In this document: positions 1-45,507 of the stretch, piece after piece
Layout: each line of letters starts with the position of its first letter
How positions within the stretch are numbered: position 1 is the stretch's first letter
NCBI GenBank assembly: GCA_014382695.1
Contig: JACNJF010000099.1
Coordinates: 1 to 45,507 of the forward strand
Length of the DNA: 45,507 nt
Direction of reading: 5' to 3'
DNA from: Gammaproteobacteria bacterium
Lineage (GTDB): Bacteria; Pseudomonadota; Gammaproteobacteria; GCA-001735895
Program-made: the position numbers and the translations under genes
Notes under the pieces: model-generated
What the model saw: only the letters and a program-made list of their open reading frames with translations
Told to the model about the DNA's origin: nothing
Databases searched by the model: none

Positions 1-259
1 CATAGTCTTTCGTTTAAAAACCGAGTCATAGAGAGTAATAAAGTTTAGCTGATCGTGTGCGATACAGTTGCGGAGAATGTATTGTTTTCTTCGGGTAAAG
101 TCATATGATGACGCATATTTGTGCTGATGTGAGTCGTATAGCGGTGACTAACAGGCTGTCATCGCGCAATCTGCTACAGAGTTGGTGCTTTACTGCGCTG
201 GCTTCCGTTTTCAATGTAACGGGTCACCGACCCGTGTCTATAAAAATGAGGCGTTTGAG

Positions 260-1009
260 ATGAGAAAGTTTCTACTATTGCTGGCATTCCTGGTGATTTC
301 TGTACAGGCCTCCGATGTCGCCAAGGAAAAGCGCTGGGCAGAGCAGGTGGTTGATGCAGTGCTGGATGGTGAGGTGGTCTGGTTAAAAGCGGGTGAGCAT
401 GAATTCCTGAGTATTTTTACGGCGGCCGAAGATCAGTCCTTGAAAGGCATGATTGTGGTCCATGGTACCGGCATACATCCGGACTGGGATCAGGTGGTAA
501 AGCCGATTCGGGTGGAAATGAGTACCCTTGGCTGGAATACGCTATCGATTCAGATGCCTGTTTTACATAATGAAGCGACCTATGAAGAGTATATCCCTTT
601 ATATCCCGAGGTTCCGGCCCGTTTACAGGCGGCTGAAGATTATCTGATCGCCCAGGGTATCAGGGATATCGTGATTGTCGCGCATAGCCAGGGAGCCACT
701 ATGTCCAGTTACTATCTGTCCAAGCATGATCATCAGGTCAGGGCTTTCGTCGCGATTGGTATGCTGGCAACCCAGACCGACCCTGCAGTGAATGTGGCAA
801 ATTCGCTCAAGTTGATCAAAATGCCGGTGCTGGATCTGTATGGTAGCCAGGATTTGCCCGATGTGCTCAGCAGCAGCGGGTTAAGAAAAAAGGCGTCTGC
901 GCATAACCCAGATTACCAGCAACAGGTGATTCAGGGCGCGGATCATTTCTTTGTGGGGAAAAACCCCGAGCTTATCGAAGCGCTGGATGCCTGGCTGGGC
1001 CAGTTTTAG
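260..1009 (+). CDS. DUF3530-like secreted alpha/beta hydrolase
   Basis: The translation has the features of the DUF3530 family of alpha/beta-hydrolase-like proteins. An HGTG segment near residue 67 could form the oxyanion region, a nucleophile-elbow motif AHSQG carries the likely catalytic serine, and a late GADHFF supplies a candidate catalytic histidine. The track opens the frame at 182, but the ATG at 260 is the better start: it is preceded by TGAGG eight bases upstream and opens directly into a signal peptide (MRKFLLLLAFLVISVQAS), giving 249 aa. The product is probably periplasmic or envelope-located. Substrate is unknown. It stands alone, convergent with nadB, with only 34 bases between the stops and no clear terminator. 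Family assignment is by sequence feel, not by search. Confidence 0.75.
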   Translation: MRKFLLLLAFLVISVQASDVAKEKRWAEQVVDAVLDGEVVWLKAGEHEFLSIFTAAEDQSLKGMIVVHGTGIHPDWDQVVKPIRVEMSTLGWNTLSIQMPVLHNEATYEEYIPLYPEVPARLQAAEDYLIAQGIRDIVIVAHSQGATMSSYYLSKHDHQVRAFVAIGMLATQTDPAVNVANSLKLIKMPVLDLYGSQDLPDVLSSSGLRKKASAHNPDYQQQVIQGADHFFVGKNPELIEALDAWLGQF

Positions 1010-1043
1010 GAGCTGGTCGGACTTAGGCTGATTCTGGCGTGTT

Positions 1044-2654
1044 TTATTCCACTAACGACAACTTTTTACCCGACGATTGTTCTGGCGTTAACACGGTAAT
1101 TTTAGCCTGTTCCAGCAGTTGCGGATAATCCAGGGAATAGTGTAATCCGCGGCTTTCCTTGCGTGACATGGCAGAACGGATGATCAGTTCTGCCACCACC
1201 ACCAGGTTACGCAGCTCCAGCAGATCGGAAGTGACCCGGAAGTTTCCATAGTATTCGTTGATTTCGCTCTTGAGCAGATGGGTACGGTGTAACGCTCGTT
1301 CCAGTCGTTTATTGGTGCGCACTATACCGACGTAATCCCACATGAAGCGTCGCAGTTCATCCCAGTTATGCGAGACTACGACCTCTTCATCCGAATCGGT
1401 GACCTGTGACTCATCCCACGCTCTAATCGGCGCTGGTTCAGTGACCCGCTCGAGTGTGCTGAGGATATGACGCGCCGAAGTAAAGGCGAAGGTCAGGCAT
1501 TCGAGCAGGGAGTTGCTGGCCATCCGGTTAGCACCGTGCAGACCGGTATAGGCGACCTCACCAATTGCATACAGATTTTGAATGTCGGTATGCCCATTCA
1601 GGTCGGTCATTACCCCACCGCAGGTATAATGTGCTGCGGGCACCACCGGTATGGGTTCACGTGTGATATCAATATTAAACTCTTTGCAGCGCTCGTAAAT
1701 GGTTGGAAAATGGGACTTTATAAACTCGCTGCTTTTATGGCTGATGTCGAGAAAAACGCATTCGGCACCTAGCCGTTTCATTTCATGATCGATAGCGCGT
1801 GCGACGATATCACGGGGTGCCAGTTCTGCGCGTTCATCGAAACGGGGCATAAAACGAGTTCCATCCGGTAGCAGTAATCTGGCGCCTTCGCCACGTAACG
1901 CCTCGGTGATCAGGAATGATTTAGCTTTAGGGTGAAACAGACAGGTCGGATGGAACTGAATGAATTCCATATTGGCGACACGACAGCCCGCACGCCAGGC
2001 GATTGCAATACCATCACCGGTTGCGCCATCCGGGTTGCTGGTGTACAGATAAACCTTGTTCGCGCCACCGGTGGCAAGCACCATTTTTTTGCCGGCAAAC
2101 ACATTAACCTGGTGGTTTTTTCGGTTGTACACATACGCGCCGACACAGCGCTGTTGCTGAATAATTAGATCGATCGCGACGGAGTGTTCGAAAATATCGA
2201 TATTGTCCGCCCTGGCAATATTGGCGTTCAGGGTTTGATGCATGGCTTTCCCGGTGGCATCGGCTGCATGCACCACGCGACGCCGACTATGTCCGCCTTC
2301 ACGTGTTAAATGATAACCGCTAGTGGATGACTCCTGCTCATCCATAGTAAAGGGGGTGCCGAGGTTGGCCAGCCACTCGATGACGGCAGGACCCGCTGCG
2401 GCAACTTCTTTGATGGTATTTTCATCACACAGTCCGGCTCCGGCATTTTGCGTATCCGCAACATGCAATTCGAAGGAGTCATCCTGCTCCAGTACGGCGG
2501 ATATACCACCCTGGGCATAAAAAGTTGAGCATTGCTGATAGCTGTCTTTGGCCAGTAGCGCAATACGCGTATGAGTCGGCAATTGCAGAGCCAGCGCCAT
2601 ACCGGAAGCCCCGCTACCGATAATAACGACATCGTAATTTAATTGAGTGCTCAT
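1044..2654 (-). CDS. nadB: L-aspartate oxidase NadB
   Basis: L-aspartate oxidase uses FAD to oxidise aspartate to iminoaspartate, the first step of de novo NAD synthesis, in the cytosol. The N-terminus carries the Rossmann FAD motif VIIGSGASGMALAL, followed by the family's SxFYAQGGI region, the HSRRRVVHAADATG segment and the C-terminal helical domain shared with succinate dehydrogenase flavoproteins. At 536 aa it is the usual length. It is transcribed away from the rpoE operon with 241 bases between them, the same divergent arrangement seen in Pseudomonas (nadB next to algU). Partner nadA is not in the window. Succinate dehydrogenase flavoprotein is the only near relative to confuse it with; the HTREGGHSRRR-type signature and context favour NadB. 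Confidence 0.96.
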   Translation of the reverse strand: MSTQLNYDVVIIGSGASGMALALQLPTHTRIALLAKDSYQQCSTFYAQGGISAVLEQDDSFELHVADTQNAGAGLCDENTIKEVAAAGPAVIEWLANLGTPFTMDEQESSTSGYHLTREGGHSRRRVVHAADATGKAMHQTLNANIARADNIDIFEHSVAIDLIIQQQRCVGAYVYNRKNHQVNVFAGKKMVLATGGANKVYLYTSNPDGATGDGIAIAWRAGCRVANMEFIQFHPTCLFHPKAKSFLITEALRGEGARLLLPDGTRFMPRFDERAELAPRDIVARAIDHEMKRLGAECVFLDISHKSSEFIKSHFPTIYERCKEFNIDITREPIPVVPAAHYTCGGVMTDLNGHTDIQNLYAIGEVAYTGLHGANRMASNSLLECLTFAFTSARHILSTLERVTEPAPIRAWDESQVTDSDEEVVVSHNWDELRRFMWDYVGIVRTNKRLERALHRTHLLKSEINEYYGNFRVTSDLLELRNLVVVAELIIRSAMSRKESRGLHYSLDYPQLLEQAKITVLTPEQSSGKKLSLVE

Positions 2655-2753
2655 GAAAACTGCATGGATAAAAAGCTGAAACCTGAATGCTGATTTTTTA
2701 GATAAGACACCATGCGACGGACAATGTAAACAGGAATAATTAGATCGTGATCA

Positions 2754-2780
2754 GAATCTTTTGCTATATTGCGGGTCTGA
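2754..2780 (+). promoter_or_regulatory. possible sigma-E-type promoter of rpoE operon
   Basis: A GAATCTT element is followed after 15 bases by a perfect TCTGA. Sigma-E/AlgU promoters read roughly GAACTT, 16-17 bases, TCTGA, and rpoE/algU operons are usually autoregulated. The -35 match is imperfect, so this is a weak call resting mainly on the -10 and on location about 115 bases upstream of the rpoE start. Confidence 0.3.
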
Positions 2781-2895
2781 ATAAGGCGTCAAGGATCACA
2801 ATCCTGATGATTGACTTGAAAATGTTCGATTAACAGGCTGTATGTGTTGATTATGCATTGAATAGCTTGTGACAATTAAAATAATAGGTTGATGA

Positions 2896-3471
2896 ATGGG
2901 GTCGGTTGATTTAGACAGCGAACTGGTTAAACGGGTGCAGAATGGTGATAAGGCTGCATTTGATGTATTGGTAAAAAAATATCAGCAAAAAGTGGTGAAC
3001 CTGGTGTCCCGCTTTGTGTCCGATCATTCAGAATGCTATGACGTGGCGCAGGATACGTTCATCAAGGCTTATCGTGCTATGGATAACTTTCGTGGCGACA
3101 GTCAGTTTTATACCTGGTTGTACCGGATTGCCGCAAATACCGCTAAAAACCATCTGGCTACACGTAGCCGCAAGACGCCTACCTACTCGGTCGATGTTGA
3201 AGATGCGGAGCATTATGAGGGTGAAAACGGGTTAAAGGATCAGACCACACCGGAGAATCTGTTATTAACCGAGGAAATAAAACGAACCGTGTATGCTGCG
3301 ATTGAGAAACTGCCAGAAGATTTAAAGACGGCGATTACCCTGCGTGAGCTGGAAGGCCTCAGCTACGATGAAATTGCCGATGTGATGGATTGTCCTATCG
3401 GAACGGTCAGATCCCGAATTTTTCGTGCAAGAGATGCAATTGATAAGGAACTTAGACCACTATTGGAATGA
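2896..3471 (+). CDS. rpoE: envelope-stress sigma factor RpoE/AlgU
   Basis: This is an ECF sigma factor (group of RpoE/AlgU/AlgT) that directs RNA polymerase to envelope-stress promoters. Region 2 is seen around residues 25-95, including YDVAQDTFIKAYRAMDNFRG and the WLYRIAANTAKNHL stretch; region 4 with its helix-turn-helix (LSYDEIADVMDCPIGTVRSR) occupies about 130-190. The length, 191 aa, equals that of E. coli RpoE. The ATG at 2896 has AGG seven bases upstream. It heads rseA-rseB-rseC-degP, and the first product after it is its own anti-sigma factor, so its activity should be controlled by regulated proteolysis of RseA. The full local order matches algU-mucABCD of Pseudomonas. Confidence 0.97.
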   Translation: MGSVDLDSELVKRVQNGDKAAFDVLVKKYQQKVVNLVSRFVSDHSECYDVAQDTFIKAYRAMDNFRGDSQFYTWLYRIAANTAKNHLATRSRKTPTYSVDVEDAEHYEGENGLKDQTTPENLLLTEEIKRTVYAAIEKLPEDLKTAITLRELEGLSYDEIADVMDCPIGTVRSRIFRARDAIDKELRPLLE

Positions 3472-3505
3472 CTAATACATTAGCTAAACATTTGAGTACA
3501 TAATA

Positions 3506-4144
3506 ATGAACCAGCCCAAAGAAAAACTCTCCGCATTACTGGATGATTTTCGCAATACCGAGCAGGATAATGCGGTATTAGATGATTTGCTGAAAGACGT
3601 AAATCAGCGCTATACCCTGAGCCGCTACCAGCTGATTGGCGATATCGTTCGCAACGATACTGCTGATCGCATCGAGCCGGATTTTTCTCAGCGTGTGATG
3701 ACCCTGATCGAGCAGGAACCTTCATTACGCCCGCAACCCGAAGCTGCAAAACTGAGAGACCAGAGACAGTCTTCGGGGCTATGGTCATTCTTGTTTAAAC
3801 CGGTGGCCGGCATAGCGGTTGCGGCAACCGTCGCTTTTGTAGCGGTGTCTTCGCTGGGCCCAGTATTGTCACCGAAAGATTCTTCTGGCCAATTTGCGGC
3901 TAATAGTTCCAGCCTGAAAGTTGAAAAACTGGTTAGTCTGCCGGTTATTTCAAATGCGGTCAGAGTCTCTGCCGGGAGTGCATCTTCGGCTCTGCAAAGT
4001 GGCATGAACTGGAAGATCAAGCGCAATGAACCGGCTATTCAGAAAAAACTGAATACCTACCTGATTAATCATAATGAAAACTCAAACTCGATGCATGGCA
4101 TTATCCCTCAGGCACGAGTCGTTGGATTTGATGCTCAGAAATAA
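3506..4144 (+). CDS. rseA: anti-sigma-E factor RseA/MucA
   Basis: Inner-membrane anti-sigma factor that holds RpoE at the membrane until cleaved by site-1 and site-2 proteases. The cytoplasmic N-terminal domain (residues 1 to about 80) has the LSALLDDF...YQLIGDIVR signature that binds sigma region 4. A single transmembrane helix lies at about 96-116, followed by a periplasmic domain of roughly 95 residues whose end (QARVVGFDAQK) resembles MucA more than E. coli RseA. At 212 aa it is close to MucA length. It starts 34 bases after rpoE. No truncation is seen, so the alginate-type derepression caused by mucA frameshifts is not indicated here. Confidence 0.93.
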   Translation: MNQPKEKLSALLDDFRNTEQDNAVLDDLLKDVNQRYTLSRYQLIGDIVRNDTADRIEPDFSQRVMTLIEQEPSLRPQPEAAKLRDQRQSSGLWSFLFKPVAGIAVAATVAFVAVSSLGPVLSPKDSSGQFAANSSSLKVEKLVSLPVISNAVRVSAGSASSALQSGMNWKIKRNEPAIQKKLNTYLINHNENSNSMHGIIPQARVVGFDAQK

Positions 4145-4163
4145 CCACTCTGTTTCTCATTAT

Positions 4164-5138
4164 ATGAAGTTATTGACAAGACTCTCTCTGGGTTTACTGA
4201 CGTTGACCCTGTTTAGCACTTCCAGTATTGCCGGTTCCGAACCTGCGATGCAGTGGATTCAGAAAATGTCCGTAGCGATGCAGGAACTTAGCTATCAGGG
4301 GCGTTTCATCTACTTGCAGAATAACCAGCTGGAAAGCATGTCCATCCTGCATGTGAAAGATAGCAATGGCTTGCGTGAACGACTGGTTTCTCTGAACGGG
4401 GAAGCGCGTGAAATCCTACGCGACAACAATAACTTTACCTGTGTATGGCCCTCCAGCCGTCAGGTCGTGGTCGATAAATCAAACAAATCTATCAGCTCCC
4501 CGATCTGGGTTCCCGATGATGTGAAAAGGCTTTCCAATTTTTATAAGTTTGCACTGGTCGGTAAAGAACGTATTGCTGAGCATGAAGCCGTGATCGTTTC
4601 CATCACCCCTGCCGATGAGTACCGTTACGGTATGAAAGTCTGGATTCATCAGGGCAATGCGCTGTTATTGCAGTCTATTTTACAGGATGGACAGGGGCAG
4701 CCGATCGAACAGATCATGTTTACGGAGTTGTCACAACTGGGCAATGACGATGCAAAACGGTATTCTGTACTGCCCGATATCGACGACAGTTATACCCTGA
4801 TACGGGCGCATAATGGTGAAGAAAATCTGGCATTACAGGGGGATTCCCGCTGGCAGTTGCAGGTCTTGCCGGGTGGCTTCCGGGTTGAGTCGTCTTCACG
4901 AAAAAAACTGTCGGACTCTGAGGATTATATCCAGCATATGATTCTAAGCGATGGCATGGCCTCCGTATCCATTTTTATCGAGCCGACCACCGAGCAGAGC
5001 CTGTCCGGAGAAAGTTCGATGGGTGCAGTCAACGCCTATGGACTGCGCTTGAACGAATTTAGTGTAATCGCCATTGGCGAAGTTCCTGCCATCACGGTTA
5101 AACAACTTGCCGAGTCTACCCATTATCAGGTGCATTAA
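4164..5138 (+). CDS. rseB: sigma-E regulatory protein RseB/MucB
   Basis: Periplasmic regulator that binds the periplasmic part of RseA and shields it from site-1 protease; family members also sense lipoprotein-like or LPS ligands. The N-terminal half has the MucB/RseB fold related to LolA/LolB (AMQELSYQGRFIYLQ...), joined to a smaller C-terminal domain from about residue 200. The track opens at 4074, inside rseA. The ATG at 4164 is preferred because it opens into a clean signal peptide (MKLLTRLSLGLLTLTLFSTSSIAG) and gives 324 aa, typical of the family. An ATG at 4131 in the same frame, overlapping the rseA end, cannot be ruled out, since neither start has a strong ribosome-binding site. Confidence 0.9.
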   Translation: MKLLTRLSLGLLTLTLFSTSSIAGSEPAMQWIQKMSVAMQELSYQGRFIYLQNNQLESMSILHVKDSNGLRERLVSLNGEAREILRDNNNFTCVWPSSRQVVVDKSNKSISSPIWVPDDVKRLSNFYKFALVGKERIAEHEAVIVSITPADEYRYGMKVWIHQGNALLLQSILQDGQGQPIEQIMFTELSQLGNDDAKRYSVLPDIDDSYTLIRAHNGEENLALQGDSRWQLQVLPGGFRVESSSRKKLSDSEDYIQHMILSDGMASVSIFIEPTTEQSLSGESSMGAVNAYGLRLNEFSVIAIGEVPAITVKQLAESTHYQVH

Positions 5139-5156
5139 TCATTACAGGAATCACCA

Positions 5157-5633
5157 GTGATTGAGCAACAGGCATACGTCATAACGCTGCAGGATGAACA
5201 GGCCATTGTGGCAATGCAGAATGATACCGGCTGCAACAGCTGTGAGTTAAAGGGCGGTTGTGGTATTGGCAGTCTGGGTAAGTTACTCGGTCATCGGGAA
5301 ACCTCGTTTGCGATTGACAACTGCCACCAGCTCAAAGTTGGTGACACTATCGTCGTTGGCGTTGCGGATAACTTCTTCGTATATGCTGGGGTGTTAATGT
5401 ATCTGCTGCCTTTATTGAGTCTGTTCGGCTTTGCCCTGACGGCCAATTATCTGTTCGATGCGAGTGAATGGATCAATGTCATGGCGTCATTAGGGGGGCT
5501 TGTGTTTGGACTTAAGCTGAGCGCCCAACTAGCCAGAAAAGATTTTTTCAGGGGGCTCAGACCACGCTATTTACGGCGCCAGATTTCGCAGATTTCAATA
5601 AAACCCGATGCGATTTTCAAGGTCAAATTTTAG
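5157..5633 (+). CDS. rseC: SoxR-reducing/sigma-E regulator RseC/MucC
   Basis: Inner-membrane RseC/MucC protein. Members are linked to sigma-E control and to SoxR reduction with the Rnf complex. The cytoplasmic N-terminal segment holds the family's cysteine cluster CNSCELKGGCG, a likely Fe-S or redox site, and two transmembrane helices follow at about residues 73-93 and 104-122, with a basic C-terminal tail. Length 158 aa is normal. It begins with GTG at 5157, preceded by AGGA seven bases upstream and 18 bases after rseB, so it is translated within the same operon. Confidence 0.92.
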   Translation: MIEQQAYVITLQDEQAIVAMQNDTGCNSCELKGGCGIGSLGKLLGHRETSFAIDNCHQLKVGDTIVVGVADNFFVYAGVLMYLLPLLSLFGFALTANYLFDASEWINVMASLGGLVFGLKLSAQLARKDFFRGLRPRYLRRQISQISIKPDAIFKVKF

Positions 5634-5668
5634 CTTTTACAAATTGTAACTTCAGACAGGACTTACTT

Positions 5669-7075
5669 ATGCAAAAACTTTCTATCCATCTGTTTTCAGC
5701 CATCCTGCTGATATTCTTCAGCAGCCAGGCATTTGCCCAACTTCCCGATTTTACCGGCATTGTGGAAAGGGCTAAAGACTCTGTGGTGAATATCAGTACC
5801 AGTAAGAAGATAAAAACCGGTAGCCTGAAAAAGCATCTTGAAATGCCTGAATTGCCAGAGGGGTCGCCGTTTGGAGAGTTATTTAAAAAGTTTTTTGATC
5901 ACGATGGCGGGTTCGGGTTTAAAGATCGTGATACCAGTTCACTAGGCTCTGGCTTTATTATTTCAAAAGATGGCTACGTGCTGACCAATCATCATGTGAT
6001 TGAAGGTGCGGACGAAGTTATTGTGCGTCTGACCAATCGTGAAGAGCACGAAGCACGCGTGATTGGCTCGGATAAAGATTCCGACATCGCATTACTCAAA
6101 ATAGAAGGTGAAAACTTTCCGACCTTAACGTTTGGTGATTCTAACGTGCTCAAAGTCGGGGAATGGGTACTGGCGATTGGCTCTCCTTTCGGTTTCGATC
6201 ATACCGTAACGGCCGGGATCGTGAGCGCCAAGGGACGTAGTCTGCCAAGTGATAACTACGTACCTTTCATTCAAACCGACGTCGCCATCAATCCCGGTAA
6301 TTCTGGTGGTCCACTGTTCAATATGAATGGTGAAGTGATCGGTATTAACTCCCAGATCTACAGCCGCTCGGGTGGTTTCATGGGACTGTCATTCGCGATA
6401 CCGATTGAGATGGCGGTTGATGTGGCGGAACAGATCAAGAATACGGGCAAGGTTTCACGTGGCTGGCTGGGTGTACTGATCCAGGAAGTGACCGGTGAGC
6501 TGGCCGATTCGTTTGGGATGACGAATCCCCACGGTGCTCTGATTGCGAAGGTTCTGGATGATAGTCCGGCCCAGAAAGCGGGACTTCAGGTTGGTGACGT
6601 CATTGTTGAATTCAATGGTAAGAAAGTGACCCGCTCGAGTAGTTTGCCGCCGATTGTGGGGCGCACACCAGTGAATGAAAATGCAAAGGTAACGCTTATC
6701 CGTAATCGCTCCAGAATGACGTTAAACGTCAAAATCGCTCAGCTTCCGGAAGATATTACGCAGGCTAAAGCCGAGCCGGAAGTCAAACAGGAAGAGAATA
6801 AAACGACCCTCGGTATGGTGGTGAAAAAACTGGATAAAGCCATGCAGCGCGAGCTCAAGGTGGATGCCGGGGTACTGGTAGAGCAGGTGGATGAAGACAG
6901 TCCCGCTAAAATGGCAGGCATCCGCAAAGGCGATGTGATCAGTATGCTGGATAATCACAGTATTAACTCGGTCGATGAATTCGAGGATATCGCCGCCAGG
7001 CTGAAGTCGGGGAAATCGGTTGCGATATTGATTCAGCGTAGTAATGGCCCGGTTTTTCTGGCCATCAAGCCGTAA
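5669..7075 (+). CDS. degP: periplasmic serine protease DegP/MucD
   Basis: HtrA-family serine endoprotease and chaperone that degrades misfolded envelope proteins. A signal peptide ending SSQAFA precedes a trypsin-like domain with the catalytic triad His109 (TNHHV), Asp139 (DSDIALLK) and Ser212 (GNSGGPL), followed by two PDZ domains at about 255-350 and 375-465. Length 468 aa matches MucD of Pseudomonas. It is the last gene of the sigma-E operon, 35 bases after rseC, which fits MucD rather than the separate DegP locus of enterics. It probably limits sigma-E activation by removing the misfolded proteins that trigger it. DegQ-type naming is equally possible. Confidence 0.95.
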   Translation: MQKLSIHLFSAILLIFFSSQAFAQLPDFTGIVERAKDSVVNISTSKKIKTGSLKKHLEMPELPEGSPFGELFKKFFDHDGGFGFKDRDTSSLGSGFIISKDGYVLTNHHVIEGADEVIVRLTNREEHEARVIGSDKDSDIALLKIEGENFPTLTFGDSNVLKVGEWVLAIGSPFGFDHTVTAGIVSAKGRSLPSDNYVPFIQTDVAINPGNSGGPLFNMNGEVIGINSQIYSRSGGFMGLSFAIPIEMAVDVAEQIKNTGKVSRGWLGVLIQEVTGELADSFGMTNPHGALIAKVLDDSPAQKAGLQVGDVIVEFNGKKVTRSSSLPPIVGRTPVNENAKVTLIRNRSRMTLNVKIAQLPEDITQAKAEPEVKQEENKTTLGMVVKKLDKAMQRELKVDAGVLVEQVDEDSPAKMAGIRKGDVISMLDNHSINSVDEFEDIAARLKSGKSVAILIQRSNGPVFLAIKP

Positions 7076-7097
7076 AACTCCAGGATAGATATATTCC

Positions 7098-7337
7098 TTG
7101 AATAAACAGTTTACGCTTTACTACAGAGAAAACTGCCACCTGTGCGAGTCGATGCGACTGGCACTGGTGGCGTTAAAGCGGAAACTGGATTTCAGCTGGG
7201 AGGAAATCGATATCGATCGTGATACGGCGCTGATTTTCAGGTACGACACACTGGTGCCGGTGCTGGATTATCAGGGTGTCGAAGTCTGCCATTACTTCAT
7301 CGATCAGCCGGCCATTGAGGCCATCATTGCGCGCTAA
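7098..7337 (+). CDS. glutaredoxin-like protein (DUF836 type)
   Basis: A 79-residue thioredoxin-fold protein of the short glutaredoxin-like group (DUF836). The redox motif CHLC sits at residues 13-16 after the first beta strand (FTLYYREN), and the conserved cis-proline region appears as TLVPVLDY. The only usable start is TTG at 7098, 22 bases after degP, with AGGA some 12 bases upstream; there is no ATG before the CxxC motif. The same small gene sits between mucD and lepA or nearby in several gammaproteobacteria. Its partner and substrate are not known. Confidence 0.8.
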   Translation: MNKQFTLYYRENCHLCESMRLALVALKRKLDFSWEEIDIDRDTALIFRYDTLVPVLDYQGVEVCHYFIDQPAIEAIIAR

Positions 7338-7496
7338 TATCCGAGCATAGGATTTTTGCGCCTGATCATCCCTCTGCATCAGCGGTGCCGGGCGAAAGAA
7401 ATCTACTAAATACTAAATATACTTATCTTTCCTGTCTCTTTGATTCAGTTTCCCGTAAAATTCGCGGGTTTTTTAACAGGTCTTCTGATTATGCGG

Positions 7497-9293
7497 ATGA
7501 AAAATATCCGGAATTTTTCCATTATTGCTCATATCGACCACGGTAAGTCCACCATTGCAGATCGTTTTATCCAGATTTGTGGTGGTTTGAGTGAACGTGA
7601 AATGTCCGCACAGGTTCTTGACTCTATGGATATCGAGCGTGAGCGCGGTATTACCATCAAGGCCCAGTCGGTTTCGCTGGAATATCTGGCGAAGGATGGT
7701 GAGCGCTATCTGCTCAACTTTATTGATACCCCCGGGCATGTGGATTTTTCCTATGAAGTGTCACGCTCGCTGGCAGCCTGTGAAGGGGCTCTGCTGGTGG
7801 TTGATGCGTCTCAGGGTGTCGAAGCTCAAAGTGTGGCGAACTGCTATACCGCGATCGACATGAATCTGGAAGTTATTCCAGTGCTAAATAAGATTGACCT
7901 GCCGGCAGCTGATTCGGTGCGCGTCAAAAAAGAAATTGAAGACATTATTGGGCTGGATGCATCGCATGCCATCGAGGTCAGTGCCAAGACCGGTGTCGGT
8001 ATACCGGAATTGCTGGAGCAGCTGGTCGCGCTGGTGCCACCACCCAAGGGTAGTGCAGATAATCCAACACAGGCTTTGATCATTGATTCCTGGTTCGATA
8101 GCTATGTCGGTGTGATTACGCTGGTGCGGGTGATGGAAGGCGTTATCCGACCGAAGCAGAAAATCAAAATGATGTCGACCGGACGCGAGTTTTATGTGGA
8201 TCAGGTGGGTGTGTTTACCCCGAAATTGACGGCAACTGCGGAACTGTCTGCGGGATATGTGGGTTACATCATTTCCGGCATCAAGGATATAGAATCGGCA
8301 AAGGTCGGTGATACGATTACCACCACGATCAATTCAGCCAGCAGCGCCTTACCCGATTTTAAGGAAGTGCAGCCGCGTGTATTTGCCGGACTGTTTCCAA
8401 TCGCTTCGGAAGATTACGAAAACTGCCGGGAAGCGCTGAAGAAGCTGAAGCTGAACGATGCGGCTTTGCAGTTTGAACCCGAAACCTCGCAGGCACTCGG
8501 CTTTGGTTTTCGTTGTGGATTCCTTGGCATGCTGCATATGGAGATTGTGCAGGAACGTCTGGAACGGGAATACGACCTGGATCTGATTACCACTGCGCCC
8601 ACCGTGGTGTACCAGATTGAAACCACTTCCGGGGAAATCATAGAAATTAATAACCCGGCAGAGTTACCTCCAATCAACAAGATCAACCAGATCATGGAGC
8701 CGATTATCCGGGCCAATATACTGACACCGGAAGCCTACATTGGCTCCATTATCACCCTGTGCATCGAAAAACGTGGTGTGCAGAAAGAGATTGTGTATCT
8801 GGGCAGTCAGGTCTCCATTGTCTATGAGTTGCCGATGAGCGAAGTGGTACTCGACTTCTTTGATCGACTGAAGAGTGTGAGCCGCGGCTATGCCTCGTTC
8901 GACTACGAATTTTTGCGTTTTGAAGCGGCCAATCTTGTCAAACTGGATGTACTGATCAACAATGAAAAAGTGGATGCGTTGTCGGTCATCGTGCACCGTG
9001 ATAATGCCGACTACCGTGGACGTGAACTGGCCAGTAAAATGAAAGAACTGATTCCGCGTCAAATGTTTGATGTCGCGATTCAGGCGGCCATAGGCGCTAG
9101 TATCATCGCCCGAACCAACGTCAAGGCGCTGCGTAAAAACGTAACGGCGAAATGCTACGGTGGCGATATCACACGTAAGAAAAAGCTGCTGGAAAAACAG
9201 AAAGCCGGTAAAAAACGTATGAAACAGGTTGGTCGGGTTGAAATCCCACAGGACGCCTTTCTGGCGGTTCTCCAGGTGGACAACAAAAGCTAA
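7497..9293 (+). CDS. lepA: elongation factor 4 (LepA)
   Basis: Ribosome-associated translational GTPase LepA/EF4, acting in translation and ribosome assembly. The G domain shows the P-loop AHIDHGKST, switch region [13 protein letters not shown] and NKIDLP; domain II, the EF-G-like domains III and V, and the LepA-specific C-terminal domain ending GKKRMKQ...[10 protein letters not shown] follow. The track starts at 7440, but the ATG at 7497 gives [19 protein letters not shown], aligning with E. coli LepA, and a 598-residue product against 599 in E. coli. An ATG two codons earlier (7491) is also possible. It leads into lepB, the conserved pairing. Confidence 0.97.
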
Positions 9294-9316
9294 TCCCAAT
9301 AACGGAAAAAGAAAAT

Positions 9317-10114
9317 ATGATTCATTTTGATTTCGAGTTTCTACTGGTCGCAGCAGTGCTGGTCAGTGGCATTATCTGGCTGCTGGACAGCCTGCTTTTT
9401 GCTGCCGGACGTAAACAGCGTGCGCAGGGTCATGCGGTGCATGAACCGATACTGGTGGAGTATGCCAAATCTTTTTTCCCGGTACTGTTTGCGGTGATGA
9501 TTCTGCGCTCATTCGTGTATGAACCATTCCGTATTCCTTCCGGCTCGATGATGCCGAGTTTACTGGTGGGTGATTTTATTCTGGTGAATAAATATGATTA
9601 TGGTATCCGCCTGCCGGTCGTGCATACGCAGTTAACCGAAGGCAATAAGGTTAAACGCGGCGATGTTGCGGTGTTCCGCTTCCCCGATGATGAAAAGCTC
9701 GATTTCATTAAACGGGTGATAGGCCTTCCGGGCGACCATGTGAGTTATTATAATCGCCGACTGATGATCAATAATAAACCTCTCGAGGTTGTGTTAAAGG
9801 AAGTTTACCCTGGACAGGGTACGGGTAAGGACAATATGAAAGGAAGCGAGGTGTATATTGAGACGCTGGACGAGATCAGTCATCTAATGATGACCGATGA
9901 CAACGTGAAATTTAGTGCTAACGGCGAACTGATTGTGCCTGAAGGTCATTACTTTGTGATGGGCGATAATCGTGACCACAGCAATGACAGTCGCTTCTGG
10001 GGTTTTGTTCCTGAACAGAATCTGGTCGGCAAAGCGGTCAGAGTCTGGATGCACTGGGACTGGCGTAGTGATGGCAGCGGGCTCGATCTTTCTCGTATCG
10101 GTAATAAAATATAG
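9317..10114 (+). CDS. lepB: signal peptidase I
   Basis: Membrane serine protease that removes signal peptides from exported proteins. Two N-terminal transmembrane segments (about 8-28 and 52-68) anchor a periplasmic catalytic domain. The catalytic dyad is Ser77 in PSGSMMP and Lys132 in DFIKRVIGLPGD; the box GDNRDHSNDSRFWG is complete. Length 265 aa is slightly shorter than E. coli's 324 but normal for Pseudomonas-like enzymes. It follows lepA by 23 bases, the standard lepA-lepB pair. Confidence 0.97.
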   Translation: MIHFDFEFLLVAAVLVSGIIWLLDSLLFAAGRKQRAQGHAVHEPILVEYAKSFFPVLFAVMILRSFVYEPFRIPSGSMMPSLLVGDFILVNKYDYGIRLPVVHTQLTEGNKVKRGDVAVFRFPDDEKLDFIKRVIGLPGDHVSYYNRRLMINNKPLEVVLKEVYPGQGTGKDNMKGSEVYIETLDEISHLMMTDDNVKFSANGELIVPEGHYFVMGDNRDHSNDSRFWGFVPEQNLVGKAVRVWMHWDWRSDGSGLDLSRIGNKI

Positions 10115-10125
10115 AGGATATGGCG

Positions 10126-10494
10126 ATGAATAAACACGCACAACAGGGCTTAACTACGATTGGCTGGATTGCGGTTATTGGTATTTTTAGCATGATTGTG
10201 GTTACTGGATTTAAGGTTCTACCGATGTATCTGGAATTTTTTCAGATACGTTCTGTGATGGACAGTGTGGCGATCGATGAAGAGATCGATGTGCGTTCCA
10301 AAAATGACCTGTGGACCGCCATCAGCAAGCGCTTGATCATCAATCAGGTTAAAGTGCTGACGAAAGAAAACTTTACCTTTGAGCGCAACAAGGATCAGAC
10401 CACGATCAGCGTAAATTATGAAGTGCGTAAGCCCTATGTCGCACAGTTATTTCTGGGTGCTAATTTCAGTTATGCGGTAGTGACTACCCGGTGA
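10126..10494 (+). CDS. DUF4845 membrane protein
   Basis: Small inner-membrane protein of the DUF4845 family, regularly found between lepB and rnc in gammaproteobacteria; function unknown. One transmembrane helix lies near residues 12-32 after a QQGLTTIGW segment that recalls pilin-like N-termini, and the rest is a small periplasmic domain. The track starts at 10120, only two bases from the AGAGG element; the ATG at 10126 has proper spacing (eight bases) and gives 122 aa. Its stop overlaps the rnc start (GTGA), implying translational coupling. Confidence 0.85.
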   Translation: MNKHAQQGLTTIGWIAVIGIFSMIVVTGFKVLPMYLEFFQIRSVMDSVAIDEEIDVRSKNDLWTAISKRLIINQVKVLTKENFTFERNKDQTTISVNYEVRKPYVAQLFLGANFSYAVVTTR

Positions 10495-11165
10495 AGACAC
10501 TACAGCAGTTGCAGGCAATCATTCACTATCAGTTTAATGATGAACTGCTACTCAAGATGGCGATCACGCATCGTAGTTTTTCCAAAAATAACAATAATGA
10601 ACGGCTCGAATTTCTGGGCGACAGTATTCTCGGCCTGGTCATCTCCGGTCATCTGTTCAACCGTCTGGAGAGTGCATCGGAAGGTGAGCTAAGCCGGGTC
10701 AGAGCCAGCCTGGTCAAGGAAGAATCACTTGCCATGGTGGCCAGAGATATTGAGCTGGGAGAGTTTTTACGACTCGGCAGTGGAGAGCTGAAAAGTGGAG
10801 GCTTTAGACGTGCCTCCATTCTATCCGATGCGCTGGAGGCTATCTTTGGCGCGATCTACCTCGATGGCGGTTATCGTCAATGCGAAAAAACCATTCTCTT
10901 TCTGTATCAGGATTACATGGTGACACTGCCCGCGCCGGGTGATTTGAAAGACCCGAAAACGTCGCTGCAGGAACATTTGCAGGGTCAAAAGATTGAATTG
11001 CCGGTTTACGACGTGGTCAACACCGAGGGCAAGTCACATGATCAGATCTTTACCATCGAGTGCCGTATCGAAGAATTAAGCGTACTCACGGAAGGTAAGG
11101 GTAGCAGTCGTAAAAAAGCGGAGCAGATGGCCGCATCCAAAGCTTTAGCGCAGGTGAAAAAATGA
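10491..11165 (+). CDS. rnc: ribonuclease III
   Basis: Double-strand-specific endoribonuclease for rRNA and mRNA processing. The RNase III domain carries the signature NERLEFLGDSILGLVIS with the metal-binding acidic residues, and a second acidic site in SDALEAIFGAIYLDGG. The dsRNA-binding domain occupies about 155-222 with the GSSRKKAEQMAA helix. Length 224 aa is typical. It starts with GTG overlapping the DUF4845 stop and ends overlapping the era start (ATGA), the classic rnc-era coupling. Confidence 0.97.
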   Translation: MKTLQQLQAIIHYQFNDELLLKMAITHRSFSKNNNNERLEFLGDSILGLVISGHLFNRLESASEGELSRVRASLVKEESLAMVARDIELGEFLRLGSGELKSGGFRRASILSDALEAIFGAIYLDGGYRQCEKTILFLYQDYMVTLPAPGDLKDPKTSLQEHLQGQKIELPVYDVVNTEGKSHDQIFTIECRIEELSVLTEGKGSSRKKAEQMAASKALAQVKK

Positions 11166-12052
11166 ACCCCTCTTTTCAATGCGGCTATGTGGCGTTGGTT
11201 GGTAAGCCGAATACCGGAAAATCGACCCTGATGAATGCGCTGGTGGGGGAAAAGCTGAGTATTACCGCACATCGACCTCAAACCACGCGCCATCAGATAC
11301 TTGGCATCAAAACCACCGAACAGTATCAATGTATTTTCGTGGATACACCCGGCATCCATCAGGATCAGAAAAAAGCCATCAACCGCTATATGAATCGTGC
11401 AGCGACCAGCGTGCTGGATGATGTGGATCTGATCTGCCTGTTGCTCGATGTGCGTCATTTTAATGGTGATGATCTACAGGTGCTGAAAAAGATTGAGCAT
11501 CTGCAGAATGTGATTCTGGTGCTGAACAAGATGGATCAGATACAGAAAACCGACTTGTTACCGCTGATGCAACGGATCTCACTGTTACGACCGGGTCTGG
11601 ATATAGTTCCAGTGTCTGCTCTGAAACAGGAAAACCTTGAGCAATTGATGGTCCAGATACAGAAAAGACTGCCGCAGGGAATTCCGCAATTTCCCGATGA
11701 TCAACTCACCGATAAGCCGATGCGTTTTATCGTGGCCGAGATTATCCGCGAAAAGCTGTTTAGAACATTGACCCAGGAATTGCCCTATTCGATTACGGTG
11801 AATGTTGAACATTACAAAACGGAATCCGATCTGGTGCGTATCTCGGCATCGATCTGGGTTGAGCGTAAATCCCAGAAGGGTATAGTCATCGGCAAACAGG
11901 GCGCATTACTGAAAAAAATCGGGGTAGAGGCACGCGCCGATATCGAGCGCCTGGTTGACTCTAAAGTGTATCTGCAGCTGTGGGTTAAGGTACGCGAGGA
12001 CTGGTCGGATGATGAGCGATCTTTATCGGCTTTTGGTTACTCCAACGAGTAA
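11162..12052 (+). CDS. era: GTPase Era
   Basis: Essential GTPase that binds 16S rRNA and helps 30S maturation. Seen motifs: G1 GKPNTGKST, switch region HRPQTTRHQILGI, G3 DTPGIH, G4 NKMD and G5 near SALK; a type-II KH domain with IVIGKQGALLKKIG occupies the last 80 residues. Length 296 aa is standard. It overlaps rnc by four bases and is followed after 62 bases by recO, the conserved order. Confidence 0.97.
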   Translation: MNPSFQCGYVALVGKPNTGKSTLMNALVGEKLSITAHRPQTTRHQILGIKTTEQYQCIFVDTPGIHQDQKKAINRYMNRAATSVLDDVDLICLLLDVRHFNGDDLQVLKKIEHLQNVILVLNKMDQIQKTDLLPLMQRISLLRPGLDIVPVSALKQENLEQLMVQIQKRLPQGIPQFPDDQLTDKPMRFIVAEIIREKLFRTLTQELPYSITVNVEHYKTESDLVRISASIWVERKSQKGIVIGKQGALLKKIGVEARADIERLVDSKVYLQLWVKVREDWSDDERSLSAFGYSNE

Positions 12053-12114
12053 GCCTGATCTGGCGCAAGATCCGCGACGGAATCTGAGTTCCTCGCAGCT
12101 GCGTTAATCGAGCC

Positions 12115-12825
12115 ATGCAAAACAGAGTTAATGATCAGCCAGCTTTTATTCTGCACCGCAGAGACTTTCAGGAATCGAGCCTGATCCTGGAGCTTTTTAC
12201 CATCGATTTCGGGCGCATCAGTGTGCTGGTCAAAGGCGCCAGAAAACGCCGCGATGCCGCCTATTTTCAAACCGGACATCGTCTACAGCTGGGCTGGGGC
12301 GGCCGCTCTGCGTTAAAGATTCTGACCCAGATTGATTGCCGTCCCTTACAGATACCTCTCAAGCTGTATTCCTGCGTGTTTTATGTGAATGAGTTGCTGC
12401 TTTACCTGCTACCCAGGGAGCAGGAGCAGCGTGACTTATTCCATCGTTATCAGCACCTGCTGCTGGAGCTGGCGCAGCATCAGGCAGATGACAGTCTGGA
12501 GGCGGTTTTAAGATCGTTTGAAATGGATCTGCTACAGCAACTGGGGCTGATGCCGGATCTGACCATGGAGCATTATTCAGAGCAGTCGGTGCAAGCTGTG
12601 CTGCATTACACTTTTGATATGCTGACGGGGCTGAGACGTTGCGAGGATGGCAGCGAGGCTGGGTTCGGTGGGGGAGAATTACTCAGTATTCAACAACGCC
12701 GGTTTGATACTACAGCTGTGCTGAAAGCGGCAAAACGTTTGATGCGGAAAATAATTGATTACAACCTGCAAGGCAGAACGCTACAATCGCGTAAACTTTT
12801 TCAACAGTTAAACAAGAAACCATAA
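12115..12825 (+). CDS. recO: DNA repair protein RecO
   Basis: RecO works with RecR and RecF to load RecA on SSB-coated single-stranded DNA. The N-terminal OB fold contains [17 protein letters not shown] and the [14 protein letters not shown] basic stretch, followed by the helical domain. Length 236 aa is normal. As in many gammaproteobacterial RecO proteins, no zinc-binding cysteine set is seen. It lies between era and pdxJ, with pdxJ starting one base after its stop. Confidence 0.95.
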
Positions 12826-12826
12826 G

Positions 12827-13582
12827 ATGAATCCATCCCCCATTCTGTTAGGCGTCAACATCGATCATATTGCTACCCTGCGTCAGGCCAGGGGTACCCG
12901 TTATCCCGACCCGGTCACTGCCGCGTTGATTGCGGAACAGTCCGGTGCTGACTCGATCACCTTTCATTTACGTGAAGACCGTCGCCATATCCAGGAGCGC
13001 GATTGCCTGCTGTTAAAACAGATGGTGCAGAGCAAGTTAAATCTGGAGCTGGCGGTGACCGATAATATGCTCGATTTTGCCTGTGCCCTGATGCCGGAGG
13101 ATTGCTGCCTGGTGCCGGAAAAACGCGAAGAGTTAACCACCGAAGGTGGTCTCGATGTGGTAGATAATTTTGTTCGAGTGGAACAGGCCTGCGAACGTCT
13201 GGCACAGCAGAATATTCGGGTTTCACTGTTTATCGATGCGAGTAAGGCGCAGATCGATGCGGCAGTTGCGTGCAAGGCACCGTGCATCGAGATCCATACC
13301 GGTCATTTTGCCGATGCTCCGCTGCATCAGCAGCCAGCGCTGCTGCAGACTATCAATAGCGCTATTCAATACGCGCATGATCAGGGCTTACAGGTGAACG
13401 CCGGACATGGTCTGCACTATCATAATGTACAGGCGCTGGCGTGTAATCCTTTGCTGGTCGAATTGAATATCGGGCATGCAATTATGGCGGATGCACTGTT
13501 TCATGGGCTGGCTCACTCCGTCTCCAGTATGAAGCGGCTGATGGTTGAGGCGCGTAATCCGGCTTATCATCAGCGGGCCTAG
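12827..13582 (+). CDS. pdxJ: pyridoxine 5'-phosphate synthase PdxJ
   Basis: PdxJ condenses 1-deoxyxylulose 5-phosphate with 3-amino-1-hydroxyacetone 1-phosphate to make pyridoxine 5'-phosphate, the last ring-forming step of the DXP-dependent vitamin B6 route. The N-terminal [15 protein letters not shown] signature, the [10 protein letters not shown] segment, CLVPEKREE, and the phosphate-binding [10 protein letters not shown] region are all intact. Length is 251 aa against about 243 in E. coli. It sits immediately after recO and three bases before acpS, so the three form one transcript. Confidence 0.97.
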
Positions 13583-13584
13583 AT

Positions 13585-13965
13585 ATGCTCGCTGGTATCG
13601 GTGTAGATATCGCTGAAATTGCGCGCTTTGAACGGATGATCGAACGCTTTCACGATCGTATTGCACAGCGTATTTTAACCGGCAATGAACTCAGTCAGTT
13701 CCAGCATAGAAAGAGCAGCAGTGCTTTTCTGGCACTGCGCTTTGCTGCGAAAGAGGCGGCCAGTAAGGCGCTGGGATGCGGCATGACGGGAGGTATCGGG
13801 TTTCATTCGATCGAGGTTGTGAATGATCAAAGTGGTAAGCCCGAGCTGGTTTTTCATGGTGCGGCCAAAAAGCTGATCCAACAGAGAAATATCAGCCGGA
13901 CGCTATTGTCGCTATCCGATGAAAGACATTATGCGGTGGCTATGGTGGTGCTGGAGTCTGACTAG
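13585..13965 (+). CDS. acpS: holo-[acyl-carrier-protein] synthase
   Basis: Phosphopantetheinyl transferase that moves 4'-phosphopantetheine from CoA to the ACP serine. The metal-binding motif GIGVDIAEIARF opens the protein and the second signature RFAAKEAASKAL is present. Length 126 aa is typical. It begins two bases after pdxJ. Its last 26 bases overlap the end of the oppositely transcribed sensor kinase gene, so no terminator separates the two convergent units. Confidence 0.96.
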   Translation: MLAGIGVDIAEIARFERMIERFHDRIAQRILTGNELSQFQHRKSSSAFLALRFAAKEAASKALGCGMTGGIGFHSIEVVNDQSGKPELVFHGAAKKLIQQRNISRTLLSLSDERHYAVAMVVLESD

Positions 13966-16687
13966 GTTCGCAATCAGCCTTGCTGTCGATGAACTGTTTG
14001 AGTGCCTGCTCAACGGCCTTTAATTCACTATTCACCTGACTGGCCAGCTGCAATACCATAACTTCTTCGTGGCTGTCCTTGAGCGCTTCGTATTGCTTCA
14101 ATAATTGACTTAAGGCTGGCAGAGCGGCATAACAGACTACACCATGCAGGATATGCATGATGGCGCCAATTTTTTCCAGATCGACCGAGCCTATCGCAAA
14201 GTTCAGTACGTTCTTATAATCCGGTAATTCCTGTTGCAGCATCGTAAACGTCGAAATTACCAGCTTTTCCTGGTTCGCACAGAGTTTCAGGGTTTGCGCG
14301 AAATCGAGCGATGATAAAGCCCCGGTCGGTGCATCCGTTTGCGGTTTGACGGTTGAGACCGGCTGCTGATGATCCAGCAGGTTTTTCAGTTTCTGCTCTT
14401 CAATCGGCTTACTGATATAGCCATCAAACCCTAGATTCAATAGCCTTTCCTGTTCTTTTTCCAGTACGTTTGCGGTAATCGCAATGATCCGAGTGCAGAG
14501 TTCGGGTTGTTCGTTGCGCATCATCTGCATCAGTTCGATGCCATCAATTTCCGGCATCTGAATATCCAGCAGGATCAGGTCAAACGACTGCACTTTAAAC
14601 AACTGCATGGCTGCCCGGGCATTGTTGGCCTGGGTTGGAAGATGCCCCCAGATCCGGGTCAATTCACATGCCAACGCCAGATTAATGGCATTGTCATCCA
14701 CGATTAAAATATTTTTTGCGTTATGCTGACTGGGTTTTTCTACATTCGCCAGCGCTGGCTCTGGAGCTGGATCTGACTTCAGTTGCGTCATCAGACTGTG
14801 CAGTTTGTTCGAACTGTTGATGACGGAAATAAACTGGTAATCGGCATAGCTGGAAAGCTTGACCAGGCTCGGGTCGTAATGCATCACGATGACGCGTAGG
14901 CACTGTTGATGCGCTTTTTGTGGAATTAATTGATCGGGGTGCAGGCTGCTGTGACGTAAGTCGAATACTATAAAGTCGATGTAGCTCAGATTTTGCATCA
15001 GTTGCTTCTGGTAGCGATCGATCAAAGACGGGTCTTTAATCAGCTCCGCTTCAACATTAAAACCTGCTCGATTGTATAAAGACTGTAACTCACTCAGGGC
15101 GCGTTCATTGAATGCATAGATCAGCACCGTCTGACTATGATCTGTCGAATCTGCCGTGTCATTCTGAGCAGGAACTTTATCGAAGGGTAGTAATAGTGAA
15201 AACAATGAGCCACGATTTGGCTGACTGGTGAGCTGAATCATGCCACCCATCAGGATCGCGAGATTTTTTGAAATAGCCAGTCCCAGACCGGTTCCGGTGA
15301 AGCGGCGATTGATGTCTGACTCAATCTGTTTGAAGGCCTTAAACAGCGTTTTCTGGTTTTCGATATTGATACCGATCCCGCTATCTTCAATATCGAAGCG
15401 GATCATGGCTTTTTTGGCACTTTCATCCTCCATGATGACGGTAATAGAGACAAAACCCTGATCGGTAAATTTGATCGCATTGCCGATTAGATTGATGAGT
15501 ATCTGTTTCAGGCGGTACTTGTCGCCGGTCAGCATTTTCGGGGTATCGCTGTAGATGCTGAGGTAGAGATCGATATTTTTTTCGATAGTGCTGGCAAACA
15601 GGCTGTCGCGCGTTGACTCAACCAGCTCGTGTAGATCGAAGGGTGTGTTAATCAGTTCGATTTTCCCAGATTCTATCTTTGAAAAATCCAGGATTTCATT
15701 CACGATATTACTCAGATCACGGGTGGACTGGGTAATGATGTCGGCATAGCGCAACTGCTCCTGGCTTAATCCGGTTTTAAACAGCAGGGTGAGAAATCCC
15801 TGGATACCATTGATCGGGGTACGGATTTCATGGCTCATATTAGCCAGGAACTGGGTTTTAACTTTATCGGCTTTCTGTGCCGTATCGCGTGCTAGTGCGA
15901 GTTCATAATTGTTTTTCTCCAGATCACTCACCGCCAGACGTAAATCGATCGTGGCCGATTTAATCTTTTCATCCAGCTGCCTGCGATTAGCCAGCAATGC
16001 CTGCGACATACTGTTAAAACCTTTCTGTACATCACCAATCTCATTCGCTTCAAGAGGGTTGATGATGTCACCCAGGTGTCCGGTTTCTATGCGGTTTAAA
16101 TGATTCAGCAGGCTATATACCGGACGTGTTATACGACGGCTGATGCTGAGTGTGAGTAGAATGGCCAACAGTAGCATGGCAAAGAAAAAAAACGCACCTT
16201 CCTTGAAGATACGGGAAATCGTCATCTGTAGCTGCTGTTTCGAAATATACATATGGACCCAGCCCAGATTACGGCTGATGGCGGTGTCGGTCGGTTTACC
16301 CGGTTCAAAGATATCTTTCGTATCCAGCGGATGGGTCTGAATGTTCTGCCGATAATATGAGTATTCGGTACTCAACAAAGGCTGGTAATCACTGCCAACA
16401 GTACGGGCAATAATGCTGCCATCGATATTATAAACCGCAATAAAGATGATATTGTTGGTATTGATCGACTGTTCCAGCAGGCGTCGGATCTGCTCATAGC
16501 TACCGGTTAGTAGACCGAATTCTGAGGCACTGGCGATTTGCTGAGCAATAATTTCACCCTTGCTCTGGAGCAGCTGCTCGGCCTGGTCGATATTGCTTTT
16601 AATCAGCACATAAGTGAAGAAAGCATCGATCAGCAGGACCGGAATCATCGCAATCAGCAGAATCTGGTGCTTAATTCTAAAGCGCAT
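13940..16687 (-). CDS. barA: GacS/BarA-type hybrid sensor kinase
   Basis: Tripartite hybrid histidine kinase of the BarA/GacS family. In order: TM1 (about 9-29), a periplasmic sensor domain (30-160) resembling that of BarA, TM2 (163-182), HAMP (183-236), HisKA with His286 in LANMSHEIRTPING, an ATPase domain with DSGIGI and GTGLGLAIS, a degenerate receiver-like stretch (about 519-640) lacking the N-terminal acidic pair, a full receiver with Asp708 in LLDIQMPEIDG, and a C-terminal Hpt with His845 in MHILHG. Synteny supports the orthology: acpS on one side, cysM-rlmD on the other, as for gacS in Pseudomonas and barA beside rlmD in E. coli. The cognate regulator UvrY/GacA is not here. Unusually, it is the third gene of an operon behind a periplasmic binding protein and a TonB receptor. 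Confidence 0.88.
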   Translation of the reverse strand: MRFRIKHQILLIAMIPVLLIDAFFTYVLIKSNIDQAEQLLQSKGEIIAQQIASASEFGLLTGSYEQIRRLLEQSINTNNIIFIAVYNIDGSIIARTVGSDYQPLLSTEYSYYRQNIQTHPLDTKDIFEPGKPTDTAISRNLGWVHMYISKQQLQMTISRIFKEGAFFFFAMLLLAILLTLSISRRITRPVYSLLNHLNRIETGHLGDIINPLEANEIGDVQKGFNSMSQALLANRRQLDEKIKSATIDLRLAVSDLEKNNYELALARDTAQKADKVKTQFLANMSHEIRTPINGIQGFLTLLFKTGLSQEQLRYADIITQSTRDLSNIVNEILDFSKIESGKIELINTPFDLHELVESTRDSLFASTIEKNIDLYLSIYSDTPKMLTGDKYRLKQILINLIGNAIKFTDQGFVSITVIMEDESAKKAMIRFDIEDSGIGINIENQKTLFKAFKQIESDINRRFTGTGLGLAISKNLAILMGGMIQLTSQPNRGSLFSLLLPFDKVPAQNDTADSTDHSQTVLIYAFNERALSELQSLYNRAGFNVEAELIKDPSLIDRYQKQLMQNLSYIDFIVFDLRHSSLHPDQLIPQKAHQQCLRVIVMHYDPSLVKLSSYADYQFISVINSSNKLHSLMTQLKSDPAPEPALANVEKPSQHNAKNILIVDDNAINLALACELTRIWGHLPTQANNARAAMQLFKVQSFDLILLDIQMPEIDGIELMQMMRNEQPELCTRIIAITANVLEKEQERLLNLGFDGYISKPIEEQKLKNLLDHQQPVSTVKPQTDAPTGALSSLDFAQTLKLCANQEKLVISTFTMLQQELPDYKNVLNFAIGSVDLEKIGAIMHILHGVVCYAALPALSQLLKQYEALKDSHEEVMVLQLASQVNSELKAVEQALKQFIDSKADCEPSQTPAPP

Positions 16688-16723
16688 CAGCGCAAGTCTT
16701 TAAAGGGGCGACAGTGATAAGCT

Positions 16724-17671
16724 TCATTCCGACTGATCCTGTTTCAGCTTTTGCAGCAACTCTTCTTTATCGGGTAGCTGCAGGCCCAGCGAGCGGGCAA
16801 CATTCGGATTAAACTTGATATCGAATTCCGAGGAAAAATACACGCCCTGAGGCTGGAATGAATTATCGTCGAGTATTTTATTTAATAAAGCCGCCGTTTG
16901 CCGGCCAATATTCTCGGGTGAAGAATAGATAGCCGCGAGTGCTCCGGATTTAACCTGGGAAGGCGAGTAGCTGATCACGGGTTTGTTCTGTCGATAGGAG
17001 GTTAGCAATATACCTTTTAGTGTGTTGCGATTATACACATCCGGCTCAGGCAGGCTGAGCAGCACATCATTTTTCTGTAACAGATCCCTGACCATATTAA
17101 TCGGATTATCACCGACTGAAAACAGGCGTTGTTCCAGCTGTATGTCGAGGCTTTGATTCAAATCCTGAATGCGCTCGGGATCCAGCGCCGTGCTTTTATT
17201 TTTAATCAGACCAATTTTTTTTGAGCCCAGTAATAGTTTGATAAAGGTCAGATAGCGCTGTAGCGGTTGATCCAGCAGAATAATGTAATGCTGTAGACTG
17301 TCGGCATGCTGCTGGAGCTGGAATTCGGTAAGATAGGTGTGAATCACCGGTTTTTTCTGTGTGCGATGAATGGTGAAATTCGCCGCATCCAGTCCGAAGG
17401 TGATGACACAGCCTGCAGACAATAGCGCAGAGTCATCGCTGTGCAGAGTGTCCAGTGTGACTATCTGGAACTGTACCTGAGGTGTATGCAGGATCAGTTG
17501 TTCAATACTGCTATTGAAAAAACTGTTTTCATTACTTTTTATGATCAGGACCGACTTGTTATCAGCATAAACGGCTATAGAAAATAGTAATATTCCAACG
17601 CTCAGACAGGCTTGCCATAGCCTTCTGTCTGCAAGTGTTGTTATCCATCTATGGAAGCAAAATCCTGTCAT
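16724..17671 (-). CDS. periplasmic ABC-type substrate-binding protein
   Basis: Resembles the ABC transporter substrate-binding family PF04392 (BMP/LivK-like two-lobe fold). An uncleaved or late signal sequence at about 15-37 (LSVGILLFSIAVYA) directs it to the periplasm. The second lobe has the family hallmarks PVISYSPSQVKSGALAAIYSSPENIGRQ and a C-terminal FNPNVARSLGLQLP. No permease or ATPase gene accompanies it. It lies 10 bases after the TonB receptor and 36 bases before the hybrid kinase, all on the minus strand, so a sensory role, delivering bound ligand to the kinase periplasmic domain, is more plausible than transport. That role is inference. Confidence 0.8.
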   Translation of the reverse strand: MTGFCFHRWITTLADRRLWQACLSVGILLFSIAVYADNKSVLIIKSNENSFFNSSIEQLILHTPQVQFQIVTLDTLHSDDSALLSAGCVITFGLDAANFTIHRTQKKPVIHTYLTEFQLQQHADSLQHYIILLDQPLQRYLTFIKLLLGSKKIGLIKNKSTALDPERIQDLNQSLDIQLEQRLFSVGDNPINMVRDLLQKNDVLLSLPEPDVYNRNTLKGILLTSYRQNKPVISYSPSQVKSGALAAIYSSPENIGRQTAALLNKILDDNSFQPQGVYFSSEFDIKFNPNVARSLGLQLPDKEELLQKLKQDQSE

Positions 17672-17681
17672 CAGATATTTT

Positions 17682-19721
17682 TTAAAACCTGCTTGAGATC
17701 CTTAATAGCAATGATTTTTCCTGAATATTTCGAATCAGGTATTCAGAGTTCTGATCAGCCAGATTATAGCCAATCAGTTCCAGCTGGGTGTCATATTTAC
17801 GATTGAGTGTGAATTGATAACGCATATCGAGCTTGCCGTAACCGGAGATTGTTCGACTCGTATCTATCCAGCTCAGTTGATCCACGCTGTAGTAGGTGAA
17901 TGACAGCTGTTGAGAGGGTGTAACATTGATATGACCACCGGCAAAGGCGGTAAGCTCCGGAAATGATTCTTCTAACTTGCTATGGCTGCTGTCTGCACTG
18001 AGTTTGCTCAGACCCGTATAGAGTCGATATTTTTTGTGTCTGGGGCTGAAGTTGAGCGAAGCCTCCACGCCTTTCACGGAGGTCTCCGCCTGATTTTGCG
18101 GGAATTTATAATCTTCGACCACAATGATACCAGTAGCTGGATCGATATTGATCTGCTTTACTTCGGTTTCGATAATCTGGTCACTGATATCGTAGCTAAA
18201 AACCTTGATGTCAGTGGTGACCTGACGATCCAGAAACTCGCTGAACAGGCCAATTTCGGTAGACTGAATGGTTTCCGGCTTAAGGTTTCCATCGGTTTTC
18301 CAGGTTAAGAACGTAATCGTGGACGGAAGCCCGGGTATAGTCGGAAGGTTAAGATCATACCGGGTGTCGCCAGCGATTTCATACAGGAAGGGGTTGCGTT
18401 TAGCGCTGGATCTGACCAGGCGTAGATTATGCTGATCTATTTTCTTAATGATCGATAAACGTCCGGATAATTCGCGGTCGGTAAAACTGGTGTCTTCCAG
18501 CATGGCGCCAACATCAAGGATCAGGGTGTCATCGACTCTCCACTCCAGGCTTGAGAAAAGCCGGTTGGCACGGATAATTTTTTGCTCTTTGTTGTTGAAG
18601 AAAAAGAAAGACTCGACTTCATCCTTGCGCAGGCTACCACCATACACCATGGTGTGCTGACTTCCGAGCGGTCGGCTTTGATAGATTTCCAGGTCGGTAC
18701 GCTCCGAGTCCCGGTCGAAGGAAATGCCAGCGGTGATATCGGAAAGCGCCTCATAGACCGGTGCCGGTAAGAGTGGCGCTAATAAGTCATCCAGAAATTC
18801 GTTTAATCGCTCGGTCTGAAAACTGTCTGACACATCCTGCCGGGTGTGGCTCAGCTGAATGGTGGTGCTGACCTTGTCCTCGATCAGTTCCCATTTGATA
18901 TTCTGATAGCTATTGGATGAATCCTCTTCACGAAATGGATTGCTTGTTTCGCCTTCGCCGCGTTCGAACACGCTCTGGTTGATACCGGCCTGAATGGTCC
19001 AGAACTGGTTGTAGGCGGTCAGGAAATCGGTTCGGATATTCAGTTTTTCCAGCAGTTTTCCATCAAACTCTTCTTTATAGCCATCGTCTTTTTCACGTCC
19101 GGCCGTCAGTCGCCAGTCCAGATCACCGATCTGATTGCCAACCCGGAAGTAGATGTCTTGAGCTTCGCTATCAGAGTCCAGGTCGTGAGTTACACTGACC
19201 TTGCTACCAACGTCTTCGGCGGCATGACGCGTGATAATATTGATGGTGGCCAGAAAGGCATTGGCACCATAGGTCACGGCATTCGGACCACGGGTGACTT
19301 CTACACGCTCAATATCATCCAGCAGCAGCGGCAGGTTAGACCAGGGCACGCCACCGAAAGACGGTACGAACACCGATCGACCATCGATCAATACCTGCAT
19401 CTGGCGGTGCCATTCGCTACCCAGACCGTGATAGGTCACCGCGGGCTTACTGCCCTGCCGGTAGCCCACCACAAATCCGGGGATCATACGAAAGATATCG
19501 ACGATTTCGCGCGCACCGGAGTTACGGATCATCTGGCGGTCAATCACACTCACCGAGGCGGGAGAATCTTCCAGCGGTTTATGCATTCTGGAAACGGTTA
19601 ATACCATTGGAGCTTCACCGAAAAAATCCGTTTCAGCGAGGTATTCGTCTGCTGTAGCCATGACGGCGAAGCTGGACAGACAAAACAGCGCAGTTACGCC
19701 GATCAACGATTGGGCTTTCAA
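17682..19721 (-). CDS. TonB-dependent outer-membrane receptor
   Basis: TonB-dependent receptor of 679 aa. After a signal peptide (ending VMATA) comes a candidate TonB box region (MVLTVSRM), a plug domain (about 50-165, with VSVIDRQMIRNSGA and RVEVTRGPNAVTYGANAF) and a beta barrel ending in the outer-membrane-protein signature LLLRISSRF with terminal Phe. The start is TTG at 19721 with GGAG six bases upstream; no ATG is nearby in frame. Substrate is unknown: no siderophore, cobalamin or sugar gene is adjacent. It heads an operon with a solute-binding protein and a hybrid kinase. The plug region is of the short type often seen beside signalling proteins rather than the FecA type, as no N-terminal signalling domain is present. 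Confidence 0.88.
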   Translation of the reverse strand: MKAQSLIGVTALFCLSSFAVMATADEYLAETDFFGEAPMVLTVSRMHKPLEDSPASVSVIDRQMIRNSGAREIVDIFRMIPGFVVGYRQGSKPAVTYHGLGSEWHRQMQVLIDGRSVFVPSFGGVPWSNLPLLLDDIERVEVTRGPNAVTYGANAFLATINIITRHAAEDVGSKVSVTHDLDSDSEAQDIYFRVGNQIGDLDWRLTAGREKDDGYKEEFDGKLLEKLNIRTDFLTAYNQFWTIQAGINQSVFERGEGETSNPFREEDSSNSYQNIKWELIEDKVSTTIQLSHTRQDVSDSFQTERLNEFLDDLLAPLLPAPVYEALSDITAGISFDRDSERTDLEIYQSRPLGSQHTMVYGGSLRKDEVESFFFFNNKEQKIIRANRLFSSLEWRVDDTLILDVGAMLEDTSFTDRELSGRLSIIKKIDQHNLRLVRSSAKRNPFLYEIAGDTRYDLNLPTIPGLPSTITFLTWKTDGNLKPETIQSTEIGLFSEFLDRQVTTDIKVFSYDISDQIIETEVKQINIDPATGIIVVEDYKFPQNQAETSVKGVEASLNFSPRHKKYRLYTGLSKLSADSSHSKLEESFPELTAFAGGHINVTPSQQLSFTYYSVDQLSWIDTSRTISGYGKLDMRYQFTLNRKYDTQLELIGYNLADQNSEYLIRNIQEKSLLLRISSRF

Positions 19722-19737
19722 TATTCACTCCAGATTG

Positions 19738-19757
19738 AAACTATGTGGACATAGTTT
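19738..19757. repeat. perfect inverted repeat in TonB-receptor/cysM intergenic
   Basis: AAACTATG and CATAGTTT form an 8-bp perfect inverted repeat around a 4-base centre (TGGA), 17 bases upstream of the TonB-receptor TTG start and about 75 bases upstream of cysM. It could be an operator for the divergent genes or a small hairpin in the receptor leader. It does not match a Fur box that I recognise. Confidence 0.55.
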
Positions 19758-19830
19758 AACCAGATTTAATCGAGTAAACTACACATCATATTAGCTACAG
19801 AATGTTAGCCACAGAAATGACAGGTAAAAT

Positions 19831-20718
19831 ATGACGCTGCAAGATTATATCGGTAATACCCCTCTGGTCAGGTTACAGCGTCTGGGTGCTGCAAACCCGA
19901 CGAATACGATTCTGGTGAAACTCGAAGGTAATAATCCGGCCGGTTCGGTAAAAGACCGTCCTGCTCTCAGTATGATTAAAAATGCCGAACAACGCGGTGA
20001 GATCAAACCGGGCGATACACTGATTGAAGCTACCAGTGGTAACACCGGAATCGCGCTGGCAATGGCGGCTGCGATCATGGGCTACAAAATGGTGTTGATC
20101 ATGCCGGATAACATGAGTGCGGAGCGGCGCGCAGTGATGAAGGCGTATGGCGCTGAACTGATCCTGGTGACGAAGGAAGAAAGCATGATGGGCGCGCGTG
20201 ACCTGGCTGATCGGATGCAGGCGCAGGGCAAAGGCATCGTGCTGGATCAGTTTTCCAATCCGGATAATCCGTTGGCCCATTATGAGTCGACTGCACCAGA
20301 AATCTGGCAGCAGTCTGAACATCGCATTACACACTTTGTCAGCTCGATGGGTACCACCGGCACCATCGTTGGCTGTTCGCGCTATTTTAAGCAGGTCAAT
20401 CCGGCCATTCAGGTGGTCGGGGTGCATCCGGCGGAAGGTTCCAGTATCCCCGGTATCCGACGTTGGCCGGAGGAATATCTGCCCAAAATCTATGATCCCA
20501 CCCATATCGACCGGATCATGGATGTGACGCAACAGGAAGCAGAGCAGACCACGCGCGACCTGGCCGCACAGGAAGGTATTTTCTGCGGTATATCTTCCGG
20601 AGGAGCTGTGTCTGCAGCACTGCGCCTGTCGGCTACGCTCGAAAACGCAACCATCGTGAGTATTATCTGCGACCGTGGTGATCGTTATCTATCGACCAAT
20701 GTATTTCCTGCCAACTGA
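19831..20718 (+). CDS. cysM: O-acetylserine sulfhydrylase B (CysM)
   Basis: PLP-dependent cysteine synthase that joins O-acetylserine with sulfide or thiosulfate. The PLP lysine is Lys41 in NPAGSVKDRPA, the phosphate/substrate loop reads EATSGNTGIALA, and the SMGTTGTI glycine-rich PLP phosphate loop is present. At 295 aa it has CysM rather than CysK length, and the loop SNPDNPLAHYESTAPEIW is CysM-like. Position next to rlmD agrees with the Pseudomonas cysM-rlmD order. Cytosolic; divergent from the TonB-receptor operon. Confidence 0.95.
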   Translation: MTLQDYIGNTPLVRLQRLGAANPTNTILVKLEGNNPAGSVKDRPALSMIKNAEQRGEIKPGDTLIEATSGNTGIALAMAAAIMGYKMVLIMPDNMSAERRAVMKAYGAELILVTKEESMMGARDLADRMQAQGKGIVLDQFSNPDNPLAHYESTAPEIWQQSEHRITHFVSSMGTTGTIVGCSRYFKQVNPAIQVVGVHPAEGSSIPGIRRWPEEYLPKIYDPTHIDRIMDVTQQEAEQTTRDLAAQEGIFCGISSGGAVSAALRLSATLENATIVSIICDRGDRYLSTNVFPAN

Positions 20719-20731
20719 TTGACGCACGCTT

Positions 20732-21505
20732 ATGAATGTACTGGTTTTTGATATCGAAACCATTCCGGATATCGATGGCGCCAGACGCCTGTATGATCTG
20801 CATGGATTGTCCGATGAAGATGTCGCCAAAGCGGTTTTTCATCTGCGACGGCAGCAGGCCAATACCGAGTTTCTGCGTCACCATTTACACCGTATTGTGG
20901 CGATTTCTGCACTGCTGGTGAATGGTGAACACTTCAAGCTGTGGTCGCTGGGTGATGAAGACTCTTCCGAACAGGATCTGTTACAACGCTTTTATGCCGG
21001 TCTGGAGCGCTACTCACCGCAACTGGTGTCCTGGAACGGCAGCGGCTTTGACCTGCCGGTGATTCATTATCGTTCTCTGCTATATCCTCTGAATGCGCAG
21101 CGTTATTGGGATAGAGGCCAGCATGACAGCGAGTTTCGACATCATAATTACCTCGCACCTTCGCATCAGCGTCATACCGACCTGATGGATGTACTCTCAG
21201 CCTGTCAGCCACAGGCTGCGATCAGCCTGCAGGAAATCGCTGTGCTGTGCGGGTTTCCCGGCCAGATGAGCATGCAGGGCAGCAAGGTGTGGGAAACCTG
21301 GTTGCAGGGAGATTTGCAGGCGATCCGCCATTATTGTGAAACCGATGTACTGAATACCTATCTGGTGTATCTGAACTGGGAACGAAATCGTGGAAATCTC
21401 GATCCATCTCAGTATCAGGCACAGTGTCAACGCGTGCGTGATGAACTGAAAAATTCCTCTCAGCCACATCTGATTCAGTTTGAAAACAACTGGATCGACC
21501 TCTAA
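20732..21505 (+). CDS. predicted 3'-5' exonuclease, PolB-like
   Basis: DEDD-superfamily exonuclease of the type annotated as predicted 3'-5' exonuclease related to DNA polymerase B (PF10108). Exo I motif is VFDIETIPD at residues 5-13, Exo II is WNGSGFDLPVI near 101, and Exo III is the DEDDy type YCETDVLNTYLVY near 207. No polymerase domain follows; 257 aa is full length for this stand-alone group. It lies 13 bases after cysM and 19 bases before rlmD, so it is probably co-transcribed with them. The nucleic acid substrate is not known. Confidence 0.85.
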   Translation: MNVLVFDIETIPDIDGARRLYDLHGLSDEDVAKAVFHLRRQQANTEFLRHHLHRIVAISALLVNGEHFKLWSLGDEDSSEQDLLQRFYAGLERYSPQLVSWNGSGFDLPVIHYRSLLYPLNAQRYWDRGQHDSEFRHHNYLAPSHQRHTDLMDVLSACQPQAAISLQEIAVLCGFPGQMSMQGSKVWETWLQGDLQAIRHYCETDVLNTYLVYLNWERNRGNLDPSQYQAQCQRVRDELKNSSQPHLIQFENNWIDL

Positions 21506-21524
21506 AACCCAACGAGTTATTGCT

Positions 21525-22847
21525 ATGTCCCGAAGAAATCGTCGGCCCTCTATACCCGAGCCGTTTGAAACTGTGATTGAAGGTCTGTCGCATGAGGGCA
21601 GAGGAATCTGTCACCATGAAGGCAAGATCGTGTTTGTGTTTTCGGCGTTACCGGGCGAGCGGGTAAAGGTAAGAATTAACAAAATCACCACTAAATATGC
21701 CGAGGCCAGTGTGGTTGAGGTGTTGCAGGCGTCGCCCCACCGGATTCAACCCCATTGTGCGCATTTCACGGTTTGTGGTGGATGCAGCATGCAGCATGTA
21801 AGCGCGGATTATCAGGTCGAGCTGAAACAGCAATCAGTCCTGCAGATGATGCAGCACGCGAATATTCCGATAGAGCAGGTTATCCCTCCACTCCGGGCGG
21901 CTGTCTGGGGCTATCGGCGCAAGGCACGACTGGGGGTCAAGTTTGTACGTAAGAAGCAACGTCTACTGGTGGGCTTTCGTGAACGCAACCAGCCTTATCT
22001 GGCCGATATACAAAGTTGTCCGGTGTTGATCGAGCGAGTGGGTCAGCATCTGGACGACCTGATGGCGCTGGTGACCGAACTCGATGCCAAGGAAACCATT
22101 CCGCAGATTGAAGTGGCTGCGGATGATGAAAACTGTCTGCTGGTGTTTCGACATCTGCAGGAACTGTCTGCTGCGGATCGGGAACGGCTGAGTGTTTTTG
22201 GCCAGCAGCATAATTTCTGGATTCAGCTGCAGCCGCAGGGGCCGGATTCGGTACAGCTGCTGTATCCGGAGCAGCAGGTGTTACGCTTTAAACCACTGCT
22301 GGATGGCGATATTGCGATCCGTTTCAATGCCGCCGACTTTACCCAGGTGAATGCCGATATCAACCATCAGATGATCCGACAGGCACTCGATTTTCTACAG
22401 TTAAAAGCGGGCGACAGGGTGCTCGATCTATTTTGCGGTCTGGGCAATTTTACCCTGCCGATGGCGCGTCTGACGCAACAGGTGATCGGCGTGGAAGGCG
22501 ACGAAGCGATGGTCGCGCGAGCGCGCGAAAATGCACTCGAACATGGCATTCATAACAGCGAATATTTTGCTGCAGATTTAACACAAATCGACCGATCGGC
22601 GCCGTGGATGAAGCAGCATTACGATAAAATACTGCTCGATCCGCCCCGTTCTGGTGCATTTGAAATCGTCCAGCATTTAAAGTCGCTAAAGCCCTCCATA
22701 ATCGTGTATGTTTCGTGCCAGCCTTCCAGTCTGGTACGCGATGCCAGGGTGTTATGCGATGCAGGCTATCGACTCACTCACTTCGGTTTAATGGATATGT
22801 TTCCACAAACTGCGCATGTTGAATCGATGGCGGTATTTGAAATTTAA
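21525..22847 (+). CDS. rlmD: 23S rRNA m5U1939 methyltransferase RlmD
   Basis: SAM-dependent methyltransferase (RumA) that makes 5-methyluridine 1939 in 23S rRNA. An N-terminal TRAM domain (IEGLSHEGRGICHHEGKIVF) is followed by the 4Fe-4S cysteine set C-x5-C-x2-C in HCAHFTVCGGC with the fourth cysteine in QSCPVL, and the methyltransferase domain with VLDLFCGLGNFTLP and DPPRSG. The catalytic cysteine is in YVSCQPSSLVRD. The track opens at 21480 inside the exonuclease gene; the ATG at 21525 has ACGAG eight bases upstream and gives 440 aa. In Pseudomonas and E. coli relA follows; here glnK-amtB does. Confidence 0.95.
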   Translation: MSRRNRRPSIPEPFETVIEGLSHEGRGICHHEGKIVFVFSALPGERVKVRINKITTKYAEASVVEVLQASPHRIQPHCAHFTVCGGCSMQHVSADYQVELKQQSVLQMMQHANIPIEQVIPPLRAAVWGYRRKARLGVKFVRKKQRLLVGFRERNQPYLADIQSCPVLIERVGQHLDDLMALVTELDAKETIPQIEVAADDENCLLVFRHLQELSAADRERLSVFGQQHNFWIQLQPQGPDSVQLLYPEQQVLRFKPLLDGDIAIRFNAADFTQVNADINHQMIRQALDFLQLKAGDRVLDLFCGLGNFTLPMARLTQQVIGVEGDEAMVARARENALEHGIHNSEYFAADLTQIDRSAPWMKQHYDKILLDPPRSGAFEIVQHLKSLKPSIIVYVSCQPSSLVRDARVLCDAGYRLTHFGLMDMFPQTAHVESMAVFEI

Positions 22848-22936
22848 GGCTTAAAAAGATGTAACAGGCCCTTAAAAATGAAATAATAACGCGCTTTTCT
22901 GCTAGACGCAGTTTTGTGAGGCGTTTTTAAAAATAG

Positions 22937-23299
<363 letters not shown>

Positions 23300-23310
23300 A
23301 CGGGGAAGGT

Positions 23311-24600
23311 ATGAAGTTATCAAAAATCTTATCTGTTTTATCTCTACTTGTATTTCCACTTCAGGGGTTTGCGGCTGATACGCTGGATACCGGCCATACC
23401 GCCTGGATACTGACTTCCACTGCACTGGTGCTATTTATGACGCTGCCTGGGCTGGCGTTGTTTTATGGCGGACTGGTGCGGGCCAAAAACGTACTGTCGG
23501 TACTGATGCAGTGTTTTGCGATTACCTGTGTAGTCACAATTATCTGGGTGATCGGTGGCTACAGTCTGGCCTTTTCGGATGGTGGCGCGATGAATGACTG
23601 GATCGGCGGCACCAGTAACTTTTTTATGAGCAACGTGGGTAGAGACAGCTTAAGCGGGGCGATTCCCGAGTCTGTATTCAGTATGTTTCAGATGACCTTT
23701 GCGATTATTACGCCAGCCCTGATCGTGGGTGGCTTTGCCGAGCGCATGCGCTTTTCGGCGATGCTGATGTTCAGCGTGTTGTGGTTTGTACTGGTTTACC
23801 TGCCCATCTGTCACTGGGTCTGGGGCGGCGGCTGGCTGGCGCAGATGGGTCTACTCGATTTTGCCGGTGGCACCGTGGTACATATTACAGCGGGTGTGGC
23901 TGCCATCGTGACCGCGATGGTACTCGGCAACCGGAGTGGTTTTCCAACCACCCAGATGATGCCGCATAACCTGACCATGACGGTGACCGGAGCCGGTATG
24001 TTATGGGTCGGCTGGTTCGGTTTTAATGCGGGCAGCGCGCTCGCGGCAAATGGCGATGCCGGTATGGCGATGCTGGTGACGCATATCAGTGCGGCCACCG
24101 GCGCCATTACCTGGATGGCGATAGAATGGGTTAAATTTGGTAAGCCATCGGCTCTGGGTATAGTAACCGGCATGGTGGCAGGACTCGGTACCATTACACC
24201 GGCTTCTGGATTTGTCGGCCCGATGGCAGCGCTGTTTATCGGTCTAACCGCCGGTAGCGTGTGTTTTGTGGCGACTCAGTTTATCAAGCAGCGGCTTAGA
24301 ATCGATGACTCTCTGGATGTTTTCCCGGTGCATGGCGTGGGCGGTATTATCGGCACCCTGTTTGCAGGCTTATTCGTATCCAGCCAGTTTGGCGGGGCCG
24401 GTCTGGCTGAAGGGATGACTACCACTTCGCAGGTGATCGTGCAGCTTACCGGAGTTCTGGCTACGGCTGGATGGACCGCACTGCTGACCTTTGTAATTCT
24501 TAAAGTGGTGGGTATGTTCGTATCCTTACGCGTGAGTGCAGAAGATGAGAACGAAGGCCTGGATCTGGTGTTGCATGAAGAGAAGGGTTATAACCTGTAA
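23311..24600 (+). CDS. amtB: ammonium transporter AmtB
   Basis: Inner-membrane ammonium channel of the Amt/Mep/Rh family. A cleavable signal peptide (ending GFAA) precedes about 11 transmembrane helices. The twin-histidine pore pair is represented by the His in ICHWVWGGGW and the His in VHGVGGIIGTL; the NVLSVLMQCF and GGFAERMRF signatures are present. The cytoplasmic tail ends ENEGLDLVLHEEKGYNL, the region contacted by GlnK. Length 429 aa is normal. Co-transcribed with glnK, followed by a strong terminator. Confidence 0.97.
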   Translation: MKLSKILSVLSLLVFPLQGFAADTLDTGHTAWILTSTALVLFMTLPGLALFYGGLVRAKNVLSVLMQCFAITCVVTIIWVIGGYSLAFSDGGAMNDWIGGTSNFFMSNVGRDSLSGAIPESVFSMFQMTFAIITPALIVGGFAERMRFSAMLMFSVLWFVLVYLPICHWVWGGGWLAQMGLLDFAGGTVVHITAGVAAIVTAMVLGNRSGFPTTQMMPHNLTMTVTGAGMLWVGWFGFNAGSALAANGDAGMAMLVTHISAATGAITWMAIEWVKFGKPSALGIVTGMVAGLGTITPASGFVGPMAALFIGLTAGSVCFVATQFIKQRLRIDDSLDVFPVHGVGGIIGTLFAGLFVSSQFGGAGLAEGMTTTSQVIVQLTGVLATAGWTALLTFVILKVVGMFVSLRVSAEDENEGLDLVLHEEKGYNL

Positions 24601-24622
24601 TCTTTGAGCTATCACGAGACTG

Positions 24623-24652
24623 AAAAAGCCGGCATTCATGCCGGCTTTTTTT
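24623..24652. terminator. bidirectional rho-independent terminator
   Basis: AGCCGGCAT and ATGCCGGCT form a 9-bp GC-rich stem with a 2-base loop, flanked by a run of A on the left and a run of T on the right. It lies between the convergent amtB and phoD-like genes and can serve both. Its core is almost the same as that of the terminator at 42022-42054. Confidence 0.9.
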
Positions 24653-24657
24653 ATGCC

Positions 24658-26430
24658 TCAACGATAGTAGTAACGGCCATTTTTATAGGCAATCCGCAGC
24701 AGGTGGTTACGTTGTGGCAGGCTCTGGTAGTTTCTGCTCGTAATGTTATTCACGTAGCGCCAGTGAGCCTTAACTTCCTGCTGTTCAATCTGCAGAATCA
24801 GATAGCCACGATCCTTGAAGTTACTGTATAGCGAACGTGGATTGAATAATGGGCTGGCCTGTTCCAGCTGCAGTAGCAGCGCCGGGTCATCGATGGCGAA
24901 ATCTTCTTCCACCCCTGGTGCCGATACCGAGCTGACTCCGAGTTCTATCGCCAGCGTATCAGCGCTGTCGTCCTGCAGTAGATTGCTCCACGCATAATGC
25001 GCATCACCGGATAACAGCAGGGTGGGTCGGTTGTTCTTTTTTATCAGTTGATACAGGCGCTTACGTGCCTGAGGATAACCATCCCAGGCATCCAGATTGT
25101 ACGGTAGCAGGGTTTTTACGCGCTCGATCTGGTCTGCACACAATGTATGATCCTGCAGTTGCAGGCGAGCCATAATCTGGCTGGCCTGTTCGAAGGCCTG
25201 CACGATCTGTTGTTTGGTTGCGCTTTTTTGTGCGCCATTCTGGCTACGGTACTGGAGTGCCAGCTGGATGATTTCGAGCGGTATCGGATTTTCCGACACT
25301 CTCACCTGCTGTGCAATAATCTGCCAGGCTGCGCCTGATTTTTCCAGTTCGGCTTGCAACCAGTCGAGCTGCTGAGTCCCCAGCATCTGCAACGTATCGT
25401 TGCTAATATCGGTCATGAAGGCGTTTACATTCAGCTGACCATCCGGCTGCTGGTAATCGGCATAATCGAGAGCCGGGGTTCTTGCGCTCAATCGACTATC
25501 CAGCATATACAGCGAAAATAATGAGCCATAGTGAAAGCTACGGTAAATATGATCGCTGCTGGTGTGCACCGGCATGCGCACGGGTAACCATTCGTAATAA
25601 GCCTGCACTGCGGCCATTTTTCTGGTGTAGCAACAGGCCGTCTGGTTGATCCAGCGATCCTGCGCACTTTTCTGCGAGGTATTGTCGGCAATCTCATGAT
25701 CATCCCAGATACAGATGAAAGGATACAGCTGGTGAATCTGTTGCAGGTCCGGGTCGCTACGGTATAGCGCATAGCGTTTACGGTAATCCGCTAAACTGAA
25801 TAATTCACGCTCATTACCAGCGGGTAATTCGCGCCCGATCGCAGTCGCGTTCTGTGTTGCATAGGCTGGCCTGGCGTTACTGTCGAGCATGCCGTATTCA
25901 TACAGGTAATCCCCCAGATGGATAACCGCATCGATGTTTTGCTGGTGCTGACAGGCGTCATGATAGACATTGAAATAACCCGCGGTGTAGTTGGCACAGG
26001 AAAAGACGGCAAATGTCAGCTTGTCGCGCTGTGTTGCCAGGGTACGTGTTCTACCCACCACCGAGACCGCATTCGCGGTGCTGAAGCGATAATAGTACAC
26101 ACAGTTTTCCTGCAGCCCCTGCAGGTCGATCTTGATGGTGTAATCACGTTCTTTGAGGGCCTTTACATAGCCCGTCTGAACTGGATTCAAAAACGCTTTA
26201 TCGAGTGCAAGTTCGAAGCGAGTGCGAATAAATTTGGGTTCCGCTTGTGCGCTTACGCGGGTCCAGATGATGACCTGGTCAGACAGCGGATCACCACTGG
26301 CGACACCGTGCAGGAAGTTTCCCGTATCCATGCTGGATTGTTGTTGCCTGGCCTCTGAAGAAGCCGGCAGCGCCGCTGAAATGATGCTGGCCGAACTTAA
26401 ATCAAGAAATCGCCTGCGTGATTTATCCAC
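24658..26430 (-). CDS. phoD: PhoD-like alkaline phosphatase, Tat-exported
   Basis: Alkaline phosphatase D family metallophosphoesterase. The N-terminus has a twin-arginine signal (KSRRRFLDLSSA), fitting a folded, metal-loaded periplasmic enzyme. An N-terminal beta domain (FLHGVASGDPLSDQVIIWTRV, the family hallmark) is followed by the metallophosphatase domain with FSCANY, HLGDYLYEYG, WDDHEIADN and LLSGDAHYAWSN. Length 590 aa is in the family range. Substrate may be phosphomonoesters or diesters. No pho regulon genes are adjacent, and no PHO box was recognised upstream. It is transcribed towards amtB and shares its terminator; upstream it is divergent from the poly-Gly lipoprotein gene. Confidence 0.88.
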   Translation of the reverse strand: MDKSRRRFLDLSSASIISAALPASSEARQQQSSMDTGNFLHGVASGDPLSDQVIIWTRVSAQAEPKFIRTRFELALDKAFLNPVQTGYVKALKERDYTIKIDLQGLQENCVYYYRFSTANAVSVVGRTRTLATQRDKLTFAVFSCANYTAGYFNVYHDACQHQQNIDAVIHLGDYLYEYGMLDSNARPAYATQNATAIGRELPAGNERELFSLADYRKRYALYRSDPDLQQIHQLYPFICIWDDHEIADNTSQKSAQDRWINQTACCYTRKMAAVQAYYEWLPVRMPVHTSSDHIYRSFHYGSLFSLYMLDSRLSARTPALDYADYQQPDGQLNVNAFMTDISNDTLQMLGTQQLDWLQAELEKSGAAWQIIAQQVRVSENPIPLEIIQLALQYRSQNGAQKSATKQQIVQAFEQASQIMARLQLQDHTLCADQIERVKTLLPYNLDAWDGYPQARKRLYQLIKKNNRPTLLLSGDAHYAWSNLLQDDSADTLAIELGVSSVSAPGVEEDFAIDDPALLLQLEQASPLFNPRSLYSNFKDRGYLILQIEQQEVKAHWRYVNNITSRNYQSLPQRNHLLRIAYKNGRYYYR

Positions 26431-26597
26431 TTTTTATACCTGCAAAAAGGAGCCTGAAGATTAACCTAATGTAACTTAGCGAGACATAAAAACATACGAC
26501 AGCCGTATGTTGATCCTGATCATAGTAAGTACATTATGCGGGATTAGAATATAGATTATATAAAGCAATTGCTTCGTATTCTGTGGAGGTAATAGTG

Positions 26598-27590
26598 ATG
26601 AAAACGACGATCTATAAAAAGATTTTTGTGGGTACTTCTTTGGCCACGGGTGTGGCGCTGGCCGTGCTGGGTGGTTGTGGCGGTGGCGGCGGTGGTGGAA
26701 GTACAGAGTCTGAGGTGGTCAGTTCAACCCTCGACGTCACCTCGGTTGAAACTCTGGCGGGCAGGGCGGTACTGGAGGCTGATTGTGTTGGTGTATCCGG
26801 AATTGCATCGCTTAGTCCGACGGCTGATGTTGCCGTTCAATCCAGCCCGATCGAGGCCGAGCCAGTGTTGTGGGCTAACCGGGTGAGTGACTATACCGGC
26901 CTGATCAATGGTCTGATCAGCGGTACCTTCGCCAAGACCGGTGAGCATGACAATGGCACCGATACCCTGACTTATCAATTCAGCAATTACACCAACCCGG
27001 TGGGCGGCCTGGTGTTTGCAGCGAATGGCAGTGCCAGAGTTATCTATCACGGCGTACCGGGTTTGTTTGCTCCGGTACAAACTAAAAAGACCGTCGATAC
27101 CAATGGGCCAGTCACGATTACCAAATCGGCAAATAGCGGTGCGCGTTCCAGCCTGGCTGCCAAAGATAGTGGCAGTTATGAAATCAGCGTCAGCGGTCTG
27201 AGCCAGGTGTATGCAGCGCTGACTAACCCTGATGATCTGCTGATCAGCAGTGCGGTGGTGAAAAACCTGCAAACCGGTGAGCAGCATCTGGTCCGGAATC
27301 TGCGTGGTAAGGGGACATTCAGCTCTACTCAGGCGGCTTTAACCGGTCTGAGTTATAGCTATACCAGCCCTGATGTAGGAACTCTGGAAGTCACCAGTGA
27401 TAGCCTCGTCATTGAGCTGGATGGCATGAAAATCCCTAAAAGCATCACGGGCACGCTGGCGATGACCGCGACCGATGGCACCAGGGCAGAAACCGTGATT
27501 GAGGCCAATGGTACGATCAAAATCTATCAGGTGGACGACACTGGAACAACCCTGACCTCAGAGGTCAACTGCGCGAGTCTGGTGCATTAA
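26598..27590 (+). CDS. poly-glycine lipoprotein of unknown function
   Basis: I do not recognise a family. The N-terminus is a lipoprotein signal with lipobox LGGC, and the lipidated cysteine is followed at once by a run of glycines (CGGGGGGGSTES), a linker often seen on surface lipoproteins of marine proteobacteria. The mature part is rich in Ser, Thr and Gly, with repeated beta-strand-like segments, and two cysteines (in EADCVG and EVNCAS, near the two ends) that could pair. The track opens at a GTG (26583) that lies within two bases of the GGAGG element; ATG at 26598, eight bases after GGAGG, is the correct start and gives 330 aa. It is a single-gene unit, divergent from phoD. Location probably outer membrane. 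Confidence 0.72.
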   Translation: MKTTIYKKIFVGTSLATGVALAVLGGCGGGGGGGSTESEVVSSTLDVTSVETLAGRAVLEADCVGVSGIASLSPTADVAVQSSPIEAEPVLWANRVSDYTGLINGLISGTFAKTGEHDNGTDTLTYQFSNYTNPVGGLVFAANGSARVIYHGVPGLFAPVQTKKTVDTNGPVTITKSANSGARSSLAAKDSGSYEISVSGLSQVYAALTNPDDLLISSAVVKNLQTGEQHLVRNLRGKGTFSSTQAALTGLSYSYTSPDVGTLEVTSDSLVIELDGMKIPKSITGTLAMTATDGTRAETVIEANGTIKIYQVDDTGTTLTSEVNCASLVH

Positions 27591-27597
27591 AACGGCT

Positions 27598-27646
27598 GCC
27601 AGCAGCAAAGCGCTATGCGCAATTAGCGGGCGTAATGCCTGCTGGC
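27598..27646 (+). other. inverted repeat after lipoprotein gene
   Basis: GCCAGCAG and CTGCTGGC are perfect 8-base complements separated by 33 bases that contain a small GCGC/GCGC hairpin. It begins just after the lipoprotein stop and could act as a 3' processing or termination structure, but no T-run follows. Confidence 0.3.
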
Positions 27647-27726
27647 CGCTAGCACGCTGACTCTCATTTCGAAGCGTAGTTAAGAAGGCTTCTATACCCT
27701 GACGAACCGTCAGTGCATGAGTAAAT

Positions 27727-27803
27727 TGGCGTCCCCGGCCCGATTCGAACGGGCGACCTGCTCCTTAGGAGGGAGCCGCGCTATCCAGCTGTGCCACGGG
27801 GAC
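27727..27803 (-). tRNA. tRNA-Arg (anticodon CCT)
   Basis: Reading the minus strand, the acceptor stem GTCCCCG pairs with CGGGGAC, the anticodon stem-loop is GCTCC-CTCCTAA-GGAGC giving anticodon CCT (reads AGG), and the T arm has GTTCGAATC. The 3' CCA is encoded (plus-strand TGG at 27727). Discriminator base is G. No integrase or duplicated 3' end is nearby, so there is no sign that this tRNA serves as an attachment site here. Confidence 0.95.
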
Positions 27804-27914
27804 TTGAAGAGGCGGGATTATACAAAGACTGCGCAATGAAATCATGTTTAATCTGGCTTAATTCAGCGAGCCCGCTGGAGAAGTCCGTTGAAATGGCAAT
27901 CCGCCAGCAGAGGG

Positions 27915-28406
27915 TTATTTTTCCAGTCCTGCAAGATAGACGCTGGCCTGTTGCAGCGCGCTCTGGTTAAACACCCTGATTCCATGCTGTTGCAGCAGCG
28001 CAGCGGTCACACCGGCACCTTCGATCAGGGTGCGATTAAACGCCCCATTGTAAATATGGCTGTCGCCACAGGAAGGGCTGCGCTGTGCCAGGATGGCAAG
28101 CTCTATTCGGTGCTGCTGACATAATGCCAGCGCCATATTGGCACCATCGATAAAATATTGCGTCACATTGCGACCATCGCGGTCGATCACAGACGCCCTT
28201 CCAGCTAGCACCTGATGCCCGTCTCCGGCGCTAATTTCGGCGGGTGTGCGTGGAACCGGCAGACCGGAGGCGACTTCCGGGCAAAAGCCAATAATGCGTT
28301 GCTGCTGTATCCACTGGTGCAGGAGTGTATTTTCCACGGCCAGATGTTTTGCATCGTAGCGCACCGTTTGGCCCAGCAGACAGGCACTCACCAGTATCTT
28401 TTTCAT
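27915..28406 (-). CDS. DUF523 protein
   Basis: Small cytosolic protein of the DUF523 family, function unknown. The family hallmarks are present: N-terminal VSACLLGQTVRYD, the FCPEVASGLPVPR segment, and LAQRSPSCGDSHIYNG with a conserved SPSCG motif. The conserved cysteines suggest metal or Fe-S binding, but that is inference. Length 163 aa is usual for the stand-alone form. It lies alone between tRNA-Arg and the divergent pta-ackA operon. Confidence 0.88.
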   Translation of the reverse strand: MKKILVSACLLGQTVRYDAKHLAVENTLLHQWIQQQRIIGFCPEVASGLPVPRTPAEISAGDGHQVLAGRASVIDRDGRNVTQYFIDGANMALALCQQHRIELAILAQRSPSCGDSHIYNGAFNRTLIEGAGVTAALLQQHGIRVFNQSALQQASVYLAGLEK

Positions 28407-28631
28407 CGTGGCTGTTTGAAATGTTGTGGGTTGGATGCAGTCATCTGCTGAAACACGCTATTATTTGCGCTGCTCAGGCGCTCAGCTGATGGCGCTATTA
28501 TAAGCATTGCAGTGGCAGGGAGGATTTGTTTTGTAGCCATTTTAGCAGTTTACGTGATAATCCACGGAGCAATCCAGTTAAACTAAGGTTTCACAAATCT
28601 CTTGAACATTGATGGGTATTAAACGCTTCAG

Positions 28632-30731
28632 ATGAAAACTGTTTCACAGAATATTTATATTACCGGTGCTGAACGTGGCAGCGGTAAATCGGTCATTATG
28701 CTGGCGATCATGGAAATGCTATCCGGGCATTCCGACAGAGTCGGTTTTTTCCGTCCGATCATTCAGGCAGGTGCAGAAAAAGATGAATTGATCCAGCTGA
28801 TCAGCTATCGCTATCAACTGAAATTACCCTATCAGCTGATGTATGGCTGCACCGATGTGGAAGCGCGCGAACTCATCAACGCAGGGCGTTATGACGAGCT
28901 GCAGAAAACCATTCTGGCCCGTTTTCGCAGCCTGCGGGCGCAATGCGATCATGTGATCTGCGTCGGTTCGGATTATCGCGGTGGAGAATCGATTTTCGAA
29001 TTCGATTTTAATGCCGAGGTCGCGAACAATCTGGGTTGTCTGATCGTACCGATCATTCAGGGTAGCGGGCGCAGTAATACGCAGATTCTGGATGCCCTGT
29101 CGAGTGTCAGTCATAACCTGCTCGAGAATGACTCTGACCCTTTAGCTATCGTGGTGAACAGCGTGGCAAAATCTCAGGCAGATGAACTTAGAACTCTGCT
29201 CAGTCAGGGTAGAAATACAGAGGTGCCGGTGTATGTGGTGGCGTCTGAACCATCCCTGGAGAGGCCTAGCATCGGTGATATTGTGCGGTCCCTGAATGCG
29301 CGGTTTTTATCCAGTAACAATGAAACCCTGAATTATGAAGTACACAAATACAAGGTTGCGGCAATGCTGATACCGGATTTTCTGGATCATATTGAAAAAG
29401 GGGATCTGATCATTACGCCGGGAGATCGTTCGGATATTATTGTGGCCTGCCTGCTGGCCTATCACTCTAAAAATTATCCGCAGATTGCCGGCATATTGCT
29501 GACCGGTCAGGATCAGCCGGCACCTCAGGTACAGTTGCTGATCGATGGACTGGGAACCCCGCCTTTTGCCATTATGGGCGTGGTTACCGATACCTTTACT
29601 TCCGCGTTGAATGTGACGCATGTGGTGGCGCAGCTTCATTCACAGAATGAACGAAAGATTGCTACGGCGCTGCGGCTGGTGGAAAACAGTATCAATATGC
29701 AGCAGTTGAAACAGCGTTTTCTGGCGCCCAAGGAACCACGCGTGACACCGTTGATGTTTGAATACGAGTTGCTGCACCGGGCTAAAGAAAACCCACAACA
29801 TATTGTTTTACCGGAAGGCACCGAAGAGCGTATTTTACGCGCTGCCGAAATCTTGCTGTTAAGGGAGGTTACCCGCCTGACGCTGCTCGGAAACGAGGAG
29901 AAAATCAGAAAAAAAATTGAGGCGCTGGGGTTAAAACTGGAGGGCGTTAACATCGTCGATCCATTGACTTCGCCGTTGCGTGAACGCTTTGCGCAAACCT
30001 ATTACGAGCTGAGAAAGCATAAGGACGTCATTTACGATATGGCTTACGACCTGATGTCGGACGTGAGTTACTTTGGCACCATGATGGTCCATCTGGGTTA
30101 CGCGGACGGCATGGTTTCCGGCTCTGTACATACCACCCAGCATACCATCCGGCCGGCGTTTGAGTTCATCAAGACCAAACCAGGCACGTCGACCATCTCC
30201 AGTGTATTTTTTATGTGCCTGGAAGATCATGTGCTGGTATATGGAGACTGCGCGGTAAACCCGAACCCTGACTCCCAGCAGCTGGCGGATATTGCGATCA
30301 GCTCGGCAGAGACGGCCAGTATGTTTCATATCTCTCCACGTATTGCGATGCTGTCCTACTCGACCGGTGAGTCCGGCAAAGGGGAGGCAGTGGAAAAGGT
30401 TCGGCAGGCGGTATTGCTGGCGAAAAAGTTGAAGCCTGAACTGATACTGGAGGGGCCGATGCAATACGATGCGGCGGTGGATCGCGAGGTCGCCAAAACC
30501 AAAATGCCCGGAAGTGAGGTGGCGGGTCAGGCCAATGTACTGATTTTTCCGGATCTTAACACCGGCAATAATACCTATAAAGCGGTGCAGCGTTCCTCCG
30601 GTGCGGTTGCTATCGGACCGGTATTACAGGGTCTGAACAAACCGGTAAATGACTTAAGCCGTGGTTGCACGGTCACCGATATCGTTAACACGGTGGCGAT
30701 AACGGCGATTCAGGCGCAGCAAAACAAATGA
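28632..30731 (+). CDS. pta: phosphate acetyltransferase
   Basis: Converts acetyl-CoA and phosphate to acetyl phosphate and CoA. It is the long three-domain form (699 aa; E. coli Pta 714): an N-terminal P-loop domain related to CobB/BioD dethiobiotin synthetases (YITGAERGSGKSV), a DRTGG domain (about 215-330) and the catalytic PTA_PTB domain (about 375-699) with YADGMVSGSVHTT, ISSVFFM and the FPDLNTGNNTYK signature. The long form is usually allosterically regulated. It overlaps ackA by four bases (ATGA), so the two are translationally coupled. Acetyl phosphate made here may also feed response regulators. Confidence 0.96.
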   Translation: MKTVSQNIYITGAERGSGKSVIMLAIMEMLSGHSDRVGFFRPIIQAGAEKDELIQLISYRYQLKLPYQLMYGCTDVEARELINAGRYDELQKTILARFRSLRAQCDHVICVGSDYRGGESIFEFDFNAEVANNLGCLIVPIIQGSGRSNTQILDALSSVSHNLLENDSDPLAIVVNSVAKSQADELRTLLSQGRNTEVPVYVVASEPSLERPSIGDIVRSLNARFLSSNNETLNYEVHKYKVAAMLIPDFLDHIEKGDLIITPGDRSDIIVACLLAYHSKNYPQIAGILLTGQDQPAPQVQLLIDGLGTPPFAIMGVVTDTFTSALNVTHVVAQLHSQNERKIATALRLVENSINMQQLKQRFLAPKEPRVTPLMFEYELLHRAKENPQHIVLPEGTEERILRAAEILLLREVTRLTLLGNEEKIRKKIEALGLKLEGVNIVDPLTSPLRERFAQTYYELRKHKDVIYDMAYDLMSDVSYFGTMMVHLGYADGMVSGSVHTTQHTIRPAFEFIKTKPGTSTISSVFFMCLEDHVLVYGDCAVNPNPDSQQLADIAISSAETASMFHISPRIAMLSYSTGESGKGEAVEKVRQAVLLAKKLKPELILEGPMQYDAAVDREVAKTKMPGSEVAGQANVLIFPDLNTGNNTYKAVQRSSGAVAIGPVLQGLNKPVNDLSRGCTVTDIVNTVAITAIQAQQNK

Positions 30732-31927
30732 AAACGCTGGTGCTGAATAGTGGAAGTTCATCGATCAAGTATTCGCTGTTTGAGATGGATGATCAAAGCG
30801 TACTGGCGGCAGGGGTGATTGAGAGTATCGGTGGAAGCCATAGTCTGCATCGCTATAAGATCGGGTCCGATAGTGCCATTTCGCAGACGCTCGCGCTGGC
30901 TGATCATGCACAGGGTCTGCATACCCTGTTTAGCGGCCTGCAGCATAATGCTATCTTGCAGGATGCTGCTGAACTTTTCTGTATCGGTCATCGAGTGGTA
31001 CATGGTGGTGAGCTTTTTCGCCAGCCGGTGATTATTGATAGCCGTGTGACTGAGAAAATCAGTGAGCTGTCCGCTCTGGCACCGTTGCATAATCCGGCCA
31101 ATGTCCAGGGTATTCAGCAGGCTTTAAATGAATTCGGCTCGGTGCCACAGGTCGCCGTATTTGATACCGCTTTTCACCAGACGCTGCCGCAACATGCCTA
31201 CCATTATGCGCTACCCAGAAGCTGGTATGACGACTTTGCGATCCGGCGTTATGGGTTTCATGGAACGTCCCATTACTATGTGGCTAAAAAAGCGGCCGAG
31301 CATCTGGCCCGACCTCTGGCTGAACTGAATTTGATTACCCTGCATCTGGGCAATGGATGCAGTATCACAGCCATAGAGAATGGCAAAAGTGTGGATACTT
31401 CGATGGGCATGACGCCGATGGAAGGATTGATGATGGGAACCCGCTGCGGTGATATCGATCCGGCACTATCGTTTTATGTCGAGCGCATAGCGGGGCTGAG
31501 TAGCGCTGAAATTGAACAGCTACTGAATCGTAGCAGCGGTCTGAAAGGTGTCTGTGGCGAAAACGATATGCGTGCGGTTCATCGGCTGGCAGAGAGTGGT
31601 GATCAGCAGGCTCAACTGGCACTGGATATGTTCGCCTATCGCATCAAGAAATATTTGGGCGCCTATTTTGCCGTATTGGGTAAGGTCGATGCGATTGTTT
31701 TTACCGGTGGTATTGGCGAAAACGATAGCTGGCTGCGCGCCCAATGCTGTGCGAATCTGGCGGCTCTGGGTATCGCGATCGATGAAGAAAAAAATACCAG
31801 TGCCCGAGCGGAGTGCCTTGATATCAGTGCGCGTCAACAAGCGGTTGCGGTACTGGTGATTCGCACCAACGAAGAGCTGGAGATTGCGCTACAGTCGGTG
31901 GACTGTGTGTTAAATGGCGGATCCTGA
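30728..31927 (+). CDS. ackA: acetate kinase
   Basis: Acetate kinase interconverts acetyl phosphate plus ADP with acetate plus ATP; with Pta it forms the reversible acetate pathway. ASKHA-fold motifs are clear: VLNSGSSSIKYSLF at the N-terminus, FDTAFHQTLP, GFHGTSHYYV, LHLGNGCSITAI, DTSMGMTPMEGLMMGTRCGDIDP and FTGGIGEND. Length 399 aa against 400 in E. coli. It overlaps pta by four bases. The 3' flank is convergent with the cytochrome gene; a hairpin there terminates the opposite strand. Confidence 0.97.
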   Translation: MKTLVLNSGSSSIKYSLFEMDDQSVLAAGVIESIGGSHSLHRYKIGSDSAISQTLALADHAQGLHTLFSGLQHNAILQDAAELFCIGHRVVHGGELFRQPVIIDSRVTEKISELSALAPLHNPANVQGIQQALNEFGSVPQVAVFDTAFHQTLPQHAYHYALPRSWYDDFAIRRYGFHGTSHYYVAKKAAEHLARPLAELNLITLHLGNGCSITAIENGKSVDTSMGMTPMEGLMMGTRCGDIDPALSFYVERIAGLSSAEIEQLLNRSSGLKGVCGENDMRAVHRLAESGDQQAQLALDMFAYRIKKYLGAYFAVLGKVDAIVFTGGIGENDSWLRAQCCANLAALGIAIDEEKNTSARAECLDISARQQAVAVLVIRTNEELEIALQSVDCVLNGGS

Positions 31928-31978
31928 AAGTACCCGCGGCTACGCCCGGATTAAGCCCCCGGTTTGTTCCCGGGTAAT

Positions 31979-32014
31979 AAAAAAGGGGTTCGATAGCTGA
32001 GCCATCGAACCCCT
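31979..32014 (-). terminator. rho-independent terminator of cytochrome c gene
   Basis: AGGGGTTCGAT and ATCGAACCCCT form an 11-bp perfect stem with a 9-base loop. On the minus strand the stem is followed by a run of six T, so it ends the transcript of the cytochrome c-DUF302 gene 29 bases after its stop. On the plus strand no T-run follows, so it is a poorer terminator for ackA. Confidence 0.9.
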
Positions 32015-32042
32015 GATGTGCGCGGATTAAGCGGCGGCGGGT

Positions 32043-33149
32043 TTAGAATTCGCCCGTAGCACCGGCCATCATGATGTCCAGCATGTTCTGGTTAACCTTC
32101 ATTGCGGTTGCACTCACACTGTCTGGAATCAGTCGGTTGTTGATTAGCATATCCAGGTTCAGCATCATGAACCAGATATCGCCCTGCTGGTCTTCGACCA
32201 CTGAAACTCTGCACGGCATATAACTGGCAAATACAGGATCAACTGTAATCATGGTAAGCGCATCGACCGGGCTGCAGTACTGGAAGATTGCCAGATAAGG
32301 GGAATCGATTCCGCGCTCTTCCAGTTCCTTCGAAACATGCTGTTCTCCAACCAGCTTCATGTTTTTTTCGATCGCCATCGAGTTCATCGCTGCCGTCGCA
32401 TCCTCTACCGTAATCCCTTTCCGCATCTTGATTCTGACCACGGTTTGCTGAATGTCGGTAATAATGATGCCGGCCTTCTGTTCTGGTGTCGTTTTGCGGG
32501 TGGAGGCCTGAATCACTGGTGCCACAAATTTGTAACCATCAACCCCTTTTTTATCATCCAGAGTGGTGAGGTAGGCTGAAATATCCATCAACTCCTGTTC
32601 CTCATAATCATTAAAGCTATCATCATCGGGGTCGTTATCATGAAAACGCGACTTGGCGCGGAAGTGACTCATGATGGTATAGATGTAAGCCTGATGCTGA
32701 CCCGCGAGTGGGGGAGCGCCTTTACGGGGCTTACCGTAGCCATCGGTACCATGGCAACTGTTACAGTCTCTATAGCCTTTTTCACCTTCTTCAATGTTGC
32801 CCGATATGGCCTGTATATCAAAATCTTTATCGGAGCTTAGGTCGAGCATGGAGATATAGGCTGCAATATCTTCTATGTCCTGTTCCGTCATGTTTTTGAG
32901 CCCGGATGTTTTCACCATTAATTCATAATTTCTGACGCCGTCACGGTAGTCCTTGATGGCCTTGATTAGATACTCTTTAGGCATGCCAGCAATACGTGGA
33001 GAAAGGGTGCCGGTTGCTCCCTGCCCATATAGTCCATGACATAAGGCACAGCTTTTATTGATTCTGGCACCATTGGAAAGATCGGCGGATTGGGCTGGCA
33101 GGGATAAACTACAGAGGGTGAAAAAAAGTAAAAATAAGATTTTTTGCAT
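32043..33149 (-). CDS. diheme cytochrome c4-like protein fused to DUF302
   Basis: Exported protein with a signal peptide ending PAQSA, two class I cytochrome c domains and a C-terminal DUF302 domain. Heme motifs are C34-ALC-H38 and C129-NSC-H133. Domain 1 (about 22-105) has a likely axial Met78 in NYELMVKTSGL, in the place used by c4 cytochromes. Domain 2 (about 118-200) has FRAKSRFHDNDPDDD where the ligand methionine would be expected, and no methionine there. The DUF302 domain (about 235-368) shows GITVEDATAAMNSMA, YCSPVDAL, PCRVSVVEDQQGDIWF and a MLDIMMAGATGEF end. Likely periplasmic electron carrier or enzyme. An AAGGAGAT ribosome-binding site precedes the ATG. The fusion is unusual; the partner of the heme domains is unknown. 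Confidence 0.85.
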   Translation of the reverse strand: MQKILFLLFFTLCSLSLPAQSADLSNGARINKSCALCHGLYGQGATGTLSPRIAGMPKEYLIKAIKDYRDGVRNYELMVKTSGLKNMTEQDIEDIAAYISMLDLSSDKDFDIQAISGNIEEGEKGYRDCNSCHGTDGYGKPRKGAPPLAGQHQAYIYTIMSHFRAKSRFHDNDPDDDSFNDYEEQELMDISAYLTTLDDKKGVDGYKFVAPVIQASTRKTTPEQKAGIIITDIQQTVVRIKMRKGITVEDATAAMNSMAIEKNMKLVGEQHVSKELEERGIDSPYLAIFQYCSPVDALTMITVDPVFASYMPCRVSVVEDQQGDIWFMMLNLDMLINNRLIPDSVSATAMKVNQNMLDIMMAGATGEF

Positions 33150-33387
33150 GATATCTCCTTAATTATTGGAATTGTTTATTTTTATTGCTTTTAATGCGCT
33201 GCCATTGTGCCAAAAAAGTGAAGTATAGTGAATAATTCAGATTTACTCAGGCCTGCTTGAGGCGGTTTATTTGATGTATTTAACGCATAAAAACAGGCTG
33301 CAGCGTCTGTTTGGCGCTGAGGATGTTAAAAAAAGGCGAAAGGACAGTAGCGCGCAGGTCTAGGTGGGGACCATTTTATGAGGTAAT

Positions 33388-33423
33388 CCGTCCGAATAAT
33401 TCTAGTCTGAAAAATTCGGACGG
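33388..33423 (-). terminator. hairpin after the ExbD/MotB-like gene
   Basis: CCGTCCGAAT and ATTCGGACGG form a perfect 10-bp stem with a 16-base loop, 18 bases after the stop of the coiled-coil gene on the minus strand. No T-run follows on that strand, so it may be a weak or rho-assisted terminator or a 3' stabilising hairpin. The rest of the 291-base gap up to the cytochrome start holds no gene that I can support. Confidence 0.5.
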
Positions 33424-33440
33424 TGGATGTGGTTCAGGTT

Positions 33441-34442
33441 TTATTGTTCTGCAGTTTCACTCGATGCATCCTGCTGGTAGTAGTAATCGTATTTATCCAG
33501 CAGCGACTTCATCAGGCCCCAGGCTTCGTTATAGCTTAAACCGCTATCCTTCGGAATGATGATCTTGACATAAAGATCCTTGCCTTTTTCCTTTTTCAGT
33601 TCGACCAGACGTTTTTCTACTTTAGCCAGAGGCAGATTAATGTAGTTTTTATCATCTGGCTCCTTGAAGCGGTACACATCCCCACCTTTTTCCTTCACGT
33701 AATAAACTTCCGCGACATACTTGCCCTGAGCACTGCGCGAAGGTTTGATGAGCTGGTCGTACTTGGATTTAACGACTTCGTAATCGCCTTTCAGCGTGAG
33801 AAGCTGGCGATTGTATTCAATTTTTTCCTGTTCCAGCATCTGAATACTGGTTTTCTGTTTTTCGGTAGTGGCATTCAGCACGGCTATCTCGGCAGTTGCC
33901 ATTTCGAGCTCCTGCTGGGTCGCCTGCAGTATCTGACGCTGCCGTTCCAGCTTGAGTCTTAAATCGGCCAGCTGCTGAGCGAACTCTTCAGATTCGGCGG
34001 TGATCACATTGATTTTGCTGTAGGCAACGGTGAGGTCGGTCTGTCCGAGCAAAATCTGACTCTTTAGATTCAGTCTTTCGGTTTCCAGTGTGGTGATGAT
34101 CTGCAGTTTACGCGCATTTTCACGTTCTGCTTTGTTCAGCAGTTCATCTCTTTCCATAATACGCAGGCGTAGAATAGAGTTCAGCTGCTCGGCATTAATC
34201 AGGCGTTCTTCCAGCGTGGCGTTTTCCATGGTGGTGGTTTCAATCACCTGGGCAGCCATTTTTTCTGCTTCGATACTGTCCTTCAACTCAGCAACCAGGC
34301 CATAGTTACGTACGATCAGCAGGCTGGTGGCGAGCAGAAAAATCAATACCACGACCATCATGATATCGGTAAACGATGGCCAGAATGAATCCCCGTTATC
34401 GGAGTCGAGGCTATGCGGCCCTAAGGGTGAAAATGCACTCAT
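33441..34442 (-). CDS. MotB/ExbD-like protein with long coiled coil
   Basis: The N-terminus matches the plug-type transmembrane segment of MotB/ExbD/TolR proteins: FWPSFTDIMMVVVLIFLLATSLL (about 20-43), with Asp26 in the place of the proton-carrying aspartate. A long heptad-rich region (about 50-230, very rich in Glu, Gln, Leu, Lys) should form a periplasmic coiled coil. The C-terminal 90 residues contain LYVKIIIPKDSGLSYNEAWGLMKSLLDKY, which resembles the end of ExbD periplasmic domains and not the OmpA-type peptidoglycan-binding domain of MotB. It overlaps the ExbB/MotA-like gene by four bases (ATGA), so the two products should form a complex. A force-transmitting role is inference. Confidence 0.78.
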   Translation of the reverse strand: MSAFSPLGPHSLDSDNGDSFWPSFTDIMMVVVLIFLLATSLLIVRNYGLVAELKDSIEAEKMAAQVIETTTMENATLEERLINAEQLNSILRLRIMERDELLNKAERENARKLQIITTLETERLNLKSQILLGQTDLTVAYSKINVITAESEEFAQQLADLRLKLERQRQILQATQQELEMATAEIAVLNATTEKQKTSIQMLEQEKIEYNRQLLTLKGDYEVVKSKYDQLIKPSRSAQGKYVAEVYYVKEKGGDVYRFKEPDDKNYINLPLAKVEKRLVELKKEKGKDLYVKIIIPKDSGLSYNEAWGLMKSLLDKYDYYYQQDASSETAEQ

Positions 34443-35383
34443 TCCTTACCTGGAGCAGGAGCAGGCAGACGGAAACCTTCGCGTAGAATGTGTTTGATAG
34501 TACCAATATCGTTGGTCAGTGTATCCATCTGCTGTTTATTGTTTTCAATACTCTGCTGCAGGATGTGCGCCGAACTCATATAGATTTGCTGAGTTTCGGT
34601 CATTTTTTCGGTGGCACGAATGATACCTTTGATCAGGCCTGCCATCTGGTTGATGACTTCTTCGCTGCGCTTTACAAACTTGGGGATCAGGTAGACTGAA
34701 GTCAGATGCTCGATGCCGCTGATCAAATGCGTCTGTACATCCTTAACCCGCAAATAAAAATATCCGAACACGATATAACTCACAATCGCGGTAATAGTGG
34801 TGGAAAGCGCGGTGGACATGCCATGTATTACCAGTCCCATACCGTCCAGTCCGGTGCCGGCGGTTTCTATCAGGTCTGAAGCGCCGAGCAGCGCGATTGA
34901 GAGTGAAATGATGGTACCGAATACACCGGTCAATATAAGAATATTATTGATAAAGCGAACCACGCCGAGGCGGGTTCCTTCGTCTGCGGTCAGCATCGCG
35001 GCGAGGGCATTATGATTGATTTCCCCATGTGCAGCGTTGATCGATTTCATCGTGGCGAAACGTTTTACAATCAGGCTATTGCTATTGATGCCATCGATCG
35101 GGTTGGCCTGAATAGCCTCAATATTTTCCACAAAAGCCGTGAGAGCGGCTTCTTCGGTGCTGTAACGGATTAGCAATACCAGCAGATTGATCAGGCCGAA
35201 CAGGAAGATACCGGCGATGCTACTGTTGATAATAATGCCGGTATTGGTCTGCTGATTTTCCAGGTAAAAGTGATTCAGGAATTCAGCATTAAAGAAAATT
35301 ACAACACCGACCAGAATGATCGCGATCAGAAACTGAATCAGAATTCTATTGCTGAGTTTAATGAGAAGGCGATGCGTATCCAT
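34439..35383 (-). CDS. MotA/TolQ/ExbB-family proton channel protein
   Basis: Inner-membrane stator-like protein. Four hydrophobic helices are visible at about 13-33, 50-72, 143-167 and 186-211. The last two, with the intervening loop, carry the MotA/TolQ/ExbB signature: GVFGTIISLSIALLGA and GMSTALSTTITAIVSYIVFG, the latter with the hydroxyl-rich stretch that lines the proton path in this family. The large cytoplasmic loop lies between helices 2 and 3, and the C-terminal 100 residues are helical and charged. Length 314 aa is longer than TolQ or ExbB. It sits between an MlaC-like gene (52 bases upstream) and the MotB/ExbD-like gene (overlapping). No tonB, tolA or flagellar stator gene adjoins it. 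Confidence 0.85.
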   Translation of the reverse strand: MDTHRLLIKLSNRILIQFLIAIILVGVVIFFNAEFLNHFYLENQQTNTGIIINSSIAGIFLFGLINLLVLLIRYSTEEAALTAFVENIEAIQANPIDGINSNSLIVKRFATMKSINAAHGEINHNALAAMLTADEGTRLGVVRFINNILILTGVFGTIISLSIALLGASDLIETAGTGLDGMGLVIHGMSTALSTTITAIVSYIVFGYFYLRVKDVQTHLISGIEHLTSVYLIPKFVKRSEEVINQMAGLIKGIIRATEKMTETQQIYMSSAHILQQSIENNKQQMDTLTNDIGTIKHILREGFRLPAPAPGKE

Positions 35384-35435
35384 AACAAATCCGAAGGTAA
35401 TCTGACAGTTTAAAGCAGAGCACTAGCGCGATAGT

Positions 35436-36077
35436 TTATTGTTGAGCCAGTGCATCGTAGCCCTGATTACGAATCAGGTCTTTAAAGTAGGCTCGGTAGT
35501 AGGCAATAGCGCTATTGCCGTTGGTGCCGACATCATAAATCTTCCAGCCCTGAGGACCCTGCATAAAACGGAAATCGATACGGATCGGATAATTGGTGGA
35601 TGGGATCACGCGCGCAGTTACCACGACTTCATCATAGCCCTGACGACGTGGTGCTAAGAATTCAACCCGTGGTTGGGCATCACCGTAGGCGCTTACAATG
35701 CGTGCAAATGCGGTAAAGAACAGTTTTTTCAGATTTGACTGAAAAATGTACTGTTGTGCCGAATTCATGCGTTGATAATGATAGCCGGCAGACCAGCGCG
35801 CCATCTGTTCAAAATCAAAAAAAGGTGAAATCTGACTGTCGAGGAAAGCGATGATCGTGTCCTGATTAGGAACCTCACCGGATTTCATATAGTTCTGCAA
35901 TACATTGATGCCGAGTTCGAGTAGCTGGGCTGGTGATTGCTGGCTGTAGTTTGGATACTGCTGATAAGACTGGTTATAAGGCTGGGCATAGCCGCCATAT
36001 CCTGGAGCCTGCGCAGAGGCATTAAAGCTGATAAGAGCCATGGACAATGTGAGAAGCATAGAGCTGAGACGTTTCAT
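35436..36077 (-). CDS. MlaC/Ttg2D-like periplasmic lipid-binding protein
   Basis: Member of the MlaC/Ttg2D (PF05494) family, whose E. coli member carries phospholipids between outer- and inner-membrane Mla complexes. A signal peptide ending NASA is followed by a Tyr/Gln/Pro-rich low-complexity stretch (about residues 23-50) not found in E. coli MlaC, then the family domain with AFLDSQISPFFDFEQMARWSAGYHYQRM and a C-terminal WKIYDVGTNGNSAIAYYRAYFKDLI. Length 213 aa is normal. No mlaA, mlaD, mlaE or mlaF is near; instead it heads an operon with an ExbB/MotA-like and a MotB/ExbD-like gene. Function in lipid transfer is known for the family and inferred here. Confidence 0.85.
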   Translation of the reverse strand: MKRLSSMLLTLSMALISFNASAQAPGYGGYAQPYNQSYQQYPNYSQQSPAQLLELGINVLQNYMKSGEVPNQDTIIAFLDSQISPFFDFEQMARWSAGYHYQRMNSAQQYIFQSNLKKLFFTAFARIVSAYGDAQPRVEFLAPRRQGYDEVVVTARVIPSTNYPIRIDFRFMQGPQGWKIYDVGTNGNSAIAYYRAYFKDLIRNQGYDALAQQ

Positions 36078-36168
36078 GATATTCTCTTTAATTTAGCTGT
36101 TGATGCGTGTTTGATAATGACGAGCAGAAGCTACGTATCATACAAACAGGAAAGTTTAACTACATGTT

Positions 36169-36255
36169 TGGTACCGGGGGGGGGACTCGAACCCCCAAGG
36201 TGTTACCACCAGCGGATTTTGAATCCGCCGCGTCTACCAGTTCCGCCACCCCGGC
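36169..36255 (-). tRNA. tRNA-Leu (anticodon CAA)
   Basis: On the minus strand the acceptor GCCGGGG pairs with CCCCGGT (one G-T pair), the anticodon arm is GCGGA-TTCAAAA-TCCGC giving anticodon CAA (reads TTG), the long variable arm expected of class II tRNA follows, and the T arm has GGTTCGAGTCC. The 3' CCA is encoded. Adjacent acceptor and T-stem bases make a run of nine C. Lies between the MlaC-like operon and queA. Confidence 0.95.
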
Positions 36256-36418
36256 AATATGGCAGGGGATTCTAATTCATTATCCTTTCAAGTGGTAGTT
36301 CTAAACTTAGAAATTTTTGTCGATAATGCATGGCGGTAGAGCTCTGGAAATACTGAACTGTTTGCCCCTGATCCGTGATTACCAGTATCATTGCGCCCCC
36401 GTACTTTTTGTCACCACT

Positions 36419-37462
36419 ATGAAAGCTGCTGATTTTGATTATCTGTTACCCGAGCATCTGATCGCGCAGCAGCCGTTGACGCAACGTAAATCGTCCAGAT
36501 TACTGTTGCTCGATGCTCAGACGCAAACCCTGACGGATGAAACTTTCAGCCATTTTCCCCGCCTGTTACAGCCGGGTGATCTGCTGGTATTCAATGATAC
36601 GCGCGTCTTTCCTGCGCGTTTATTCGGGCACAAACAAAGTGGCGGCAAGATTGAAGTACTGGTGGAACGAATACTCGATGATTCGCGCATTCTGGCCCAT
36701 ATACGATCGAGTAAATCACCGCGTGCCGAGAGCTGGCTGCAACTGGAGCAGGCAATCGACTGTCAGGTGCTGGGCCGGCAGGGTGAGTTATTTATACTCC
36801 AGCAGCAAACCGGGCAGAGCTGGTTAAGTCTGTTGCAGCAGTTCGGCCATATCCCGCTGCCACCCTATATTCAACGTGCCGATGAAGACAATGATCGGGA
36901 GCGTTACCAGACCGTGTATGCGCGTAAACCAGGGGCTGTCGCAGCGCCAACTGCGGGGCTACATTTTGATCAGGCGATGCTCGATTCCATCCAGCAGCAG
37001 GGCATAGAAATGGCATTCGTGACCCTGCATGTCGGTGCCGGAACCTTCCAGCCAGTTAGAGTGGACGATGTTGCTGAACATATCATGCATGCGGAATATG
37101 TGGAGGTGTCCGCTTCGGTCTGTGCACAGATTGAACAGACCCGGTTGCGTGGTGGACGTGTGATTGCGATTGGCACCACGGTCGTACGCAGCCTGGAAAG
37201 TGCCGCGCGCGATGGCAAACTGAAGCCGCTGTCAGCCGACACCCGCCTGTTCATTACACCCGGCTTCAGGTTTAACGTAGTGGATGCGATGCTAACCAAT
37301 TTTCATCTGCCCCGCTCGACACTGTTGATGCTGGTGAGTGCGTTTGCAGGACAGGACTTTATGCTGCGGGCCTACCGCCATGCGGTGCAGCAACAGTATC
37401 GTTTCTTCAGTTATGGCGATGCGATGTTTATCGGTAAAGGAAACTGCGATATCGAAACTTGA
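36419..37462 (+). CDS. queA: tRNA ribosyltransferase-isomerase QueA
   Basis: Transfers the ribosyl group of SAM to preQ1-modified tRNA to give epoxyqueuosine in the queuosine pathway. Family motifs: [15 protein letters not shown] at the start, [41 protein letters not shown] and [19 protein letters not shown]. The track opens at a TTG at 36317; the ATG at 36419 starts the conserved [15 protein letters not shown] and gives 347 aa, the normal size. It precedes tgt, its pathway neighbour, but the two are separated by 122 bases holding a repeat element. Confidence 0.96.
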
Positions 37463-37473
37463 TAAAAGCCTGT

Positions 37474-37534
37474 CACGAAGATCTTGATGAGCACGAAGTC
37501 CACGAAGACGTAACGATCTTCGTGTACTTCGTGG
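37474..37534. repeat. CACGAAG palindromic repeat element
   Basis: Five copies of the 7-mer CACGAAG lie in 61 bases: three forward (37474, 37492, 37501) and two inverted (37518, 37527). CACGAAGATC at 37474 is perfectly complementary to GATCTTCGTG at 37515, and CCACGAAG at 37500 to CTTCGTGG at 37527, so the element can fold as nested or alternative hairpins. It interrupts the queA-tgt pair and looks like a small intergenic repeat of the REP/MITE kind. Confidence 0.75.
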
Positions 37535-37575
37535 TTTAACATTCACCAGTTCCAGACCAACCCAATAAAAGATGA

Positions 37576-38682
<1,107 letters not shown>

Positions 38683-38794
38683 AGCCCTGATAATTAGTCG
38701 TGGAGGCGCCGAATACCCTTCAACTAAGCGGGACACTGTGCCATAATACGCGCCGTTTTAATCCCATCCAGACCATTTTGATTAAGGAAATTTT

Positions 38795-39124
38795 ATGAGC
38801 TTTTTTATTAGTGATGCGATCGCACAGGCAGCACCTGCAACACAGAGCGACCCTCTGATGTCTTTTCTGCCATTAGTCATTCTTTTCGTTGTTTTCTATT
38901 TTCTATTGATTCGCCCTCAGCAAAAGAAAGCCAAAGAGCATAAGACGATGGTTCAAAACCTGTCCAAGGGCGATGAGATCGTGACCCAGGGCGGAATTCT
39001 CGGCAAGGTAACCGATGTATCGGAAAATATTCTGACCTGCAAAATTGCTGATAATGTTGAAGTTAAAGTCCAAAGCCATGCAGTCGCTACGGTTTTGCCT
39101 AAAGGAACTATCAAGAATCTGTAG
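38795..39124 (+). CDS. yajC: Sec translocon accessory subunit YajC
   Basis: Small inner-membrane protein found with SecDF in the Sec holotranslocon. One transmembrane helix (about 22-41, FLPLVILFVVFYFLLIRPQ) is followed by the conserved cytoplasmic QQKKAKEHKTMVQNLSKGDEIVTQGGILGKV. Length 109 aa is standard. AAGGAAA precedes the ATG. Six bases separate it from secD. Confidence 0.96.
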   Translation: MSFFISDAIAQAAPATQSDPLMSFLPLVILFVVFYFLLIRPQQKKAKEHKTMVQNLSKGDEIVTQGGILGKVTDVSENILTCKIADNVEVKVQSHAVATVLPKGTIKNL

Positions 39125-39130
39125 ACTGTC

Positions 39131-40999
39131 ATGCTTAATCATTATCCTGCCTGGAAATACCTGCTACTGATCATCATTGTTGGTCTGGGGCTGATCTATG
39201 CTGCTCCGAACCTGTATGGTGAAAACCCAGCGGTTCAAATCTCACATCGTGTCAACATTATTAATCAGGACGAGATTGATAAAGTTACGACGGTTCTAAA
39301 AAACCTGAATATCGATTATCGCTCGATTGAAATGGGTGACGGCTTTATTCTGGTTCGCTTTGCCAACGAAGATCAGCAGCTGAAAGCCGCTTCTGATATC
39401 AAGGAAGTGCTGCAGGATAAGGACAGTCGCTATAGCGTAGCGCTCAATCTGGCACCTGCGACACCGGACTGGTTAAGGTCTCTGAATGCGCTGCCAATGT
39501 ATCTCGGACTCGATTTACGCGGCGGTGTGCACTTCCTGATGGAAGTCGATATGGAGTCTGCGATCAGTAAAGCACTCGAGCGTGCTTCCACCGAGATCCG
39601 AACCTTCCTGCGAGAAGAAAAGATCCGTTACAGCTCGGTGCAAGCTGAAAAAGGCGGGCTTGAGATTGGTTTTGCAACCCTGGCCGAAAGGGATCAAACC
39701 CTGCTTCGACTGGAAGAAGAGTTTCGTGACTTTGTGCTGACCACGACCGAAGATGAGCGCAACTTTTATATCCAGTTAAATTACAGCGAAACCTCGCTGA
39801 AAGCCGAGAAGAATGCCGCGCTAACTCAGAATATTTCCACCCTGAAAAATCGTGTGAATGAATTGGGTGTTGCAGAGCCGGTCATTCAGCAACAGGGGGA
39901 TGACCGCGTGGTGGTTCAGTTACCGGGTGTACAGGATACGGTAAGGGCCAAGGAAATACTCGGTGCTACCGCGACTCTGGAGTTCCGTCTGGTACAGGGT
40001 TCCCTGTCTGAATGGGCTGAAGCGGATAGATCGGGCAAGGTACCGGTTACCGCAAAACTCTATAAGCAAACCGATGGCTCGCCGGTCATGTTGAGCCGAC
40101 GTATCATTGTGACCGGTGACCAGATTGTCGGTGCGGCTTCAGGCATCGATAGTCAGTCCGGTACGCCGGATGTCACCATTACCCTGAACAGTAAAGGTGC
40201 TGATCGCATGAGCAAGGTCACGCGCGATAATATCGGCAAGCCGATGGGCGTTGTCTTCATCGAAGATAAATACGAGTTTCGTGATGTGGATGGTACTCAG
40301 CAGCGGATTAAAAAGACCGAGCAGCGCGTAATTAATGTGGCCACCATCCGTGACCAGCTAAGCAAGCGTTTTCACATCACCGGTCTGGATAGTACCCGTG
40401 AAGCACGTGATCTGGCGCTGTTGCTACGTGCCGGTGCGCTGCGTGCGCCGATGCTGATTATCGAAGAACGTACCATTGGCCCGAGTCTGGGACAGGAAAA
40501 TATCAACAAAGGAATGATATCGGTCGTGGCAGGTTTTGTCGCAGTTCTAGTGTTTATGGCGGTTTACTACAAGGTGTTTGGGCTGATTGCGAACGTGGCA
40601 TTGACATTCAATCTAGTGTTGCTGGTGGCGGTACTGTCGATGTTACAGGCCACTCTGACCCTGCCGGGTATCGCGGGTATCGTATTAACCGTTGGTATGG
40701 CGGTGGATGCCAACGTGCTGATCTTTGAGCGTATCCGTGAAGAGTTGCGCGCGGGGAATTCTCCGCAGGCTTCGATCTTTTCCGGCTATCAGAAAGCCTT
40801 CAGTACCATAGCAGATGCGAATATCACGACCCTGATCGTCGCGGTGATTCTGTTTGGTTTTGGCACCGGGCCGATCCAGGGTTTTGCAGTCACACTTTCT
40901 ATCGGTATTCTGACTTCCATGTTTACCGCCATCATGGGGACACGCGCCATCGTGAACTTTATCTATGGCCGTAAAAACATCAGAAAGCTTTCGATCTGA
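39131..40999 (+). CDS. secD: protein translocase subunit SecD
   Basis: Inner-membrane RND-type component that uses proton-motive force to aid late steps of Sec export. TM1 near the N-terminus is followed by the large periplasmic P1 region, with the YLGLDLRGGVHFLMEVD signature at about residue 120, then five C-terminal helices with TIGPSLGQENINKG, GMAVDANVLIFERIREE and GFGTGPIQGFAVTL. The Asp in AVDANVLIFERI is the conserved proton-path residue. Length 622 aa is normal. Co-transcribed with yajC and secF. Confidence 0.97.
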   Translation: MLNHYPAWKYLLLIIIVGLGLIYAAPNLYGENPAVQISHRVNIINQDEIDKVTTVLKNLNIDYRSIEMGDGFILVRFANEDQQLKAASDIKEVLQDKDSRYSVALNLAPATPDWLRSLNALPMYLGLDLRGGVHFLMEVDMESAISKALERASTEIRTFLREEKIRYSSVQAEKGGLEIGFATLAERDQTLLRLEEEFRDFVLTTTEDERNFYIQLNYSETSLKAEKNAALTQNISTLKNRVNELGVAEPVIQQQGDDRVVVQLPGVQDTVRAKEILGATATLEFRLVQGSLSEWAEADRSGKVPVTAKLYKQTDGSPVMLSRRIIVTGDQIVGAASGIDSQSGTPDVTITLNSKGADRMSKVTRDNIGKPMGVVFIEDKYEFRDVDGTQQRIKKTEQRVINVATIRDQLSKRFHITGLDSTREARDLALLLRAGALRAPMLIIEERTIGPSLGQENINKGMISVVAGFVAVLVFMAVYYKVFGLIANVALTFNLVLLVAVLSMLQATLTLPGIAGIVLTVGMAVDANVLIFERIREELRAGNSPQASIFSGYQKAFSTIADANITTLIVAVILFGFGTGPIQGFAVTLSIGILTSMFTAIMGTRAIVNFIYGRKNIRKLSI

Positions 41000-41026
41000 T
41001 CAGACTTATTCTTCAGGAAAAATATT

Positions 41027-41980
41027 ATGGTATTTAAACAGATCGATTTTATGGGGCTGCGCAAGGTGGCTATATCCATATCACTGGCTCTGATGCTTGT
41101 TTCTATCGTCAGCCTTTTCATCAATAAACTGAATGTCGGAATCGACTTTACCGGCGGAAGTGTGATCGAAGTAGGTTATGAACATTCGGTTGATCTTCAG
41201 CCAATTCGCCAGGTGCTGAGTGACGCCGGTTTTGGTGATGCTATCGTGCAGCATTTCGGTAGCGCCAAAGAGGTTCTGATTCGACTGGTTCCGACCGATG
41301 GGCAAAACAAGGCTGAGCTTAGCTCACTGATCATTCCGCTGCTGTCTAAGCTGAGTGACAATAAAATGCAGGTGCGCCGGGTTGATTTTGTCGGTCCTCA
41401 GGTGGGTGAAGAACTACGCGAAGATGGTGGACTGGCGGTGCTGTATGCACTGATTGCGATACTGATCTATGTATCACTGCGCTTTGAGTACCGCTTTTCG
41501 CTGGGTGCTGTGGCAGCCCTGATTCATGACGTGATCATTACCCTCGGGGTATTTTCCATACTCCAGCTGGATTTCGATCTGAGTGTACTGGCCGCAGTGC
41601 TGGCGGTTATCGGTTACTCCCTGAATGATACCATCGTAGTATTCGATCGTATTCGCGAAAACTTTAAGTCGATCCGCAAAAAAGAACCGGTTGATATTAT
41701 CAATATTTCGATTAATCAGACCATTTCACGAACCTTGATGACTTCTTTAACCACCTTACTGGTGCTGTTTTCGCTGTATTTTCTGGGTGGTGAAGTGATT
41801 GAGTCGTTCGCACTGGCGCTGATTATCGGTATTGTGGTGGGAACTTACTCTTCTATCTATGTAGCCAGTGCCAGTGCGCTGATGCTGGGTGTAACCCGCT
41901 CCGACCTGCTGGTACATGTTAAAGAGGAAGGGGAGGTGGAAGGAGAGACTGAAGGCTTAACGGATGATCGTCGTCCCTGA
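41027..41980 (+). CDS. secF: protein translocase subunit SecF
   Basis: Partner of SecD. Starts with TM1 and the NVGIDFTGGSVIEVGYE signature, then a short periplasmic domain and five helices with VDFVGPQVGEEL, GYSLNDTIVVFDRIREN and the SRTLMTSLTTLLVLFSLYFLGGEVIESFALALIIGIVVGTYSSIYVAS signature region (quoted in part for identification). The acidic C-terminal tail (KEEGEVEGETEG) extends slightly beyond E. coli SecF. Length 317 aa is usual. It ends the tgt-yajC-secDF run and is followed by a terminator. Confidence 0.96.
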   Translation: MVFKQIDFMGLRKVAISISLALMLVSIVSLFINKLNVGIDFTGGSVIEVGYEHSVDLQPIRQVLSDAGFGDAIVQHFGSAKEVLIRLVPTDGQNKAELSSLIIPLLSKLSDNKMQVRRVDFVGPQVGEELREDGGLAVLYALIAILIYVSLRFEYRFSLGAVAALIHDVIITLGVFSILQLDFDLSVLAAVLAVIGYSLNDTIVVFDRIRENFKSIRKKEPVDIINISINQTISRTLMTSLTTLLVLFSLYFLGGEVIESFALALIIGIVVGTYSSIYVASASALMLGVTRSDLLVHVKEEGEVEGETEGLTDDRRP

Positions 41981-42021
41981 GTTGATTTCTTGCTGATACC
42001 AATATCAGCAGACTCTACTGC

Positions 42022-42054
42022 AAAAAATGCCGGCTTGAATGCCGGCATTTTTTT
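42022..42054. terminator. bidirectional rho-independent terminator
   Basis: ATGCCGGC and GCCGGCAT form an 8-bp stem, extended by A-T pairs, with a 6-base loop, an A-run on the left and a run of seven T on the right. It separates convergent secF and the rhodanese gene. On its minus strand the core reads GCCGGCATTCAAGCCGGC, one base different from the core at 24628. Confidence 0.9.
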
Positions 42055-42096
42055 GAATACAGGGAACCAAGACCAGGGGTAACCAGGCCTGGTAGA

Positions 42097-42879
42097 TTAT
42101 TTCTGCAAAACTTTAAAGAAGCCTTTGGCGCCACCATCCATAAAATAGTAATTCGAGATTTCCTTATCCTCCAGGTAATACTGCAGCCAGGTCACCTGTT
42201 TACCGGCTTCATCGTAAACCAGCAGGGCTTTGTCCTGTTTCTTCACTGTGCTCAGAAACTGATTGAGTTTAGTCTTTTCATCCATGTGGATGTTTTCCTG
42301 GCGATACGGGAACAGCTCGAATAAGCCGCGTTGAGCGGGTTCACGAATGTCCAGTATCAGGGTTTTATCCTCGATTTTGGCAGTAAAGTTAGCCGGAGAG
42401 AGCAGGCGTTTCTGAAAGTCTTCCTTACTGATCAGACGTTTCCGGTCAACCGGTGTTTTACCAACCAGCGTGGCTTTTTCAGGGTGCGCCTTTGCCCAGT
42501 CAAATATACCGGCATCATAGGCATACACGTTTGAACTGTTTGCTTTGCGAATTTTGTTCGCTGCCTTATACGATTTATAGCAACTGTGTCCATTACAGTA
42601 AAAAACGATGGGCTTATTTTCGCCCAGTAAGGGCTCCATATCGCTGACAAATTTCTTGCTGTTGAGCGGGATGTTGAGCGCCTTATTGATATGCAGGGTA
42701 TCAAATTCAAACGCCGATCGGACATCGACAATAATGACCTCATCAAACTGGCTGTTTAACTGTTCCGTATCCATTACCTGAACTTTTGGATAGGTGGCCC
42801 GTCCGGGGAACTCATTGTCAGCCTGAACCAGGCTGATGAAAAATAAGCCGATCAGGCCAAACACCCTAAGTAAATTCAT
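42097..42879 (-). CDS. periplasmic tandem rhodanese-domain protein
   Basis: Secreted protein (signal peptide ending SLVQA) with two rhodanese-like domains. The first (about 33-135) has the CDC25/rhodanese signatures VIIVDVRSAFEFD and an active-site loop FYCNGHSC with Cys95 as the likely sulfur-accepting residue. The second (about 150-258) keeps TLILDIREPAQRG but has VYDEAGKQ where the catalytic cysteine loop should be, so it is probably inactive. Rhodaneses move sulfane sulfur; the periplasmic place and single active site suggest sulfur carrier or redox sensing roles, but no partner gene adjoins it. It stands alone, divergent from flgG. Confidence 0.85.
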   Translation of the reverse strand: MNLLRVFGLIGLFFISLVQADNEFPGRATYPKVQVMDTEQLNSQFDEVIIVDVRSAFEFDTLHINKALNIPLNSKKFVSDMEPLLGENKPIVFYCNGHSCYKSYKAANKIRKANSSNVYAYDAGIFDWAKAHPEKATLVGKTPVDRKRLISKEDFQKRLLSPANFTAKIEDKTLILDIREPAQRGLFELFPYRQENIHMDEKTKLNQFLSTVKKQDKALLVYDEAGKQVTWLQYYLEDKEISNYYFMDGGAKGFFKVLQK

Positions 42880-43048
42880 TTCTGTATGCTCCAGTTGGTC
42901 AATAAGATTTTTTATTTTTATAGCGTTCTAGTGTAGGTCATTTTATTGAGAGGTCAATTAGTTAGCTATGGGAGTTAAAGTTGTCCGCCGCTTTGCTAAG
43001 CACTTCGCTAGAGAGTCTGTGTCGGATTCTGCCCTGCAAAATAGAGAT

Positions 43049-43064
43049 TGGCACAGTCTCTGCA
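43049..43064 (+). promoter_or_regulatory. sigma-54 promoter of flgGHI
   Basis: TGGCACAGTCTCTGCA matches the sigma-54 (RpoN) consensus TGGCAC-R-N4-Y-TGCA, with the -24 GG and -12 GC exactly 12 bases apart. Predicted transcription start is near 43075, leaving a short leader with AGGAG before the flgG ATG at 43101. Sigma-54 control with a FleR/FlrC-type activator is the norm for polar flagella. Confidence 0.82.
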
Positions 43065-43100
43065 TGACTCAGTGCATATTCCATTCACAGGAGATCCATC

Positions 43101-43886
43101 ATGAATCAGGCACTCTGGGTAGCAAAAACAGGTCTGGACGCACAGCAGACACGTTTATCGGTCATTTCAAATAATCTGGCGAACGTCAGTACCAGTGGTT
43201 ATAAGCAGTCCAGGGCCGTTTTTGAAGACCTGCTGTATCAGAATGTGCGTCAGGTGGGAGGCCAGACTTCACAGGATACACGCCTGCCCTCTGGCCTGAT
43301 GCTGGGCACCGGAACGCGGGTGGTGGCGACCGAAAAGATTCATACCCAGGGAACGATCCTCAACACCGAAAACTCTCTGGATGTGGCGATCGATGGGAAA
43401 GGTTTTTTCCCGATTTTATTGCCGGATGGCACCGAAGCCTATACCCGTGATGGCAGTTTCAAGATCTCTGATCAGGGGCAACTGGTGACCGCTTCCGGCT
43501 ATACCTTGCAGCCTGGTATCACCATCGGTGCCGATGTGCAGTCGATTACGATCGGGCTGGATGGAGTGGTTTCTGTGGCTTTACCGAACCAGGCGGCCCC
43601 TTCCGTGATCGGCAATATCCAGATCAGTAATTTTATCAATCCAACCGGCCTGCAGCCAATCGGTGAAAATCTGTTTCTGGAATCCGCTGCCAGTGGCACT
43701 GCGCAGGCAGGTACACCCGGTTTAACCGGTCTCGGACGATTACGTCAGGGAGGGCTGGAGGGTTCAAATGTAAATATCGTCGAAGAAATGGTCGGTATGA
43801 TTGAAACCCAGCGTGCCTATGAAATGAATTCCAAATTGATTTCAACCGCTGACGGCATGATGCAATACCTGAATAACAACCTGTAG
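43101..43886 (+). CDS. flgG: flagellar distal rod protein FlgG
   Basis: Distal rod subunit of the flagellum, exported by the flagellar type III system (no Sec signal). The N-terminal rod signature [32 protein letters not shown] and the C-terminal [35 protein letters not shown] are complete, with the FlgG-specific [16 protein letters not shown] segment. Length 261 aa against 260 in E. coli. AGGAG lies seven bases upstream of the ATG. Unlike the common flgF-flgG order, no flgF precedes it: the next gene upstream is an oppositely transcribed rhodanese protein, and flgG is first behind a sigma-54 promoter. Confidence 0.97.
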
Positions 43887-43894
43887 GTGATGTG

Positions 43895-44584
43895 ATGAAC
43901 CCAGGCATAAACAAAACATTGCTGCTGCTGGTTTCTGTGCTGCTATTGCAGGCCTGTGCCAGTACCCGCATTGAAGTACAGCCGGATCCGATGTATGCAC
44001 CGGTCGATCTGAAAGAAAGTCGTTTTCAGCCCGTCAATAATGGTTCGATCTTTCAACAGGGACGTTCGGTTCGCCTGTTTGAAGACAGCAAGGCATTCCG
44101 GGTCGGTGATCTGCTCAGTATTGCACTGGCAGAATCCACTAATGCAACTAAATCGGCTGCCACCACGACTTCCAAGGATGATGCCGCCAGCGTTGGGGCC
44201 GGCACCGTGTTTGGCATTACCCCGACCTACAAGGGGCAATCGATTCTGAATAACTCGATCTCATCCGAGCGTGCTTTTAACGGCAGTGGTGATTCTGCGC
44301 AGAGCAACAGCCTGCGCGGCGAGATTACGGTGATGGTGTCCGACATACTGCCGAACGGTAATCTGGTGGTGCGTGGTGAAAAGATTATCGGACTCAATCA
44401 GGGCTCCGAGTTTATTCGCATTACCGGCATCGTACGCCCACAGGATGTCAGTTCGAACAATGAAGTAGAGTCTGCCAAGCTGGCCAATGCGCGTATCTAT
44501 TACGGCGGCGGCGGTGTGGTCGCAGAGGCCAATACCAAGGGCTGGTTGAGTCGCTTTTTCAGTAGCCCGATTTTTCCTTTTTAG
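43895..44584 (+). CDS. flgH: flagellar L-ring lipoprotein FlgH
   Basis: Outer-membrane L-ring protein. A lipoprotein signal with lipobox LLQAC is followed by YAPVDL, the VGDLLSIALAESTNATKSAATTTSKDD segment and the C-terminal VRGEKIIGLNQGSEFIRITGIVRPQDV region typical of FlgH. The track starts at a GTG (43892), but AGGTG upstream spaces better with the ATG at 43895, giving 229 aa, close to the E. coli 232. It follows flgG by eight bases and precedes flgI by nine. Confidence 0.97.
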   Translation: MNPGINKTLLLLVSVLLLQACASTRIEVQPDPMYAPVDLKESRFQPVNNGSIFQQGRSVRLFEDSKAFRVGDLLSIALAESTNATKSAATTTSKDDAASVGAGTVFGITPTYKGQSILNNSISSERAFNGSGDSAQSNSLRGEITVMVSDILPNGNLVVRGEKIIGLNQGSEFIRITGIVRPQDVSSNNEVESAKLANARIYYGGGGVVAEANTKGWLSRFFSSPIFPF

Positions 44585-44593
44585 GAGTTGATG

Positions 44594-45507
44594 ATGAAAA
44601 CATTAAGCCGTTATTTACTACTGGCTCTGATCCTGTTTAGCACCGTGGCCGGCGCAGAACGGATCAAGGACTTGACCCAGATTCAGGGCGTACGCAGCAA
44701 CCAGCTGGTCGGTTATGGACTGGTCGTTGGTCTGGATGGTACCGGTGATCAAACCGCGCAAACCCCGTTTACGGTGCAGAGTCTGAAAAGTATGCTGTCT
44801 CAATACGGCATTACGCTACCAGCGAATGTGAATCCACAGGTGAAGAATATCGCTGCGGTCAGTATCCATGCCGATCTGCCGCCATTCGCCAAGATTGGCC
44901 AGACCATCGACATAACGGTTTCATCACTGGGTAACTCGAAAAGCCTGCGTGGCGGTAGCCTGCTGATGACCCCGCTGAAAGGTGCGGATGGGCAGATCTA
45001 TGCGATGGCCCAGGGCAACCTGATTGTGGGTGGGCTGGGTGTGCAGGGTGCAGACGGATCGAGCGTAACCATTAACGTGCCGAGTGTCGGGCGGATACCG
45101 AATGGTGCTTCGATCGAACACGAGATTAGCAATCCTTTTGCGCTGGGCAATCATATTACACTCAACCTGAGACAGCCGGATTTCACCACCGCGAAACGCC
45201 TGGCCGATATCATCAACCGCGTGTTAGGGCCGGATAATGCTTTTGCGCAGGATAGTGTGTCGGTCAAAATCAATGCACCGCAGAACATTTCGCAACGCGT
45301 AGGCTATATGTCGTTTATCGAAAACCTCGAGTTTGAACCGGGCGAAGCGGCGGCCAAGGTGATCGTGAATTCACGCACCGGTACCGTCGTGATCGGCAAT
45401 CATGTGCGGGTTTATTCGGCGGCGGTTTCGCATGGCAATATGACGGTGACCATCACCAACACCAATCAGGTGAGTCAGCCGAATGCGCTGGCGGGTGGTG
45501 ATACGGT
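44594..45507 (+). CDS. flgI: flagellar P-ring protein FlgI (cut by window end)
   Basis: Absent from the ORF track because it has no stop in the window. Translation from the ATG at 44594 gives a signal peptide ([21 protein letters not shown]) followed by [21 protein letters not shown] and [22 protein letters not shown], the FlgI signatures, and [21 protein letters not shown] further on. About 304 codons are present of a usual 365 or so. AGGAG lies six bases before the ATG; a second ATG at 44591 is too close. FlgI is the periplasmic P-ring subunit exported by Sec. It continues the flgGHI operon. Confidence 0.96.

Follow-up and report, generated by a model that had tools for sequence, protein, structure and literature searches.

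A TonB-dependent receptor (TBDR), a stand-alone periplasmic binding protein (SBP) and a BarA/GacS-type hybrid kinase (HK) are encoded in series in the window, by which we mean the whole stretch of 45,507 nucleotides that was analysed. From sequence comparison we consider it probable that the SBP is a dedicated co-receptor acting on the beta2-beta3 loop of the HK sensor, with the TBDR supplying the ligand, the three forming one input-and-sensor module to UvrY/GacA and CsrA. The putative partnership between SBP and kinase is the central step of this mechanism and the best supported one; ligand delivery by the TBDR is probable, the TBDR itself being dispensable.

The operon and its place in the genome

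The locus holds the following features:
13585..13965, plus strand: acpS, on the left of the conserved gacS locus and convergent with HK (ORF)
13940..16687, minus strand: HK, BarA/GacS-type hybrid kinase of 915 aa, sCache_4-HAMP-HisKA-HATPase-pseudo-receiver region-REC-Hpt (ORF, Pfam, NCBIfam)
16301..16315, minus strand: candidate SBP-docking motif, HK residues 125-129, D-I-F-E-P, in the sCache beta2-beta3 loop (column scan, fold)
16724..17671, minus strand: SBP, stand-alone periplasmic binding protein of 315 aa, PF04392 / aromatic-amino-acid-binding fold (ORF, Pfam, fold)
17682..19721, minus strand: TBDR, TonB-dependent receptor of 679 aa, Plug and barrel, TTG start (ORF, Pfam)
19831..20718, plus strand: cysM, on the right of the conserved gacS locus and divergent from TBDR (ORF)
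19844..19871, minus strand: promoter-like site upstream of TBDR, CTGACC-16-TATAAT (consensus match only)

The preliminary description had read a minus-strand series of receptor, binding protein and kinase of BarA/GacS architecture, and the open reading frames, Pfam and NCBIfam matches bear this out. The three genes share a strand, with gaps of 10 bases between TBDR and SBP and 36 bases between SBP and HK, and the classical gacS locus reads acpS-HK-SBP-TBDR-cysM-rlmD in the window. The 3' ends of acpS and HK overlap tail to tail by 26 bases (13940-13965). A separate promoter for the kinase, which had been named as evidence against a joint module, was looked for in a consensus scan of the operon strand: no promoter-like site lies between the three genes, and the sole one outside them is upstream of TBDR, the others being intragenic; such sites are consensus matches only and in this region are no commoner than chance.

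The N-terminus of the SBP resembles a signal peptide, and the protein matches PF04392 with 30.5 bits, just above the cut-off of 25.9. Closest to it in fold and sequence are the aromatic-amino-acid binding proteins of that family (CD0873, 6hni; TrpX-type 3lft, 3lkv), at an identity of only 14-18%, and because of this nearest fold the ligand is perhaps an aromatic compound. The structures matched by the SBP model also include the complex of LuxP with the periplasmic domain of LuxQ (2hj9). Unlike the SBP, those of the PF04392 proteins with solved folds whose role is known are linked to transporters or adhesion.

As had been stated, no permease, ATPase or siderophore gene was found near the operon in the window. 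The permease and ATPase genes of a PF04392 ABC importer are thus missing from the operon, and the SBP gene adjoins a kinase gene with no transporter. This bears on the proposal that SBP and TBDR serve nutrient uptake, together with a transporter (an ABC permease or another) whose genes lie elsewhere, and share only a transcript or regulator with HK. Both proteins do belong to uptake families, and in one genome (G032, L074) a distant PF04392-like protein lies by genes of 297 and 264 aa, a candidate canonical ABC set; nevertheless, with an operon that lacks permease and ATPase, and with the losses described below, we regard nutrient uptake as an unlikely role.

HK contains sCache_4, HAMP, HisKA, HATPase_c, Response_reg and Hpt domains, the complete BarA/GacS order; H286 is present, as is H845 in the HxLHG motif of Hpt. 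Aligned along its length with E. coli BarA, it shows 28% identity in 918 positions. Its best NCBIfam match is BarA, with 530 bits over residues 3-899, the model cut-off of 890 not being reached; this threshold was chosen to fit near relatives of the E. coli protein. As HK falls below it, we name the protein BarA/GacS-type and not BarA in the strict sense. HK is the only full-length kinase of this type in its genome and is encoded by rlmD and cysM; in E. coli, too, barA abuts rlmD. The genome has csrA and a single UvrY/GacA, which shares 47-48% identity with its E. coli counterpart and has uvrC immediately behind its gene. HK therefore shares with the BarA/UvrY and GacS/GacA systems the full domain order, the rlmD-side locus of E. 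coli and a UvrY beside uvrC, and differs from them in the SBP and TBDR genes that precede it. The locus position, together with UvrY/GacA and CsrA in the genome, upholds the GacS/BarA identity first assigned to it.

The same genome encodes another kinase with a full-length match to the BarA model (496 bits), on contig C50; it was rejected as the true BarA and is no competitor to HK, since it has another type of sensor and lies behind a YfiR-like gene. That set (G000, contig C50 1-5922, L193) consists of the upstream ORF, which we read as YfiR-like, this second full-length hybrid kinase and a REC-PAS-GGDEF-EAL type protein, and is another pair of periplasmic protein and kinase in this genome. 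No perfect GacA site (TGTAAG-N6-CTTACA) occurs in the genome, so the sRNA arm was not located; two one-mismatch sites are present, not above the control pattern, and the RsmY model gave a weak palindromic match below the family cut-off.

Conservation and loss of the three genes

In a survey of 41 genomes of the window's order, HK was found at the acpS/cysM locus in all but one and the SBP in 34; the best SBP copy is always the neighbour of HK, between acpS and cysM, and the two genes often overlap by four bases. The locus reads TBDR-SBP-HK in 23 genomes, SBP-HK in 10 and HK alone in six; of the remaining two, one is undecided at a contig end and one has no clear kinase at the locus. For the 10 genomes with SBP-HK, the contigs extend to cysM; the TBDR is thus missing from 10 of the 33 SBP-HK loci of the family that could be resolved. 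None of the six HK-alone genomes has a TBDR remaining there. Within the family, no TBDR was observed here unless the SBP was there too, and no SBP orthologue was found away from a kinase. These nested states point to an ordered loss, in which the TBDR goes first, the SBP next and HK is retained. The three-gene layout, given its conservation, is far beyond chance; when conservation of the order was checked, the SBP proved tied to HK and the TBDR more loosely attached, with all three genes together in the 23 genomes only. In one locus (L063, G029, 8952-9966), the SBP appears as two overlapping ORFs, from a frameshift or an assembly error.

That 10 genomes of the family keep the SBP but not the TBDR, and that no kinase-free SBP orthologue was found there, also speaks against nutrient uptake. 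The order of loss bears as well on a FecA-style surface signalling, in which the TBDR would signal to HK with the SBP as an accessory. In most loci the TBDR does adjoin a signalling protein; but the Pfam search of the TBDR gave Plug and barrel and no STN signalling domain, neither FecR nor a sigma factor is encoded next to it in the window, so that the features of a FecA-type transducer are absent, and it is the TBDR that is lost first while the SBP is retained. We consider such signalling very improbable. With the TBDR optional, the ligand can probably enter by another way or be made locally.

Across the class, SBP-profile relatives were detected in 78 of 370 genomes (43 families, codes counted from the table), about one in five of those sampled. 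Outside the window's family this gave 73 SBP loci. In 69 of them the SBP adjoins an sCache_4/HAMP receptor, which is a BarA/GacS-like kinase at 63 loci and a different protein with sCache_4 or HAMP at six; the other four loci have no adjacent receptor. Among the 63, two have the SBP on the opposite side of the kinase and one is truncated where its contig ends. The TBDR is upstream of the SBP in 55 of the 73. Beyond the class, an SBP-kinase pair with no TBDR occurs in a small number of f192 genomes, which belong to a different class. Independent travel of receptor and binding protein, raised beforehand as the finding that would separate them from the kinase, does not apply to the SBP and applies in part to the TBDR, which is looser, and to the four receptor-less loci. 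The suggestion of a delivery module fixed to GacS is weakened, because in other lineages the pair stands by a shorter hybrid kinase or by a protein with GGDEF and EAL domains.

The four loci with a TBDR-SBP pair and no adjacent receptor (L110, L115, L127, L136) are what nutrient uptake would lead one to expect. In L115 the pair is followed by trmO-fabA-fabB-rlmL, and gene sizes are similar in L110 and L127; this locus has perhaps lost its kinase. In another locus (L088, G109, 6916-12427), the order is TBDR-SBP followed by an sCache_4-HAMP-PAS-GGDEF-EAL protein, i.e., the input pair is placed on a c-di-GMP output, and the loop reads VDDYEPD.

A further explanation is that only shared history, in a conserved part of the chromosome, keeps the genes together and that SBP and kinase have no joint function. 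In its favour, the order acpS-kinase-cysM-rlmD is highly stable in its own right, and for two neighbouring pairs of this kind, AgtB-AgtS and PA4985-AruS, no interaction was found (PMC11113362). Yet at least two of the markers acpS, cysM and rlmD are present at 34 of the 62 class kinase loci, about half, and in about a third of the class loci SBP and kinase lie together away from these markers. Besides, their order is inverted in L118 and L142 while adjacency holds, and the TBDR-SBP pair is elsewhere joined to sCache_4 GGDEF-EAL proteins and to shorter hybrid kinases. At loci with rlmD, the partial correlations among SBP, HK and TBDR distances, with the rlmD distance removed, are 0.61, 0.64 and 0.71, and those of the three with cysM, 0.19-0.36, are below these mutual values. 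Taking these observations together, we judge shared history without function to be quite improbable, and a working SBP-kinase pair the preferred reading.

A loop motif in the kinase sensor

A motif, D-[IV]-F-x-P, at HK residues 125-129 is intact in all 32 SBP-linked kinases of the family and broken in all six SBP-less ones. It was spotted by eye before a scan was made, and the scan itself covered every column of the sensor domain, comparing the same 32 and six kinases. The SBP-less kinases have lost most at columns 126, 129 and 127, followed closely by 125, against a mean retention in these kinases of 88% across 131 conserved sensor columns. The decay of the motif upon SBP loss is a further point against nutrient uptake. 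In one genome (L069, G005), an 82-codon SBP remnant (3760-4005) lies beside a kinase whose loop still reads SEVFAAD, which on its sequence we take to be decay in progress.

The motif sits in a poorly defined loop between strands, residues 120-138, a low-confidence part of the single-chain model. This loop corresponds to the beta2-beta3 'major loop' of P. aeruginosa GacS, which is flexible and bears residues needed for signalling (PMC5595915).

Over the class, D-(x)-[FY] was present in the loop of 40 of 62 SBP-linked kinases and in none of six SBP-less ones, and a looser loop pattern in 57 of 62 and one of six, respectively. The strict D-x-[FY] was rejected as a class-wide motif, as 22 of the 62 SBP-linked kinases outside the family miss it; since it is not universal, the motif is claimed firmly only within the family. 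Similar loops are found in SBP-linked receptors with other outputs (VDDYEPD in the GGDEF-EAL protein, VDDFAID, LDDFSLA), and the motif is absent from pseudomonad-like GacS and E. coli BarA. On the tree, about 3.6 of five independent pairs show a joint change of motif and SBP, and none a change in opposite directions (sign test, p = 0.125); the independent SBP changes, five well supported and eight in all, are too few for significance.

Proposed signalling route and known systems

Taking into consideration the conservation, the loss pattern and the loop motif, the earlier picture of a gate, a binder and a kinase is strongly supported as far as the SBP serving HK is concerned, and is weakened for the TBDR, which is dispensable. 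We propose that: (i) the TBDR would take a scarce ligand across the outer membrane; (ii) the SBP would capture it in the periplasm; (iii) the SBP would then dock on the HK sCache_4 domain via the flexible beta2-beta3 loop, at D-[IV]-F-x-P; (iv) docking would shift the balance of kinase and phosphatase activities of HK; and (v) this balance would control UvrY/GacA and, downstream, CsrA. Ligand binding by the SBP, docking on the loop, ligand supply by the TBDR, the direction of control and the Csr output are all inferred.

Binding-protein-dependent hybrid kinases are already known: in LuxP-LuxQ and TorT-TorS, a type-I periplasmic binding protein is encoded beside the kinase, and the SBP gene likewise adjoins that of HK. 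The present system differs in its PF04392 SBP, its sCache_4 sensor with the loop motif, the TBDR in front and the Gac/Csr output. In Vibrio cholerae, the binding protein NspS controls the GGDEF-EAL enzyme MbaA, a parallel to L088, where the SBP is next to a membrane GGDEF-EAL protein; the present system uses another SBP family, adds a TBDR and has an input domain that serves kinases as well. What appears new is the joining of such kinases to a TBDR and a BarA/GacS kinase in many families, a TBDR-SBP-GacS arrangement of which we found no description in the open-access literature, the scope of our search.

A related set is seen in the f143 genomes inspected, where TBDR, SBP and a hybrid kinase with REC and no Hpt domain lie beside fabA-fabB (L213-L216, L221; Pfam-confirmed in L213, with the same gene sizes in the others). 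These genomes are probably pseudomonads (Pseudomonadaceae), as they carry RsmY, which scored above the cut-off in those tested. The same tested genomes have a separate GacS, distinct from the SBP-linked kinase, with no SBP in its 1.5-kb flank and no loop motif; E. coli BarA likewise lacks both. In P. aeruginosa, the GacS-related hybrid kinase PA1611 is reported to bind RetS and relieve GacS (PMC4866733). The SBP-linked kinase of f143 may correspond to PA1611, judging from architecture and gene position. The fabA-fabB neighbourhood that the f143 set occupies is also the position of PA1611.

It is conceivable, and we offer it tentatively, that TBDR-SBP-sCache_4 was the ancestral input of gammaproteobacterial BarA/GacS, that E. 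coli BarA and pseudomonad GacS are derived and lost both SBP and loop motif, and that the input was re-plugged onto c-di-GMP enzymes and a PA1611-like Gac modulator. If so, this would account only partly for the failure of screens with isolated GacS periplasmic domains to yield a ligand, as the SBP input would have been replaced in the pseudomonad protein.

The signal of GacS has long been sought, and many failed candidates are listed (PMC7695008). SBP and TBDR genes in front of a GacS/BarA-type kinase suggest that the signal is read through a binding-protein partner. If many such kinases hear in this way, the ligand should be sought on the soluble SBP, which is easily purified and screened, and the D-I/V-F-x-P loop of the kinase offers a one-residue test of SBP coupling. 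Through the TBDR, a global lifestyle switch would be coupled to an energised gate in the outer membrane; with the same input reused on c-di-GMP enzymes, the set would amount to a general sensory cassette.
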